From contig NZ_CP011273.1 of the NCBI RefSeq assembly GCF_001610895.1, positions 2,666,001 to 2,730,000 on the forward strand: a DNA stretch of 64,000 nt, given 5' to 3'. This document shows positions 1-64,000 of this stretch, one piece after another; positions within the stretch are counted from its first letter, which is position 1; every line of letters begins with the position of its first letter. Below the pieces are notes generated by a model. It did no database searches. It was not told the DNA's origin and saw only the letters and a program-made list of their open reading frames with translations. A program made the translations under genes and the position numbers. Source of the stretch: Planctomyces sp. SH-PL62 (lineage in GTDB: Bacteria; Planctomycetota; Planctomycetia; Isosphaerales; Isosphaeraceae).

Positions 1-467
1 AACGCGTACCAGCTTTTGAGTACCTGCCGTGGCGACTTCTTGATGAATCGTCGGAACGCGATGGGATGCGGGGCGTTGAGGATCGCCAGTTTTCGGACGC
101 GCTCGGGATGCCGGGCGGCCACCCACCAGGCGACGACCCCTCCCCAGTCATGGCCCACGAGCGAAGCCCGCTCAAGGCCGAACGAATCCAGCAACCCGAC
201 GACGTCGCGGGCCAGCAGGTCGAGGTTGTAAGCCGAGCGCGGGCGCGGCTTCTCGCTCGTGTTGTAGCCACGCTGGTCGGGGACGATCACTCGAAAGCCG
301 GCATCGGCGATCGGGCCGATCTGCCGCCTCCAGCCGTACCAGAACTCCGGGAAACCGTGCAGCAGGACGACGGGCGGGCCGTCCGTCGATCCCGCCTCGA
401 CGACGTGCAGGCGGACGCCGCCCACCTCTTGCGCCGTGTGCCTGAGCCGCTGTTCGAGGTCGCTCAT
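1..467 (-). CDS. alpha/beta hydrolase, epoxide-hydrolase-like (C-terminus cut by window edge)
   Basis: A minus-strand frame opens at an ATG at 467 and runs off the left edge with no stop, giving about 155 residues. The N-terminal third has the [10 protein letters not shown] stretch, which carries the HGxP oxyanion-hole motif. About 60 residues later comes VGHDWGG, the nucleophile elbow with Asp in place of Ser. Asp at this position is typical of epoxide hydrolases and haloalkane dehalogenases, and the [13 protein letters not shown] wording favours the epoxide-hydrolase-like group. The acid and His of the triad lie outside the window, so the activity cannot be confirmed. There is no signal peptide, so it is probably cytosolic. 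The next gene inwards is on the same strand, 175 bp upstream, and looks unrelated. Confidence 0.85.
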
Positions 468-642
468 GGTCTCTCCCGCCCGCCCCGGCCGAGGGCGAGC
501 GCCGACGGCTTCGGCAGGTCGAAGGGCACGCCTTCGCCCGAGCACCCCGAAGGCCCCAGGCTACCCTCCTTGAGTGCCCGACCGATGGCGGTCCGGTTTC
601 CTCGCGAATTCTCCTCTACCGGATGACGCAACCAATGGCATG

Positions 643-1503
643 CTAACGTTCAATTCGCAGTTGCGGCAAAAGTATTCTCAATTCTGAAATCGCCTTGTCC
701 GTCACGTCCGTATTCTTGACGCCAAGCACCTTGAGCGACTTCATGTCTTGCACGAATCGTATTCCCTGGTCATCGATGCGAGTTCCATCCAGATACAAAG
801 TCGTGAGACGGCGGCACTCCTTGAGCGATTCAACAGCAACGTTGCTGATCGGAGTGCCGCTGACGTCAAGGTAGTTCAGCATGCGGCACTTCGAAAGCTT
901 CTTGATGCCTTCATTGGAAATCCGCGTGCCGGCGACGTTCAAGCTGTCCAAGTTCGGCAGCGAGGTGAGATGATCCAAGCCATCGTCGCCAATTTTGGTT
1001 CGACTCAGGAGCAATGAGGTCATCTGCTTGGCAGCGGCAATGCTTCGCGCTCCATCATCGTCGATGTCGACGCCCTCCAACATGAGATCCCTCAAATTTT
1101 TCATGGCGGCCAATCGAACGACGGCTCGTTGAGAGACAGAGCATCCGCCCAGATCGACGGTCTCGAGCTTTTCGCACCTCAGAATTTCGTTCACGACCTG
1201 ATCGGTCACCTTCGTGCCGGCCAGGATGAGTAATATCAATTCCGGCAGCGACGAGATACCCTTGACATCGGCGTCGACGGCGTCGGTGTATCTCAGATCC
1301 ACCGAGATGATCGGGTTCCCCGGCTTTATCTCCGAGCGCAATATGGTGCCGCCGGCCTTCTCAATACGTTGAACCAGGTCGATTTCATCCCTCGATTGCG
1401 CAAGCGCCGATTGATATACCAGCAAAGTCGACGCAAGGACGATCGCAAGGCGAACAGAAAAGGAATGAACGCCGGCTGTCGGGAGCGAACTTCGAATGAT
1501 CAT
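643..1503 (-). CDS. secreted leucine-rich-repeat protein
   Basis: 286 residues from the ATG at 1503, chosen because an AGGAG lies about 10 nt upstream and because a signal peptide follows at once: a hydrophobic stretch around residues 17-36 ending in SALA before QSRDE. The rest is built from repeats of about 24 residues with the pattern LxxLxLxGTxIxDxGxxxLxxL, for example LYLDGTRIDDQGI. That is the ribonuclease-inhibitor/cysteine-containing style of LRR common in planctomycetes. It is probably exported and binds proteins or serves a structural role; no enzyme motif is visible. The gene is visibly AT-richer than its neighbours, which may mean recent acquisition. An earlier in-frame ATG at 1590 would bury the signal peptide behind 29 residues and is less likely. 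Confidence 0.8.
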   Translation of the reverse strand: MIIRSSLPTAGVHSFSVRLAIVLASTLLVYQSALAQSRDEIDLVQRIEKAGGTILRSEIKPGNPIISVDLRYTDAVDADVKGISSLPELILLILAGTKVTDQVVNEILRCEKLETVDLGGCSVSQRAVVRLAAMKNLRDLMLEGVDIDDDGARSIAAAKQMTSLLLSRTKIGDDGLDHLTSLPNLDSLNVAGTRISNEGIKKLSKCRMLNYLDVSGTPISNVAVESLKECRRLTTLYLDGTRIDDQGIRFVQDMKSLKVLGVKNTDVTDKAISELRILLPQLRIER

Positions 1504-1755
1504 CTCAATGAACTCCTGGGTTGAAATTCTCCCTGGCCAGGAACTTCCGTTTGGAAGGCTTGAAAGGCATAGGCGAATCCGTCGTGGCAAAGCGAGTCAA
1601 CCCCGATCATCCGGACATCCCAGTCGTCTACGCATGGCCGTGACAGTCTCGTCGCGACAAACCCAAGGTCACCCCCTCGCAGTCTCTCCCCCCGATCAAC
1701 CTCTTGACTGCTTGGCCAACGGGGGGATGAACGATTCCGCCGTCACGCCCCGCCC

Positions 1756-4093
<2,338 letters not shown>

Positions 4094-4104
<11 letters not shown>

Positions 4105-4990
4105 GAGCGATCTCCTCTCCATTCCCCGAGTCGATGCGTCCGGGGTGGGTGTAGACGTTGAAGCGATCGCCGCGCAGGAAGCCGACCAGGGTGATCCCCA
4201 GCCGGTCGGCGACCGACACCGCCAGGCTCGACGGGGCCGACACGGCGCAGACGATCGGCAGGCCGGCGACGGCCGCCTTTTGCAAGATTTCGAAGCTGGT
4301 CCGCCCGGAGACGAGCAGGATCCGGCCGGAGAGGGGGAGTTCGCCGTCGAGGAAGGTCCGGCCCACGAGCTTGTCGACGGCGTTGTGCCGGCCCACGTCC
4401 TCGCGGGCCGCCAGCAGCCGCCCGGAGGCGTCGAACAGGCCGGCGGCGTGCAGGCCCCCGGTCCGGTCGAAGGCCCGCTGCGAGCCGCGGAGGGCGTCCG
4501 GCAGGCCCAGCAGCGCCGATCGCCCCACCGTCGGCCCCGGCGAGACCGGGGCGCAGCGCACCGCCACCTGGTCGAGGGCCGCCTTGCCGCAGATCCCGCA
4601 GCTCGACGTGGCGAAGAAGTTCCGCTTCAGGGACGAGGCGTCGAACGGCCGCGCCAGGGCGACGTGGACGAGGTTGCAGCCCCGCGACGGGGCCTCGACC
4701 GGGGGCGGGGATTCGTCCTCGGGGCCGAGCAGCCCCTCGGTGCGGAGGAAGCCCACGGCCAGCTCGAAGTCGCGGCCGGGCGTCCGCATCGTCACCGCCA
4801 CGCTCGTGGGCGCCTGGCCGGGACCGCTCGCGCGGATCTCCAGGGGCTCCTCGACGGCCACCCAGTCGTCGCGCTCGCAAGGGCCTTCCGGCCCGTCGAC
4901 CCGGACCCCCACCCGCGCCGCCTCGCGCGCGGGCCGCATCCCCCCGGGACGCGCGGCGCCCTCCGGGCTTTTCGACCGTTCCTCGTCCAT
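4094..4990 (-). CDS. fdhD: formate dehydrogenase accessory sulfurtransferase FdhD
   Basis: 298 residues. FdhD passes sulfur from IscS to the molybdenum cofactor of formate-dehydrogenase-type enzymes in the cytosol. The key SSCGICGK segment near the middle carries the two-cysteine CxxC of the active loop. Other family landmarks are GRDFELAVGFLRTEGL, AREDVGRHNAVDKLVG and LLVSGRTSFEILQKA. The gene is first in a two-gene operon with the FdhF/YdeP enzyme and overlaps it by 11 bp. The first 40 residues are charged and not conserved with the family core, so a later start is possible, but no better ribosome-binding site was seen. Confidence 0.93.
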
Positions 4991-5061
4991 CGCCGCCCCG
5001 ACGCCCAGACCCTATCCGACCCGAGAGGCCCCGCGCGGTCGCGCTTCGAAGCGAAAGAAGA

Positions 5062-5085
5062 GCCCACCTGAGATCATAGGTGGGC
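5062..5085. repeat. short inverted repeat, 8-bp stem
   Basis: GCCCACCT and AGGTGGGC flank an 8-nt loop. It sits in the roughly 300-bp divergent gap between fdhD and the next plus-strand gene. There is no T-run, so it is not a convincing intrinsic terminator. It could be an operator or an mRNA hairpin, and nothing else in this gap was recognised. Confidence 0.4.
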
Positions 5086-5296
5086 CGGGGGCGTCGGAGC
5101 AACCTTGCGGTTTTCCCTCTTGTCGGCGGGAGGTTCCGGAATACCTCATCAATCGACGGGCGGCCCGCGCTTCGTCGCGCTGCGGCCCGTCGCTTGCATG
5201 ATCGAATTCCGAGAGCCCCGCGCGACGTCGGAATGCCGAGCCCGACGGGGACGGTCCCCTCGCCGCTTTCGCCTTCGCCTTGCCCCGAGGATTGCC

Positions 5297-5812
5297 ATGA
5301 GCAACGACCCGCGTTCGAAGGACCCCATTCCGGAGGAGGACGACCTCGACCTGGAGCCCGACTCGCGGTTCCCGTCCGGCCCCTGGGTCGGCTACTTCCT
5401 CCAGGCCGAGATCCCCCCCGGCAAGCACGGGATGGAACTCCGCCTGACGTTCAAGAACGGCGTGATGACCGGCGAAGGGCGCGACCTGATCGGCGACTTC
5501 CTGATCCGGGGCAAGTATCAGGTCGAGGACGGCAAGTGCTGGTGGACCAAGCGGTTCATCGGCAAGCACGACGTCTTCTATCAGGGCTACAACGAGGGCA
5601 AGGGGATCTGGGGCACCTGGGAGATCCCCCCTTCGTGGAAGGGGGGCTTCTACATCTGGCCCGAGGCCATGGGCGACCCGACCCGGCAGCGGCTCCGGGA
5701 ATCCATCGAGGAGCCCTTCAACGACTTCATCGAGGCCGAGTCCCCGGCCGCCGAGCTCTCGGTCGCCGGGGCCGACCTGGAGCCCCAGGCCGACGAGCCG
5801 CTCTCGACGTGA
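5297..5812 (+). CDS. conserved hypothetical protein
   Basis: 171 residues from the ATG at 5297, preceded by a weak CGAGGA. The longer open frame from 5105 starts with Arg-rich, non-conserved-looking sequence and was not used. The protein begins with an acidic tail (EEDDLDLEPD) and then a compact domain rich in aromatic and Gly residues (GPWVGYFLQAE, LTFKNGVMTGEG, DCKWWTKRFIG-like segment, GIWGTWEI), which looks like an all-beta fold. No signal peptide or membrane segment is present. I recognise no named family. It stands alone, convergent with the receiver-ATPase gene that ends 38 bp away. Confidence 0.8.
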   Translation: MSNDPRSKDPIPEEDDLDLEPDSRFPSGPWVGYFLQAEIPPGKHGMELRLTFKNGVMTGEGRDLIGDFLIRGKYQVEDGKCWWTKRFIGKHDVFYQGYNEGKGIWGTWEIPPSWKGGFYIWPEAMGDPTRQRLRESIEEPFNDFIEAESPAAELSVAGADLEPQADEPLST

Positions 5813-5850
5813 ACGCCCGCCCCGGGCCGGCTCGCTCCGCTCCGCTCCGC

Positions 5851-6822
5851 TTACCTCTCGGATCGGCCCGCGGCGAACCGCATCGTCATGGTGACGACGT
5901 TGCCCCGCGCGTTGTGCGTCACCTGGTCCATGAAGGTCCGCATCAGGAGCAGCCCCCGGCCGCCGATGCGATTCAGGTCCTCGATCTCGATCTGGCGGTC
6001 GGCTCGGCTGGTGTCGAAACCGGGCCCTTCGTCGGCGATCTCGAAGACGGCCGCGCGACGGTCGAGCACGATCCGCACGAGCAGCCGGCGCGACCGGTAG
6101 GGCTCCTGGCCGCGACGGACGGCGGCCAGGGAGTGGAAGATCGCTTCGTCCTCCTGCCGCAGCTCCGAGTCCACCTCGAGATTGCCGTGATAGAGGGCGT
6201 TGACCAGCGCCTCCTGGAGCGCGACCCGCAGCCGGATCCGCGCCGAGCGGTCCAGGTACCCGAGCGCGCCGACGTCTTCGACGAGCACGTGGGCCAGCAT
6301 CCCGATCTGTTCGGGGTCGTTGTCCAGCTCGAACGTCGAAGTCCGGCTCCGCAGCCGCTGCATCAGGCGATGGCGGCGGGAGTCGAAGGCGAAGACGTCC
6401 AGCGCGCGCCGCAGGGTCGTCGCCAGATCCTTCTCCAGCCGGGACTTGGGGAGGTAGTCGGCCGCGCCGGCGCGGAGCGCCTCGACGGCCGCGTCCTCGC
6501 CGCCGAACGCCGTCATCAGGATCATCGGCAGCCCGGGGTTCGACTCGCGCACCCGACGCACCAGCTCCAGGCCGTCCATGTCGGGCATGACCAGGTCGGT
6601 CAAGACGAGGTCCGGCGGGTCGCCCTCGATGGCCTCCAGCGCGGCGACGGCCCCCGTCGCGAAGGCGACGTCCAGGCCCTCGAAGCCCCGGAGCAGCCGC
6701 GCGATGCAGCGCCGCTCGAACTCCGAGTCGTCCACGACCAGGAGCCTCGGCGTCCTCGATTCCACGCAGGTCGACGGGACCGAACAAGGCCGCGTCGCAC
6801 TGGTCTCGGTGTCGATCATCAT
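5851..6822 (-). CDS. response regulator with C-terminal RsbW-like ATPase domain
   Basis: 323 residues. Residues 26-140 form a CheY-like receiver: DDSE acidic pair, phospho-acceptor Asp76 in LTDLVMPDMDG, the conserved Thr in MTAF and Lys in LPKS. Residues about 165-315 form a HATPase_c_2 (anti-sigma kinase type) domain with an N-box VALQEALVNALYHGN, a G1 motif ADEGPGFD and a G2 motif GGRGLLLM. There is no HisKA dimerisation helix, so it is not a classical histidine kinase. RsbW-type domains phosphorylate a STAS antagonist or hold a sigma factor, and none is encoded nearby. The ATG at 6822/6819 is preceded by GGGGAGGAGG. The likely role is an input to a partner-switching circuit; the receiver-phosphatase at 45.4 kb is a possible counterpart. 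Confidence 0.85.
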   Translation of the reverse strand: MMIDTETSATRPCSVPSTCVESRTPRLLVVDDSEFERRCIARLLRGFEGLDVAFATGAVAALEAIEGDPPDLVLTDLVMPDMDGLELVRRVRESNPGLPMILMTAFGGEDAAVEALRAGAADYLPKSRLEKDLATTLRRALDVFAFDSRRHRLMQRLRSRTSTFELDNDPEQIGMLAHVLVEDVGALGYLDRSARIRLRVALQEALVNALYHGNLEVDSELRQEDEAIFHSLAAVRRGQEPYRSRRLLVRIVLDRRAAVFEIADEGPGFDTSRADRQIEIEDLNRIGGRGLLLMRTFMDQVTHNARGNVVTMTMRFAAGRSER

Positions 6823-6955
6823 GGGGGCGTCCCTCCTCCCCCGTAATATCGTGCGCCCCGGCCGTCGAGCCAACTCGCCCCATGAAAAAACGTCAATCGC
6901 ATAAAGACGTCAATCGCCGACCGGGTCGCACCTGGATCGGGCCGACGCCCGACGG

Positions 6956-8326
6956 TCAGGCGAACCAGCCCAGGCGGCGGCCCTGGGGGCGTTCGCCGCG
7001 GAGCCAGCGGCGGAGGTCGGCGGCGAGGTCCTGGCACGAGGCGTACCGGCGCTCGGGCTTCTTGGCGGTCGCCCGGCGGCAGATCTCGGCCAGCGGCCGG
7101 GGGACCCGGAGGTCGACGGCGGTCGGGCAGGGGGGCTCGTGGGCCGCCGTGCGGGCGAGCACCGACGACGCCGGGCCGTCGAACGGCGGCCGGCCGCAGA
7201 GCAGCTCGTACAGCACGGCGCCCAGGCTGTACTGGTCGCTCGCCGGCAAGGCCTCCCGGCGCTCGCCCGCCAGTTGCTCGGGGGCGAGATAGGCCGGAGT
7301 CCCCACGATCGCCCCGGAGGCCGAGGTCGTCGCCGACGCGGCGTCGGGCGAATCCGGGCGGTGGGCGATCCCGAAGTCCATCAGGTGGACGCCCCCCCGG
7401 GCGTCGATCCGGACGTTGGCCGGCTTGACGTCGCGGTGGACGATCCCCAGGCCGTGCGCGTACGCCAGGGCCTCGGCCAGGTCGGCGACGATCTCCGCCC
7501 CCCGACGGTGCGAGAGCCGGCCCTCGGCCAGCACGTCCGACAGGCCCCGGCCCTCGATCAGGTCGAGCGCCAGATAAAGCCGGTCGCCGTCGCGGCCCGC
7601 CTCGAAGATCGAGACGATCCCCGGGTGCTTCAGCCTCGCCAGCGCGCGGGCCTCGCCCAGGAACCGCTCCTGGGCCCGAGACGACCGCGGGGCCTCGTCG
7701 CGCATCAGCTTGAGCGCCACCTGCCGCTCCAGGGTCGGGTCGAACGCGCGATAGACCGTCGCGTGGCGACCCTCGCCCAGCAGGCTCATGATCCGGAACC
7801 GGGCCAGGCCTCGCTCGTCGCCCGCCGCCGAAGCCCGACGCTCCAACCCCCGCTCCAGCCGCCTCGGGGCCGCGAACGCCCCCGTCCGCGAAGCGTCCGC
7901 CTGACCCACCGCCGGGACCGAGTACGAGCTCTCATTCCAGCCGAAGCCCGAGGCCGCCTCGGCCAGGTCGTCCCAGGGCTCGTCGAAGTCGTCGCCGGGG
8001 TCGAACGCCCCCGCCAGGAACTCGCCGCTCTCCGACGAAACCCGAGCGGCCGGCGGGGCCGGCGGGGCCAGCACGGCCACCCCGCCCGAACCGAAACCGG
8101 AGCCGAACCCCGCGCCTCGGGGGACGGCCGAGAACGACCGCGAAGCGGCCCGGGCTCGCCGCGGCGGGGTCGCCGCGACGGTCCATCCCGAATCGGACGC
8201 CGCCGACTCGCCGGCGCGGAGCTTCGTCAGGCAGCGCGGGCAGCGGAAGATCCGGCCCAGCGGGTCGTCCCCCAGATGCGAGAGGCGGCCGCACGAGGGG
8301 TTCGGGCAATACGCGATGGTGCTCAT
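6956..8326 (-). CDS. Ser/Thr protein kinase with N-terminal zinc ribbon
   Basis: 456 residues. Residues 1-40 hold CPNPSC and CPRC, a four-cysteine zinc ribbon. Roughly 130 Ala/Gly/Pro-rich residues follow and look disordered. The kinase core occupies about 175-445, with a glycine loop GEGRHATVY, VALKLM (catalytic Lys), HRDVKPANV, DFGIAH and GTPAYLAPEQ. No transmembrane segment or sensor domain follows the core, so this is a soluble Hanks-type kinase, unlike the membrane-anchored forms common in planctomycetes. The start at 8326 has AAGGA about 6 nt upstream. It is apparently monocistronic. Substrates are unknown; the ribbon may bind nucleic acid or protein. Confidence 0.92.
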   Translation of the reverse strand: MSTIAYCPNPSCGRLSHLGDDPLGRIFRCPRCLTKLRAGESAASDSGWTVAATPPRRARAASRSFSAVPRGAGFGSGFGSGGVAVLAPPAPPAARVSSESGEFLAGAFDPGDDFDEPWDDLAEAASGFGWNESSYSVPAVGQADASRTGAFAAPRRLERGLERRASAAGDERGLARFRIMSLLGEGRHATVYRAFDPTLERQVALKLMRDEAPRSSRAQERFLGEARALARLKHPGIVSIFEAGRDGDRLYLALDLIEGRGLSDVLAEGRLSHRRGAEIVADLAEALAYAHGLGIVHRDVKPANVRIDARGGVHLMDFGIAHRPDSPDAASATTSASGAIVGTPAYLAPEQLAGERREALPASDQYSLGAVLYELLCGRPPFDGPASSVLARTAAHEPPCPTAVDLRVPRPLAEICRRATAKKPERRYASCQDLAADLRRWLRGERPQGRRLGWFA

Positions 8327-8705
8327 CCTGATGTCCTTATCTCGCGCTCCGGTCGGGGGCGCTCCGCGGGCCCGCGAAGTTCCTGATCCGTCCGATGCTC
8401 CGTGTACGTCCGTGTTTGCTGGAAACCTCGCGATTCGCTAAGCTGGCCAGGCGTCGCTTGCGCCGACGGCCTGGGGGAAAGGGAAAACACCCTGATCTTG
8501 CGGCCTTTGATGGTGCCGCCGACTTTAGCGGGATGATTACCGGCTTCGCAAGACGTCAAGTCGAAGTTTTCCGCGATTAACCCGCGGCACCGACACAAGC
8601 CTCTCAGTCCACGCATTTTAGCCAGACTCAAATCGGCGGTTTCGCTCGCAAGGCCTCGGGACCCCATCTCGAACAATCACGACTTTTTGACGGCAAGACG
8701 AACCA
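8327..8705. other. divergent intergenic region between kinase and trpC
   Basis: About 380 bp holding the promoters of the divergent kinase and trpC genes. No clear sigma-70 hexamers, riboswitch or trp attenuator leader peptide could be picked out by eye. Confidence 0.4.
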
Positions 8706-9494
8706 ATGGCCGCAAGCATCCTGGATGAAATCGTCGAATCGAAGCGCCGCGAGGTGGCCCGCGACCGTCGTCGGATGCCGCTGGAGGAGCTGGAAGCCCA
8801 GGCCGCCGAGGCCCCGCCGGTCCGCGATTTCCGCGCGGCGCTGGACGGCCGGGGGGCGATCTCGCTGATCGCCGAGGTCAAGAAGGCCAGCCCTTCCGTC
8901 AAGGTGATCCGCGAGGACTTCGAGCCGGTCTCGATCGCCCGCGCCTATCAGGACCACGGCGCGTCCTGCCTCAGCGTGCTGACCGACGTCCCCTACTTCC
9001 AGGGCCACCTGTCGTACCTGGCGCGGATCCGGGCCTCGGTGGCGATCCCCCTTCTGCGCAAGGACTTCCTGATCGACGAGTATCAGGTCGTCGAGGCCCG
9101 CGTGGCCGGGGCCGACGCGATCCTGCTGATCGCCGAGATCCTCGACGACGCGACCATGGCCCGGCTCCTGGAGCGGGCCCGCGAGCTGGGCATGGCGGCC
9201 CTCGTGGAGTTCCACGACCCGGCCAACCTCCCCCGCGTCCTGGCCGCCGGGGCCGACCTGATCGGCGTCAACAATCGCGACCTGCACACCTTCACCACCG
9301 ACCTCGAACGGACCTTGCGGGTCCGCGATCAGGTCCCCGACGGCGTGCTCCTGGTCAGCGAGAGCGGCATCCACGACCGCGCCCAGGTCGAGCGGCTGGA
9401 AGCGGCGGGCGTCCACGCCGTCCTCGTCGGCGAGTCCCTGATGCGCTCGCCCGACATCGGCCTGGCCGTCGAGAAGCTCCTCGGGATCGCCTGA
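8706..9494 (+). CDS. trpC: indole-3-glycerol-phosphate synthase
   Basis: 262 residues, the usual size for the monofunctional enzyme. It converts carboxyphenylamino-deoxyribulose phosphate to indole-3-glycerol phosphate in tryptophan synthesis (cytosol, TIM barrel). The catalytic landmarks are all present: IAEVKKASPS near residue 55, LLRKDF near 117, ALVEFHD near 166, GVNNRDL near 187 and VSESGI near 217. No other trp gene is adjacent, so trp genes are dispersed in this organism, at least in this window. The start ATG at 8706 gives the canonical ILDEIVESKRREV opening. Confidence 0.96.
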   Translation: MAASILDEIVESKRREVARDRRRMPLEELEAQAAEAPPVRDFRAALDGRGAISLIAEVKKASPSVKVIREDFEPVSIARAYQDHGASCLSVLTDVPYFQGHLSYLARIRASVAIPLLRKDFLIDEYQVVEARVAGADAILLIAEILDDATMARLLERARELGMAALVEFHDPANLPRVLAAGADLIGVNNRDLHTFTTDLERTLRVRDQVPDGVLLVSESGIHDRAQVERLEAAGVHAVLVGESLMRSPDIGLAVEKLLGIA

Positions 9495-9745
9495 CGCCCC
9501 TCGGTCGGCGATTCGAACTGAAGAATGGCGGCGGCGCGGCGAATGCCTTGGGTGGAGGAGCACCCGGTCGGGGCCGGACGACCTTGACGCGGCCGCGCCG
9601 GAATTCCATCGTGGACGGAGACGGCGCGCGGCCCTTCAGGCTCGCGCCCGCCTTCGCGACGCTTCCATTCGTGCGACGACGTCCGACGACCGCGCCCCGG
9701 CGCGGCCGGATCGGAGCGACCCCATCCATCCAGGAGAGGACGAAC

Positions 9746-10842
9746 ATGCACGCCCGTCCGAAGGTTTCGAGCAAGTTGAAGAAGATGGGAGGGTTCGGGC
9801 TGCTCGGTCTGGCCGTCCTGTTCGCCCCGGCGGTCATCGCCCGGTCGTTCGAGGACCCCGGCCCGCCCCGCGAGCACCCCGAGGCCCCGGCCCCCCCGGC
9901 GGCCCCGAACCCCCAAAACCGCCGAAGCCCCCTGAGCCGCCCGACGACCAGGACGAGCCCGAAGCCGCCGCCGACGAACTCGCCCGGCGCATCCAGGAGC
10001 TTACCGAACGCCTGACCAACGAGGCCGCGCCGGTCGCCGAGGAGGTCCGCAAGGCGTTCGGCGAGGCCGCCACGGCCATCGGCGAGACCCTCAAGCAGGA
10101 CGAGGTGTCGGCGGACGACGTCAAGGCCGCGATCGAGAAGGCCCGCGAGGACCTGAAGCGCGCCTTCGAGGAGGGGGGCCCGGTCGACCGCGAGGCGCGT
10201 CAAGCCCTCCGCCAGGCCCAGGAGGAGCTGCGCGACAGCCTGGAAGAATCCCGCCGCGAGGCCCGCGAAGCCCTCCGCCACCGCTACGAAGCCGAACGCG
10301 AACGCCTCCGCGGCGACGACGAGATGCCCGGAGACGAAGCCAGGCCCGAAGGCGACAACGACCGCGACGAAGCCGCGGCCGAAGGCGACGAGCTGGCCAG
10401 GACCCGCGACCGTGTCCGCGAGCTTCAGCAGCAGCTTCGCGAGGCCCAGCGCGATCTCCAGCTAAAAGAACGAGGAGGCCGCGAAGCCCGCAGGCCCGGC
10501 CCGATGCGCGGCCCCGGCGGCCCTGGCGGCCCCGGCCCTCGTATGGGTCCCGGCGCGATGCGCGGCCCCGGCGGCCCCGGCCCTCGTATGGGTCCCGGCG
10601 CGATGCGCGGCCCCGGCGGACCCGGCCTGCACCTCGGAGGCGGCCGTCGCCCCGCCGAGACCGACCGCCGCCTCGACGCCCTCGAAGCCAAGATGGACCG
10701 CCTCCTCGAAGAGCTGAAAGGCTCCAAGTCCGAGAAGGCCAAGCCGGACGACGACGATGACGACGACGACAAGGACGAAGGCGAGATGAAGAAGGACGAC
10801 GACACGAGCCTTCACACCACGCCGACGCTCCCCGTCGCCTGA
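9746..10842 (+). pseudogene. secreted Pro/Gly-rich coiled-coil protein with apparent -1 frameshift
   Basis: An ATG at 9746 (AGGAG upstream) opens a signal peptide: KKMGGFGLLGLAVLFAPAVIA, about residues 12-32. The frame then reads a Pro-rich stretch. Close to a run of seven C (9891-9897) coding quality moves one frame back, into PPKPPKPPEPPDD and then a long charged helical region (EEVRKAFGEAA, ARQALRQAQEEL). A GPGGPGPRMGPGAMR repeat and an acidic DDDDDDD tail follow. Adding one C in the run would give one protein of about 365 residues. This may be a sequencing or assembly error rather than a real pseudogene; the run does not form a standard slippery heptamer. The function is unknown. It is probably a periplasmic or surface structural protein. 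Confidence 0.7.
10525..10614 (+). repeat. 45-bp tandem repeat, two copies, within a coding region
   Basis: Two near-identical 45-bp units encode the GPGGPGPRMGPGAMR peptide repeat of the secreted coiled-coil protein, with a partial third unit on each side. Near-identity at the DNA level indicates recent duplication by slippage. Confidence 0.85.
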
Positions 10843-10876
10843 CGGCGTTTCCTCGAAACCCGCCGACATCTCAACC

Positions 10877-11057
10877 CCTTCCCCCCTCGCGGGGGAAGGT
10901 GGCCGAAGGCCGGACGAGGGAGTGGCGAGCGCGAGGACTCTCGGAGGTCTTCTCAAGCCGTCGGTCATGCGGGCCGGGCTTCAAACTCCTCAACTCCCCG
11001 CGGGCGTCTCCCCCTCATCGGTCGCTTCGCGGCCCCTTTCCCCGCCAGGGGGAAGGC
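10877..11057. repeat. paired palindromic intergenic repeat, copy A
   Basis: The left arm is a hairpin CCCCCCTCGCGGGGG followed by AAGGTGGCCGAAGGCCGGA and a CGAGGG tail. About 100 bp later a right arm repeats the same elements in inverse order and orientation (CCCCTCATCGG, then TTTCCCCGCCAGGGGGAAGG). A more decayed third arm is visible at about 11110-11150. The same paired layout recurs at 46607, 48902, 52689 and 52871, always between genes, so this is a dispersed BIME-like (REP-like) family. Confidence 0.75.
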
Positions 11058-11279
11058 CGTTTCCGGGCCCGCATGCCCCCAGCTCCCCGGTGACGGCTTT
11101 TCGACAGAGCCCCTGGCGAGGGGAAGCTGGCCTAAGGCGATCGAGCAGCCGTATTTCCCGCCGGGGTTCGGCGCGGCGATTTCCGTGGAGAACCCCGGCG
11201 TTCAGCAAACTCCCCTTGGGCCCTTCGGACGCACGAGGAGCGAACGGGCCGGCCGGTGCCGAAGCGAGCCTTCCCCATC

Positions 11280-11600
11280 ATGACCAACCCGCACGACCCC
11301 CGGAGAGGAAATCCGTTAGACGACCCGAAGGCCCTTCTCCGCCGCGCCCGCGCCCGATATGAGGCGAGGGGGCTAGAAGGGGCCGCGGCGGACTATGAGG
11401 CGGCCGTCCGAATCCGCCCCGCGCTCGAGTCGGCGTCGTTCCGGTACGCTCGTGCGCTTGACCCCGCACTCTCATCACCCTTGGATCAAAATTCGGGGGC
11501 AGGCCAATGGAACAAGGCAGGCCCCCAATCGGCAATGATGGATTGCGTGCAGAGCTTCACCATCAGAACCAAAATCCACACGGTCCATTTGAAGAGTTGA
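11280..11600 (+). pseudogene. truncated TPR-type protein
   Basis: The first 60 codons read like a high-GC planctomycete gene and contain one TPR-like helix pair (RARARYEARGLEGAAADYEAAVRIRP). From about 11475 the DNA becomes AT-richer and the peptide loses any pattern, ending in a TGA at 11600, two bases before the IS5-type element. I read this as the 5' stump of a larger TPR gene broken by insertion of foreign DNA. The ATG at 11280 is chosen over 11256 because the first eight residues add nothing family-like. It is unlikely to be functional. Confidence 0.5.
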
Positions 11601-11603
11601 CTA

Positions 11604-12500
11604 GGGCCTGTTGACTGTCCGGAGGCTGTTTCGGTAAGGGTTTAGGGCGGATCGACGACCCAGGACGGAGCCGCCCGCCATGCGATACCTGATCACCGAC
11701 GAGGTCTGGGCCGTCCTCGGCCCGATGGTCGAACGCTGCCGCTCGAAGCTGGGCCCGGAGCCGGAGTTGCCCGACCGGATGTTCTTCGAGGCCGTGCTCT
11801 ACTGGGCCCGCACGGGGATCCCCTGGCGCGACCTGCCGGCCGAGTTCGGGGCCTGGGACGCCGTCTACAACCGGCTCCGGCGCTGGATCCACTCCGGGCG
11901 GCTGAAGAAGCTGTTCGACCTGATGGCCGAGCGATCGGAGTGCGAGGACGCCCGGCGGCTGATGATCGACTCGACGGTCGTCCGGGCCCATCAGCACGCC
12001 GCCGGGGCGTCGCGAAAAAAGGGGGGGGCGAGGCGCAGGCCCTCGGCCGGTCGCGCGGCGGCTTCTCGACGAAGGTGATCGCCGTCGCCTGCGACGAGGA
12101 CGGCGTCGTGGCCCTGGACGTCGCCGAGGGGCAGCGGAACGACGCGCCCCTGGCGAAGGGCGTACTGATCGAGGCCCGCGACGCGGTCGGCGCGGTCCGC
12201 GAGGTCCTGGGCGACAAGGGCTTCGACTCCGACGCGGTGCGGGACGTCGTCCTGGACGACCTCGACGCCCTGCCGGTGATCCCGAATCGGAGCAACCGCA
12301 AGGAGCCCTGGCCCTGGGACGACGAGCTGCGGGAGGTCTACAAGCAACGCAACCGGGTCGAGCGGGCCTTCGCCAAGGCGAAGCAGTTCCGCCGCTTCGC
12401 CACGAGGTATGAGAAGTTGAAGGACGTCTACCTCGGCGTGGCCCGCCTCGTCTTCGGCTTCATCCACGTCCGCAAGCTCGCTCAATCCGTCAACACGCCG
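11604..12500 (+). mobile_element. IS5-family insertion sequence, IS427-like
   Basis: An 897-bp element. The left end reads GGGCCTGTTGACTG and the reverse complement of the right end reads CGGCGTGTTGACGG, so the terminal repeats match at 11 of 14 positions. A TA on each side (11602-11603, 12501-12502) fits the short TA/TNA target duplication of the IS427 subgroup. Inside is a two-frame DDE transposase with a frameshift window. The element looks intact and has landed just after the stop of a truncated gene. Confidence 0.85.
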
Positions 12501-12503
12501 TAG
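11680..12503 (+). CDS. IS5/IS427-type transposase made by -1 frameshifting
   Basis: The first frame (11680-12078) encodes the N-terminal DUF4096-like part, with YLITDEVWAVLGP, GIPWRDLPAEFGAW and the first catalytic Asp in MIDSTVVRAHQHA. At A6G8 (12015-12028) translation must slip one base back to enter the second frame. That frame runs to the TAG at 12501-12503 and encodes RGGFSTKV, GDKGFDSDAVR (second Asp) and KQRNRVERAFAKAKQFRR (Glu in the expected place). The product would be about 274 residues, normal for this subgroup. Programmed -1 frameshifting on an A-rich heptamer followed by G is established for IS427 members. The TAG stop uses the TA of the target duplication. Confidence 0.88.
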
Positions 12504-12625
12504 CAGGTATCACGATACAATTCCACACCCCATTAGACCTTCCCCAATCGATCGATCGGTTTTTGCGGGCGAACGGTCACGTTACTGGGTATCACGCTCA
12601 AGGGAATTTCTGGGGCAATAGAAAC

Positions 12626-13081
12626 ATGGATATCAAAGACCTGCGGAATGAAATCAGTCGGATTGCGGATGCGGAGTTTGTCGGTGGCGTTCCCGCGGAC
12701 GCAATCACCTCAGCCGAGGCAGATCTGCAAGTTTCATTTCCACCGTCCTACAGGGCCTTCCTTCGGGAATTCGGTGCGGGGCACGTGTCCTCGGAAGACA
12801 TTTTCGGACTGGGCGGACCTCAGCACAGCGACGTCGTGTGGCTGGCTAAAGAGCTGAGATCCCGGACGACGACTCGGTTCCCTAGACATCTGGTGCCGAT
12901 CAGAAACGATGGATTCGGCAACTATGATTGCATTGACACGTCGACGGTGCTGCCGAATGGCGAGTGCCCGATCGTCGAATTCGTTCATGGTTGGGATGGA
13001 GGGGACAATCGCAAACTGTCCGAAGATTTTTTCCATTGGGTTATGGATATTATAAAAATGGTCCGCGAAATTGAAGCGTAA
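12626..13081 (+). CDS. SMI1/KNR4 (SUKH) family protein
   Basis: 151 residues from the ATG at 12626. The typical SUKH pattern is present: EADLQVSFPPSYRAFLREFGAG in the first third, IFGLGG shortly after, and FGNYDCIDT plus CPIVEFVHGWDG in the second half. SUKH proteins are often immunity proteins for polymorphic toxins, but single copies also occur as regulators. No toxin gene is beside it. The DNA is clearly AT-richer than the surroundings, and the gene sits between an IS5-type element and an IS3 remnant, both signs of transfer. The immunity role is inferred from the family only. Confidence 0.85.
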   Translation: MDIKDLRNEISRIADAEFVGGVPADAITSAEADLQVSFPPSYRAFLREFGAGHVSSEDIFGLGGPQHSDVVWLAKELRSRTTTRFPRHLVPIRNDGFGNYDCIDTSTVLPNGECPIVEFVHGWDGGDNRKLSEDFFHWVMDIIKMVREIEA

Positions 13082-13306
13082 AGCGCTTGGCCGGTCCATT
13101 GTGGGCGAACACGCCCTGCGGAACCGAGCGAAGGGCGGCTTGCGGCCTGAGCGATGGGACCGTATGGCGACGAAGAGAAAGTTGAGCAGGTCTCGGGACT
13201 GGCGGCGGCAGGAATCGATCGTCGTCAGCATCCGCTCGACGAAGCGACTGCCGGCCGCAGATTAGGTCCCGATGACCTGCTCCCCGGAGGCTGGTCCATC
13301 TGGTCT

Positions 13307-13344
13307 GGGAGTCATCCCCGCCCTCAAGGGCGGGGATGACTCCC
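13307..13344. repeat. perfect 17-bp palindrome with 4-nt loop
   Basis: GGGAGTCATCCCCGCCC and its exact complement flank TCAA. The second arm ends one base before the ATG of the IS3 orfA remnant at 13346, so in RNA the arm would cover any ribosome-binding site. A stem this long and perfect is unlikely by chance. It may be an IS end, a MITE-like element or a translational block; there is no T-run on either side. Confidence 0.8.
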
Positions 13345-13345
13345 G

Positions 13346-13624
13346 ATGAAGCGCCCCCGACACACGCCCGAGCCCATCGTCTGCAAATTCCCCGAGGCCC
13401 ACGCCGGACTCGCCAGGGCGACGGCCTTCCCCGAGATCTGCAAGGCCCTGGGCACCTCCGAGGCCACCGATCACCGCCGGCGCAACCAGTTCGGCGGCAA
13501 CAAGGCCGACGAGGCGAAGCGACTCGAGGAACTGGAGAAAGAAAACGCCCGGCTCAAGGCATCGTTCGCCGAGTTGGCCCTGGACAAGGCGATCCTCAAG
13601 GAGGCCGCCCGGGGAAACTCATGA
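13346..13624 (+). pseudogene. IS3-family transposase OrfA remnant
   Basis: 92 residues with the OrfA layout: a helix-turn-helix region (EICKALGTSEATDHRRRNQFGG) followed by the leucine-zipper-like KRLEELEKENARLKASFAEL and the canonical end LDKAILKEAARGN. In IS3 elements orfB, which carries the DDE catalytic core, overlaps or follows at once. Here the expected ATGAACCCG opening is present at 13621, but the sequence then diverges and no orfB can be followed. The element is therefore dead and marks an old insertion. Confidence 0.8.
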
Positions 13625-14157
13625 ACCCGGTTTGGAGGCCGAGGCGGTCGCCAGGGGGCCGCACAAATTTCCGTCATGTTTAGCCTGGATTCCTGGAAAG
13701 GCAATGCGGGCGGCGATCACGTCGCGCAAGGCGGCCGCGAGCGTTTCGTCCGGGGGCGAAGCTGGTGCTCGACGAGTTGGCTTCGCTGAGTTCGGAAGGC
13801 CGCTGGGCATGGAGAAGGGGGGAGGGCGGCGACGGAATCTCGGCATCGGTGTACGCAATCGCCCGGCCTGGGGCATCCTCTCTTTGAGCTCCTCGGCCCG
13901 CCGAGGCGGCCTGCGAGCGGGTCGGAGCGGTTGACGCGAGCTGACGAGAAGACATCAAAGCGCGCCGAACGAACCCAATCCCCGGGCGAAAAACCAACAC
14001 CAAGCCCATACGCACCAATAATTTCCGTCGATCGGGTTCGTCCTCAGGCCGGACGAACGAAGCCAATTTCCCGCCGGGCGCGCGAGGACGCCGGATGGGG
14101 CGGCCGGGCTCCCCATCCGGCGTAGAGACCGACGGCTTTTTTCGGCCGCCTTCGGCG
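13625..14157. other. non-coding decayed region with CGAACGAA-core repeats
   Basis: About 530 bp without a credible gene. It begins with what may be the first bases of a lost IS3 orfB. Two copies of a CGAACGAA(A/G/C)CCAAT core occur at about 13966 and 14053. The same core, in the opposite orientation, makes up the array at 56.66-56.94 kb. Confidence 0.5.
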
Positions 14158-16698
14158 TCAGCCCACGGGTTCGAGGACCGGGGTCCGGGCGGCCGCCGGT
14201 TGGAGGGCGATGGCGAAGGCCTCGTCGAGGGTGGAGACGCAGTGGAAGACGAGGGCCTCGCGGACGTCGGCGGGGATGTCGTCGAGGTCGGCCTCGTTCT
14301 TCTTGGGGATGATGATCTCCCGGATTCCGGCGCGATGGGCGCCGAGGACTTTTTCCTTGACCCCGCCGATGGGGAGGACGCGTCCTCGCAGGGTGGTCTC
14401 GCCGGTCATGGCGACGTCGCTGCGGACGGGTCGGTTGGTCAGGGCCGAGACGATGGCCACGGCCATCGCCACGCCCGCCGAGGGGCCGTCCTTGGGGATC
14501 GCGCCCGCCGGGACGTGGATGTGGACCTCGATCGCGCCCAGGTCGTCGGGGAACTCCAGGGCCCGCGCGTTGGCCGTCGCGTAGGTCACGGCGGCCCGCG
14601 CCGATTCCTTCATGACGTCGCCGAGCTGGCCGGTGAGGATCAGGGAGACGCTGCCGGGGCCGGCGTACCCGTCGGCCCCCTCGTGGGGCCTGGCCCCCTG
14701 GAGGCGGCGCACGGCGGCCTCGACGAACATGATGTCGCCGCCGGCCGGCGTGTAATACATGCCGGTCGCCACGCCGACCTCGGGGCCCGCGCCGGCCTGC
14801 TCGGGATGGACCTTGGGGCGGCCCAGCAGGTCGTGGACGGCTTCCGGCCCGATGGTCCCGGCCGCCGGCTCGCCCGCGGCGAGCTTCCGCGCCAGCTTGC
14901 GGGCGACGGCGCCGACCTGGCGTTCGAGCTGGCGCACGCCGCTCTCGCGGGTGTACTCGCTCACCAGGGTCGTCACGGCGTCGTCGGTGAACGTCACCTC
15001 CTCGCTCGACAGGCCCGACTCCTCGAGCTGGCGAGGGATCAGGTAGGTCTTGGCGATCTCGGCCTTCTCGCGCTCGGTGTAGCCGGCGAAGTCCACCACC
15101 TCCATCCGGTCCAGGAGCGGGCCGGGGATGTTCTGGATGAAGTTCGCCGTCGCCACGAACAGGACCTCGCTGAGGTCGAACGGGACGTTCAGATAGTTGT
15201 CCGTGAAGGTGTCGTTCTGCGCCGGGTCGAGGACTTCCAGCAGCGCGCTGGCGGGGTCCCCCTGGTACGAGACGCCGAGCTTGTCGACCTCGTCGAGCAG
15301 GAAGACGGGGTTCTTGGTCCCGACCTGCTTGAGGCCCTGGATGATCCGGCCGGGCATGGCGCCGACGTAGGTCCGCCGGTGGCCCCGGACGTCGGCCTCG
15401 TCGCGGATGCCGCCGAGCGCGGCGCGGATGTACTTCCGGCCCAGGGCGCGGGCGATCGACTTGGCGATCGACGTCTTGCCGACGCCCGGCGGGCCGACGA
15501 ACAGCAGGATCGGGCCGCGGGCCATCGCCTTGGCCTTGGCCTCCTTGCCGTCGGTGATCGAACTCTCGTCGTCGGGCTTCGCCCCGTTGAGCGACGTCGT
15601 GACCGTCTCGTTGGCTTCCTTCAGCTTCGACTTGGCGCACTCGCCCGAGGCCGCGACCTCCTCGGCCAGCTTCCGGGCGCGGAGCTGGCGGACGGCCAGG
15701 AATTCGAGCACGCGGTCCTTGACGTCCTCCAGGCCGTAATGGTCCTCGTCGAGCACCTCGGCGGCGCGCTTGAGGTCCAGGTCGTCGTCGGAGCGGACGG
15801 TCCAGGGAAGCTCGGCGATCCACTCCAGATAGGTGCGGATGACCTGCGCCTCCATCGACTCGCGGCCCGAGCGCTCCAGCCGGCCCAGCTCGCGCTCGAC
15901 CTCGACGCGGGCCTCGCGAGGGAGTTCCAGCTTGCCGAGCTTCTCGCGCAGCTCGATCAGCTCGCGGGACTGGTCGTCGTCGCCCAGCTCCTTCTGGATC
16001 GCCTTGAGCTGCTCGCGCAGGAACATCTCGCGCTGGCGCTCCCCCAGCTCCTCCTGCACCTGCGACTTGATCTCGGCCTGGGCCGCGAGCATGCCGATCT
16101 GGCGCTGGACCTGGATCAAGACCCGCCGCAGACGCTCCTCGACCCCCAGGGTCTCCAGCAAGAGCTGCTTGTCGATCACGGGAAGCTCGACGTAGCCCGC
16201 GACCAGGTCGGCGAACCGGCCGGGCTCGGTCACGGAGTCGAGCACCTGATGCAGCACCTCGTCGGGCAGCCCCCGGCGCTCGCCCAGCTCCATCGCCCGC
16301 TCACGGGTCTCCTTGTAGAGCGCGACGAACGCGGCGTCGCCCTCGTCGAGCGGCGGCACCTCGGCGATCGGCATGACGTCGGCCGTGAGGTACTCCTCCC
16401 CGTCGTGATAGTTCAGAACCGCCGCGCGGTGCTCCCCCTGGAGCAAGAGCTGGACGCCCCCCAGCCCGCGCTGGACCTGGCCGATCTTGCCGACCACCCC
16501 CATCGTGTAGAGCTGGTCCGTCGTCGGCTCGTCCACGTTCTCGCGCTGGGCGACCGCGAAGACCTCGCGGTTCTCCTTCAACGCCGCCTCGATCGCATGC
16601 AAGGTCCCCGGCCGACCGACCCCGATCGGGACCGTCAGCCCGGGATACATCACCGTCCCCCGCAAGGGGAGCACCGGCAGCGTCTGTCGTTCCGCCAT
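14158..16698 (-). CDS. lon: ATP-dependent protease La (Lon)
   Basis: 846 residues from the ATG at 16698, preceded by AGGGAGGAGG. Domains in order: LON substrate-binding domain (LPVLPLRGTVMYPGLTVPI), a helical region with REMFLREQLKAIQKELGD, an AAA+ module with Walker A GPPGVGKTS and Walker B FLLDEVDKLG, and the serine/lysine peptidase domain with PKDGPSAGVAMA (Ser) and GVKEKVLGAHRAGI (Lys). Just before Walker A there is an unusual stretch of about 45 charged residues (GECAKSKLKEAN to EAKAKAMARG), where E. coli Lon has only a few. Function: cytosolic degradation of misfolded and regulatory proteins. It is divergent from the DUF1559 gene. Confidence 0.96.
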   Translation of the reverse strand: MAERQTLPVLPLRGTVMYPGLTVPIGVGRPGTLHAIEAALKENREVFAVAQRENVDEPTTDQLYTMGVVGKIGQVQRGLGGVQLLLQGEHRAAVLNYHDGEEYLTADVMPIAEVPPLDEGDAAFVALYKETRERAMELGERRGLPDEVLHQVLDSVTEPGRFADLVAGYVELPVIDKQLLLETLGVEERLRRVLIQVQRQIGMLAAQAEIKSQVQEELGERQREMFLREQLKAIQKELGDDDQSRELIELREKLGKLELPREARVEVERELGRLERSGRESMEAQVIRTYLEWIAELPWTVRSDDDLDLKRAAEVLDEDHYGLEDVKDRVLEFLAVRQLRARKLAEEVAASGECAKSKLKEANETVTTSLNGAKPDDESSITDGKEAKAKAMARGPILLFVGPPGVGKTSIAKSIARALGRKYIRAALGGIRDEADVRGHRRTYVGAMPGRIIQGLKQVGTKNPVFLLDEVDKLGVSYQGDPASALLEVLDPAQNDTFTDNYLNVPFDLSEVLFVATANFIQNIPGPLLDRMEVVDFAGYTEREKAEIAKTYLIPRQLEESGLSSEEVTFTDDAVTTLVSEYTRESGVRQLERQVGAVARKLARKLAAGEPAAGTIGPEAVHDLLGRPKVHPEQAGAGPEVGVATGMYYTPAGGDIMFVEAAVRRLQGARPHEGADGYAGPGSVSLILTGQLGDVMKESARAAVTYATANARALEFPDDLGAIEVHIHVPAGAIPKDGPSAGVAMAVAIVSALTNRPVRSDVAMTGETTLRGRVLPIGGVKEKVLGAHRAGIREIIIPKKNEADLDDIPADVREALVFHCVSTLDEAFAIALQPAAARTPVLEPVG

Positions 16699-16750
16699 CC
16701 TCGCCTCCTCCCTCTCCATCCGCTCCGTTGCGTCTTCTCTTCCCTTTAAT

Positions 16751-16779
16751 CTAGTAGGTGTACGCCCGGACGCGGTCAA
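16751..16779 (-). promoter_or_regulatory. possible sigma-70-type promoter of lon
   Basis: On the minus strand TTGACC and TACTAG are separated by 17 bp, about 53 bp upstream of the lon start. The -35 box is good and the -10 box is poor, so this is a tentative call. Confidence 0.3.
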
Positions 16780-16976
16780 GTGTGCGAATTCCCATGAACG
16801 CGGATCGGCCACGAGCAGGCTCGCACGCACGCCCGAACAGGCCGTCGCATGCAAATCCCTCGCGCGACGGCCGCGGAATCCCGCTCGCGGGCGTTGAAAC
16901 ACGGGGGCGGACCGCGTATGAATGATAATTAATTCGTGCTACCGATCGAAGTGCGGTTCTCCGAGGATGCGGTCTC

Positions 16977-17846
16977 ATGGGGCGACGTCGCGGCTTCACG
17001 CTGATCGAGCTGCTGGTGGTGATCGCGATCATCGCGGTCCTGATCGCGCTTTTGCTGCCGGCGGTGCAAGCGGCGCGTGAGGCGGCCCGCCGGATCTCGT
17101 GCACGAACAATCTGAAGCAGATCGGGCTGGCGTTCCACGGTTATCACGACGCCCACAACCGCCTGCCGATGGGTTACGTCTTCGCGCCGGGGTATGTGCG
17201 GGGCGGGTTCGGCTGGGGGGCGATGATCCTGTCGGGCGTGGAGCAGCGGCCCTTGTTCGACTCGGCGAATTTCAGCGTGCCGCTCTGGAACGCGGCGAAC
17301 TCGACCACGTCGGCGACGCCGATCAGCTTCTTCCTCTGCCCGTCCGACGAGACATCGCCGGGTCGGTTCCTGGAGCGCGACGGCTTCCGGCATGCGAAAT
17401 CGAGCTACGTCGCATCGTTCGGTCCGGGGAACATGGACGCCGACCCGACCGACCGCCGGGGCCTCTTTTACCGCAACAGCGCCGTGAGCTTCGCGGAGGT
17501 GACCGACGGCCTCTCGACGACCCTCGCCGGCTCCGAGCGGCATAACGGGACGTTCTCGGTGGAGATCGGCTCGCACGACCACTTCGACGCCGAGACCGTC
17601 TGGATGGGTGCCGTGAAAGAGGAGCCGGACGACGACCACGCTCACACGACCCTCTTCCAGTCCAGCCACGTCCCCAACTCTCGCGACATGAACGACCAGG
17701 ACGCCGCCTGCCGTCACCCGGGCGGGATCAACACCCTCCTGGGCGACGGCTCGGTGCGGTTCCTCAAGTCCTCGATCAACCTCGACGTCTACCGGGCCAT
17801 GTCCAGCCGCTCCGGGAGCGAGGTCGTCAGCGCGGACGCCTACTGA
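16977..17846 (+). CDS. DUF1559 prepilin-type protein
   Basis: 289 residues. The N-terminus is a type IV prepilin/type II pseudopilin signal: [37 protein letters not shown], cleaved before Phe, with Glu at +5. Next comes the [18 protein letters not shown] motif that defines the planctomycete DUF1559 (SBP_bac_10) family. The C-terminus has [17 protein letters not shown], the H-X9-DG motif. Planctomycete genomes carry dozens to hundreds of these genes; their role (pseudopilus-like surface fibres) is not settled. It appears to be a single gene, with a weak GAGGAT ribosome-binding site. Confidence 0.95.
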
Positions 17847-17935
17847 GCGGGGGCCGCGGCGAGTCGTCGAGAAATCCGAACTCTCGCCGCAAGAATCCCG
17901 CCACGGCGACGAACCACCAGCGGGAGGATCGCGCG

Positions 17936-18379
17936 ATGAAGCTGAAGACCGATACGAGCCGGAACGTCCCCCGCGTTGGCCGGGCCCTCGCCCGCCTGCG
18001 CGACGGGACGTTCCTGATCCTGGCCGGCGTCCTGGAGCTGATCGCGGCGGTCGCCGCCCTGGCTGTCCTGATTCTGGGGAAGCTGGGCTGGCTGCTGGTC
18101 TGCGCGATTCTCGGGCCGCCGCTCTGGGCGGCGACGCGGCTCGGGGGGCTGCTGGGACGCGTCAGTTCGAGGACGGTGCTCGTCGTGGCCGCGTTCGTGG
18201 TTCCCCCGATCGTCCTGCCCGTGGCGATGTCCCAAGCCGGCCCCAGGCCCAGGTGGGTCGACTGGATGCTCCTCGCCGCCTGCCTGGCCTCGACGGCGAT
18301 CGTCCTGTGGTGGGCGGCGGCCGGTCGCGCCGTCGCGAGGCCCCAGCCCAAGCCCAAGCCCCTCGACGACTTCGCCTGA
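17936..18379 (+). CDS. small integral membrane protein
   Basis: 147 residues; the start at 17936 is supported by GGGAGGA 12 nt upstream. Four hydrophobic segments can be seen at about residues 25-47, 52-66, 81-100 and 111-127. The N-terminus is basic and the C-terminal tail is KPKPKPLDDFA. No motif of a known family is recognised. It follows the DUF1559 gene by 89 bp on the same strand but need not share its function. Confidence 0.75.
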   Translation: MKLKTDTSRNVPRVGRALARLRDGTFLILAGVLELIAAVAALAVLILGKLGWLLVCAILGPPLWAATRLGGLLGRVSSRTVLVVAAFVVPPIVLPVAMSQAGPRPRWVDWMLLAACLASTAIVLWWAAAGRAVARPQPKPKPLDDFA

Positions 18380-18395
18380 CGGGCTCCGATCCTCG

Positions 18396-19106
18396 TCAGG
18401 CGGGCTCGACGGGCTCCAGTACGGCCCAGTAGTCCGGGAGTTCCCGGGCGATCTCCCGACCGGCGTCGCGGGCTTCCCGGTAGGTCCGCAGACGCGAGAC
18501 CAGGACGGCGGGAAGGACCATCGCCAGGCAGACGGGCAGGGCGGTGGCGCGCCAATCGCGCCAGCCGAGGAAGAGGAGGGAGACGACCCCGACGATCGCG
18601 CCGAGGCTCCCGAGGGGGAGGAGGCGGCGGTTCATGAGCGACAGGAGCCGGAGCCCGGCGGCCGAGCTGCGGCCCCGCATGCGTTCCTCCAGGAAGCTTT
18701 CTGGATAGTCCGCCTCATGCACGCGGAGCCGATACACGCCCGGCGGGACGTCGGCCGAGCCGCCCATGTGGGGATGTTTCGCCAGCGCGGCGTCGTCGCG
18801 GCGGAACGCGTATTCGACCCCAGCGAACTGGAGGGAGCCGCCGACGACGGGGAATCGGTCGACCTCGCCGATGGGACGCAGGAACGCTTCCAGCTCCTCG
18901 GGCGGCCCCTCGCCGACGCAGACGCCCAGCGCGAAATCCCCGTCGCCGTCCGTCGTCAGCAGGAAGGCGCGCCCGAGGCCGACGGCCTCCTCGATCGCGC
19001 CCGAGGGGTCGTCGCGGGTCCGGTCGTCGAAGTCGTCCGGCAGCGCCTCGGGATCGAACAGGAGCAGGGCCGCGGCGTCGGTGCCGCCTTCCAGGAACTG
19101 GATCAT
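18396..19106 (-). CDS. hypothetical membrane protein
   Basis: 236 residues. The first 135 form a soluble acidic domain (LLLFDPEALPDDFDD, TTDGDGDFALGVCVGEG) that includes PPGVYRLRVHEADYPESF. Two hydrophobic segments follow at about residues 163-182 and 187-204, and the C-terminus is a short cytoplasmic helix. I recognise no family. It is transcribed away from the ligand-gated channel gene, 196 bp separating the two starts, and converges with the small membrane protein, from which 16 bp separate it. Confidence 0.7.
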   Translation of the reverse strand: MIQFLEGGTDAAALLLFDPEALPDDFDDRTRDDPSGAIEEAVGLGRAFLLTTDGDGDFALGVCVGEGPPEELEAFLRPIGEVDRFPVVGGSLQFAGVEYAFRRDDAALAKHPHMGGSADVPPGVYRLRVHEADYPESFLEERMRGRSSAAGLRLLSLMNRRLLPLGSLGAIVGVVSLLFLGWRDWRATALPVCLAMVLPAVLVSRLRTYREARDAGREIARELPDYWAVLEPVEPA

Positions 19107-19302
19107 CGCGGGGCCTCTCGAAGCGGGACGTCGGCCCGGTCGCCTCGCCCCGCACGATCCGGGCGCGTGCCTTCGCGGCGCCGACCGGGCCGCCGTCGCC
19201 TCATCCTATCACGCCGGCCGGCCGGGACGCGGCCGCGTTCGTGTCCTACAAATACCCAGGGGCGACGAGGTGGGGTGGTGCGGTCCAGCGAGGGTCGGGA
19301 CG

Positions 19303-20292
19303 ATGCGAGGCTTGTGGACGGCGGCGATGATGGTCGGACTCTCGGCGACGGCCTGGTCGCAGCCCGTCGGAAGGCCGGGACCGCCCCCGACCCCGGATGG
19401 AGGTCCGGTGGAGGTCGGCGTCGGGTTCCACATCGTCGATTTCGGCCGGATCACGGCCCGCGAGGAGACCTTCGACGTCACCGCCCACCTGGAGCTGCGC
19501 TGGCGCGACCCTCGGCTCGCGGGCGGGGTCGTCGGGGGCGGGATGTGGACGCCCCGACTCAATTTCGACAACGCCGCCGAGGCGCCCAGGCCCCACGGCG
19601 AGCCCGAGATCGAAGTCGACCCCGACGGCCGCGTGACCAGCCGGTCGATCATCAGCGGCAAGTTCTCGACGCCGCTCGACCTGCGGAAGTTCCCGTTCGA
19701 CGCCCAGGACCTCGTCGTCCGGATCTCGCTGTTCCACGACCGCTCGAAGGTCCGCTTCGCGCCGATCCCCGAAGCGATGCACATGCACGACGACGCCTCC
19801 ATCACCGACTGGTCGCTCCTGGAGCAGACCTACCGGGTCGACTCGCGGCGATATCGGCCCGACGGCGAGGAGTACTCCGTGGTGGCGTACCTGGTGCGGG
19901 CGAAACGCCGGTCCACCTTCTACGTCTGGCGGGTGCTGCTGCCGTTGACGCTCCTCTCGCTCATCCCCACGCTCGTCTTCTGGTTCGAGCCGACGAACCT
20001 CCAGCCCCAGATCAGCACGTGCATGGGGACGCTGATCGCGATGCTCGCCTTCGGTTACTCGGTCGACTTCGCCCTCCCCAAGGTCGCCTACCTCACCATC
20101 GTCGACCGCCACGCGATGGTCGGCTTCCTGGCCGCGACGGCGGCGACGATCGCGGTGACCGTGATCCACCGCTCCGTCGCGGTCGGGGCGGTCCCCGCCG
20201 CCCTGAAGGCCCAGCGCCGCCTGCGCCTGCTCTACCCGGCCGCCTACCTGGCCGTCGTGGGCCTGAGCTTCGGACTGTTCATGTCCTCGTGA
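19303..20292 (+). CDS. pentameric ligand-gated ion channel homologue (Cys-loop superfamily)
   Basis: 329 residues from the ATG at 19303; the open frame continues upstream but without a signal peptide. Residues 1-20 are a signal peptide. An extracellular beta-sandwich ligand-binding domain follows to about 205, with the family hallmark LRKFPFDAQDLVVRI (the Pro-loop; the two cysteines are absent, as in bacterial ELIC and GLIC). Four membrane helices follow: YVWRVLLPLTLLSLIPTLVF (TM1), a Met/Ala-rich pore helix near residue 240 (TM2), MVGFLAATAATIAVTVI (TM3) and YLAVVGLSFGLFM (TM4). It would form a homopentameric cation or anion channel in the inner membrane. The ligand cannot be told. Confidence 0.9.
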   Translation: MRGLWTAAMMVGLSATAWSQPVGRPGPPPTPDGGPVEVGVGFHIVDFGRITAREETFDVTAHLELRWRDPRLAGGVVGGGMWTPRLNFDNAAEAPRPHGEPEIEVDPDGRVTSRSIISGKFSTPLDLRKFPFDAQDLVVRISLFHDRSKVRFAPIPEAMHMHDDASITDWSLLEQTYRVDSRRYRPDGEEYSVVAYLVRAKRRSTFYVWRVLLPLTLLSLIPTLVFWFEPTNLQPQISTCMGTLIAMLAFGYSVDFALPKVAYLTIVDRHAMVGFLAATAATIAVTVIHRSVAVGAVPAALKAQRRLRLLYPAAYLAVVGLSFGLFMSS

Positions 20293-20309
20293 GCCCCCGG
20301 GGCGGGCCG

Positions 20310-22220
20310 TCAGGGGTTGGCGACCAGGGTCGACTTCCCCGGCGGCTCCACCGCCTTCAGCGTCGTCGTCGCCACGGTCGGGAGTTCGGGCGGGGTCTCG
20401 ACCCGCAGGGCGCCGAGGCCGAGGTCGAGGACGCCGCCGACCCGGCGTTCGAGGTCGGCGAGGTCGCGCTCGACGGCGGCGAGGGCCTCGGCGTGGGCGC
20501 GGACGGCCGCGCAGGCGTCGGAGGCGTCGCGACAGAGGGCGTCGAGCAGGGGGGCGTGGGCGAGCCGGTCGACGACGGCCTTCAGATCCTGGTCGAGCCC
20601 CCGGTTCAGCCGGTGCAGGAGCAGCCCGCCGACCAGGACGCCCCAGAGCAGGCACCAGAAGGCCGCCTGGAAGACGAAGTCCAGGCCCAGGAGGGGGCGG
20701 CCCTGGATCATGTGGTCATAAAAGAAGTTCTTGGCCATGTGGAGGACGAGCCAGGCCGGGAGCAGGGAGAAGAGCGCCTCGAAGGCGACGTGGACGGCCC
20801 TCCCGGCGCGTCGGGCCACGCGCTTCTCGACGACCTCGTTGATCTCGGCGTCGAGCCGGCGGTAGACCTCGACGGCCACCGTGGCCAGCTGCTCGGCCGA
20901 GAAGTCGCCACCGTCCTCGCTCGGGGAGGGGCGGATCCCGGCCTCGTTCTGGTAGCCCTGGAGGATCGTCCGCGCGTGGGCCAGGTCCCCTTCGGTCAGG
21001 CCGAGGTCGGCCTCGGCGGTGAGCGCGGCGGCGGCGCGGCTCTCGCGCCACTTCTCGCCGACGAGCGACACGGCCGTCCAGCCGCCGGCGAGGATCGCCT
21101 GTGTGGGGGTCCGGGCGCGGAGCAGGATCAGCGAGCGGACCAGGCTCCCGGCCGCCGACCAGAGCCCGATCAGGAACGCGAGCGGCCCGGCGCCCCAGGT
21201 CTGGTTGAGCTGCCTGAGCACTCGCGACCGCCAGAGCCGGCGATTGGCGTCGATCCGCTCGGACATCTTGGCGGCGATCCGGGCGGCCATCCGGGCCCGC
21301 TCCTGGTTCAAGGCCGACTCCAGCTTCGCCACCGCCTCCAGGCCGGCGTCGACCGGCCCCCGGATCGCGGCCAGGAGCCAGCCATAGAGGCCCAGCAGGT
21401 TGGCGCGACGGATCCGGTGGCGGGCGCGGCTGGCCAGCTCGTGCTCCAGCAGGTCGCGGAACTTCGCGAACTCGGGGTCGACGGCCTCCCCGGCCTCCTG
21501 CCTCGCCATCGCCTCGGCGGCGTCGAGCCGGTAGATCTCCGGCACCCGCAGGCCCAGCGAGTCGAGGTAGCGGCGGAGGTCCGGCCGGTTGTCGTGGTCG
21601 ATGCGGGCGTGGGTCTGGACGAACAAAATCTGCCGCCCCGGCGCGTTCCGGCGCACCTCCTGGCCGACGACGTGCGACTTGTACTTCTGCGAGGTGACGG
21701 TGTGGACCATGACGTCGCAGTGGGGGAGCACGGAGCGGAGGATGTCCAGGTGGCGGCCCCCCTCCTCGCCGTCCTCGGGGTCCTGGGTGTCCGGGTCGGG
21801 GCAGTCGATCAGGATCATCTGTTCGAGCAGGGGGACGTTCAGGCGATGGATCTCCAGCGCGTCGTCGTCCAGGCCCAGGAAGGCCGGGTCGACGTCGGGG
21901 TGGCAGGCCACCACGGCGCGCCGGGTCATCGGCCGGAACTCCTTGCCCGCCCGGCTGACCCGACGCCCCAAAAGCGCGTTGAACAGCGTGCTCTTGCCCG
22001 TCCCCGAGCCGCCGAGGAAGCCGACGACCAGGGCGCGGTCGAGGTCGATCTCGGGCACGCGCAGCCGCGAGTCGAGCCGGCCCACGAGCCCCTTCGCCTC
22101 CTGGAACGGGGGCCACGCCGGCGCCCCCTTCGCCCAGGCGAGGAGCCGCTCGTGCAGGCGGTCGAAGCCGGCGAGCAGGTGCTCGCGCTCCCAGTCGGCC
22201 TTGGTGAATCGCTCCGCCAT
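20310..22220 (-). CDS. membrane-anchored GTPase, dynamin/MMR1-HSR1-like
   Basis: 636 residues; the start has AAGGAA upstream. A P-loop GGSGTGKSTLFNALLG lies near residue 75, a G2-like threonine in PMTRRAV, and a G3-like LIDCPDPDTQ. The G4 position reads THARID rather than NKxD, so guanine specificity is uncertain. A long helical middle region carries many Ala/Arg/Leu residues and hydrophobic stretches around 360 and 500-540 (AWLVLHMAKNFFYDHM, FVFQAAFWCLLWGVLVGGLLL). The layout recalls bacterial dynamin-like and YjdA/CrfC-type proteins. A related protein is encoded at 38.1-39.9 kb. It lies 143 bp downstream of the chemosensory operon, possibly as a separate unit. Confidence 0.8.
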   Translation of the reverse strand: MAERFTKADWEREHLLAGFDRLHERLLAWAKGAPAWPPFQEAKGLVGRLDSRLRVPEIDLDRALVVGFLGGSGTGKSTLFNALLGRRVSRAGKEFRPMTRRAVVACHPDVDPAFLGLDDDALEIHRLNVPLLEQMILIDCPDPDTQDPEDGEEGGRHLDILRSVLPHCDVMVHTVTSQKYKSHVVGQEVRRNAPGRQILFVQTHARIDHDNRPDLRRYLDSLGLRVPEIYRLDAAEAMARQEAGEAVDPEFAKFRDLLEHELASRARHRIRRANLLGLYGWLLAAIRGPVDAGLEAVAKLESALNQERARMAARIAAKMSERIDANRRLWRSRVLRQLNQTWGAGPLAFLIGLWSAAGSLVRSLILLRARTPTQAILAGGWTAVSLVGEKWRESRAAAALTAEADLGLTEGDLAHARTILQGYQNEAGIRPSPSEDGGDFSAEQLATVAVEVYRRLDAEINEVVEKRVARRAGRAVHVAFEALFSLLPAWLVLHMAKNFFYDHMIQGRPLLGLDFVFQAAFWCLLWGVLVGGLLLHRLNRGLDQDLKAVVDRLAHAPLLDALCRDASDACAAVRAHAEALAAVERDLADLERRVGGVLDLGLGALRVETPPELPTVATTTLKAVEPPGKSTLVANP

Positions 22221-22363
22221 GCGGGGGGTTCCTTCCGGGGCGCCTCTTCGGCCCTTGCGGTCTCGTCAGGCCGGGGCTTCGAAGGCCCCGCTTCCCCAAG
22301 GATACCGTCCCCGCACGCTCTCAGGCAGCCCGCTCCGGCGCCGCGGGGCGTTCACCGCCCGGC

Positions 22364-24757
22364 CTATCCCCGCGCCTCGCCGATCAGGTCGACGACGGTG
22401 GAGAGGAACGTCTGGTCGTGGAAGCTGCTCTTGGTGAGGTAGAAGTTGGCGCCGGCGTCGAGGCCGCGGATGCGGTCTTCCTCGCGGTCCTTGTACGAGA
22501 CGATGACGACGGGGATCGGCCGGAGGCGGGGATCCTTCTTGATGAGCGAGACCAGCTCGACGCCGTCCATGCGGGGCATGTCGACGTCGCTGACGACCAG
22601 GTCGTAGCGGCCGGTGCGCACCGAGTTCCAGCCGTCGACGCCGTCGACCGCCACGTCGACCTGATAGCCCTGGTTCTCCAGGAGCTGGCGCTCCAGCTCG
22701 CGGACGGTGATCGAGTCGTCCACCACGAGCACCCGCTTGACCCGGCGCTCGGCGGCGCCGGCGGCGAGCGCCTCGGAGGCCAGCCGGCCGATGCGACGGC
22801 CGCTAAGCAGGTTGTCGATCGAGCGGATCAGGTCCTCGACGTCGAGGATCAGGACCGGCCAGCCGTCCTCCAGGACCGACGAGCTGTTGAAGTTGGGGAC
22901 CCGTCCCAGGCGAGGGTCGAGCGGGGCGACGCGGAGGTCGCGCTCCCCCAGGAACCTGTCGACGACCACGCCGAAACGGTGGCTGCGGTCGCTGGCGACG
23001 ACCACCGGCATCCGGCCGTTGGAGCGGGGCGAACCCTCCCAGTCGAAGATCCGCGAGGCCTCCACCAGCCCCACGGGCTGGCCGTCGATCCGCATGTGGG
23101 GCTTCCCCTCCAGCTCCACGATCTCGTCGTCGGCGACGGTCGTGATCCGGTCGATCCGGTTCAGCGGGAAGGCGAACGGCTCGCCGCCGACCTCGACCAG
23201 CAGGGCCCGGATGATCGACATCGTGAGCGGGAGCTGGAGCGTGAACCGGGTCCCCCGGCCGAGCTTGGTGGAGACCCGGAACGTCCCCCGCACCGCCTGC
23301 ACCATCGTCTGGACGACGTCCAGGCCGACCCCCCGGCCGGAAATCTCGGTGACCTGATCCTTGGTCGAGAACCCGGGGAGGAACAGGAAATCAAGCAGCT
23401 CGGGCTCGGACATCCGGGCGGCCATCGGCTGGGTCGTCAGCCCCTTCTCGACCACCTTCGCCCGCAGCCGATCGACGTCGATCCCCCGGCCGTCGTCCTC
23501 CAGGACGATCTGGAGCATCCCGGCCATGTGGCGAGCTTCCAGGCGGATCGTCCCGGTCGGGTCCTTGCCGGCGGCCCGGCGCTCGTCGGGCGACTCGACG
23601 CCGTGGTCCAGCGCGTTGCGGATCAGGTGATTGAGCGGGGCGTCCAGGCCGTCGAGGATGTCGCGGTCGACGCCCGTCGACTCGCCGACGACCTCGAACC
23701 GGGCCTGCTTGCCCATCCCCCGGGCCACGTCGCGCACCAGCCGGGGGAAGCCCCGGGCGCCGTCGGCCAGCGGGCGCATCCGGCTGGCCAGCACCTCGTG
23801 ATGCAGGCGGCCCGAGATGTCCTCGCCGCTGCGCGCGAACGCCTCGATCGTCTCCAGGAACGTCGTCAGCCCCTCCTGGCAGCGCGAGGCCTGGTCGCGC
23901 GCCTGGGCCAGCATCGCCAGCTCGACGGCCCGGTCGCCGTCCGCCCCCGCTTCCCCCGCGATCCGACCTTCGAGATTCTGGAGCCCCTCCAGGAGCCCCG
24001 TCTGCCGCCGCTTGAGTTCCAGCAGGTCGTCCAGGAACGGCCGGAACCGCCGCGTCTGCACCAGGGACTCCCCCGCCAGCCCCATCAGCCGCGAGAGGCT
24101 CTCGGCCGTCACGCGCACGACCCGATCCGCCCCCTCGGCCGAAGCCACCGGCGGCGACGGCGACGGCGACGGCGTGGCCGACGGCGACGGCGACGGCGTG
24201 GCCGACGGCGACGCGGCCTTCACCGGCTCGTCCTCGACCTCGTGGTCCTCGGCAGGGGCTTCCGGCGCGGGAGCGGGCGCGGGCGCGGCGGGAGCCGAGA
24301 CGGCGACGGGAGTGGACGCTGGAGCCGGCGCAGGTGCAGCCGGTTCCGGGGCCTTCCCGGCCTCGATTGCGGCGAAGGCTTCGCAGAGGGAATCGACCTC
24401 GGCGGCGTGCTCGGCCTGCCAGCCTTCCAGGTCGGGCTCCTTGACCTCGGCGACGGCCGTCAGGAAGTCGACGCCCCGCAGCAGGCCGTCGATCGCCCCC
24501 GCGCCGAGCGCCACATTCCCTTTCTGGGCGGCGACCAGGACGTCCTCCATCGCGTGGGCGACCCGCACCGCCGCGTCCAGCCCCACCACCCGCGCCGCCC
24601 CCTTGATCGAGTGCGCCGCCCGCATCAGGGGCTCGATCGCCCCGCTCGTCGCGTCGGTCTCCAGGCCCACCAGACCTTGCGAGAGGACCGCCAGCCGCTC
24701 CTCCGCCTCCATCCGGAACAGGTCCATCAGCGAGAATCCGCTGAGGTCGTCGCTCAT
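22364..24757 (-). CDS. cheA: Wsp-type hybrid CheA histidine kinase with C-terminal receiver
   Basis: 797 residues from the ATG at 24757, which overlaps the stop of the preceding CheW gene by 4 bp (ATGA). Domains: HPt with phospho-acceptor His49 in RAAHSIKGAARVVGLD; an Ala/Pro/Ser-rich linker with DNA repeats; the dimerisation region; a HATPase core with HLIRNALDHGVES, LEDDGRGID and GRGVGLDVVQT; a CheW-like domain; and a receiver with VVDDSITVRE, Asp in VVSDVDMPRMDG and Lys in LTKSSFHD. There is no separate CheY-binding P2 domain. The fused receiver is the WspE arrangement. It takes signals from the MCP and should phosphorylate CheB and the output receiver, both encoded from 44.2 kb. Confidence 0.93.
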   Translation of the reverse strand: MSDDLSGFSLMDLFRMEAEERLAVLSQGLVGLETDATSGAIEPLMRAAHSIKGAARVVGLDAAVRVAHAMEDVLVAAQKGNVALGAGAIDGLLRGVDFLTAVAEVKEPDLEGWQAEHAAEVDSLCEAFAAIEAGKAPEPAAPAPAPASTPVAVSAPAAPAPAPAPEAPAEDHEVEDEPVKAASPSATPSPSPSATPSPSPSPPVASAEGADRVVRVTAESLSRLMGLAGESLVQTRRFRPFLDDLLELKRRQTGLLEGLQNLEGRIAGEAGADGDRAVELAMLAQARDQASRCQEGLTTFLETIEAFARSGEDISGRLHHEVLASRMRPLADGARGFPRLVRDVARGMGKQARFEVVGESTGVDRDILDGLDAPLNHLIRNALDHGVESPDERRAAGKDPTGTIRLEARHMAGMLQIVLEDDGRGIDVDRLRAKVVEKGLTTQPMAARMSEPELLDFLFLPGFSTKDQVTEISGRGVGLDVVQTMVQAVRGTFRVSTKLGRGTRFTLQLPLTMSIIRALLVEVGGEPFAFPLNRIDRITTVADDEIVELEGKPHMRIDGQPVGLVEASRIFDWEGSPRSNGRMPVVVASDRSHRFGVVVDRFLGERDLRVAPLDPRLGRVPNFNSSSVLEDGWPVLILDVEDLIRSIDNLLSGRRIGRLASEALAAGAAERRVKRVLVVDDSITVRELERQLLENQGYQVDVAVDGVDGWNSVRTGRYDLVVSDVDMPRMDGVELVSLIKKDPRLRPIPVVIVSYKDREEDRIRGLDAGANFYLTKSSFHDQTFLSTVVDLIGEARG
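24156..24212 (-). repeat. 24-bp tandem repeat in the CheA linker
   Basis: Two exact 24-bp units (24156-24179 and 24180-24203), themselves made of GGCGAC steps, plus a partial third unit. They encode the SPSATPSP-type linker between the HPt and kinase domains. The array is in frame, so copy-number change would alter linker length without breaking the gene. Confidence 0.85.
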
Positions 24758-25518
24758 TGGCCGATGCTCCGCAAGGCGGCGAACACGCGGTTCTCGTCCA
24801 GGAACCCGACGCTGCGGTCGTTCCACGGGATGACGGCCTGGCTGTAGCTGACGGCCGTGTTGGCGAGCGTGGAGGGGACGCCCTGGAGGCTGCCTCGGGC
24901 GAAGTGCTCGACGCCGTGGAGTTCGTCGGCGGCGAAGGCCCAGATCTCGGTGCGGTCGCGGAGGACGATGAGCCGCTCGCGAGGGGAGGCCCCGTGGTCG
25001 CGGCCCCCTTCCGCGCCGGCGGCGGCCTCCTGCGGGGCCGAGCCGAGCAGGCCGTGCAACGAGAAGCAGAGCTGGAGCTGGCCTCGAAGGTTCACGAGTC
25101 CTTTGAGGACGGCGTTGGAACGGTGGGGGACGCGGTGCACGGGCTTGGGGAGGGTCGCCTCGACGACGGCCTGGGTGCGGAAGGCCAGCCATTCCTGGCC
25201 CAGCCGGAAGATCAGGACGCCCAGCTCGTTGCGCCGGCCCTCGGCGTCGCGGCCGGCGGCCGAGGCGTCCGCCCGCTCCTCGTCGCAGTACTCCTCGTCG
25301 CTGAGCCATCGGGCCCATTCGTCGAGGTAGCCGGGGGGGGCGGGACGGTCGAAGAACGAGCGGGCGGCCCTGGCGAACACCGGACAGTTGCGGCAGTGGA
25401 CGTGGAGCTTCAGCTCCGGGCAACTCCGGTCGCCGGCGATCCCGATTCGATTCCAGCAGTCGTCGAGTCGGCTCGCGGTCGGTTCCGCGGCGATGTCGAG
25501 GGTGCGGGGTTCATTCAT
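24754..25518 (-). CDS. cheW: CheW adaptor, WspD-like
   Basis: 254 residues, longer than a plain CheW (about 160). The N-terminal 60 residues carry DDCWNRIGIAGDRSC and HVHCRNCPVF, a cysteine-rich motif I associate with WspD-type adaptors. The CheW fold follows, with FRLGQEWLAF, HRSNAVLKGLVNLRGQLQLCFSL and LIVLRDRTEIWAFAADEL. It overlaps cheR upstream by 8 bp and cheA downstream by 4 bp, so the three genes are translationally coupled. The protein links the receptor array to CheA. The cysteines could bind a metal or form a redox-sensitive site; this is inference. Confidence 0.88.
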   Translation of the reverse strand: MNEPRTLDIAAEPTASRLDDCWNRIGIAGDRSCPELKLHVHCRNCPVFARAARSFFDRPAPPGYLDEWARWLSDEEYCDEERADASAAGRDAEGRRNELGVLIFRLGQEWLAFRTQAVVEATLPKPVHRVPHRSNAVLKGLVNLRGQLQLCFSLHGLLGSAPQEAAAGAEGGRDHGASPRERLIVLRDRTEIWAFAADELHGVEHFARGSLQGVPSTLANTAVSYSQAVIPWNDRSVGFLDENRVFAALRSIGQ

Positions 25519-26836
25519 GCGCCGGGCCTCCCGTCTTGTTGATATCGGCGTCGGCCCGCCGGTTCTTCAAGGCCCGTTCGGCGCGACGACGGAACCCGGC
25601 CGCCGCGCCCAGGTCGCCACGCCCCTCGGCGATCAGCGCCAGGGCCAGAAGCGCCTCGTCGCGCGCGGGATCGAGGTAGATCACCTTATGATAACAGCCT
25701 TCCGCCTCCGAGCGGCGCCCGGCCGCCTGGTGGATGCCCGCCATGAGCAAATAGGCCTCCGCCGAGGGCCCGGCGCGGCGGATCTCCGCCTCGCAGGAGG
25801 CCAGCGCCTGGCCGTTCCGCCCCTGGTTGGCATGCTCCATCGCCCGTTCGATCCAGGGCCGAGGGTCCTCGGCGACCGGAGGAGCAGGGATCGGCGTCGG
25901 GGTCGGCGGGCGCGAAATCGGCGCCGGCGCCGGCGCGGGCAGGCGCGGGCGTTCGGGCGTCCTCGGCGGCGCGGGGAGGGAGGCCGTGGCGGGACGCGGT
26001 TGGGATTGCGGTCGCGATGGACCCTCATCGGGCCTGCGCCTTCGGAGGGCGAACGTCCCGAGCCCGGCGGCCGGGACGAACCGGCGGCCGGCGGGAGAGG
26101 CCCCCAGTGCGTCGGCGTGGCCGATGACGAGGATGCCGTCGGGCGCCAGGAGCCGGTCGAGCTTCTCCTCAGCCTGCGCGCGCGGGGCCCTCGCCAGGTA
26201 GATCAGGAGGTTCCGGCAGAAGACCACGTCGTAGGGCGGCTCGTCGGCCAGGAGGCCGGGGTCCAGGATGTTGCCCAGGCGAAACCGAACGCGGCCCCGG
26301 ATCGACTCGGCGACCTCGAAGCCGTCCGGTCGTTCGCGGAACCACCTCGCCGCCCGCTCCGGCCCCATCCCCCGCAGGGCGTTGCGGGAATAGACGCCGG
26401 CCTTCGCGAATTCCAGCCGCCGTTCGCTGACGTCGACGGCGTCGATGCGGAACCGGCCCGGCGACAGCCCGGCCTCTTCGAGCGTCACGGCGATCGAGTA
26501 CGGTTCCTCGCCCCCCGCGCAGGGGAGGCTCAGCACCCGCAAAGGCCCCCGCGCGGGCCGGGCCGTCCAGCCCTCGCGGGCGTGATCGCGGAGGAAGTCG
26601 AACGGCAGGAGGTCGCGGAAGAACCAGCTCTCGGGGACGACGACCTCGTCGATCAGCGCCTGCCGCTCCGCCTCCGACCGCGTCAGCAACTCGGCGTAGT
26701 CGCGCTCCTCCACCAGCCCCGTCGCCCGCATCCGCGTCCTGACCGCGCGCGGCACCAGTCCCGGACCGATCGACGCTCGATCCAAACCCAGCCGTTCGTT
26801 CAAGATCGCGTCGATGGCGCTGAGGCTGTCGGACAT
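25511..26836 (-). CDS. cheR: CheR-type methyltransferase with C-terminal TPR region, WspC-like
   Basis: 441 residues from the ATG at 26836, 22 bp after the FkbM stop; an upstream ATG at 26929 would overlap that gene with Arg/Ser-rich sequence. The CheR core spans about 15-265: LIDEVVVPESWFFRD, the SAM-binding LSLPCAGGEEPYSIA, IDAVDVSERRLEFA and VVFCRNLLIYLA. A Pro-rich linker and two or three TPR units follow (WIERAMEHANQGRNGQALA, AYLLMAGIHQAAGRRSEAEGCY, RDEALLALALIAEG). This matches WspC, which methylates WspA without the pentapeptide tether used by other CheR proteins. Confidence 0.92.
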   Translation of the reverse strand: MSDSLSAIDAILNERLGLDRASIGPGLVPRAVRTRMRATGLVEERDYAELLTRSEAERQALIDEVVVPESWFFRDLLPFDFLRDHAREGWTARPARGPLRVLSLPCAGGEEPYSIAVTLEEAGLSPGRFRIDAVDVSERRLEFAKAGVYSRNALRGMGPERAARWFRERPDGFEVAESIRGRVRFRLGNILDPGLLADEPPYDVVFCRNLLIYLARAPRAQAEEKLDRLLAPDGILVIGHADALGASPAGRRFVPAAGLGTFALRRRRPDEGPSRPQSQPRPATASLPAPPRTPERPRLPAPAPAPISRPPTPTPIPAPPVAEDPRPWIERAMEHANQGRNGQALASCEAEIRRAGPSAEAYLLMAGIHQAAGRRSEAEGCYHKVIYLDPARDEALLALALIAEGRGDLGAAAGFRRRAERALKNRRADADINKTGGPAHE

Positions 26837-26858
26837 GGGGCGAGCCTGGGCCGACGAC

Positions 26859-27725
26859 TCAGGGGGCGGCGTCGGCGAGGGCCTGGTTGACGAAGGCGAA
26901 GACGAACGGGTCCTCGCGGTCCCCCTCAAGGATTCGGAAGCCGGCGCGCTCCAGGTCGGCGATCATCCGGCGCGTCGAGCCATCCTGAAGCATACGCTCA
27001 TGGGTCTCCAGGAAGAAGAGTTTGACGCGCTCTTTCAGGAAGTCCAGCTCGTTGGCGACGAGGTCGATCTCGGCGCCCTCGACGTCCACGATCAGGTTGA
27101 TCGCCCGGAAGCCCCGGGGCTCGACGATCTCCCGAAGGCTGACCGCCGGCACGCGGATCCTCTGAGAGCCCGCCGACTTCATCGCGCCCGTCATGCAGTC
27201 CGGGCCGACGGTGAACTCGACCATCGGGGCCCCGTAGGCCAGGGCGGCGGTCACGACCTCGAACCGGCAGCCGTTCAGCTCGCGGTTCTTCTGGAGCGTG
27301 GGGACGACGAGCGGGTTGGCCTCGACGACGACGTGGTCCTCGGGACGCTTGAGCATCCGGCTGGTCAGGCAGGCGACCACGCCGATCGAGCCGCCGAGCT
27401 CGACCGTCGGCCGGGTCGGGTCCAGATAGGCCGTCGTCAGCCGCACCTCGTCGGCCTCGTGGATCTCCTTGCGCAGGTAATGCTTCTGGTTAGGCGTGAT
27501 CAGCGGGTTGTCCACGGCGAACGTCAGGCCGTAGGCCCGGATGCGATCGCCCATGAGCGAGAAATACTTCCGCCGATACCACTGCCGGGCCACGTAGAGT
27601 CGACCGTCGAGGACCCCTCGGATCCCCTTGCGTCTCAGGCTCCGCGCCCAGCGGACGGGGAGGAAGGCCGAGCCCTTCGCCGAGACGTCCGCCCCGGGAA
27701 CCTGCGCGAAATCGGCGATCGCCAT
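26859..27725 (-). CDS. FkbM-family methyltransferase
   Basis: 288 residues from the ATG at 27725 (GGGAGAG upstream). The SAM-binding region includes TVELGGSIGVVACLTSRML and VVVEANPLVVPTLQKN. The FkbM hallmark NLIVDVEGAEIDLVANELDFL lies in the second half, followed by LFFLETHERML. FkbM enzymes O-methylate sugars, polyketides or lipids in the cytosol; the substrate here is unknown. The gene is inserted between the two CheW/CheR parts of the chemosensory operon, in the same direction, with its own good promoter just upstream. It might modify a surface polymer controlled by the pathway, but that is speculation. Confidence 0.88.
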   Translation of the reverse strand: MAIADFAQVPGADVSAKGSAFLPVRWARSLRRKGIRGVLDGRLYVARQWYRRKYFSLMGDRIRAYGLTFAVDNPLITPNQKHYLRKEIHEADEVRLTTAYLDPTRPTVELGGSIGVVACLTSRMLKRPEDHVVVEANPLVVPTLQKNRELNGCRFEVVTAALAYGAPMVEFTVGPDCMTGAMKSAGSQRIRVPAVSLREIVEPRGFRAINLIVDVEGAEIDLVANELDFLKERVKLFFLETHERMLQDGSTRRMIADLERAGFRILEGDREDPFVFAFVNQALADAAP

Positions 27726-27740
27726 ACACTCTCCCGCCAA

Positions 27741-27769
27741 ATTATACTGCAACGCCACACATCTGGAAA
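27741..27769 (-). promoter_or_regulatory. sigma-70-type promoter inside the chemosensory operon
   Basis: On the minus strand TTTCCA and a perfect TATAAT are separated by 17 bp. A perfect TATAAT stands out in DNA of such high GC. It lies 15 bp before the FkbM ATG, so the leader would be only about 9-10 nt and just contain the GGGAGA ribosome site. It would allow FkbM-cheR-cheW-cheA to be made independently of the receptor genes. Confidence 0.55.
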
Positions 27770-27817
27770 TCTCCGATGCTTACGCGGTCGCAGTGTAAAG
27801 TGGGCGGGGGGGGGGAT

Positions 27818-28330
27818 TCAATCGGCGGGCGTCGGGTGTTGATTCGGCGAAACATTCAGGAGCTTTTCGACGAGGATCAACTGGACCATCGTCGACTCGA
27901 TTTCGGCCATCCCGCCGAGATAGGGGGCGTTGGGGATGGCGACGGGAGAGGCCGTGAGGTCGTCGGGATCGACGGAGGCGAGGTCGTCGACGTTCTCGGC
28001 GATCAGGCCCAGGAGGGAGCGCCGGGGGGGGCCGGCGACCGCGGCGGGGGCGGGTTCCGGGGCTTCGGCGTCGCGTCGCCGCCGCGGCGAGGGGGCCGCG
28101 CGGTCGACGAGGATGATGCGGGTGCCGAGGCGGTCGGGCGCCGGCTCCGCTCCCAGGAGGAGCCCCAGGTCGAGGACCGTGACGACCTCGCCCCGGTATT
28201 CGAGCACGCCCGCCAGGTGGGCCGGCGCGTGCGGCAACGCGCGGAGCCGCACCCGAGGGACCACCTCCACGACCCGCGAGGCGTCCACCGCGTAGCGCTG
28301 ACCGGCGGCCTGGAACGTGAGCAGGAGCAT
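27818..28330 (-). CDS. cheW: CheW adaptor, WspB-like
   Basis: 170 residues. CheW landmarks: LLTFQAAGQRYAVDASRVVEVVP at the N-terminus, LAGVLEYRGEVVTVLDLGLLLG, TRIILVD and the C-terminal half beginning LLGLIAENVDDL. A 25-residue Pro/Ala-rich insert splits the two beta barrels. It starts 29 bp after the MCP stop and belongs to the same transcript. Two CheW proteins per system is the Wsp arrangement. A run of ten G (27806-27815) lies a few bases beyond its stop. Confidence 0.9.
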   Translation of the reverse strand: MLLLTFQAAGQRYAVDASRVVEVVPRVRLRALPHAPAHLAGVLEYRGEVVTVLDLGLLLGAEPAPDRLGTRIILVDRAAPSPRRRRDAEAPEPAPAAVAGPPRRSLLGLIAENVDDLASVDPDDLTASPVAIPNAPYLGGMAEIESTMVQLILVEKLLNVSPNQHPTPAD

Positions 28331-28359
28331 GGGGCGGCCTCGGATCGGGTCGGGTCGGG

Positions 28360-30417
28360 TCAGGAAGGCCGCGCGGGGGGCAGGGCGCAGACGTCGATGT
28401 TCCCGACGGTGAACCGGGAGACCTCTTCCTTCAGGCCGCCGACGGCTTCGCGGAGGTGGTCGGTGGCGCCGTTGAACTCGCGGAGCGAGGTCGTGGTCTG
28501 GCCGGCGACCTCGCTCAGCCGGAGCATGGCCTCGCGGATCTGGTCGGCGCCCTGGGACTGGACCCGCATCCCCTCGGTCACCTGCTCGAACCGCTCGTCG
28601 AGGCCCTGGACGCCGGCGATGATCGCGCCCAATTGGCCGCCGAGCTGCTGGACCTCGGAGACCACGGCGCGGACCTGTTCGCTGAACTTGTCCATCTCCA
28701 TGACGCCGGCCGAGACGCTGTATTGCATCTCCTTGACCATGCGCTCGATGTCGAGCGTGGCGACGGCCGTCTGGTCGGCCAGGCGGCGGATCTCGCGGGC
28801 GACCACCAGGAAGCCCAGGCCGTACTCGCCCGCCTTCTCGGCCTCGATGGCCGCGTTGATCGACAGCAGGTTGGTCTGGTCGGCCACCTTGGTGATCGTG
28901 GTCACGACCATATTGATGTTGGCCGCCCGCTCGCTGATCACCGAGAGCTTGGACCCGATCGAGCCGGTCGACTCGGCGAGCTGGCGCATGGTCCGGTCCA
29001 TGCTCGTGAGGCCTTCCCGGCCGGTCGCCGCCTGCTGCGCCGCGTCGCGGACCACCACGTTGACCTCGGTCATGGTCCGGAGCAGCTCCTGGCTGGTGGC
29101 CGAGATCTGATTGACGGCGGCGGCGGCCTCGTTGGTGGAGGCGCCGTACTCGTAGACCGCCTGCTCCTGCTGCCGGGAGGTCGCGGCGATCTCGGTGGCG
29201 GTGGAGAGGAGCGAGATGCTCGACTTCTGGATCCGGCCGATCAGCGAGCGGAGGTCGTGGTTCATCTTGCGGATCGCGACCAGGAGTAGACCGACCTCGC
29301 CCGGCGCCCGTTCCTGGCAGGTGGCGGTCAGGTCGCCGGCGGCCACCCGGTCGGCCAGCAGGGCCGCCTGGCGGATCGGCCGGGTGATCGACCTCGCCAT
29401 GCTCCAGGCGGCCAGGACGACCAGCGCCGTCGTCGTCGCCAGCAGGGTCCCGACCGCCCAGCGCTGGCGGTCGATCATGGCGAACGCCTCGGCGTGGTCC
29501 TGTTTGACGTTCAGCCCCCAGCGGAAGGACGGGATGTACGACCAGGCCGCCATCGCGGGCTCTCCTCTGTAGTCGATCACCCGGCCGTAGCCATGATTCC
29601 CCAGGACCGCCAGCTGCACCGCCTGGGTGAGGCCGCTCCCCATCGGCACCCGGCGACGGAACGCGGCGTCGGGGTCGTGGCGGAGGGGGGCGACGAACGT
29701 GACCTGGCCCCCCTTGAGCATGCCGACCAGCGTCTCGCCGGTCTCGCCCAGGCCGTTGTAATCCTGGAAGAGCCGGTAGAGATCCCGGTTGCCGACCTGC
29801 AGCGCCGCCACGCCGATGAAAACGCCGTCCTTGAGCACCGGCTGGGCCAGGAAAAGGGCCGGCTCGGCGAGGCCGGAATAGGGCTGGAAATCCGAGACCA
29901 CCCCTTGCAGGAGCGTCCTGGCGCGGCGGAAGACCTCGGCCAGCTCGCTGTCTCGGAGCGGGCCGGAGAGCAGCCCCTCGCCGATCTCCAGGCGGTCGTC
30001 CAAGCGGTCGAGGAGCCGACCGTCGCGGTCGAACAGGAGGATGTTCTCATATCCGTAGGTGTCGCAAAACAGCCGCATGGCCGGCCCGATGCGCCGGGAG
30101 ACCTCGGCGGCGGCCGGCGCGTCGCCCGCGTCCCGCAAGCGGATCAGTTCCGCCACGGCCGACTGGACCGTCCCGATCTGGGTCAGGACCGTGAGGTTCC
30201 CCCGCCGCTCGCGGATGAAGCTGTTCAGCTCCAACGCCTTCGACGCCGAGATCGACCGGAGCTGGTTGCGCAGGCCCGCCTCCAGAGACCGCGTCGCCAG
30301 ACGGTTGGAGATGAACGTCAGCGCGATGCAGGGGATCAGCGAGATCGCCAGGAAGCCCGCCATCAGCCGGGCCGTGATGCCGAGCCGCGAGGACATGGTC
30401 CGGATCGTGTTCATCAT
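28360..30417 (-). CDS. methyl-accepting chemotaxis protein, WspA-like
   Basis: 685 residues. TM1 is near residues 16-34 ([19 protein letters not shown]). A periplasmic region of about 270 residues looks like a double Cache domain ([40 protein letters not shown]). TM2 is near 320-340, followed by HAMP ([18 protein letters not shown]) and a long coiled-coil signalling domain with the hairpin tip region [39 protein letters not shown] resembles the WspA class. There is no C-terminal CheR/CheB pentapeptide. Its first ATG overlaps the TGA of the UrtA-like binding protein, so the two are co-translated. Confidence 0.92.
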
Positions 30418-31931
30418 GGGCGGCGTTCCAGCATCCAGGGATCGTGATCGGGGCCGTGGGTTCGGGAGAGCGCTTCCGGGCCGGCTCCGCGAAAGGTCAG
30501 CGCGCCTGGCGAGGGATCGTGGCGGCGGCCCGGTCGGCGGGGTGGGCCGAGTCCGGGCCGGGCGATCGGACCGTCCCCCGAGGTCCCCAGACCACCGGCC
30601 GCCGCGCGTCCGCCGACGGCCCGGACGAGTTCAATCCCGGCGCGGGGGCGGGGGGCGTGGCGGGGCCGGGTCCGGGGCTCGTCGCGGGCGGCCTCGCCGT
30701 CGGTCGTCCATCGGACGAGGGCGGCCTCCCAGTCGGCTCGGCTCCGGAAGACCGGATACGCCTCGGGGCGGATCGGCCGGGGGAGGCTCCAGACGACGTC
30801 GAACTGGCCGTCGCGACGGATCCGGCCCAGGTGGAACGACCGCCAGACGTGGAGCAGGTCGTGATCGATCGAAACCACGCCCTGGGCCCCTTCCAGGCTC
30901 TGGCGCGAGAGGTGATCGCGGACCTCGCCCGTCTCGAGCGACTCTCCGTCCTCCACCGCCTGCGCCCACAGCTTGACGGCCTGGTACGCCGAGACGACCG
31001 GATCGCTGGTCGGGCGGTCGCTCCCGTATTTCGCCCGGAACCTCTCGACGAAAACCTGGTTCACCTCGCCGTCGAGCGACTGGAAATAGGCCCAGCCCGC
31101 ATAGTGGCCGACCGTCTCGTCGACGGGGAGCTGGCGGAGGTCGTCCTCGGAGACGCGGAGGGAGACGATCGGCAGCTTCGCGGCCGTCAGCCCGGCCGCC
31201 GCCATCTGCTTGAAGAACGACTTGTTGGCGTCGCCCACCACCGAGCTGACCACCACGTCCGCCCCCGACGCCTTCGCCGCCGCGACCAGCTCCGGCATTT
31301 TCGCCCCGTCGAGCCCGACGAACGCTTCGCCCGTGTACGTCGCCCCCAGGGCCTTCAACTGGTCGCGGACGACCCCGTGGATCGCGTACGAGGAGGCGTC
31401 GGCGATCCCGGCCAGGAAGAACTTCTTCGCCTTGAGCGACTCGATGCACCAGGACACGGCCGGGATCGCCTGCTGATTCGGCATCGGCCCGACGCCGATC
31501 AGGTCGATCGAGACTTCCATCCCCTCGTAAGCGCCGGGGAAGAAGGCCAGTCGCTTGGCCGCCACTGCCGCGTCTTGCATGGGCCGGCGGCAGGACGACG
31601 TCAGGCCGCCGAACAGCACGGTCGCATGCTCCGATTCGAGCAGCCGCGTCGCCTCCAGGCCGAACGTCGAGGGGTCCGACCGGCCGTCGGCGACCACCCA
31701 GGTCAGTCGACGCCCCAGCAGGCCGCCGGCCGCGTTGATCTCCTCCAGGGCCAGGATCTCGGCGTCGAGCAGGGGCGACTCGTCGACCGCCAGCGGGCCG
31801 GTCCGCGAGTGCAAGAGCCCGACCACGATCGGAGCCTCCACCCGCTGCACCAGTTGGGGGAGCCCGTAGAAGAGACCCGCCGCGAGCAACGCCGCGCCCA
31901 GCAAACCGAGCCACCAACGCCTCATCGGCAT
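30414..31931 (-). CDS. UrtA-like periplasmic substrate-binding protein
   Basis: 505 residues. An N-terminal hydrophobic segment ([19 protein letters not shown], residues 6-24) is a signal or anchor without a clear lipobox Cys. The body matches the urea/short-chain-amide binding family (Peripla_BP_5, also AmiC-like): [50 protein letters not shown] and [12 protein letters not shown]. No ABC permease or ATPase is nearby; instead the gene is coupled to the MCP by a 4-bp overlap. It is therefore probably a sensory co-receptor rather than a transporter part. The last 90 residues are Arg/Pro/Gly-rich and family-unlike; a frameshift near 30690 cannot be excluded. Confidence 0.85.
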
Positions 31932-32246
31932 GACCCCCGAACCTGGCCCGGCCGCGATCGCGGGCCGACGACGCGCGGGCCCGCGCCGAACCCGCCACGA
32001 CTGCCATTATAGCCCATCCCCGAACCTCCGGCCCGACGCCCTCCCGCAATCTCGACCTATTCTCGCGGCGCGACGAATCCGACCGGGATCGCCCAGGGCC
32101 TCGAGACTTCGACGCGCGCCGGCGGGCCGATCGGAGCCCCGGCCCCCCGACCGTACCTTTCCGATCGGCCCTCGCTCCATGATTTGACGGCCTGGTAGAA
32201 TCAAGGGTGACGCCGGGATGAGACCGAATCCGGGGATGAAAGGGCT

Positions 32247-32501
32247 GTGATGATCGAAACGCTGAGATCGATCGACGGGGGTTGCGCGATCATCCTCGAC
32301 GCCGCCACCCTGGACCTCCTCAAGCTGGGGGTCGGTTCGCGCGTCGAGGTGAGCGTCTCCCCCGACGGCAAGCGCCTGCTGGTGACCCCCATCGAAATCG
32401 AAGCGGCCGACGAGGAAGCGGAACATCGAGCCCGCGTGCGGGAGGCGTCCCGAAGGGCCATCGCGCGGCACGGGGCCGCCTTCAAGAAGCTGGCCGAATG
32501 A
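32247..32501 (+). CDS. AbrB/MazE-type antitoxin
   Basis: 84 residues. The N-terminal half has the swapped-hairpin AbrB pattern (IETLRSIDGGCAIILDAATLDLLKLGVGSRVEVSVSPDG, read in segments), with a polar helical C-terminus that would wrap the toxin. Its stop codon overlaps the start of the Doc toxin gene (ATGA), the classic coupled toxin-antitoxin order. It should neutralise the toxin and repress its own operon. Another in-frame ATG at 32250 is equally possible. Confidence 0.85.
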   Translation: MMIETLRSIDGGCAIILDAATLDLLKLGVGSRVEVSVSPDGKRLLVTPIEIEAADEEAEHRARVREASRRAIARHGAAFKKLAE

Positions 32502-32905
32502 GCCCGGTCTTCCTCAATCCCGCGGACGTGATCCAACTCCACGCCGATCAAGTGGAAGCCTTCGGAGGCTCGCGGGGGATACGCGACGCCAACCTCCTGG
32601 CGTCGGCCGTCGCGCAGGCGTCCATCACCTTCGGTGGAACCTTCCTTCATGAAGATCTGTTCGCGATGGCGGCCGCCTATCTCTTTCATATCGCCATGAA
32701 CCATCCATTCGTCGACGGCAACAAGCGGACCGCCCTCGCCGCCGCCGTCGTGTTCCTGGATCTCAACGGCTTCACGCTCCCCGAATCGAGCACCGAGCGC
32801 CTCTACGAGGCCACGATGGCCGTGGCCGAAGGTCGGATGGGGAAGGCGGCGCTCGCCGACGTGCTGCGAGGGCTGCCCTTCACCGCGCCCAGCTCGGGGG
32901 GATGA
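32498..32905 (+). CDS. doc: Doc (death-on-curing) Fic-fold toxin
   Basis: 135 residues starting at the ATG that overlaps the antitoxin stop. The Fic/Doc catalytic motif HPFVDGNKRTA begins near residue 69 (HxFxDGNKR, Doc variant), preceded by LFAMAAAYLFHIAMN. Doc phosphorylates EF-Tu and stops translation; this specific activity is known for the P1 protein and assumed here. The N-terminus (DVIQLHADQVEAFGGSRGIRD) is also family-typical. The 3' end overlaps the convergent J-domain gene by 26 bp. Confidence 0.93.
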   Translation: MSPVFLNPADVIQLHADQVEAFGGSRGIRDANLLASAVAQASITFGGTFLHEDLFAMAAAYLFHIAMNHPFVDGNKRTALAAAVVFLDLNGFTLPESSTERLYEATMAVAEGRMGKAALADVLRGLPFTAPSSGG

Positions 32906-33716
32906 TCTCGTCGCGGGTCTGGAGGTGGACGGTCAGGTCGTGCGTGTGGAGGCTCTCGCGGAGGGCGAGGAAGCCGGCCTGGGCGGCGACGACGTCGGGG
33001 AAGCTGGCCCAGCCGACGAACTGGCCGTCCTCGATCCGCGAGCGGACCGCCAGCGTGTGGCTCGCCGGGAGGCCGTCGAACGCGTCGATGACGTGGCGCA
33101 GGGTCTCGCCGAGGTTGGCGTACTCGGCCGTCCGCGAGACCAGCGAGCGGAGGGGCCACGAGACGACCATGCAGACGCTGAGCGTCGGCCCCTCGGAGGA
33201 GTCGGCGGGCGCGGCCCCCGGGAGGTCGTGCTCGGACTTCTCCGCCATCTCGAAGCGGATCCAGACCAGCTCGACCTCGACGGTCTGGAAGACGCCCGGC
33301 GGCTCGGCCTGGGCCGGCTCCGGAGGCGACTCCGACTCGGGCGTCGTTTCGGGGGGGGACGTCGCCGTCTCGCCGCCGCCCCCGAACGGGAATCGGCCCT
33401 GACTGAAGAAATCCGAGGCCGCCGCGGCCCGCGACCAGGGGGGAGGCTCGGCCCACGTCGAGGCCCCGGCGGCCTGGGTGGGGGCGAATGGGGACGTGGC
33501 GCTCGCCTCCGGCTCGAAGCCCCCCGCCGTGGACTTCAACACCTCGTACGCGCGGACGACCATCCGAAACGCCCACTCGTCGCCGCCGAGGTCGGGATGG
33601 TGCTTCTTCGACTTCTCGCGGTAGGCCTCGCGGACTTCATCCGGCGACGCCTCGGCGGGCACGCCCAGGATCACGCGGGGATCGAACGGGAAATGGTGGA
33701 TCATGGGGACCTTCAT
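32880..33716 (-). CDS. J-domain protein
   Basis: 278 residues from the ATG at 33716. A J-domain occupies about residues 12-65: ILGVPAEASPDEVREAYREKSKKHHPDLGG with the HPD tripeptide at 40-42. An acidic Pro/Glu-rich linker (100-160) and a C-terminal domain of about 115 residues follow; the latter is unrecognised (VEVELVWIRFEMAEKSE, LSVCMVVSWPLRSLVSRTAEYANLGETL). It has no zinc finger or GF region, so it is a class C co-chaperone that would stimulate DnaK for a particular client. Neighbouring genes are unrelated. Confidence 0.85.
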   Translation of the reverse strand: MKVPMIHHFPFDPRVILGVPAEASPDEVREAYREKSKKHHPDLGGDEWAFRMVVRAYEVLKSTAGGFEPEASATSPFAPTQAAGASTWAEPPPWSRAAAASDFFSQGRFPFGGGGETATSPPETTPESESPPEPAQAEPPGVFQTVEVELVWIRFEMAEKSEHDLPGAAPADSSEGPTLSVCMVVSWPLRSLVSRTAEYANLGETLRHVIDAFDGLPASHTLAVRSRIEDGQFVGWASFPDVVAAQAGFLALRESLHTHDLTVHLQTRDEIIPPSWAR

Positions 33717-33912
33717 CACGAAACCAAGGCGGCGGGACCGACGGCGGAATACCCCTGCTCGCAATCCGTACGCCGATCCTCGCCGCTCCGGCCGAATCTT
33801 TTCGGAGACGTCTCGACGCACCCATGATCGCGGGGGGGAAGGGCGTTATCCTGCAAGACGACGGCCACCGCCCGGTGGCGTCGCATCCGGTTTCCAGTGG
33901 AGGATTTCCGAT

Positions 33913-35786
33913 ATGTGGAGTAACCAGCGGGGCCTTCGCGCCCCATCGTTTTCGGCGGTCATCGCGATTGGGATCGTCGTCGCCTGGGCCGCGGAATCGC
34001 CCGTCAGGGCCGAGGCGGGGGTGAAGGCGTCCGACGTCGCCTCGTGGCCGATCGTCGTCGCGGCCGACGCCGCGCCCGCGGAGCGTCGCGCGGCCGAGGA
34101 GCTGCGCGACGCCTTCGCCGAGGCGACCGGCCGGCCCCCGAGATCGTGGCCGAGGTCCCGGCCGGGAAGCCGGCGGTGATCGTCGGCAAGGCGGCAGGGC
34201 TGGAGACGGAAGGGCTCGGCGAGGAAGGGTTCACCATCCGCGTGGACGACCGCGTGGCGATCGCCGGCGACGCCCCGCGCGGCACGCTCTACGGCGTCTA
34301 TTCCTTCCTGGAGGACGAGTTCGGCGTCCGCTACCTCGCGGCCGACTGCACGAGCATCCCCAAGCTCGCCCCCGACAAGACGCTGGCCGCCGGCCAGCGG
34401 TCGTTCCGCCCCCGGTTCTCCTGGCGGTACTCCTATTACAAGGCCAACCAGGACCATCCCGAGCTGGCCGCCCGGCTGCGGAACAACGCCGTCGTCGACG
34501 CCCCCGAGCTGGGGGGCCGCTCCGCCTGGTCCCTGATCTCGCACTCGGTCCACAACTGGATTCCGGTGGCGAAGCTGGGCCGGTCGAACCCCGAGTTCTT
34601 CAGCCTCGTCGACGGCAAGCGCCGGGCGTTCATGCAAGACGACCAGTTCGACCAGGGGGGGACGCAACCCTGCTTCACCAACCCCGAGGTCCGCAAGCGG
34701 ATCATCGCCGGCGTGTTGGCCGAGGCGGAACGCCGCAACCTGACCGACGGCGTGGTCTCCATCAGCCAGAACGACAACCAGGAGTACTGCCGATGCCCCG
34801 ACTGCGCGGCGATCGACGATCGCGAAGGCTCGCACATGGGCTCGCTGCTGACCCTGCTGAATGAGGCGGGCGACGCCCTGGCGAAGGTCCGGCCGGGGGT
34901 CTGCGTGGGGACGCTCGCCTACCAGCACACCCGCAAGCCGCCGAAGGCTCTCAAGCCCCGGCCCAACGTCGCGATCCAGCTTTGCAGCATCGAGGCCTGC
35001 CAGGTCCACGCGCTGAACGACCCCGCGTGCGAGCAGAACCGCTCGTTCTGTTCCGACCTGGACGGCTGGTGCAAGATCAGCGACCGGGTCTACGTCTGGA
35101 ACTACAACGTCGACTTCACCAGCTACAACCTCCCCTGTCCCAACATCGAGATCATCGGCGCGAACGTCCGGTATCTGGCGTCGAACGGGGTCCGGGGCGT
35201 GTTCATGCAGGCCGCGGGCGACGGCCGCAACACCGAGCTGTGCGACCTGCGGAACCACCTGATCTCGCGGCTGCTGTGGGACCCGATCCTCGACGACGCC
35301 CGGATCATCGACGAATTCGCGGATCGGTATTACGGCGAGGCGGCCGGCGACGTGAAGGCCTACCTCCGTCTGATCGCCGAGACGCCCCGCAAGAAGGGCG
35401 TGCATCGCCACTGTTTCGGCATCGGCGTCGATTACGGTTACGACGAGTCCCTCGGCCGCGAAGCCCTGGCGATCCTGGAGCGGGGGATGGCCCGGGCCGA
35501 GAGCCCGACGATCCGCGACCGGGTCGAGAAGCTGACCATCGGCCCGCGCACGATCCTGCTGGAGCCGTTCGCGGCCTGGGTCCGCGACCACCAGGGGGAG
35601 ATCGCCGGCGGCCGGCTCAAGGAGGCCCCGCCGAAAGCCTACCAGGGGATGGAGGCCGACCTCCGCGAGCTGTTCCGGCTCTACGAGCGCCACGGCGTCG
35701 ACCGCTACTCCGAGGGCCTCGCCGCCGCCCCGTTGAAGGCCGTGCTGCCCGCCTCGCTGTTCGCGGCGGCCGACGGGGCGAAGTGA
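33913..35786 (+). pseudogene. DUF4838 secreted protein with apparent -1 frameshift
   Basis: The ATG at 33913 begins a signal peptide (about residues 13-33) and a first domain (VVAADAAPAERRAAEELRDAFAEATGRP). At a run of five C (34135-34139) coding moves one frame back and continues as PEIVAEVPAGKPAVIVG and then a long DUF4838 domain with SQNDNQEYCRCPDC, VHNWIPV and AAGDGRNTELCDLRNH, to the stop at 35786. One extra C would give about 624 residues in one frame. DUF4838 proteins are carbohydrate-active-looking exported proteins related to the alpha-glucuronidase/GH20-like fold group; the activity is unproven. The lesion may be an assembly error. No partner gene is adjacent. Confidence 0.8.
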
Positions 35787-35910
35787 GCCGGCCGAGGCCG
35801 GACTTTGAATCGGCGGTATGAGGATTGCCCCTCTGGCTTCAGGAACCCCGCCGGCCCGCGCTTCTCGCCGGGCCGGCGTCTCCCAAGGCCCGAGCAGGAG
35901 GACCCGAGAC

Positions 35911-36159
35911 ATGCCGGACGACGTCAATCACGAGTACAAGCTGGCAGACGCCATCCCCGACCCCGCGAAAGGGCCTGACTCCGCCGGCCCCGGCGGGCCC
36001 CCCGAGGCGACCCACGCGACCGACGCCGAGCAGCAGCGGGAGGCCGAGAAAGGCGCACAGGCGCAGGCCGCCCAGGGCGACCTCAAGGACCGGCTGGTGG
36101 ACATCGGCAAGGCCCAGCACATGGGAGGCCGGGCGAGCGGCCGGGTCAGCGACCGGTAA
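35911..36159 (+). CDS. small hydrophilic hypothetical protein
   Basis: 82 residues from the ATG at 35911 with AGGAGG about 9 nt upstream. The composition is highly charged and Gln/Ala-rich (EQQREAEKGAQAQAAQGDLKDRL) with a flexible Pro/Gly N-terminal half, so it is probably disordered with one helix. It has no signal peptide. No family is recognised. It follows the DUF4838 gene by 124 bp. Confidence 0.6.
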   Translation: MPDDVNHEYKLADAIPDPAKGPDSAGPGGPPEATHATDAEQQREAEKGAQAQAAQGDLKDRLVDIGKAQHMGGRASGRVSDR

Positions 36160-36244
36160 TCCCCCACGCCCCGTCGAGATCGGGGCGGGCCGTGGGCCCG
36201 CCCCGATCTCCCGGAGGATTTCCGGCCGTCGAATTCGACTTCGC

Positions 36245-36754
36245 TCAGTCCATCGAATTCTGGTTGAAGATGGCGGCGTGACGGCCGTAGATGTCGGCGT
36301 CGGAGAAGAAGTGGCCGGGCGACTTGCGGATGGCCGCCTCGCCGTTGAGCACCTTGAAGCTCAGGAAGCTCACCGCCGTCGAGCGGATGTCGTGGTAGAG
36401 CTGGCGGGACTCTGAGGGCGCGTAGAACTGCAGCGAGTCGTTCACGTAGTCGACCAGGCCGTCCTGGCGGGCGTAGGGGAGCCGGCCGAGCTGCTTGCCG
36501 AGCTGGCGGCTGAGCACGTCGTAGTCGCGCTGCACGCCCTGGGTCCGGCCGAACTGCTGGGTGGCCCGGTGGACGTTCACCAGGACGTTGTTGTACGTCC
36601 GGGTCGTCAGGATCGCCTCGCGGGGGACGTGGGTCCGCTCGCCCCCCGGCAAGGTGACGATGACGCCGCCCGAGCCGTGCGCGCCGTTGAGGACGATGCG
36701 GTCTTCCAGGCGGCCGTCGAGGGAAGGAACGAAACCGTGCTTCTTCGTCTTCAT
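36245..36754 (-). CDS. LEPR-XLL-like hypothetical protein, paralogue 1
   Basis: 169 residues. The N-terminus HGFVPSLDGRLEDRIVLNG resembles the LEPR-XLL motif found at the start of many planctomycete exported proteins, although a hydrophobic signal peptide is lacking here. The body is a helical domain (YNNVLVNVHRATQQFGRTQ, RDYDVLSRQLGKQLGRLPYARQDGLVDYVNDSLQFYAP). The second copy at 37127-37657 is nearly identical over most of its length, so this is a recent tandem duplication. The function is unknown. Confidence 0.8.
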   Translation of the reverse strand: MKTKKHGFVPSLDGRLEDRIVLNGAHGSGGVIVTLPGGERTHVPREAILTTRTYNNVLVNVHRATQQFGRTQGVQRDYDVLSRQLGKQLGRLPYARQDGLVDYVNDSLQFYAPSESRQLYHDIRSTAVSFLSFKVLNGEAAIRKSPGHFFSDADIYGRHAAIFNQNSMD

Positions 36755-37126
36755 TTCGCGTGACTCCCTGGGTGTCGAACAAGTGGCATCGGGACGCGGA
36801 CGGCGGGACTCCCCGGTGGGGTCGACGGATCGAAGTCGCCGTTTGTGGCTCGACGATCAAAAATCCGCCGACTTCCCCCTGATAGTCAAAGACCCGCTGA
36901 ATTCCCTAACTTGAACGTTCGGGACCGGATCAGGTTAACGCATGGGAGATGAAATGAAAGCGCCGAAGATGGAAAAACCCCGAAAATCCCGATTTCCGCC
37001 CCAGCCGTCCCGAACTCACCAGGCACCCCGTCGTTCGAATCCGGCTTAAGACGGGATTCTGCGCGCGAAACGAGACCGGGGGGTGCCCGGCCTCGTCGAA
37101 GTTGGTCATGCCGTAGAGCGAATCGC
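36755..37126. other. AT-richer spacer between tandem paralogues
   Basis: About 370 bp upstream of paralogue 1, clearly AT-richer than average. It presumably holds the paralogue 1 promoter. No terminator hairpin, repeat or small gene was recognised. Confidence 0.4.
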
Positions 37127-37657
37127 TCAGACGACCGGCTCCTGGTCGTAGATGGCGGCGTGACGGCCGTAGATGTCGGCGTCGGAGAAGAAGTGGCCGG
37201 GCGACTTGCGGATGGCCGCCTCGCCGTTGAGCACCTTGAAGCTCAGGTAGCTCACCGCCGTCGACCGGATGTCGGAATAGAGCTGCTGATTCTCGCCCGG
37301 GGCGTAGAACTGCAGCGAGTCGTTCACGTAGTCGACCAGGCCGTCCTGGCGGGCGTAGGGGAGCCGGCCGAGCTGCTTGCCGAGCTGGCGGCTGAGCACG
37401 TCGTAGTCGCGCTGCACGCCCTGGGTCCGGCCGAACTGCTGGGTGGCCCGGTGGATGTTGACCAGGACGTTGTTGTACGTCCGGGTCGTCAGGATCGCCT
37501 CACGAGGCACGAGGGTCTGCTCGCCCCCCGGCAGGGTGACGACGACGCCGCCCGAGCCGTGCCCGCCCATCATGCCGGCCGCGCCGTGCGCGCCGCTGAG
37601 GACGATGCGGTCTTCCAGGCGGCCGTCGACCGAGGGGACGAAACCATGCTTCTTCAT
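37127..37657 (-). CDS. LEPR-XLL-like hypothetical protein, paralogue 2
   Basis: 176 residues. It shares the HGFVPSVDGRLEDRIVLSG opening and almost the whole helical body with paralogue 1. The main differences are an added GAAGMMGGHGSGG segment after the motif and scattered substitutions (EN for SR, SYLSF for SFLSF). The C-terminal YGRHAAIYDQEPVV replaces YGRHAAIFNQNSMD. Retention of both copies, with differences at the ends, suggests functional divergence or dose need. The function is unknown. Confidence 0.8.
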   Translation of the reverse strand: MKKHGFVPSVDGRLEDRIVLSGAHGAAGMMGGHGSGGVVVTLPGGEQTLVPREAILTTRTYNNVLVNIHRATQQFGRTQGVQRDYDVLSRQLGKQLGRLPYARQDGLVDYVNDSLQFYAPGENQQLYSDIRSTAVSYLSFKVLNGEAAIRKSPGHFFSDADIYGRHAAIYDQEPVV

Positions 37658-38103
37658 CTGATGCGGCTCCTAGGCTGTCGAAGTAAATCCAGGGTGGCCG
37701 GCGTCCGGCGAGCCGCGACCACGAGGGTCTCGGTAAGCGACGTAATTCGCCGGAAGGCGTACGTCCGCCTATTCGCTAGCCCCATGCCAATCCCTCGCAA
37801 ACCCACAAGTTCTCCCATCTTGAACCTCGTGGGGCACTCAAGAGCATAACAGGAGTCAGGTTAAGCAAAAGCACCGAGCGAAAAAATCGGTTTAAGCGAC
37901 GGAATCACCCGAACCCATCTCGACTGCCAGGTCGGTGCCGAGGTGAGGCGAGGTGCGCGGCGATGGGAAGCGAACCGACCATGAACCGGGAAGGCGGACC
38001 GATGTCTTGCGACGGCGCGTCCTTATATACTGGAGGGGCCTGTGGAGGCTCGGGGTGGGATCGGGTCGAGACGCCGCGGAATGCGGGGGAGCAGTCGTCC
38101 TTG
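37658..38103. other. divergent intergenic region
   Basis: About 445 bp with the promoter region of paralogue 2 and the GTPase gene. The GTPase frame is open from 37963, so its true start could lie up to 141 bp further left. No repeat or RNA gene was recognised. Confidence 0.4.
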
Positions 38104-39930
38104 ATGGAATATTCGACCTGGTCGCGTCGGGTCGTGGACCTGGCGTCGGCGCTCTCGCGTCTGGAGGCGGAGGCCGGGGCTGCGGGACTGACGCCGCCGA
38201 CCGCCGCCGCCTGGCACGCGAACCTGCACCAGAAGCTCGTCCCCCAGGCGGCCGACGCCCCGTACCTGATCGTCGCCGTGGCCGGGGGGGCGAACATGGG
38301 CAAGAGCACCCTGTTCAACCACCTGGTCGGATTCCCCGCCAGCCGGGTCCACCACAACGCGGCCGAGACGAAGCACCCGGTCTGCATGCTCCCTCGCGGC
38401 TTCACCGACCGCCACGACCTGGCCCGGGTCTTCCCCGGATTCGCGCTGCAGCCCTGGAAATCCGAGGACGACGCCGTCGCCGAGGGGCATCCCGACGGCC
38501 TCGTCTATCGCGAGGACCCCACCGGCGCGCAGCCCGCGAACCTCGTCCTGCTGGACACCCCGGACGTCGACGCCGCGCTCCCCAACAACTGGAAGCTCGC
38601 CGAGGCGATCACCCACGCCGCCGACGTCCTCATCGCCCTGTTGACCCAGCAGAAGTACAACGACGAGAAGATCCGCCGCTTCTTCCGGATCGCCGCCGAG
38701 GCCGACAAGGCCGTGCTCGCCGTCGTCAACATGGTCGAGTGGCCCGAGGACCGCGAGCACTGCCGGGGATGGCTCGACACCTTCCGCAAGGGGACCGGCG
38801 CCGAGCCCCTGCACGCCTACGCCGTCCCCCGCGACCGCGCCGCCGCCCGCGACAACCGCCTGGCCTTCCACCCCCTCTCCCCGCGCGCCACCGACCCCAG
38901 GACCGACCTCGCCGAGCTGCAATTCGCCGAGATCAAGATCCGCTCGCTCCGGGGCTCGCTCCGCCAGGCGCTCGACCCCGACGAGGGGATCCCCGCGTAT
39001 CTCCGCGACCTGGAGCGGCGGGCCGACGAGAATCGCCAGGCCCGCGCCGTGATCCACCAGAAGGTGCAGGTCCGGATCGATCTCCCGCGCCCTCCCGGCC
39101 ACATCGTCGGCGACGAGATCTGGCGCTGGCTGGAACCCCGGCGGACCTGGTTCGACCGCAAGGTCCACGGCGCCTACGGCGCGCTCGGGCGGACGGTCGC
39201 GAAGTGGCTCCCCGGCAGCGTCGAGCCGGCCGAGGACGAGGCCCGGTTCCTCGCCGAGGAGAGGACCCAGCTCAACAAGGCGCTGGAGGCCGTGTACAAC
39301 GACCTGGAGCAGGTCCACCGCGTCGGCGCCGCCGCGCTGCGGCAGGAGTTGCAGCCGCTGATCGCCGGCGACCAGCGGCGTCGGGCCTTCGAGGAACTCC
39401 AGCGGCGACTGGCCGCCGCCCCCCTGGCGACCGAATCGTACCGCGTCGCCATCGCCCGCCGGCTGGAGACGTTCGAGGACGAGCACCCGAGGATGATGCG
39501 CGCGATCGAGTGGGGCCTGGTGGCGACGGCCCTGGCCCGGCCGGCGGTGACCATCGGCATGTTCGGCGCGGCCGACATCGCGGCGGGGCCGCTGTTCGAC
39601 GCCGGCGGCCACGCGATCGGCCAGATCTTCTTCGACGTCGCCGCCGGCTCCGCCCTGACCGCCGGCGGCGAGGGGGCCTTCGCCCGCTTCAGCGGCCCGG
39701 CCCGGGTCCTGATCGGCGACCTCTTCGCCGCTTTCTACCGCGAACGCGCCGAGTTGCTCGCCCGCGTCATCGACGACTGCGTCGTCGGCCGCCACCTCGA
39801 CCGCATCGAACGCCTCGCCGACCTCGGGACCAGCCAGGACTTCCAGACGGCCTACAAGCTCGCCGCCGACCTCTCTCGGGAGCTGGCGGCCATGGAAGCC
39901 GAGCCGGAAGTCCAGGCCGTCCGCCATTGA
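38104..39930 (+). CDS. second membrane-associated GTPase of the dynamin-like type
   Basis: 608 residues from the ATG at 38104; in-frame ATGs at 37963 and 37981 add residues that look non-coding, and no start has a strong ribosome site. The P-loop GGANMGKSTLFNHLVG is near residue 65, a G2-like Thr in AAETKHPVCML, G3 LLDTPDVDA, and a G4-like VVNMVEW (N without KxD). A long helical region is followed by hydrophobic Gly/Ala-rich stretches near residues 470-520 (ATALARPAVTIGMFGAADIA). The layout matches the GTPase at 20.3-22.2 kb though sequence similarity is low. Bacterial dynamin-like proteins often act in pairs; here the genes are 16 kb apart. Confidence 0.8.
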   Translation: MEYSTWSRRVVDLASALSRLEAEAGAAGLTPPTAAAWHANLHQKLVPQAADAPYLIVAVAGGANMGKSTLFNHLVGFPASRVHHNAAETKHPVCMLPRGFTDRHDLARVFPGFALQPWKSEDDAVAEGHPDGLVYREDPTGAQPANLVLLDTPDVDAALPNNWKLAEAITHAADVLIALLTQQKYNDEKIRRFFRIAAEADKAVLAVVNMVEWPEDREHCRGWLDTFRKGTGAEPLHAYAVPRDRAAARDNRLAFHPLSPRATDPRTDLAELQFAEIKIRSLRGSLRQALDPDEGIPAYLRDLERRADENRQARAVIHQKVQVRIDLPRPPGHIVGDEIWRWLEPRRTWFDRKVHGAYGALGRTVAKWLPGSVEPAEDEARFLAEERTQLNKALEAVYNDLEQVHRVGAAALRQELQPLIAGDQRRRAFEELQRRLAAAPLATESYRVAIARRLETFEDEHPRMMRAIEWGLVATALARPAVTIGMFGAADIAAGPLFDAGGHAIGQIFFDVAAGSALTAGGEGAFARFSGPARVLIGDLFAAFYRERAELLARVIDDCVVGRHLDRIERLADLGTSQDFQTAYKLAADLSRELAAMEAEPEVQAVRH

Positions 39931-40039
39931 GCCCCGCCGCTCGGGCGAGGTCGAGCCGATTCGGCCCGGTTCTCGACGGCGGAGGAATCGCCCCGTTTTC
40001 CAGGGGGTTGCGCCCCGATTCCGGGGGCCTGGTCCGTCG

Positions 40040-43000
40040 CTACTCGGGGGCCGACGGCGCGAAGGGGTCGTCCGGGAAGTCGGGGGTGGCGGTGGGGGTG
40101 GGCAGGTCGCCCGCGAGCTTCGCCCGCCAGCGGGCGGCCTCCTCGGGCTTGCCCCACGACTCGTAGAGCCGGACGACCCGCGCGGCGGCCTCACCCAGAC
40201 GGGGCTTGCCCTGCGGGGGGATCGCCGCCTCGCGAGCCTTCATCCCCTCGTAGCCGGAGAGGATCAGCGCTTCGGCCTCGGCGGTCCGACTCTGGCCCAG
40301 GAGGCTTCCCCCCAACATGGAGCGGGTGTTGAAGGTGCTCCATGCGGCGGGCTCGTGCGCCTGGCGGAAGGCCAGGCACCGGCGCAGGAGAGGTTCGGCC
40401 TCGGCCCACCTCTGCTGCTGCAGCAGGCAGAGGCCGTGCATGGACTCGAGGCCGGCGACATGGGGATGGGACGGACCGGCCAGGAGACGAAACCGGTCGA
40501 GACCGGCGCGGAGGAACTGCTCGGCCTCGCCCCATTTGTTCTGCCGGAACAGGTTCGTGCCAAGCGCGACGACCACGTTCACGGTCTCAGGGCCGTCGGG
40601 GCCGAACAGGACGCGGGCCTGGTCGACGGCGTCGCGGAGGAACGGCTCGGCCTCGGCCGTGCGTCCGAGCTGGCCGAGCAGGTTTCCCATGTCGCGCGTC
40701 AAGTCCGCCGTGAGCGGCCCGTGCGGTCCCTGGACGCGGCGGTATCCCTCGAGGGTGCGCCGGAACAGCGGTTCGGCCTCGGCCGGACGCGAAGCTTGCA
40801 GGGTGTGCGCCCGCCGGTGCAAGCTCGTCAGCGTGTCGAGGTGGTCGGGGCCGAGCTTCGCCTCGCGCCGCCGCAGCACCTCTTCGTACAGCGCGACCGC
40901 CTCGGCGGTCCGGCCGGCTCGCCGGTAGGCGATGCCGAGCGACACACGGCTGTTCAGCGTAGGGAGGCTCTCGGGGCCGTACTTCGCCGTGCGGAGCCGT
41001 ACCACCTCCTCGAGCATTCCCACCGCCTCCGCGGTCCGGCCCATGCTCCCATAGGCGCCGGCGAGGCCGCCGCGACTGCTGATGGTGTTGGGGTGGTCGG
41101 GGCCGAGCGTCGCCTCGCGGCGCCGCGCCACCTCCTCGTGCAGCGCGACCGCCTCGGCGGCCCGGCCGGCGGCGAGGTAGGCGCCCGCGAGATGCCTCCG
41201 GCTGTCCAGAGTGTCGGGGTGGTCGGGGCCGGATACGCCCGTCAGCCCCGCGACCGCCGATTCCAACGTCGGAATCGCCTCCGCCGCCCGGTCGTCGTCG
41301 CACAGGATGTGGGCCCACCTGATGGAGGCCGTCAGCGCCTCGGCCGACCCGGGGCCGAGCCGACGCTCCGCCGACTCGCGCACCTCGCGCCACTGACGCT
41401 CGGACTTCTTGAAGGAAGCCAGGTTGTGATACGTCTTCGCGAGGACCTGCCGCAGCTCGGAATCCAGCTCCGGGCGATCCTTGAAGCGATCGCCGACCGA
41501 CCCGGCGGCGCGGTCGAGCACGTCGAGGAGCGTGACATGGTCTTCGAAGTCGCTGTTCTCGGGTTCGGCCTGGGAGAGCAGGTCGCGGGTGAGGAACGCG
41601 TTGATCATCTCGAACTTCGCCAGGTCCCGCCTCGCGGCCGACTCGGCCGCCTCGGCGCGGCGGCGGGCGTCGGCCTGGGCGTCGCGGGCCGCGTCGCGCT
41701 CGTGGCGGGCGTCGGCCTCGGCGTCGCGGGCGCGGATCGCCAGGATGGTGCTGCCGGCCGACGCGATCAGGAGCAACGCCGCGAAGGCCGACGCGACGGC
41801 GAACGCCGAGCGGTGCTTGCGCGCGAACTTCCGCAGCCGGTACGTCGCCGACGGCGGGCTGGCCTCCACCGGGTCGCCGTCGAGGTGGCGCCGCAGGTCG
41901 GCGGCCAGGCCGTTGGCCGTCTCGTAGCGGCGGGTGCGGTCCTTCTCGATGGCCTTCATCACGATCCAGTCGAGGTCGCCCCGCACCAGTCGCGCCAGCC
42001 GCGCCAGCTGGGTGTAGCGGACGGCCGAGAGCGAAGGCAGCTCCTCGCTCGAGGCCGAGAGCCGGCTTGACGGCGTCGGCGGCTCCTCCTCGCGGATGCG
42101 GCGCATCATCTCCTCGAAGCCGGCTTCGCGAAGCCGGCGGCGCCCCAGCGGCGTCGTGCCGGTGAGCAGCTCGTAGAGCAGGACGCCGAGCGAGTAGACG
42201 TCGCTGCGCGTGTCCACGTCCGTCGAGCCCAGCCCGGCCTGCTCGGGGCTCATGTATTCCGGGGTGCCGACGATCGAGCCGAGCTGGGTGAAGAGCGTCC
42301 CCACGGTGAGCCGATGGTCGGTCGCCTTGGCGACGCCGAAGTCGATGACCTTGGGGACCGGCCGGCCGTCGACCTCGGTCACAAGGACGTTGGACGGCTT
42401 GAGGTCGCGGTGGATGATCCCCTTCTGGTGGGCGTGTTGAACGGCCTGGCAGACCGGGATCATCAGCTCCAGCCGCTCGCGGGGCGTAAGCCGCCGCTCG
42501 TCGCAGTAGCGCGTGATCGGCAGGCCCTGGACCAGCTCCATGACGAAGTAGGGACGGCCGGCGTCGGTGGCGCCTGCGTCGAGCACGCGGGCGATGTTCG
42601 GGTGGTCCATCAGCGCCAACGCCTGCCGCTCGGCCTCGAAGCGGGCGATGACCTGGGTGGTGTCCATGCCGGCCTTGATGACCTTCAGCGCCACCTTGCG
42701 GCGCACCGGCCGCTCCTGCTCGGCCAGGAAGACGGTGCCCATCCCGCCCTCGCCGATGGCCTGGAGGAGCTTGTATGGGCCGATGACCGAGCCGGGGCCT
42801 TCGGCGAGGGGCCGGGGCCGGCCTGGTCACGGCCGGGCGGGGCGGGGGCGGGGCCGTGGTCGGCGGTGGCGGCGAGGTCGGGCGCGGTGGTGAGGCCCGG
42901 GGAGGGGCCGGAGGCCGGGCCCACGGCCTCGGTGGCGGCGACGGCGTCGTCTTCCGCCGGCACGGGCGTCGCGAGGAAGCCGCCGGCCGCTTCGAGGGCC

Positions 43001-43125
43001 GCCAGCAGGGCCTCGACCCGACTCCTCGTCGCGGCGTCGGCGCCGCAGGCCCGGTCGAGGTAGGCGGCGCGGTCGGCCGGGTCGGAACGTTCCAGGGCCT
43101 CGAGGAAGAGGTCGCGCTCGATCAT
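40040..43125 (-). pseudogene. Ser/Thr protein kinase with TPR C-terminus, apparent -1 frameshift
   Basis: The frame opens at 43125 (MIERDLFLEALERSDPADRAAYLDRAC, the usual N-terminus of planctomycete ECF-linked kinases). It shifts one frame back between 42785 and 42827 and continues as [19 protein letters not shown] (glycine loop), [30 protein letters not shown] and [11 protein letters not shown] membrane helix ([20 protein letters not shown]), a coiled coil and about ten TPR units to residue 1028 follow. The kinase frame alone has a stop upstream and would lose the glycine loop, so the whole gene needs one added base. It is followed upstream by an ECF sigma gene, a standard planctomycete pair in which the kinase is thought to control the sigma factor. 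Confidence 0.82.
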
Positions 43126-43230
43126 CTTCGGACTCTCCCAGGTTGTGGGACGGGCTCGCTCTCCATTCCTTCATGCGATGGGCGGCCCGGCGGCACGCCA
43201 CGAAAGCTCGAATAACCGTGCGGGGCGCGG

Positions 43231-43794
43231 TCAGTCGGGGTGGAGCGCTCGAAAGAGGAAGGCGCGGGCGTAGGCCCAGAGGCGGTCGGCGGAGCGCGGA
43301 GAGACGCCGAGGACCTCGGCCGCCTGGGGGAGCGTCAGGCCGGTGAAGTAGCGCAGCTCGACCAGTCGGGCGGCCTCGGGATCGGCCTCGGCAAGCCGGT
43401 CGAGGGCGTCGTCGAGGTCGAGCAGGACGAGCGGGTCGCAGTTCTCGGGGGCGGCGAGTACGAGCGGGTCGATCGACTCCCGCGCGCGGCCGCCGCCGTG
43501 TCGAGCGGCGAGCTTGCGGCGGGCGTTCTCGATCAAGATCCGGCGCATCGCCTCGGCCGCCGCGGCGAAGAAGTGGCCGCGGCCGTCCCAAACCCGGGCG
43601 TCGTCGGGACCGACCAGTCGGAGGAACGCCTCATGGACCAGGTCCGTGGCCTGGAAGGTCTGGCCGGGCCGCTCGTGCGCCAGCTTGCGTGCGGACAGCC
43701 GTCGCAGCTCGTCGTAGACGAACGGCAGGAGTTGGTCGGCGGCCTGCGGATCGCCCCGCTCGAGGGCCGCGAGGATTCGGGTGACGTCGGACAT
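43231..43794 (-). CDS. ECF-type RNA polymerase sigma factor
   Basis: 187 residues from the ATG at 43794. Region 2 is in the first half (LPFVYDELRRLSARKLAHE, QTFQATDLVHEAFLRLVG, DGRGHFFAAAAEAMRRILIENARR) and region 4 is near residues 130-180 (AARLVELRYFTGLTLPQAAEVLGVS). The QATDLVHEAFLRL wording is that of the Sig-70_X6 (TIGR02999) group, expanded in planctomycetes and acidobacteria and usually next to a Ser/Thr kinase with TPRs. Here that kinase gene starts 105 bp downstream on the same strand. No anti-sigma gene is present, consistent with control by phosphorylation. Confidence 0.93.
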   Translation of the reverse strand: MSDVTRILAALERGDPQAADQLLPFVYDELRRLSARKLAHERPGQTFQATDLVHEAFLRLVGPDDARVWDGRGHFFAAAAEAMRRILIENARRKLAARHGGGRARESIDPLVLAAPENCDPLVLLDLDDALDRLAEADPEAARLVELRYFTGLTLPQAAEVLGVSPRSADRLWAYARAFLFRALHPD

Positions 43795-44241
43795 GGCGTA
43801 GGTCCGCTCGGGACATCGACCCCTGGACCGGCCCCGGCCGCCCCGCCGCCGCCTCACGGCCTGGCCCGCATGGATGGGATGACACCGTCAGGTTAACCGC
43901 CGCCCGCACGACGTGACAGCGTGCCCTGGGAGCAACCCTCGATTTCGCACCGTCCCGAGCCCCTGGGCGAGAATCCGGGCCACTTGTCGTCGCCAGGCCG
44001 GGGCTGCCGCCGTACCATGACGGCGGCCGCCTCGCGTTCCAACGCCGGCGGCGCCCTTCGCTCGTCCACCAGGATCTCGGCGCACCAGGCCCAGGCTTCT
44101 CGGCCCGACGCGCGGCGTCGGCGAACGGGGCGGCCGGGACCTCGCTCGATTTCGGTTGAAGCCCCGGATGGACAGGCAGCGTAGAATAGAGGTCGCGTCT
44201 CGAAGGTCGAGGCGTGGCCACGTCGTGCGGGGACTCCATCC
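43795..44241. other. divergent intergenic region between ECF sigma and cheB
   Basis: About 445 bp. Several open frames exist on both strands but none has a ribosome site with family-like sequence. Promoters for both directions must lie here; none was clear by eye. Confidence 0.4.
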
Positions 44242-45297
44242 ATGCGGATCGGCATCGTCAACGATTCGGTGATGGCGCGCGAGGCGCTTCGGCGGGTCGT
44301 GGCGTCGGCCGACGGGCTGCAAGTGGCCTGGACGGCCCGCGACGGCGCGGAAGGGGTGCGCATGGTCCGCGCCGATCGGCCGGACCTGGTCCTCATGGAC
44401 CTGTTCATGCCCGAGATGGACGGCGTCGAGTCCACCCGCCGGATCATGAAGGAGACCCCGTGCCCGATCCTCGTCGTCACGGCCACGGTCAGCGGCCAGA
44501 TCGACAAGGTCTATCAGGCGATGGGCTTCGGCGCGCTCGACGCGGTGGATACGCCCGTCCTGAAGCCCTGCGGCGCCTGCTCGGGCGGGGGCGACCTGCT
44601 CAGGAAGATCGAGACCATCGGCAAGCTGATCGGCAAGTACCAGCCGTGCCGGGAGTCGTGGGCGCCCCCGGCGAGGCCGCCGGCGAGCCTCGGCGGGGCC
44701 CCCTTGCTGGTGGTCGGCGCGTCGACCGGCGGGCCGTTCGCGGTGGCCGAGATCCTCAAGGGACTGCCCCGGGGCTGGGACGTCGCCACGGTGATCGTCC
44801 AGCACGTCGACGCCTTCTTCGTGGCCGGCCTGGCCGGCTGGCTGAGCGAGCATTCCGACCGCCGCGTCGTGCTGGCCCGCGAAGGGGACCTCCCCACCCC
44901 CGGCCAGACCTTCCTGGCGGCCACCGACGACCATCTCGTCCTGTCCGGGGACGGGCGGCTCCGCTACTCGGCCGAGCCCCGGTCGGCCTGCTACCGGCCC
45001 TCGGTCGACGTCTTCTTCCAGAGCGTCGCCCGCCACTGGCCCGGCCCCGGCGCGGCCGCCCTGCTCACCGGCATGGGCCGCGACGGCGCCGAAGGGCTGC
45101 TGGCGCTCCACCGTCGAGGCTGGCTCACGATCGCCCAGGACGAGGCCACCTCGGTCGTCTGGGGCATGCCCCGCGCGGCCGTCGAGCGGGGCGCCGCCGA
45201 GCTCGTCCTGCCGCTCGGCCGCATCGCCGACGCCATCGCCCGCGGCTTCCTCGCGGCCGATCCGACCGGGGCGCAGACGCAGGCCCCCCGACGATGA
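44242..45297 (+). CDS. cheB: WspF-like CheB protein-glutamate methylesterase
   Basis: 351 residues. Receiver at 1-120: RIGIVNDSVMAREALRR, phospho-acceptor Asp53 in LMDLFMPEMDGVESTRRIM, and GALDAVDTPVLKP, the wording of WspF rather than classical CheB. The catalytic domain covers about 152-345, with Ser161 in GASTGGPFA, His188 in VQHVD and Asp281 in GMGRDGAEG, the full triad. It demethylates receptor glutamates in the cytosol. The matching MCP, CheR and CheA are in the minus-strand cluster 14-22 kb away, which lacks a CheB of its own. The WspR-like phosphatase follows 71 bp downstream. Confidence 0.93.
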   Translation: MRIGIVNDSVMAREALRRVVASADGLQVAWTARDGAEGVRMVRADRPDLVLMDLFMPEMDGVESTRRIMKETPCPILVVTATVSGQIDKVYQAMGFGALDAVDTPVLKPCGACSGGGDLLRKIETIGKLIGKYQPCRESWAPPARPPASLGGAPLLVVGASTGGPFAVAEILKGLPRGWDVATVIVQHVDAFFVAGLAGWLSEHSDRRVVLAREGDLPTPGQTFLAATDDHLVLSGDGRLRYSAEPRSACYRPSVDVFFQSVARHWPGPGAAALLTGMGRDGAEGLLALHRRGWLTIAQDEATSVVWGMPRAAVERGAAELVLPLGRIADAIARGFLAADPTGAQTQAPRR

Positions 45298-45368
45298 AAC
45301 AATAGGACGTCGTCCGTCCACCCACGATACGCGTCAGGTCCGCGCCGAACCGGAGCCCCGGAACCGCC

Positions 45369-46574
45369 ATGAGCACCGAAGCCCCCTTCAGCGAGCACAA
45401 GATCACCGTCCTCCTGATCGACGACCAGGCGATGATCGGCGAGGCCGTGCGCCGGATGCTCGCCGGCGAGGCCGACATCGAGTTCCACTCCTGCCGCGAC
45501 GCCACCAAGGCCCTCGACGAGGCGCTCCGCATCAAGCCGACCGTGATCCTCCAGGACCTGGTCATGCCCGACATCGACGGCCTGACCCTCGTCAAGAACT
45601 TCCGGGCCCAGGAGGAGACCCGCGACGTCCCCATGATCGTCCTGTCGACCAAGGAGGAGCCGGCCGTCAAGGCCGAGGCCTTCGCCCTGGGCGCCAACGA
45701 CTACGTGGTCAAGCTCCCCGACCGCCTCGAGCTGATCGCCCGGATCCGCTACCACTCCCGCGGCTACATCGCGCTTCTCCAGCGGAACGAGGCCTATTCG
45801 GCCCTGCAGGAGAGCCAGAAGCGGCTGGCCGACGAGGTCCGCCAGGCCGAACGCTACGTCGAGTCGCTCCTCCCCGAGAAGCTGACGAAGGGGGCGATCC
45901 TCACCGACTGGCGGTTCGTCCCCTCCGCCGAGCTGGGGGGGGACTCGTTCGGCTACCACTGGCTCGACGACGACCATTTCGCCTTCTACCTGCTGGACGT
46001 CAGCGGCCACGGCGTCGGCGCGGCCCTGCTGTCGGTCTCGGCCATGAACGCCCTGCGCTCGCAGGCCCTGCCCAACACGGACTTCCGCGACCCCAGCCAG
46101 GTCCTCTACGCGCTCAACAACGCCTTCCAGATGGAGCAGCAGAACGGCCTGTACTTCACCATCTGGTACGGCGTCTTCCACAAGGGGACCCGCCGCGTCC
46201 ACTATTCCGGCGGCGGCCACCCCCCCGCCGTCCTCATCGACGGCCCCACGCGCGATCAGGTCAAGCTGGAGATGCTGGAGTCTCGAGGCCCCATGATCGG
46301 CGCGATCACCGACATGGAATACGCCTCGGCCGAGACGACCCTCAGCCCGTTCGCGAAGGTCTACCTTTTCAGCGACGGCGCCTACGAGATCGAGCGGGCC
46401 GACGACACCCTCTGGCCCTTCGGCGAGTTCATGGAGTTCATGGGCCAGGGCCCCTTCGACGACCCCGCCGCCCCCAAGATGGACTCCCTCATCGCCCACG
46501 CCCGCGCCCTCATGGGCCGGGACGACTTCGCCGACGACCTCTCCATGGTCGAGCTGACCTTCCTCCCCGAATGA
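45369..46574 (+). CDS. WspR-like receiver fused to PP2C/SpoIIE serine phosphatase
   Basis: 401 residues. The receiver (10-130) has LLIDDQAMIGEAVRRML, Asp63 in LQDLVMPDIDGLTL, LSTKEEPAVKAEAF, GANDYVVKLPDRLELIARIRYHSRGYIAL and a coiled coil. As I recall the family, this tracks the WspR receiver closely, including the helix leading to the output domain. In WspR the output is GGDEF; here it is a SpoIIE/RsbU-type phosphatase (about 175-400) with LGGDSFGYHWLDDDHFAFYLLDVSGHG (metal-binding Asp), GGGHPPAVLI, YLFSDGAYE and DDLSMVEL. It probably dephosphorylates a STAS anti-anti-sigma protein when phosphorylated by the CheA. It forms a pair with cheB. Confidence 0.93.
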   Translation: MSTEAPFSEHKITVLLIDDQAMIGEAVRRMLAGEADIEFHSCRDATKALDEALRIKPTVILQDLVMPDIDGLTLVKNFRAQEETRDVPMIVLSTKEEPAVKAEAFALGANDYVVKLPDRLELIARIRYHSRGYIALLQRNEAYSALQESQKRLADEVRQAERYVESLLPEKLTKGAILTDWRFVPSAELGGDSFGYHWLDDDHFAFYLLDVSGHGVGAALLSVSAMNALRSQALPNTDFRDPSQVLYALNNAFQMEQQNGLYFTIWYGVFHKGTRRVHYSGGGHPPAVLIDGPTRDQVKLEMLESRGPMIGAITDMEYASAETTLSPFAKVYLFSDGAYEIERADDTLWPFGEFMEFMGQGPFDDPAAPKMDSLIAHARALMGRDDFADDLSMVELTFLPE

Positions 46575-46606
46575 GGAGGAAGGGCGTCGACGTCGTCCCA
46601 TCCATA

Positions 46607-46780
46607 CTTCCCCCCTCGCGGGGGAAGGTGGCCCGCAGCGCCGGATGAGGGGGAGGACCAGCGCGAAGACCGTCGGCGTTTCCAGCGGCCGGATCGCAAA
46701 CTCCGACGGCTTCCCGGCTCGTCACCCCCTCGTCTGACCCCTGCGGGGTCTGTCTTCCCCCGCGAGGGGGGAAGACCGTC
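46607..46780. repeat. paired palindromic intergenic repeat, copy B
   Basis: The left arm CTTCCCCCCTCGCGGGGGAAG with a GTGGCC...CCGGATGAGGGGG tail and the right arm CCCCCTCGTCTGACC...CTTCCCCCGCGAGGGGGGAAG are inverted relative to each other. It lies between the convergent phosphatase and DUF1080 genes, so it may also act as a bidirectional terminator. Confidence 0.8.
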
Positions 46781-46808
46781 ATGACGCGAAGGATCGATGC
46801 CTGCGGGT

Positions 46809-47639
46809 TCAGTCCTGGTCTTCGGCCTTGAGGGGGCGGATCCAGATGTTGCGGAAGCGGACGGGGTCGCCGTGGTCCTGGAGGACCAGCGGGCCCTTGG
46901 GGCCGTGCTGCTGGTAGCGGCCGAGGTCGCGGAAGGCGACCGCGCCGTAGATCTCGGCGTGGTTCTGGACGACGACGCCGTTGACCAGGACGGTCACGTA
47001 GGCCGGGGTCTCGACCGAGCCGTCCCCCTTGAACCTGGGGGCGGTGAAGAGGATGTCGTAGGCCTGCCACTGGCCGGGGGGCCGCACGGCGTTGACCAGG
47101 GGGGGGTGCTGGCCGTAGACCGCGCCGGCGTGGCCGTCGGCGTAGGTCGGGTTGTTGAAGTTGTCGAGGACCTGGATCTCATAGCGGCCGAAGAGCATGA
47201 CGCCGCTGTTGCCGCGTCCCTGGTCGTTTCCCTTGGGGGGGTTGGGGGCGGCCCATTCGATGTGGACCTGGCAGTCGCCGAACTCCTCGCGGCTGATGAG
47301 AGTCCCCGCGCCTCCCTTGGCGACGATCGCGCCGTCGGCGACCTCCCAGCGGGGCTCGCCATGGTCGCCCCGCCACTTCGACAGGTCCTTGCCGTCGAAG
47401 AGGACGACGGCGTCGGACGGGGCCTTGCCGGGGGCGTCGTCGGTGCTGGGGGAGCCGGGGGTGACGACCGGCGGGTGGGGCCGATCGGCGTCGTGGACCC
47501 GCCACTTGTGCCCGGGGAGGTACGGCGTGTCCTTGTAGCCGGGCTTGTGGGCGTCGTCGACGACGGCGTAGTAGCCGAAGGCCGAGGCCCCCGCGACGAG
47601 CGTCGCGGCGAGCATGAGGGCGGGGCGGCGGAGGGTCAT
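46809..47639 (-). CDS. DUF1080 (3-keto-disaccharide hydrolase-like) secreted protein
   Basis: 276 residues from the ATG at 47639; the larger open frame to 48794 is antisense-like overlap with metX. A signal peptide occupies about 1-21 (ALMLAATLVAGASAFGYY). The DUF1080 concanavalin-like domain runs from VVLFDGKDLSKWRG to the C-terminus, with the family marks NSGVMLFGRYEIQVLDNF, AVYGQHPPLVNAVRPPGQWQAYDI, and the end RNIWIRPL. Members hydrolyse 3-keto-glycosides or bind sugars outside the cytosol. It sits 62 bp downstream of metX on the same strand. Confidence 0.9.
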   Translation of the reverse strand: MTLRRPALMLAATLVAGASAFGYYAVVDDAHKPGYKDTPYLPGHKWRVHDADRPHPPVVTPGSPSTDDAPGKAPSDAVVLFDGKDLSKWRGDHGEPRWEVADGAIVAKGGAGTLISREEFGDCQVHIEWAAPNPPKGNDQGRGNSGVMLFGRYEIQVLDNFNNPTYADGHAGAVYGQHPPLVNAVRPPGQWQAYDILFTAPRFKGDGSVETPAYVTVLVNGVVVQNHAEIYGAVAFRDLGRYQQHGPKGPLVLQDHGDPVRFRNIWIRPLKAEDQD

Positions 47640-47701
47640 GAAGGAGGCTCCCTGGGCTGGATCGATCGGGCGGGACTGGATCCGGCGATGGCCGGGATTA
47701 G

Positions 47702-48865
47702 TCAGTCGTCGCGGTGGTTGAGCACCTCTTGAATATGAGGGGTGAACAGCCGCGGTTCCAGTAGGAAGGCGTCGTGGCCCTTGTCGGAATGGACGGTGAT
47801 CCAGATCACCGGGACCTCGGCCTGCTTGAGCAGCCGGACGAGCTTCTCCTGGTGTTTGCGCTCGAACGTGTGGTCGTTGTCGATGCTGAAGACCAGGAAC
47901 TCCTGGCTCCCGCAGCGCCGGAAGACGTCGCGGAGGTCTCGGGCGCCGGTCTCGCCGACGAGGTTGAACCACTGCCAGGCGTCGAGGATGCGGAGGTAGC
48001 TGTTGGCGTCGAACCGCTTCACGAACTTCTGGCCCTGGTGGAGCATGTACGACTCGACCGGGTGGTTCATCTCGTACCAGCCGTGGGGGGGCTTCTGGCT
48101 GACGACCTCGCTGCGGGCGCGCATCCGGAGGGCGTCGGGCGAGATGAACGTCTTGTGGGCGATCCGCCGCGCCAGGGCGAGGCCGACGTCCGGGCGGGCG
48201 CCGGCGTAGAAGTCGCCGCCCCGGAAGTACGGGTCGGCCTCGATGGCCGTCACCTGCTCGAAGTTCAGGAGCCGCTGGTCGATGGTCGTCTCGACCCCCG
48301 TGCTGAGCGGCAGGACGAAGTGGACCCGCTCGGGGTGGATCGCCGCCGTCAGGAGCGCCATGAACCCGCCGAGCGACGGGCCGACGACCGCGTGGAGCTT
48401 GCCGATCCCCAGGTGGTCCAGGAGCTTCATCTGGGACTCGACCACGTCGCGCATCCGGAGGACGGGGAACGTCGAGCCCCAGGGCCGTCCGGTCGCCGGG
48501 TCGATCGAGGCCGGGCCGGTGGAGCCGTAACAGCCCCCCAGATAGTTGGCGCAGATGACGCAGAACTTGTCGGTGTCCAGCGCCTTGCCGGGGCCGATGA
48601 AGGGGTCCCACCAGCCCTCGTGCATCTCCTCGGTCCAGCGGCCGTCGAGGCCGGGGACGTCGGGGTTGCGGCCGGCCGCGTGCTGGCTGCCGGTCATCGC
48701 GTGGTACAGCAGGATCACGTTCGACCTGTCCGCGTTCATCCGCCCGTACGTCTCGTACGCCAGCGTGAATCGCGGCAGGGGGTCGCCCACGCACAGGCGG
48801 AGCGGGGCCGCCGGGTCGTCGAACTCGAAGAATTGCGTCCGGGTTTCGGTGAGGGCTTGGCTCAT
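47702..48865 (-). CDS. metX: homoserine O-acetyltransferase
   Basis: 387 residues, alpha/beta-hydrolase fold. Landmarks: LAYETYGRMNADRSNVILLYHAMTGSQHAAG, ICANYLGGCYGSTGP, VVGPSLGGFMALL (nucleophile Ser) and a C-terminal HSDKGHDAFLLE with the catalytic His. It makes O-acetyl-L-homoserine (the acyl donor could be succinyl-CoA in some members) for methionine synthesis. metY lies 218 bp upstream in the same direction, with a palindromic repeat between them. Confidence 0.95.
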   Translation of the reverse strand: MSQALTETRTQFFEFDDPAAPLRLCVGDPLPRFTLAYETYGRMNADRSNVILLYHAMTGSQHAAGRNPDVPGLDGRWTEEMHEGWWDPFIGPGKALDTDKFCVICANYLGGCYGSTGPASIDPATGRPWGSTFPVLRMRDVVESQMKLLDHLGIGKLHAVVGPSLGGFMALLTAAIHPERVHFVLPLSTGVETTIDQRLLNFEQVTAIEADPYFRGGDFYAGARPDVGLALARRIAHKTFISPDALRMRARSEVVSQKPPHGWYEMNHPVESYMLHQGQKFVKRFDANSYLRILDAWQWFNLVGETGARDLRDVFRRCGSQEFLVFSIDNDHTFERKHQEKLVRLLKQAEVPVIWITVHSDKGHDAFLLEPRLFTPHIQEVLNHRDD

Positions 48866-48901
48866 GGAGATGGGGTCGCGGACGGTGACTCAGGCGGACT
48901 T

Positions 48902-49060
48902 GCTCCCCCCTTGGCGGGAGGAAGGGGGCCGAAAAGGCCGGACGAGGAGGGTCGCCGAGGCGGGCGGATCGAGGAGTCGCCGCCTCCCGCGAGTGTGGGG
49001 AAGCGCCCGGCGACGGCTCGTTCCCCCTCCCGCCTCTCGCGAGGGGGGGAGGGGGCCTCG
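48902..49060. repeat. paired palindromic intergenic repeat, copy C
   Basis: Left arm CTCCCCCCTTGGCGGGAGGAA followed by GGCCGAAAAGGCCGGACGAGG; right arm TTCCCCCTCCCGCCTCTCGCGAGGGGG. It is more degenerate than copies A and B. It separates metY from metX on one transcript and could modulate relative expression or mRNA decay. Confidence 0.7.
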
Positions 49061-49083
49061 ACGTTCCGAACTCGGGGCCGCGA

Positions 49084-50373
49084 TCAGGGGCAGGCGGCCT
49101 CGAGGGCCTGGTCGATGTCGGCGAGGATGTCGTCGATGTGTTCCAGGCCGATCGACAGGCGGACGAGGTCGGGGGTGATGCCGCCCTCGCGCTGCTGGGC
49201 TTCCCCGAGCTGCGAGTGGGTGGTGGAGGCCGGGTGGATGGCCAGGCTCTTGGCGTCGCCGACGTTCGCCAGGTGGGAGAACAGGCGGAGCGAGTCGATG
49301 AACTTCCGGCCGGCCTCGCCGCCGCCCCGGATGCCGAAGACGACCATCGAGCCCCCCTTGCCCGCGAGGTACTTCTTGTTCAGGTCGTACATCGGGTCGC
49401 CTTCCAGGCCGGGGAACCGGACCCAGGTGGCCTTGGGGTGGGCGCTGAGGTGCTTGGCGACGGCCAGCGAGTTCTCGCAGTGCCGCTCCATCCGCAGCGG
49501 GAGGGTCTCGATCCCCTGGAGGAACATCCAGGAGTTGTCCGGCGCGATGCACGCGCCGAGGTTCCGCAGCGGCACGGTCCGCATCCGCAGGATGTAGGCC
49601 AGCGGGGCGAGCGCCTCGGGGAGGTCGAGGCCCCAGCGCAGGCCGTGGTAGCTGGTGTCCGGGATGGTGAACAGCGGGTGCTTGCCGCCGGCCCAGTTGA
49701 ACTTGCCGGAGTCCACCACCACGCCGCCGATGCCCGTGCCGTGGCCGCCGAACCACTTGGTCAGCGAGTGCACCACGACGTCGGCGCCGTGCTCGATCGG
49801 CCGGGTCAGGTACGGGGTGGAGAAGGTGGCGTCGACGATCAGGGGGAGGCCGTGGTCGTGGGCGATCTTGGAGACGGCCTCCAGGTCGGTGACCTCCAGG
49901 GCCGGGTTCGACACGCTCTCGCAGAACAGGGCCCGCGTGTTGCCGTCGATGGCCTTGGCGAATTCGTCCGGGTCGTTCGAGTCGACGAACTTCACCTGGA
50001 TGCCCAGCGTGGGCAGGATGTCGTGGAACTGGGTGTAAGTGCCGCCGTAGAGGTTCCGGGCGGAGACGATGTTGTCGCCCGCCTGCGCCAGGTTGATGAT
50101 CGAATAGAAGATGGCCGAGGTCCCCGAGGCGACCGCCAGGCCGGCGGGGGCCGGCGCCCCCTCGAGCATCGCCACGCGCTTCTCCAGCACGTCGGTCGTG
50201 GGATTCATGAGCCGGGTGTAGATATTGCCCAGTTCCTTGAGCGCGAACAGGTTCTGGGCGTGCTCGGCGCTCTTGAAGACGAACGAGCTGGTCCGATAGA
50301 TCGGCACCGCCCGCGAGAGCGTGGTGGGATCGGGCTCGGAGCCGCCGTGGAGGCAAATCGTCTCGAGTTTCAT
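49084..50373 (-). CDS. metY: O-acetylhomoserine sulfhydrylase
   Basis: 429 residues, Cys/Met-metabolism PLP enzyme. Landmarks: ETICLHGGSEPDPTT at the start, YTRLMNPTTDVLEKRVAMLEG, SGTSAIFYSIINLAQAGDN, and SLTKWFGGHGTGIGG with the PLP-binding Lys. It condenses O-acetylhomoserine with sulfide to give homocysteine in the cytosol. It is first in a metY-metX cluster. No SAM riboswitch was recognised in its leader. Confidence 0.95.
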   Translation of the reverse strand: MKLETICLHGGSEPDPTTLSRAVPIYRTSSFVFKSAEHAQNLFALKELGNIYTRLMNPTTDVLEKRVAMLEGAPAPAGLAVASGTSAIFYSIINLAQAGDNIVSARNLYGGTYTQFHDILPTLGIQVKFVDSNDPDEFAKAIDGNTRALFCESVSNPALEVTDLEAVSKIAHDHGLPLIVDATFSTPYLTRPIEHGADVVVHSLTKWFGGHGTGIGGVVVDSGKFNWAGGKHPLFTIPDTSYHGLRWGLDLPEALAPLAYILRMRTVPLRNLGACIAPDNSWMFLQGIETLPLRMERHCENSLAVAKHLSAHPKATWVRFPGLEGDPMYDLNKKYLAGKGGSMVVFGIRGGGEAGRKFIDSLRLFSHLANVGDAKSLAIHPASTTHSQLGEAQQREGGITPDLVRLSIGLEHIDDILADIDQALEAACP

Positions 50374-50989
50374 GAATTCGACCGGGTGCGGATGGGCGCC
50401 GGACGGCTCGCGACGGGGCGAGGTCCGGACGCCGGGGCCTGGATCGGGGACTCTCCAACGCGCCGCGGCGCGGCCGCTCGCCGGAAACCACGGATCATGA
50501 ATTAGAGCCCAACCGCCCCCGCGATTCCAGACCGTTCCCGGCGGAAGCGTCGGCCCGAACCCGCGCGACCGGGGTCGGACGGGGCCCTCGGCGGGACGCC
50601 GTCCGCCCCTCCGGGCCCCTCGATTCGTGGGTGGATCACGCCCCGAAGGCGTGGGAAGAGGCGTGGGGAAAATCTCCGACCGGCGGCCGGGTCGATCCGG
50701 GTCGACGCCTACTTGCTGGAGCCTTCGCCAATCGAAAACGGGCCCGAACCGGCGTCACGGGCCCCGACGCTTTTGCATTGACGCCCGGCTCGGAGCCGCC
50801 TAGACTCGCGCCGACCGATAACCAAACAAACACAATTTCTCGCGTTCCTCGGAACCCGACCGCGGCCGCCGAACCAGGACGGCGCCGCCCGACGTCGAGC
50901 CTCCCCTTTGCGAGCGGCCCCCCCCGAGGCGGCCCGGCGAGGCTCCATCGCCCCTGAAAACGGACCTTTCATCAGAGGGACGAGGACTC
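50374..50989. other. divergent intergenic region between metY and acyltransferase
   Basis: About 615 bp, mostly GC-rich with a short AT-rich patch near 50815-50840 (ACCAAACAAACACAATTTC). I looked for a SAM-type riboswitch on the minus strand and could not identify a consensus. No gene is supported. Confidence 0.45.
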
Positions 50990-52006
50990 ATGATGAGTTC
51001 CAACGAGTTCACGCTCAGGCGTTCCGCCGCGCCCCGGGAGATCCGGGGGGCCTACTCGATCGAGCGGGCGACGGCGGCCGTGGACGCTCGGGAGCGGGTC
51101 GCGGGCTTCGACGTCCTCCGCCTGGGCGCGCTGCTGGCGATCGTCTGGTTCCACACCGGGGCGCCCGGCGCGGAGTACACGGCCTGGCGGCTGCCGACGC
51201 TGGCGATCATCTCCGCCACCCTCGCCGCCGGCCGCGCCGAGCGCCGGCCGCTCCCCCAGCAGATTCGCAAGACCGGCGCGAGGCTGCTGCTCCCCTGGCT
51301 CTTCTGGTGCGGCGTCTACGGCGTCGTCGAGCTGGCGACTTACCTGCGGCACGGCACCTCCATCGTCGACGAGTTGGGGGGCCGGGTTTTCCTGACCGGG
51401 ACCTCGGTCCACCTCTGGTATCTCCCCTTCGCGTTCGCGATGATCCTCTTCATCAACCTGGCCCGACGGCTGACCGCCGGGGTCCGGCCGACGTACGCCT
51501 GCCTCCTCCCCGCGCTGCTGGCGGTGCTCTCGCTGGCGGTCCTCGCGATCGACAGGCCGTATGAGGGGGACGTCGGGACGCCGGCGCCGCAGTGGCTGAG
51601 GTGCCTCCCCGCGGTCTTCCTCGGCCTGGCCGTCGGCACGGCGACCCGGCACGCGAGCCTCCGGCGCTCGGGCGTGATCGCAGTCGTCCTGGTCAACAGC
51701 GCGGCCTGCGCCCTGATCGCGATCCGGTTCGACGACCCCCTGGCCGTCCGCTACGGGCTGGCGATGCTGCTCGTCGCCCTCGCCTCGACCTGGCGGTTCG
51801 AGCCGCCGCGATGGGTCGCCGCGGCGGTCGGCATGGCGATGGGGGTCTATCTCGTCCACATGTCGATCCACCGATTGGTCTACGCCGTGTCGAACCGGCT
51901 GCCGACCCCGGACCTTTCGCCGGCCGCGCACGCGGTGGTGGTGATCGCCTTCTCCTTCGCCGCGGTCTGGGCCCTCTCCCAATCGCCGCTCAAGCGGTTC
52001 GTCTGA
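50990..52006 (+). CDS. acyltransferase-3 family membrane protein
   Basis: 338 residues; a second ATG at 50993 is equally possible and a GAGG lies upstream. After a cytosolic N-terminal tail the protein has about ten hydrophobic segments, starting GFDVLRLGALLAIVWFHTG, where the FDxLR...H pattern is that of acyltransferase family 3 (OafA/fucose-4-O-acetylase type). LLPWLFWCGVYGVVE, HLWYLPFAFAMILF and a final MGVYLVHMSIHRLVY segment also fit. It probably O-acylates a surface sugar in the inner membrane. No glycan biosynthesis genes are adjacent. Confidence 0.85.
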   Translation: MMSSNEFTLRRSAAPREIRGAYSIERATAAVDARERVAGFDVLRLGALLAIVWFHTGAPGAEYTAWRLPTLAIISATLAAGRAERRPLPQQIRKTGARLLLPWLFWCGVYGVVELATYLRHGTSIVDELGGRVFLTGTSVHLWYLPFAFAMILFINLARRLTAGVRPTYACLLPALLAVLSLAVLAIDRPYEGDVGTPAPQWLRCLPAVFLGLAVGTATRHASLRRSGVIAVVLVNSAACALIAIRFDDPLAVRYGLAMLLVALASTWRFEPPRWVAAAVGMAMGVYLVHMSIHRLVYAVSNRLPTPDLSPAAHAVVVIAFSFAAVWALSQSPLKRFV

Positions 52007-52037
52007 GTCGGGAGGCGAACGGGGCGCGTCGTCCCGC

Positions 52038-52610
52038 TCAGTCCCGGCCGACCCCCAGCGCGTCGGCCGTGCGGTTGATCGAGTTGAACCAGGACGCGAT
52101 CAGGGTGATCTGGAGGATGCCCCGATCGTCGAAGCCCACGGCGCGGAGCCGGTCGTGCCAGGCGGGCGTGATCCGGGTCGCGTCCCTGGTGACCTGGACC
52201 GCATAGTCGAGCATCGCCCGCTCGGCCTCGGTGATCGCCGCGTTCGCATAGTCTTCCTGGAGCCGCCGGACGAGCTCGTCGTCCAGCACGACCCGGCGGA
52301 GGAACTCCGCATGGGAGGCCGAGCAATACCGGCAGCGGTTCGTGACCGACACCATCAGCGCGATCATCTCGTGGTCGCGACGCGAGAGCGGCAGGTCGGC
52401 CGCCATCAGCGAGCCGAACGTCGCGAACGCGTGATACAGGGCCTGCGGGATCAGGGTGTGCGCGGCCACGATCCCCGGCATCGCCTCGTCGATCCCCCGG
52501 ATCGGCCCGTCGTACTCCGCCGGATAAAGCGCATGCTGCGCCGCCATCGCCCCCGCCAATTCCGCGTCCGCCTCCGCTTCTTCCCGCCCGATCGTCCGAA
52601 TCCAGGCCAT
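52038..52610 (-). CDS. AhpD-like peroxidase-related protein
   Basis: 190 residues from the ATG at 52610 (GGAGGG upstream); earlier ATGs at 52637 and 52628 precede that site. The opening MAWIRTIG is typical of the peroxidase-related (TIGR01926) subgroup of carboxymuconolactone decarboxylase/AhpD proteins. The redox motif is [14 protein letters not shown] (CxxC with the following His). The protein is all helical and cytosolic, and would reduce peroxides with a thiol partner not seen nearby. Its stop lies 31 bp from the convergent acyltransferase stop. Confidence 0.9.
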
Positions 52611-52688
52611 CTCGCCGACGCCCTCCATCAGAAACAAAGACCGCCCCAGCCCCCTTCACAATGGAGAAGGACATGCTGACGCAATCAT

Positions 52689-52835
52689 CCCTTCTCCTCT
52701 GGTGGGAGAGGGCGGCCGAAGGTCGGATGAGGGGGACCATGATCGCGGACGAACCGAAGAGGCGACGGCTTGCGTACTCGGCTCCCCCTCGTCCGGCCCT
52801 GCGGGCCACCTTCCCCCGCGAGGAGGGAAGGGCGT
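52689..52835. repeat. paired palindromic intergenic repeat, copy D
   Basis: Left arm CCCTTCTCCTCTGGTGGGAGA, then GGCGGCCGAAGGTCGGATGAG; right arm CCCCCTCGTCCGGCCCTGCG, then GGCCACCTTCCCCCGCGAGG. The two arms are clear inverted copies with about 55 bp between them. Confidence 0.75.
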
Positions 52836-52870
52836 TGTGGTCCGGCCCCGGATTCGGGCGACCTCCTCAA

Positions 52871-53020
52871 CGGTCTTCCCCCCTCGCGGGCGAAGACCGT
52901 CAGATGAGGGGGTGACGAGCCGGGAAGCCGTCGAAAATCGCAATTCAGCCCGAGTGTCCGCCGACGGTCTTCGTGCTCGTCTTCCCCCCTCGCGGGGGGA
53001 GGATTTCGGTGAGGGGCCGA
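52871..53020. repeat. paired palindromic intergenic repeat, copy E
   Basis: Left arm CGGTCTTCCCCCCTCGCGGG, then CGAAGACCGTCAGATGAGGG; right arm GTCTTCCCCCCTCGCGGGGG. Only 36 bp separate it from copy D, so the two form a short cluster between the AhpD-like gene and the small membrane-protein gene. Confidence 0.7.
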
Positions 53021-53068
53021 ACTTGGAGGCGACGGTTCTCAGGCTCGCGTCCCCCGCGGTCGCGCGGC

Positions 53069-53197
53069 TCAGAACAGGAGGACGACGAGGGCCAGCAGGC
53101 CGCCGACGATGACGCCCAGGCTGCCCAGGCGGGTCACGGCGTCGTCGGGGAGGAGCAGGGCGTACTCGAACGAGTTCAGCTTCGCGGCGTTCTTCAT
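53069..53197 (-). CDS. 42-residue single-span membrane protein
   Basis: Too short to stand out by length. The ATG at 53197 has GGAG 9 nt upstream. The sequence opens MKNAAKLNSFEYALLLPDDA and ends with a membrane helix LGVIVGGLLALVVLLF that runs to the last residue. No family is known to me. The following gene on the same strand (transcribed first) is a short secreted protein 80 bp upstream, so they may form an operon. Confidence 0.55.
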   Translation of the reverse strand: MKNAAKLNSFEYALLLPDDAVTRLGSLGVIVGGLLALVVLLF

Positions 53198-53276
53198 GAT
53201 CGATCTCCATGCATCCGGGATCATCGGGCACAGGGCGCGAATCGGGATGGGACGGCGAGCGGGGAGCCCGCTCGGA

Positions 53277-53690
53277 TCAGGAAGGACGTCGGGGGGGGTG
53301 GAACATGCGCGAGGCCTCGCCCGATGGGTCGAGACGCTCATCCGAAGGGTGGAAGCGACGAGGGCCGAGGGCGGGCGCGGCGACGAATCCGGATGAGGGG
53401 AGAGCCTCGCTCCGCGCGGAGAGGGGTTCGAAGCCGCCGGCGGGAGCCGAGGAAGGGACGTTGTTGGAGCAGGAAGGCCCCGAACAATGGGGGACGCCGT
53501 CCTCGTGTTCGGGCGTCGCCGCCGAGCCCAGGATCTCCAGCGCCGCCAGCGCGTGCGACCGCGAGGTCGGGGCCGCCGCCATCCCGCACCTGGCCTCGAC
53601 GGCCCGAGGCGCGAGCAGGAGCAAGCCCAGGAACGCGAGGAGGAACCTCGGTCCGGAGCGTCTCCCAGCCTGGACGGATGGCGGCTTCAT
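53277..53690 (-). CDS. small secreted hypothetical protein
   Basis: 137 residues from the ATG at 53690. A basic start (KPPSVQAGRRSGPR) is followed by FLLAFLGLLLLAPRAVEA, a signal peptide with cleavage near residue 33. The mature part contains three cysteines (RCGMA, HCSGPSC) and is otherwise Ser/Pro/Ala-rich with no folded-domain pattern. It is probably periplasmic or surface-exposed. No family is recognised and no strong ribosome site was seen, so the call is cautious. Confidence 0.5.
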   Translation of the reverse strand: MKPPSVQAGRRSGPRFLLAFLGLLLLAPRAVEARCGMAAAPTSRSHALAALEILGSAATPEHEDGVPHCSGPSCSNNVPSSAPAGGFEPLSARSEALPSSGFVAAPALGPRRFHPSDERLDPSGEASRMFHPPRRPS

Positions 53691-53879
53691 ACGGGACGAC
53701 CTCGATCCTGGCGAGTGGCGATACCCGCCGACGATTCGATCGTGAGATGCCGAGAACGGCGACGACTGAGCGGAGAAATGCACGGCTTGCAGGGCAATAT
53801 ACCGAGTCCGACTCGCGCGTCGCAAGTCGACGATCCGATTTAAGCCGATTTTCTCCGCCGCGCCGCGCGACGCCGGAAT

Positions 53880-56498
53880 TCAAGGACGAACGTTCAGTTC
53901 CAGGTCGTCCAGGTGGACGGCCGTGGGATGCTCGGCCGGGCTGACGAAGCCGACCCAGTCGACCGTCTTCCAGCCGGGAGGGCAGGGGAGGTCGGCCAGC
54001 CGGAGGGGCTCCGCGCCGGGGCGGGTGACGGCCAGGCTCCAGGTGGCCTCCGCGTCCCCTTCGGGCAGGCGGGCCTGGATCTCGACATGCAGCCAGGTCC
54101 CGGCGGGGACGTCCGCCACCTCGCGGCCCGCCACCTTCAGCTTGCCGTCGGCGATCCAGACGCTCGGGCCCGCCCGGTACGGGCTCGCGCCGTCGCGCCA
54201 CTCGTGATAGAAGACCGCGCCCGGCTCGGCCAGGACGGCGAAGGAGCAGGTGGCGAGGCCGCTCGCGTAGTGCGGCGCGTAGTAGAAGTGCGGGTCGAAG
54301 CCGTTCTTCAGCCCCGCCGCGTCGGCGATCTTCAGGCTCCGCCGACCGCTCGCCGCCGTCTCCTCGGTCACCGTCACCAGCTCGGGACGGCCCCCGTGCG
54401 AGAGCGTCGCGGACTCCGGCGAGTAGCCGGTCGCGCTCGGGGCGACGGCCTCGAAGTCCTCCGAGACCGAGAGCGGCGGCGGCTCGGGCGCGGGCTTCGA
54501 CGGGGGCAGGGGGGCGTCGGCCTCGGCCCGCCAGGCGCCCTTCCCGCGAACGCCGGCCTTCGAGGCGTCGAACGGCTTGAACCCCAGGGCCGGGGCGGGG
54601 CTCCCCGGCTTCAGCCGGAAGTCATGCGCCCGCGGGTCCACGAACAGGGGGTCGGCGATCCGCGAATGCTCGTCCTGCCCGGTGGCCTTCCGCCACTCCT
54701 CCAATGACTTCCCGGCGAACGTCACCTCCGCGCCCGAGGCCTCGTAGTAGAGGTTCGAGTCCAGCCGGAAGTTCTTCCCGTCCGACCAGTTGCCCGTCAG
54801 GAGCGGTCCCCCTTCCCAGTAGACGATGTTGCGCTCGAAGGTGAACGAGAGGTGGTCCTCCATCCGGCTCCGCATGACCTGGCCGTACTTGCTGAACGCC
54901 AGGATGTTGTTGCGGACGACGTTCTCGCGGCCGTAGTGCTGATGATAGCTGCCGGTGGTCGTGTTCCAGACGAGGTTCCCCTCCAGGACGATCCCGGTCG
55001 ACCCCTCGTCGTTGTACAGGCCCCAGCCCCCCGCGCCCGACTTGTTGTAGGAATCGACGTCGTGGATGACGTTGCGGCTGACGCTCGTCCCCTCGGAGAG
55101 CCCCAGCGTGTAGACGCCCCCCATGTCGCTGAGGACGTTGCGGCCGAGGTGGTGCAGCCGATTGTCGTCGATCGCGTTCCGCTTGCAGGCCGTCGGGCTG
55201 TAGCCCCACGACCAGCCGACGGAGACGGTCGTATAAAAGCCGTCCGCGATGTCGTTGTGCGTCACCGCGTTGTCGCTGGACTGGCCGATCCAGACGCCGA
55301 TCGCCCCCGGGAACCAGCGGCCGAACCCCCGGATGATGGAGTCGTCGACCGTGATCTTCCCCGTCGCGTGCCCGGGCTTCGCCGGCATCCCCGTCTCGCC
55401 GATCCGCACGCCCCCCGCGCCCAGGTCCACCAGCGCGCAGTGCTCGACCTTCGAATCGGTGCAGCCGCGACGGAACCAGACGCCATAGATCCCGATATGT
55501 TCGATCCGGCATCCCTTCAATTCGACCCGACGCGCCCCGTCCACCATGACCACGGCCGGGATGCTCACCGCGGCCTGGGGGTCGCCGTGGCCCTCGGGCG
55601 GGAGCGAGTAGGCGGAGTGCCGGAACGTCAGCCCCCGGAACGCCAGGTCCTCGACGAACGCCCCCCCGTCCGGGTCTCCCTGGATCGCCAGGAAGCCCTC
55701 GGCGACGGGCGCGACGAATCGAGACTTGCCGATCTCCTCGCCCGGGAGCGGCTTGTAGGTCAGCGTGCCGTCGCGGTCCAGGAACCACTCGCCGGGCTGG
55801 TCGAGGGCCTCGCGGAGGTTCTCCAGATGATAGCGCTGATTCGCTCCCCATTTCAGGAAATCCCAGGGGGCCGGGCCGGTCAGGTCGACCTGGCCCGTCG
55901 CGGCGTCGACCGCCGCGACCCGGTGCCGCGAGACCTCCCACGAGTGGTAGACCACGACGTTGACGTCGCGGATTTGCTCCGGCGACAGCCCCGCCAGCGG
56001 CTTGAGGTCCTCGCGACGCCCCACGAACGACCGCTTCGGGTCGGGCGCCCCGGCCTTCCTCATATAAAGATATCCCTCGTCGGGCGTCCGCGCCCGCGTG
56101 GCGCGTCGGCCGTTGACGTACAGCTGCTCGAACGGCCGCCCGTCGGCGACCCTGGCGACCCACAGGCCGTCGGGCGTCTCGCGAAACCCGCCGATCTCCC
56201 GACCGCCGTCGAGGACGACCTCCGCCCCCGGCTCGGCCTCGTACGCGACGGCCCCGTCCTGGGGCCCGAACGCGACGGGCTCCGTCAGCCGATACGTCCC
56301 CGCCGCGAACCGGACCACGACCGGCTCGCGCTTCCCCTGCACCCCCTTCCTCATCTCCCGGACGCGGTCCCGCGCCGCCTGGAGCGAGGCGACCGGGCCG
56401 TCGGGCGCGACGCGCACCACGGCCCCCGGCTGCGCCCCGGCGGGCGTCGCGACCAGCAAGGACCCCAGGGCCAGCAAGACGGATCGGCGGAGAAGCAT
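53880..56498 (-). CDS. secreted right-handed beta-helix protein
   Basis: 872 residues from the ATG at 56498, with GGAGG 8 nt upstream. The signal peptide is [22 protein letters not shown]. Residues about 25-120 have the [20 protein letters not shown] pattern that opens many pectate-lyase-like proteins. A long parallel beta-helix follows, with short repeats such as [36 protein letters not shown] and [17 protein letters not shown] (given here in part). The last 200 residues form a jelly-roll-like domain ([40 protein letters not shown]). It probably cuts or binds polysaccharide outside the cell. It is monocistronic. Confidence 0.88.
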
Positions 56499-56657
56499 GG
56501 GAAAGGCCTCCATCGACAACCGGCCGCCCGACGCCGCGCGGCCCCCACCCTCGGGAGCCCCGGCCGGCGGCCCATCTCGCTGCGACTCTAACGCGCCCGA
56601 TCCGCCACCCCTAGCACCATCCTCGACCGTCCCGATACTCCTCTCACGCTTTCCCCG

Positions 56658-56935
56658 CCCCAAATTGGGTTCGTTCGACCCCGGACGACAACCAACCCAT
56701 CCGACGCAACTACTCCCAAATCAAAGCCTTTACGACGAACAACCGACTCCCCAAATTGGCTTTGTTCGGCGATTTTCGCATGCCGCCGCGTCAAGCTCCC
56801 CACTCCAAGCGATCTCCCGCCCCCGATTGGCTTCGTTCGCACGCCCTCCGGGACGGCCCCAAACAATGCAACCAGATAACCCAAAACCCTTAACGTCGAC
56901 CCAACGGCCTCCAAAATTGGCTTCGTTCGGTCATT
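56658..56935. repeat. degenerate repeat array with AATTGGCTTCGTTCG core
   Basis: Four cores begin near 56660, 56751, 56822 and 56912. The second and fourth also share the preceding 45 bp (CCCAAA, CCTT, ACG, CGA and CC blocks) and the following ATTTTC, giving a longer period of about 161 bp. The complementary form is CGAACGAAGCCAATT. Two related cores occur near 13966 and 14053. The array lies upstream of the beta-helix gene and codes for nothing recognisable. Confidence 0.65.
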
Positions 56936-57550
56936 TTCACCTCTCGCCGTCGACTCATCCGAAGGCCGATCCAGACCTCTGCCCGTTTCCCGACCGACCG
57001 ACGAATGACCAAAAACCCTGTCCCGGCGCGCAAAGCCCCAAGAATACGATGCCTCCCGTTCGCAGACTCCGAACGCGGAGCCCGTCATCCCACGTCAATT
57101 TCTCCTCGGATCCCCGCCCACATACGCAACGGATCGGCGGCCCACCCCCTCTCAGGGCCAGCCGAGCCGCCGCCGTCGACGGCGAAACTCCCGAGCGTCC
57201 GAAGCCCTCCTCCCCGTAGATCCAGGCCCGTGACGCCATAACGGCACGTGCGCACAACCGATTTCGTGGATGATCAGCGAATGCGGCGTGGCTGCCGGAA
57301 GCACCTCCTGGACCTACGATCCGGCCCTAAACCGCCGGGCACTGTCCGTCGACTCTCGCGCCAGACCCCCACAGCCACCCCTAGCCCTGACCCGCCGATG
57401 CAGCCAGGCCACCATCATCGGGAACTCGGCAAATCTGCCGAATTTCGTCAAACAGAGCCGAATCATGCTTGACCATGGCCATAAATCACACTATCCATAA
57501 CAACCACTCACATTCTATTTGCTAAACACGTGGGAATGGAGGTTCATCCG
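56936..57550. other. long intergenic region upstream of the protease pair
   Basis: About 615 bp without a supported gene. Its last 100 bp are AT-rich (CATAAATCACACTATCCATA, CATTCTATTTGC) and probably hold the promoter of the metalloprotease-caspase operon, but no clean -35/-10 pair could be assigned. Confidence 0.4.
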
Positions 57551-58936
57551 ATGGGTCATGGCGAGGAGAGGTTGGGCCTACAAGAGGGCGACTTTCAGCC
57601 GGTGGCCTGGGGCGTCCATCGGAGGCGGGTCCTCCAACTCGGCAGCTTGGCGGGCCTCGGTCTCATCTCGGGCGGTTGGGCTCAGGATGGAGAAGCTCTC
57701 ATTGCTCCATCGGACACGGCGGCCTTGCCCTGGGCGGACGTGCCGACGCCGAAGTCCTCCGTCTGCGGCAACACCCCCTTCGGCGGCGCGAGTTACGTCG
57801 GGATCCCCGGCGTTTCCCGCCCGAACGACCTCGGGCCGGGCGAGGGCACGAAGGCCCTGTTCGACCTGGAGAAGGCTTGGCCGATCGGCCAGCCGATCGT
57901 CGTCAAGTTTCTGAACGGCCAGACGCTCCCGGACGGGCGGACCGACCACTGGGGCCTCTTCGTCCACCAGAAGGTGCGCGAGATTGCGAAGACCTGGTGT
58001 GATTACGCGAACGTGACGCTGGAATACGTGGACGCCGGCCCATGCCACATGACGGTCAATTTCCGTCCCTTCGTGGACCAGCGCGGCAGGCACGACTACG
58101 GCCTGTTCAATTCCTTCATCGGCACGGATTGCTTCGAGTTCAAGTCCAGCGTCCAGTCCATGAACCTGCTGTTCTCGCCCGAGATGGACATGTGGGATCC
58201 CGGCTTCCGGGACTCGGAGTTCGACAGGTTGATCCTGCACGAGTTCGGGCACGCCCTGGGCCTGGTCCATGAGCACCAGAGGCCCGACCGCCCGATCGTG
58301 TGGATGCAGGCGCTCTACCCCTACGCGAAGAGCCGCTGGAACTGGGACAGGCAGACGGTCGACGACCAGATCCTCCGTCTGGCGGGGGGAGGCAACTTGG
58401 CGGGGACGGCTTTCGACGTGAATTCGATCATGATGTACGAATACGGCCCGACGCTCGCCTACTACCAGAAGGAGGGGGCCCCGCCGAATACGCCGGACTT
58501 CGCGAGACCGTTCTCCACCAACCGGAACACCGCCCTGAGCGCCCTGGACAAGGTCGCCGCCGCCGTGAGCTATCCTAAGCCCGGGACGCCGCGGATCGGC
58601 GAGGAAGTCCTCACCGTCGACGCGCGCGACGGCGCGATCGCGGAGGCCGGCCAGGTCGCTCCGTTCTCCCTGACGTCCGACGCCTCGGGCGCGGCGACGA
58701 TCGTCGTCGAAGGTCCCATGCCCGCGCTGGTCGGCTTGATGAAGACCCGGAATGGTCGCGACTCGCGGGGCAGCCTTGCCAACATCGCAGCCGCGGCGGA
58801 GCCCGGGCCGGGCGAGGCGGGCGTGACGCTCAGGGCCACCGGCCTCGAGCCGAACAAGCAGCATTTCGTCGAGGTCCGCCATCGGAAACCCATGCGGAGT
58901 CCGTCGGACGGGGCGTTTCGAATCAAGCTCGCTTGA
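57551..58936 (+). CDS. Tat-exported metzincin metalloprotease
   Basis: 461 residues from the ATG at 57551, chosen because GGAGG lies 8 nt upstream; a GTG at 57530 and an ATG at 57536 are alternatives. HRRRVLQLGSLAGLGL near residues 23-38 is a Tat-type signal (RR-x-L followed by a hydrophobic stretch). The zinc site HEFGHALGLVHEH begins near residue 230 (HExxHxxGxxH, then Glu), and the Met-turn is SIMMYEYGP. This is an astacin/matrixin-like metzincin. The C-terminal 120 residues form a beta-rich domain (VAPFSLTSDASGAATIVVEGP), resembling pre-peptidase or binding domains. It is 50 bp upstream of the caspase-family gene, in one operon. Confidence 0.88.
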   Translation: MGHGEERLGLQEGDFQPVAWGVHRRRVLQLGSLAGLGLISGGWAQDGEALIAPSDTAALPWADVPTPKSSVCGNTPFGGASYVGIPGVSRPNDLGPGEGTKALFDLEKAWPIGQPIVVKFLNGQTLPDGRTDHWGLFVHQKVREIAKTWCDYANVTLEYVDAGPCHMTVNFRPFVDQRGRHDYGLFNSFIGTDCFEFKSSVQSMNLLFSPEMDMWDPGFRDSEFDRLILHEFGHALGLVHEHQRPDRPIVWMQALYPYAKSRWNWDRQTVDDQILRLAGGGNLAGTAFDVNSIMMYEYGPTLAYYQKEGAPPNTPDFARPFSTNRNTALSALDKVAAAVSYPKPGTPRIGEEVLTVDARDGAIAEAGQVAPFSLTSDASGAATIVVEGPMPALVGLMKTRNGRDSRGSLANIAAAAEPGPGEAGVTLRATGLEPNKQHFVEVRHRKPMRSPSDGAFRIKLA

Positions 58937-58986
58937 CCGGTCGGCGTGACGGCCCCGGTTGCCCCTACCTGGAGAGGAGCCTGGCC

Positions 58987-61671
58987 ATGAACAGCAGCGA
59001 TCACGGTCCGAGCGCGTGGGCGAACGTCCTGGACCGACGTCGATTCCTCGGCGCCTCGCTCGCGTCGGTCGGGCTGCCGACCCTGAGCATCCGGGTGCTG
59101 GGCCCGAGGGTCGGGGCCGGCGAACAACCTGCGGCGCCCGCCCCTCTCCGGGCCCGAGCCATCGTGATAGGCATCAACAAATATGACAACGCCAAACATT
59201 TGAAGAACCCGGTCCGGGACGCCTGCTCGTTCGCCGCATGGCTGGTGGAGAGGGCGGGCGTCCAGGCCGGGGACGTGGCGCTCCTGATCGGCCCCGAAGC
59301 CGGAGCGAGCGCCGGCGTGCCGGTCGGGATCACCCCCCAGCCGGCCACCCGGGCGGACATCGTGAAGACGATCTTCGATTTCCCGTGCCGGGCCGGCGAG
59401 CGCGAGCGGCTGTACTTCTTCTACTCGGGGCACGGGATGGCTTTCCAGCCCTGGAGCATCCGCCCGGGCAAGCTCGCCGAACAAGAAGCGATCGTCCCGA
59501 GCGACTACGGGGAGATCGAGCCGCCCCCCCTGCTGGTCAACTGGATCCTCGACGTGCTGCGCGCGTCGAGTTTCGTCGAGCAGTTCTTCTTCTTCGACGC
59601 CTGTCGGAGCCTCGCGAAGGTCGACGGGACGGCGGGCGTGCGTCCCAAGTGCTCGGGCGCCGTCCGGGTGCCCGTCCAGTACATCGCATTCTCCACGGCC
59701 CCGCGGGAGGAGGCCTCCGATCGGGAGGGGGGGGCCTTCTCCCCCCGACTCATCGAGGCGCTGACTTCGGCCAAGGGCTCGTCCGCGCTGTTCGACTCGT
59801 GTCGCGAGAGATACCTCGTGCGCTGGGAATCGCTGACCGGCTACCTGTCCGACAGCTTCATGCGCAATCCCGTGGATCTCGGCATGAAGGACGGGAAGGT
59901 CATCAACCAGACCCCGGAACGCGATATCATCCGAGACCTGGGCGGGGACAGCCCCATCCTCGCCGAATTGGCCCCGGAGGTCGTGTCCAAGGTCAAGATC
60001 GCAGTCGACGTGCAGCCGCCGGCGATCCGCCAGGACACCCGCCTCACGATCATCCGAAAGGCGACCGGCTGCCCCCCGACCGACGAGGTCGTCGTCGACC
60101 GCGTCAACGTCCCCGTCGGGGAAGACGACCTTTACGAGATTTATCTCCTCCCCGGCAATTATGCAATGATTGCGGAGATCCACGGGGGAGCGGACCGCCT
60201 GTTCAAGACATTCTTGACGTTGGTCGAGGATCAGACGATACCGCCGTTCGACTTCGCCAGGCCCGTGATCGCCCTGGCCCCGGAGGCCCCCCTCGTGGAC
60301 CCCGGCTTGCATGGCCTGGTCGCCTTCCCGGCGGACGACGGCCCGATGGCCGCCCCGGCCAAACCGTTGGGAGAGGGGCCTCCATCGCCGCCCAAACTGC
60401 TGGGAGAGGGTCCTGCATCGCTCGTCGTGAAGTCGGACGACCTGTTCGGGCAGATCGAATTGCTCGACGCCGGCGGGACCGCGGTTCGATGGCCGGACGG
60501 TCGTGCTTGCACGGCGCTCGGCGAACTGAAGGCGACCAACCTCAAAGCAGGGCTCTATCGCGCGCGATTGCTCTCCCAGTCGGACGGCGATAGGGAGAAG
60601 CTGGTGCAGGTGTCCCCGGGGACGCACAATGAGATATTCCTCGGCGAGAGGGACGTCGCGATCCCGGCCGCCTTCCCGACCGACTTCGATCGGATCGAGA
60701 TGGGCCTGGTCGAGGACGGCGCCGACCTCCCGATCCTCAAGCAGACCCTCGAGCGTCCCATCAAGCCGCTCAGCCCCCTAACCATGCTGGTGCAGCAATT
60801 GCGCGAGGCGGAGCAGGATCGGCGGGTCGCGAAGACCATCCGAGACGGGCTCGGAATGGGGCCCTTCCGCGGCCCGCAGGGGCTCCGGGTCTTGCTGGCG
60901 GCCTCCTCGGGACGACAGCCCGCCCCGTCGGACACCCTGAACGACTTCAGGCTCTCGCTGGGCGGCCTGGACGGGGGCCTGGAAGCAGTCCGGGTCGAAC
61001 CCTCCAAATTGGAGGGCCTGGGGGTCATCGCCCAGGTCCTGGAGCCGGGTCCCTGGCGACTCCGGATCGATCGGGAGTCGAACGGCGAGACGGTGACCCT
61101 CGCTCTGGTCGTCCTCAAGGACCGCGTCACCGAGGTGACCCTGGAGCGACAGGAATCCGGCCGGGTCGCCATCTCCCAGTTCGCCCCGCTCAGGCGCCGC
61201 GGCACGCCGGCCGACGCCGCGACCCTCTACAAGCTCGAACGACTTGAGGCGGCGTTGCAGACGGGGCCCGAGCGTTCGGCGCCCGCCCTGGTAGGAAGGC
61301 TGATCGGCGCCGCCGAGTTCGACCCGCTGATCCTGGCCCTGGCGGCTTTACTGACGGAATCCGGGGTGCGATTCGAAACCCCGCGGTCCATCGGCGGGGA
61401 AATCGTCGAAAGGTTCCCGGAATTGCCAGATGGGCACGTGCTCATGGGAACGGAGGCCGAGAAGGCCGGCAACCTCGACGCGGCCCGCGCCGCCTATGTC
61501 GCCGCCCTGGATCGGGGGCTTCCGATCCTCCAACTGTTCCTCGAACGCCTCGACGACGGGATTCGGCGTCTGGAAATCCCCGACCATCGCCATCTGGAAG
61601 CCCTGCGACATGCAGCGGCGAACCGGATCCCCGGCATGCTCTGGAGCGCCTGGCGAGCCTCGCGAGGCTGA
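58987..61671 (+). CDS. Tat-exported caspase-family (peptidase C14) protein
   Basis: 894 residues from the ATG at 58987 (GGAGAGGAG upstream). Residues 15-35 carry a Tat signal, LDRRRFLGASLASVGL. A caspase-like p20 domain follows (about 50-290): RAIVIGINKYDNAKHLKNPVRDA, catalytic His near 149 in YFFYSGHG and catalytic Cys near 206 in FFFDACRS. The remaining 600 residues are largely beta-rich, with an odd duplicated PPKLLGEGP-type linker at about 455-475, and end in a short TPR-like helical piece (GHVLMGTEAEKAGNLDAARAAYVAALDRGLP). Metacaspases cleave after Arg/Lys; specificity here is unknown. Export of such a protease together with a metzincin is notable. Confidence 0.9.
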   Translation: MNSSDHGPSAWANVLDRRRFLGASLASVGLPTLSIRVLGPRVGAGEQPAAPAPLRARAIVIGINKYDNAKHLKNPVRDACSFAAWLVERAGVQAGDVALLIGPEAGASAGVPVGITPQPATRADIVKTIFDFPCRAGERERLYFFYSGHGMAFQPWSIRPGKLAEQEAIVPSDYGEIEPPPLLVNWILDVLRASSFVEQFFFFDACRSLAKVDGTAGVRPKCSGAVRVPVQYIAFSTAPREEASDREGGAFSPRLIEALTSAKGSSALFDSCRERYLVRWESLTGYLSDSFMRNPVDLGMKDGKVINQTPERDIIRDLGGDSPILAELAPEVVSKVKIAVDVQPPAIRQDTRLTIIRKATGCPPTDEVVVDRVNVPVGEDDLYEIYLLPGNYAMIAEIHGGADRLFKTFLTLVEDQTIPPFDFARPVIALAPEAPLVDPGLHGLVAFPADDGPMAAPAKPLGEGPPSPPKLLGEGPASLVVKSDDLFGQIELLDAGGTAVRWPDGRACTALGELKATNLKAGLYRARLLSQSDGDREKLVQVSPGTHNEIFLGERDVAIPAAFPTDFDRIEMGLVEDGADLPILKQTLERPIKPLSPLTMLVQQLREAEQDRRVAKTIRDGLGMGPFRGPQGLRVLLAASSGRQPAPSDTLNDFRLSLGGLDGGLEAVRVEPSKLEGLGVIAQVLEPGPWRLRIDRESNGETVTLALVVLKDRVTEVTLERQESGRVAISQFAPLRRRGTPADAATLYKLERLEAALQTGPERSAPALVGRLIGAAEFDPLILALAALLTESGVRFETPRSIGGEIVERFPELPDGHVLMGTEAEKAGNLDAARAAYVAALDRGLPILQLFLERLDDGIRRLEIPDHRHLEALRHAAANRIPGMLWSAWRASRG

Positions 61672-62373
61672 AGAATCCCGTCGGAACGCACCTTTTCAAG
61701 GATCCTGGAAGGTTAGCCCGATCGCGGCAAACTCGGCCAGGCCTTGCAAAGCTCCGAAGGAAGGGCACCCAGCCTCGACGGTTAGCGACGGCGTACGAGG
61801 GACGTTGAACCTCGTCAGACGCCGGGCGGGCGTTGCTGGTCATATTGGACAGGCACCAAATCTTGGATAGATGAGGATTCTGCGGCGATCTCAAGCCCGC
61901 CCAGGTCGCCTGAATTCCCCTCGTCGGGTCCCTGTCCAACTTAAACGCCTTACGCGATCCGGGGGAAGGAATTGGCGCAGGCCCCCCGGACGCTCCGGCG
62001 GCCCGATCATCCCTGCGAGTGCCACGCGGCGGCACAGCTCAAACGATCGCGAGAGCCTGGGAGCATCGGCCGCGCATGGGGGTCAGCTCGCGGGACGGGC
62101 TTCGCAGAGTGACTGTGCACCAATCCGGAGGGCCACCGGCAGCGGCGCAGGGGATGATCTCGGGTGAAACGGGCCGGCCGATGGGGTCGGCGAGGGAGGC
62201 CCCGCTTGACAGGGATGCACCCCGGGCTACGATACTTTGCATCGCAAATCTTGTTAGCCGCGATCATCCCTACCTGCACGGACCGGCCGTAGGTTTGGAC
62301 GCCTTTGCGGGGCGCGAGCGGCCGGGGGATCTCGTAGGCGGTCGAACGATCCCAGCGAGCGGGAGGCCGGGGC
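61672..62373. other. intergenic region without recognised gene
   Basis: About 700 bp between the caspase-family gene and the ABC permease. It contains an AT-richer patch near 61840-61880 and several open frames with no ribosome site or family pattern. No repeat of the two dispersed families was seen here. Confidence 0.4.
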
Positions 62374-64000
62374 ATGGCGAGGCGAGTGGGCCTGGGGCCG
62401 GTCTTCGCGTATGAGTGGCGGATGGCGTCGCGGCGGTGGCCGGGTTATGCGATGCGGTCGCTGACGGTGCTGCTGATGCTCGGGGTGATGACGCCGGTCT
62501 GGTACTCGTGGCCGGCGGCGACGCCCGCCCGGCAGGCGGAGATGAACGAGGTCTTCCACCTGTGGGCGGCGATGCTCCTGCTCGGGCTGGTCGGCCTGGC
62601 GGCTCCGGCGGCGACGGCCGGGGGGATCTGCCAGGACAAGGCGCGGGGCAGCCTGGCCCTGCTCTTCGCCACCGACCTGTCCGACTCCGAGATCGTCCTG
62701 GGGAAGCTCGCGGCGCGGCTGGTCCCGGTGCTCGGGATGATCCTCAGCGTCGCCCCGGTGCTGGCGATCTCGACGCTCTTCGGCGGCGTCGCCCCGGTCT
62801 CGCTCGTCGAGGCCTTGCTCGTGGTGCTCTCCTGCGCGGTCTTCGGCTGCTCGCTGGCGCTGACGCTGTCGGTCTGGGGGAGGAAGACGCACGAGGTGCT
62901 GATGGCGACCTACGTCCTCGGCCTCCTCTACCTGCTGGGCGCACCGGTCTACGCGGGCCTGCAAGCGACGCTCCCCGCGGCGTGGCGGGCGCCGTGGCTG
63001 CCCTCGATCTGGGACGTCCTCCGGTACAACCCGATCTTCCTGGTGCTGGCGGCGTTCGGGGGGTCGCCCCCGGTCCCGGTGACGTTCGGCACGTACGCGA
63101 CGTTCCTTGGAATGGGCCTGGCGGCCTCGGCGGCGCTGATCGGCGCGGCGGCGTGGCGGGTCCGGGCGGTGGTGATCCGGCAGCTCGGCCGGGGAGAGCG
63201 GGCGGCGTGGTCGCTCGGGCGGGTCGACCTCGATCGGCTCGGCCGGTGGGCCCCGGGGACGGTCCGGTTGGGTCTCCTGGTGCGCCGGGTGTGGCCGGGG
63301 CCGTCGCTGGACCGCAACCCGGTGCTCTGGCGCGAGTGCCGGCGGAGGCGTCCGTCGCGATGGAGCCTCGCGGTCTGGGGGATCTACGTCCTGCTCTGCG
63401 GCGGTTTCGGCCTCTACGCCATCGTCGGGATGATCGGCGGCAACCGCTGGGGCCGCGAGCTTGGCGCCGTGGTCAACGGTCTCCAGGTGGGGGCCGGGCT
63501 GCTGCTGCTCAGCGTCTCGGCCGCGACGAGCCTGGCCGAGGAGCGCCAGCGGGGGAGCCTCGACGTGCTGATGACCACGCCGTTGTCGACCCGGGCGATC
63601 GTCTGGGGCAAGTGGTGGGGCGCCTTCCGCGCCGTGCCGCCATTGCTCGTGCCGCCGCTGGTGCTCGCCACCGTCCTGTCGTCCCACACGGGGCGCTACT
63701 GGGGCGTGGCCCTGATGGCGGCGCTGATCCTGGCCTACGGCGCGGCGATCACCAGCCTCGGGCTGGCCCTGGCGACCTGGATACCGCGGATGCACCACGC
63801 CGTGGCGCTGACCGTCGGCCTCTACACGTCCATGAGTATCGCCTGGATCCCCCTGTCCCTCATCCTCTTCGGGGAAGGGCCGGATGACCCCGGCCACGGC
63901 GTCGCGGCGGGCAGCCCGCCCATGGGCGTCGGCGCCTTCAGCTCGGTGCTCGCCGGCAAGGGGGCGCCGCGCGAGTTCGCGACGCAGACGCTCTGGACCC
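62374..64000 (+). CDS. ABC-2-type transporter permease (C-terminus cut by window edge)
   Basis: Open from the ATG at 62374 (GGGAGG 8 nt upstream) to the right edge, 542 codons. Two similar halves are visible, each with hydrophobic spans. The first half has SLTVLLMLGVMTPVWY, a cytoplasmic stretch KARGSLALLFATDLSDSEIVLGKL and several membrane spans. The second half has EERQRGSLDVLMTTPLSTRAIVWGKW followed by more spans. The repeated pattern RGSLxxLxxTxLSxxxIVxGK is the coupling-helix motif of ABC-2 exporters. It resembles the fused permeases of planctomycetes whose ATPase gene lies next to them, outside this window. The substrate is unknown. Confidence 0.85.
   Translation, partial: MARRVGLGPVFAYEWRMASRRWPGYAMRSLTVLLMLGVMTPVWYSWPAATPARQAEMNEVFHLWAAMLLLGLVGLAAPAATAGGICQDKARGSLALLFATDLSDSEIVLGKLAARLVPVLGMILSVAPVLAISTLFGGVAPVSLVEALLVVLSCAVFGCSLALTLSVWGRKTHEVLMATYVLGLLYLLGAPVYAGLQATLPAAWRAPWLPSIWDVLRYNPIFLVLAAFGGSPPVPVTFGTYATFLGMGLAASAALIGAAAWRVRAVVIRQLGRGERAAWSLGRVDLDRLGRWAPGTVRLGLLVRRVWPGPSLDRNPVLWRECRRRRPSRWSLAVWGIYVLLCGGFGLYAIVGMIGGNRWGRELGAVVNGLQVGAGLLLLSVSAATSLAEERQRGSLDVLMTTPLSTRAIVWGKWWGAFRAVPPLLVPPLVLATVLSSHTGRYWGVALMAALILAYGAAITSLGLALATWIPRMHHAVALTVGLYTSMSIAWIPLSLILFGEGPDDPGHGVAAGSPPMGVGAFSSVLAGKGAPREFATQTLWT

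What the first reader, a model, noticed from the sequence alone, without database searches (positions are those of the whole stretch)
57551..61671. Operon of a Tat-exported metzincin and a Tat-exported caspase-family protease
Two proteases of different classes, each with a twin-arginine-type signal and an intact active site (HExxHxxGxxH; SGHG and DACRS), are 50 bp apart. Bacterial caspase-like proteins are mostly cytosolic or linked to cell death and defence. Export in the folded state with a metalloprotease suggests extracytoplasmic activation, one protease maturing the other, or a secreted killing or degradation system. I do not know a described system with this pairing.
Basis: partly seen in the sequence, partly recalled or inferred. 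Interest (0 to 1): 0.7.

Follow-up and report, generated by a model that had tools for sequence, protein, structure and literature searches.

The report
Exported caspase–metzincin protease cassette
Two neighbouring genes of a planctomycete encode a caspase-like protease and a zinc protease that looks self-locked; relatives of the pair occur in several bacterial phyla, in some loci beside immune-type proteins, and here both proteins carry export signals.

Summary
An intact M12A metzincin (METZ, 57551-58936) and a caspase-family protein (CASP, 58987-61671) lie 50 bp apart on one strand. Both have Tat-type signals by motif, and the genome has TatC. The pair is conserved: it outlives a swap of gene order in the closest relative and recurs as tight operons in other Planctomycetota and in Alpha-, Beta- and Gammaproteobacteria (in an acidobacterial MAG the two are convergent).

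New findings. (1) CASP is a fusion: its C-terminal half matches a stand-alone family, "X" (two Ig/CnaB-like domains plus helices), without an accepted Pfam or NCBIfam match. (2) METZ is a myroilysin-type astacin with a pro-segment Cys invariant in 26 of 26 aligned relatives, so probably a cysteine-switch zymogen. (3) In 22 CASP–X loci the partner is METZ 14, alpha/beta-hydrolase 6, subtilisin 1, nuclease-trypsin 1; X is sometimes fused to trypsin-PLD, trypsin-nuclease or TIR-CHAT, and one METZ–CASP–X operon is followed by a NACHT-TPR protein. This resembles the caspase-activated pro-enzyme logic of Canu antiphage systems.

Most pairs are non-exported (12 of 17); the window belongs to a small Tat branch (3 of 17).

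Best reading: an immune-type caspase/zymogen cassette moved outside the cytoplasm. Cleavage, its direction and any defence role are inferred.

The parts
57538..57542 (+). likely ribosome-binding site of METZ (GGAGG)
   Evidence: sequence
57551..58936 (+). METZ: myroilysin-type M12A metzincin, 461 aa
   Evidence: Pfam Astacin over cut-off; family profile vs myroilysin 5gwd E 1.5e-84
57620..57682 (+). Tat-type signal of METZ, residues 24-44
   Evidence: RR motif and charge-free hydrophobic stretch
57764..57766 (+). Cys72, proposed cysteine-switch ligand in the pro-segment
   Evidence: invariant in 26 of 26 aligned relatives; this segment is not modelled with confidence
58238..58273 (+). zinc site HEFGHALGLVHE, residues 230-241
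58424..58438 (+). Met-turn SIMMY, residues 292-296
58625..58933 (+). C-terminal beta-strand domain of METZ (about residues 359-461)
   Evidence: predicted strands, mostly high pLDDT
58987..61671 (+). CASP: caspase-family protease fused to X-like adaptor, 894 aa
   Evidence: Pfam C14; profile comparisons
59035..59121 (+). Tat-type signal region of CASP, residues 17-45
   Evidence: RRRFLG motif and hydrophobic stretch
59152..59775 (+). caspase (C14) domain of CASP, residues 56-263
   Evidence: Pfam PF00656
59422..59436 (+). catalytic His motif YSGHG, residues 146-150
   Evidence: GHG present in 17 of 17 pairs
59590..59610 (+). catalytic Cys motif FFDACRS, residues 202-208
   Evidence: D-x-C present in 17 of 17 pairs
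60424..61668 (+). X-like adaptor half of CASP (residues 480-894)
   Evidence: hhalign of 6 window-type halves vs 11 X: prob 98.3, E 1.1e-14 over 345 columns

Best explanation
The locus is a Tat-exported version of a mobile bacterial protease cassette: core caspase (CASP) plus adaptor X, here fused, with an exchangeable partner, here the zymogen METZ. METZ is held inactive by a pro-segment cysteine (Cys72) on its zinc. When X/CASP is triggered or clustered, the caspase clips the METZ pro-segment, the cysteine leaves the zinc, and the freed metzincin degrades proteins. In relatives this probably runs in the cytoplasm as conflict or defence (cell-suicide) machinery, under NLR-type sensors in some loci. 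In the window branch both proteins carry Tat signals and so should act in the periplasm or outside, without an ATP-driven sensor. Shown: genes, motifs, signals by motif, conservation, fusion, partner exchange. Inferred: zymogen latency, cleavage, its direction, trigger, biological role.
For: Pair conserved in the family with gene order swapped in the closest relative (METZ-CASP here, CASP-METZ in G014a). METZ, CASP and X as separate, tightly packed genes in L068, L074, L112, L113 and L156 (gaps -17 to 107 bp). Window-type CASP C-terminal halves match X. PADLOC's caspase model hits window CASP at E 6.4e-21. Pro-segment Cys invariant in 26 of 26; relationship to myroilysin E 1.5e-84, whose cysteine-switch latency is stated in PMC9848320 (passages). 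Both active sites kept in 17 of 17 pairs. Partner exchange and immune-type fusions: PLD/trypsin (L123), S8 (L125), nuclease-trypsin (L126); X-trypsin-nuclease (L151); X-TIR-CHAT and METZ-CASP-X-NACHT/TPR (L157, L156); METZ beside a caspase-TIR protein (L131). Precedent: the Canu caspase activates a pro-nuclease (PMC12799240, passages). Both partners exported in 4 of 5 signal-bearing pairs, Fisher P 0.002.
Against: No biochemical data. The Cys72 segment has pLDDT under 50, so its place at the zinc is not supported by the model, and the myroilysin profile match starts after it. The Cys also occurs in METZs without a caspase neighbour, so it is a trait of the family, not of the pair. Most metzincin relatives have no caspase nearby (45 of 51 by my HMM; some of these loci are short). 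One pair is discordant for export (G014c: signal on METZ only). The mirror-tree correlation (0.69, 0 of 10000 permutations) falls to 0.22 for distant pairs. In the own genome the only NACHT match lies about 2.6 Mb away, and the genes beside the window pair (beta-helix protein, ABC permease) are not of defence type. No X relative confirmed in viral contigs and no METZ relative in phage records. Plain HMMER with the X profile finds G014a and G032 (E 8e-6, 1e-5) and, only as shorter fragments, G014b and G028 (6e-5 to 3e-4), but not the window protein itself at E 1e-3.
Confidence: 0.5

Rival explanations
1. The direction is reversed: METZ, unlocked by another signal or by itself, cleaves and activates the caspase, which is the executioner.
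For: Both active sites are intact. In plasmid and rhizobial relatives the partner class changes among proteases (S8, trypsin, metzincin) while CASP-X stays, which also fits a set of exchangeable activators of a constant caspase.
Against: Partners that are not proteases (alpha/beta-hydrolase in the same slot; nuclease and PLD fused to X) occur, which fits effectors better than activators; in Canu the caspase activates the partner. METZ carries a pro-segment Cys; a latency device in CASP was not looked for structurally.
Confidence: 0.2
2. Exported nutritional or matrix-remodelling proteases: two secreted hydrolases of a degradative planctomycete, co-expressed but not in a cascade.
For: Characterised bacterial M12A enzymes such as myroilysin are described without any such pair (PMC9848320 passages); Tat-type signals; the upstream neighbour is a beta-helix/GH141-type protein.
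Against: The pair is kept without any signal in 12 of 17 loci, two of them in the same genus; CASP-X relatives couple with TIR, NACHT, nuclease and PLD parts.
Confidence: 0.15
3. The RR stretches are not working Tat signals and the window pair is an ordinary cytosolic conflict cassette.
For: Signals were judged by motif only; 12 of 17 pairs look cytosolic.
Against: All 6 METZ/CASP proteins of the branch (window, G014a, G014b) pass the rule, and the X-only paralogue of G014 also shows an RR plus hydrophobic stretch by eye, while G028 and G032 do not pass; TatC is present.
Confidence: 0.12
4. Chance neighbours.
For: None found.
Against: At least 4 of 39 blind genomes with a caspase gene within 2 kb against 0.1 to 0.2 expected; 4 of 15 plasmid metzincin records with a caspase directly downstream; CASP-X fusions; METZ/CASP gaps of 1 to 22 bp in L063, L068, L074, L122 and L156.
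Confidence: 0.02

Closest known systems
Canu (CanABC) caspase-nuclease antiphage system (PMC12799240; abstract and passages seen)
   Same: caspase with C-terminal Ig-like fold, an accessory partner and a latent effector enzyme in one operon; loci described with TPR and Ig-like domains; the effector is a pro-enzyme
   Different: the partner here is a metzincin with a cysteine-switch-like pro-segment (in relatives other hydrolases), not an MBL-fold nuclease; X could not be compared with CanB (sequence not held); the window version carries Tat signals
EACC1-caspase two-gene systems and MoxR-vWA/VMAP ternary systems (PMC7159879, PMC8195603; passages seen)
   Same: caspase as constant part with many exchangeable effectors; caspase paired with alpha/beta-hydrolase; metallopeptidase named there as a rare effector; rhizobia and planctomycetes among hosts
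   Different: no MoxR/vWA gene noticed in the CASP-X loci; the EACC1-type caspase model scores far below its cut-off; X has no accepted Pfam or NCBIfam match; a metzincin-caspase-X operon was not in the passages seen
Myroilysin (M12A astacin; PDB 5gwd, 5czw)
   Same: catalytic domain aligned end to end, E 1.5e-84; cysteine-switch latency reported for its zymogen (PMC9848320 passages)
   Different: window METZ sits beside a caspase and has an extra C-terminal beta domain; the export route of myroilysin was not looked up
Bacterial gasdermin/CARD and TIR-caspase immunity (seen only as citations in PMC12799240)
   Same: protease-triggered cell-death logic; TIR linked to a caspase in L131 and L157
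   Different: these systems were not searched for here; no gasdermin was noticed
Bacterial metacaspase operons (PMC3501461; passages seen)
   Same: caspases in operons with various hydrolases; N-terminal helices, possibly signal peptides, on some
   Different: the words metallopeptidase and Tat do not occur in that text

Membership tests
Canu antiphage system | caspase gene | tested here: met
   PF00656 53 bits
Canu antiphage system | MBL-fold gated pro-nuclease next to the caspase | tested here: not met
   genes beside the window pair are a GH141/beta-helix protein and an ABC-2 permease. In the other CASP-X loci none was noticed, but not every neighbour was scanned with Pfam
Canu antiphage system | CanB accessory protein | not testable with these tools
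   CanB sequence not held; X has Ig-like and helical parts
EACC1-caspase system | caspase of the EACC1-associated type | tested here: not met
   NF047832 18.3 bits against cut-off 140; relatives 21.7 to 38 bits
EACC1-caspase system | 5' EACC1 gene with one transmembrane helix | not tested
   no EACC1 model was run
VMAP/MoxR-vWA ternary systems | MoxR and vWA genes beside the caspase | tested here: inconclusive
   not among the window neighbours scanned; MoxR annotated only beside a distant caspase in L152
M12A astacins (myroilysin type) | HExxHxxGxxHE zinc site and Met-turn | tested here: met
M12A astacins (myroilysin type) | cysteine-switch pro-segment | tested here: inconclusive
   Cys72 invariant in 26 of 26, but the profile match starts after it and the model is unsure there
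C14 caspase family | catalytic His (GHG) and Cys (D-x-C) dyad | tested here: met
   17 of 17 pairs
Tat substrates | twin-arginine motif plus hydrophobic stretch, TatC in genome | tested here: met
   motif rule of my own; TatC; no trained predictor, so export itself is not shown

The most novel reading that the evidence does not exclude
A bacterial protease cascade of immune ancestry that runs outside the cytoplasm: an exported caspase-adaptor fusion unlocks an exported cysteine-switch metzincin, a prokaryotic analogue in logic of extracellular proteolytic defence cascades, derived from a cytosolic, in part NLR-linked caspase/zymogen cassette whose partner slot is freely exchanged.
Probability: 0.3. 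Interest if true: 0.9.

Novelty: new variant of a known kind. Interest (0 to 1): 0.74.

Why it matters
The Canu paper foresees that other pro-enzyme classes are unlocked by immune proteases; this gives a concrete, testable candidate, a caspase paired with a self-locked metalloprotease, plus an adaptor family (X) that marks such loci. The exported branch asks whether a caspase-type cascade can work outside a bacterial cell, which bears on bacterial cell death, competition and the early history of caspases.

Tried and rejected
Chance neighbours: rejected by blind counts. 'General export of the pair': rejected; 3 of 17 pairs are Tat/Tat. Canu membership: no MBL nuclease beside the window pair. 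EACC1 type: model far below cut-off. Structure of the METZ pro-segment: inconclusive. X fold: 476-residue model with mean pLDDT 63. Foldseek's best rows have E 5e-5 to 1e-3 but large rmsd; VIA rows are single Ig/CnaB/transthyretin-like sandwiches (best Z 9.4, 68 residues, rmsd 2.0) and tandem ones, over residues 3-203; the helical part stayed without informative rows. X relatives in viral contigs: 10 pattern matches, none confirmed; the Bradyrhizobium METZ in phage records: none. X in 297 genomes of the order of the Bradyrhizobium locus: 2, including the query genome. X in 392 Planctomycetota: 2 genomes, G125 and G261, not the own genome. METZ (E 1e-25) in the same 392: 7; CASP (E 1e-15): 4; their neighbourhoods were only partly fetched. 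These searches score few candidates per genome, so they are lower bounds. Composition: GC of the pair 0.676 against 0.700 for the rest of the window, too weak to argue recent transfer. Literature: 10 searches; led to the Canu paper; no listed title or abstract start described a metzincin-caspase-X operon (one search listed 20 of 133). The library holds open-licence papers only.

Rows dropped before counts: the two G014 rows were set aside from the 53 loci; 40 of the remaining 51 were given to and 39 were searched (L090 not held). With my own HMM 6 of 51 have a caspase gene within 2 kb (L063, L068, L074, L078, L081 adjacent on the same strand; L086 convergent, 1.7 kb, with X between), and L069 has one about 6.4 kb away on the other strand. 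In the family search 8 of 25 METZ match rows have a caspase beside them (mostly with 1.5 kb flanks). The 15 plasmid records contain two near-duplicate pairs (Hymenobacter, Paraburkholderia); a fifth, Kovacikia, has a caspase match about 1.6 kb away on the other strand, beside a METZ split over two frames. The 22-locus partner tally mixes loci found through METZ, X and CASP and is not a frequency; with X as query on plasmids the 5 records gave METZ 2, hydrolase 1, S8 1, nuclease-trypsin 1. The 17 pairs leave out G125 and G559 (found later or held in part) and the Thiodictyon and Kovacikia plasmid loci; 5 of the 17 (G014d, Nitratireductor, Roseibium, Thiotrichaceae, B. barranii) have no X found by HMM. 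The 26 rows and their starts in A7 were chosen by me; L050 was left out after a frame error of mine, and L069, whose zinc motif departs from the pattern, was not in it.


Full report
What is there. On the plus strand of a 6.78-Mb genome (completeness 100), METZ (57551-58936, 461 aa) and CASP (58987-61671, 894 aa) are 50 bp apart. METZ passes the Pfam Astacin cut-off and CASP the Peptidase_C14 cut-off. Both catalytic sites are intact. Both N-termini carry RR plus a charge-free hydrophobic stretch; a simple rule accepts both, and accepts 25 of 714 called N-termini and 38 of 4900 internal segments. TatC is present. The genome holds 2 PF00656 matches, one being CASP.

Conservation in the family. 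Among 45 genomes of the family, window-type pairs occur in 4: the own genome, G014 (two copies), G028 and G032. G014 corresponds to the Isosphaeraceae MAG Centralia_MAG_412: a contig of the same 24,705 bases with the same genes appears by name. The window proteins are closer to G014a, of another genus (METZ 60%, CASP 45% identity), than to G028 and G032 of their own genus (METZ 41%, CASP 25-29%), a patchy pattern that fits transfer or loss. Gene order is METZ-CASP in the window and CASP-METZ in the other four copies, so linkage outlived rearrangement.

Beyond the family. A blind scan with the METZ alignment gave 53 loci. With caspase and metzincin HMMs, directly adjacent same-strand caspases were found in Nitratireductor (L063), Roseibium (L078), Bradyrhizobium (L068), Rhodospirillaceae (L074) and Thiotrichaceae (L081), and a convergent one 1.7 kb away in an acidobacterial MAG (L086): 6 of the 51 loci left after setting the two G014 rows aside. 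PF00656 alone confirms at least 4 of 39 (L063, L078, L081, L086) against 0.11 expected. In Nitratireductor and the acidobacterial MAG it is the only PF00656 match of the genome. Of 15 plasmid records with a METZ relative, 4 have the caspase directly downstream: Sinorhizobium terangae, Cupriavidus campinensis, Bradyrhizobium barranii and Thiodictyon, the last fused to TIR.

The hidden third component. In L068, L074 and L086 a third gene, X, lies beside the caspase. The C-terminal half of window CASP belongs to the same family: profile comparison of 11 X with 6 window-type halves gives probability 98.3, E 1.1e-14, 345 columns running nearly to the C-terminus; the caspase part matches with E 9.8e-22. 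Plain HMMER with the X profile finds G014a and G032 in full (E 8e-6, 1e-5), G014b and G028 as fragments, but not the window protein at E 1e-3, so the window link rests on the profile comparison. Caspase-X fusions are also seen in S. terangae and C. campinensis. Isosphaeraceae also hold the three-gene form METZ-CASP-X (L112, L113), and G014 has an X-only paralogue with an RR motif next to a pair. X had no accepted match in Pfam (4 stand-alone X: L068, L086, L112, L150), NCBIfam (4: L068, L086, L113, L156) or PADLOC (1: L068). Its model (mean pLDDT 63) shows two beta-sandwiches, then helices.

Exchangeable partners. I count 22 CASP-X loci: METZ 14 (window, G014a-c, G028, G032, G010, G125 L156, L068, L074, L086, L122, L124, G559), alpha/beta-hydrolase 6 (L123, L142, L149, L150, L151, L157), S8 peptidase 1 (L125) and nuclease-trypsin 1 (L126). 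The six hydrolases are related by BLAST and keep a GHSxG or AHSxG serine motif, though only L149 passes a Pfam cut-off. In L149 the caspase lies in a frame that my gene caller missed; it is supported by the tblastn hit and a GHG motif. X is fused to trypsin-PLD in L123, trypsin-nuclease in L151 and TIR-CHAT in L157, with AAA, NB-ARC and TPR matches there below their cut-offs. In L156 a METZ-CASP-X operon is followed 135 bp later by a protein with NACHT and TPR matches over cut-off. TIR, NACHT/STAND, nuclease and PLD parts are usual in bacterial immune and conflict systems (general knowledge; compare PMC7159879 and PMC8195603, passages).

Zymogen logic. The METZ family aligns end to end over the catalytic domain with myroilysin (E 1.5e-84), for which cysteine-switch latency is reported (PMC9848320 passages). 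A pro-segment Cys (Cys72) is invariant in 26 of 26 aligned relatives, as constant as the zinc ligands. It also occurs in metzincins without a caspase, so it marks the family, and its place at the zinc could not be modelled. In Canu a caspase complex turns a pro-nuclease on, and the authors foresee other proteolytically activated enzymes (PMC12799240 passages). The simplest reading is that CASP-X unlocks METZ. Direction and cleavage are inferred.

Export. Of 17 pairs, 3 are Tat/Tat (window, G014a, G014b), 1 Sec/Sec (G014d), 12 without signal and 1 discordant (G014c) (Sec and no-signal by my reading of the N-termini and hydrophobicity). Export of the two partners is associated (Fisher P 0.002), but pairs are related, so this rests on about two events. 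In the caspase tree the three Tat proteins group together (97/96) with non-exported G032 next (85/90); the metzincin tree leaves the order of G014b, window+G014a and G028+G032 open. This is compatible with one gain of export by both genes but does not show it, and long branches make the caspase tree unsure. The mirror-tree correlation is 0.69 (0 of 10000 permutations reach it) but only 0.22 for distant pairs.

Judgement. It is a new variant of a known kind (protease-activated effector systems), not a member of Canu or EACC1 as tested. The 10 literature searches listed in Tried and rejected showed no description of this operon; subscription papers were not searchable.

Noticed in passing
L064:7953-12158 and L069:7887-12028: METZ relatives followed by an uncharacterised protein of about 580 aa and a protein with a weak MBL-fold match (PF00753, below cut-off): possibly a metzincin paired with a gated nuclease.
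   Followed up: partly
L114:5064-17193 (G014): A Sec-type METZ sits between caspase-family genes, in a run of caspase-matching and, by eye, WD40-like proteins.
   Followed up: partly
L132:2135-9352 (Paenibacillus plasmid): METZ relative beside two S8 peptidases, a trypsin-like protease and two immunity-protein genes, as annotated.
   Followed up: no
L074:3630-4409: A second, divergent METZ about 2.3 kb upstream of the METZ-CASP-X operon.
   Followed up: no
NCBIfam NF050131: The model named beta-glucuronidase AbsR1 matches these HExxH metzincins (E 6.7e-49 for L063, though far below its cut-off); the name sits oddly with a protease fold.
   Followed up: no
57581-57610 (METZ residues 11-20): A short stretch ahead of the RR motif (QPVAW here, RPIPW in G014a, DPLPI in non-exported G028) is modelled with fair confidence (mean pLDDT 79) inside an otherwise mostly unsure N-terminus; its role is unknown.
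   Followed up: no
L040:17600-18718 (G014): Stand-alone X-like protein without caspase, with an RR-type N-terminus, next to the second pair.
   Followed up: partly
L129:5869-6934 (Kovacikia plasmid): METZ relative split over two frames, with a caspase-matching gene about 1.6 kb away on the other strand.
   Followed up: no
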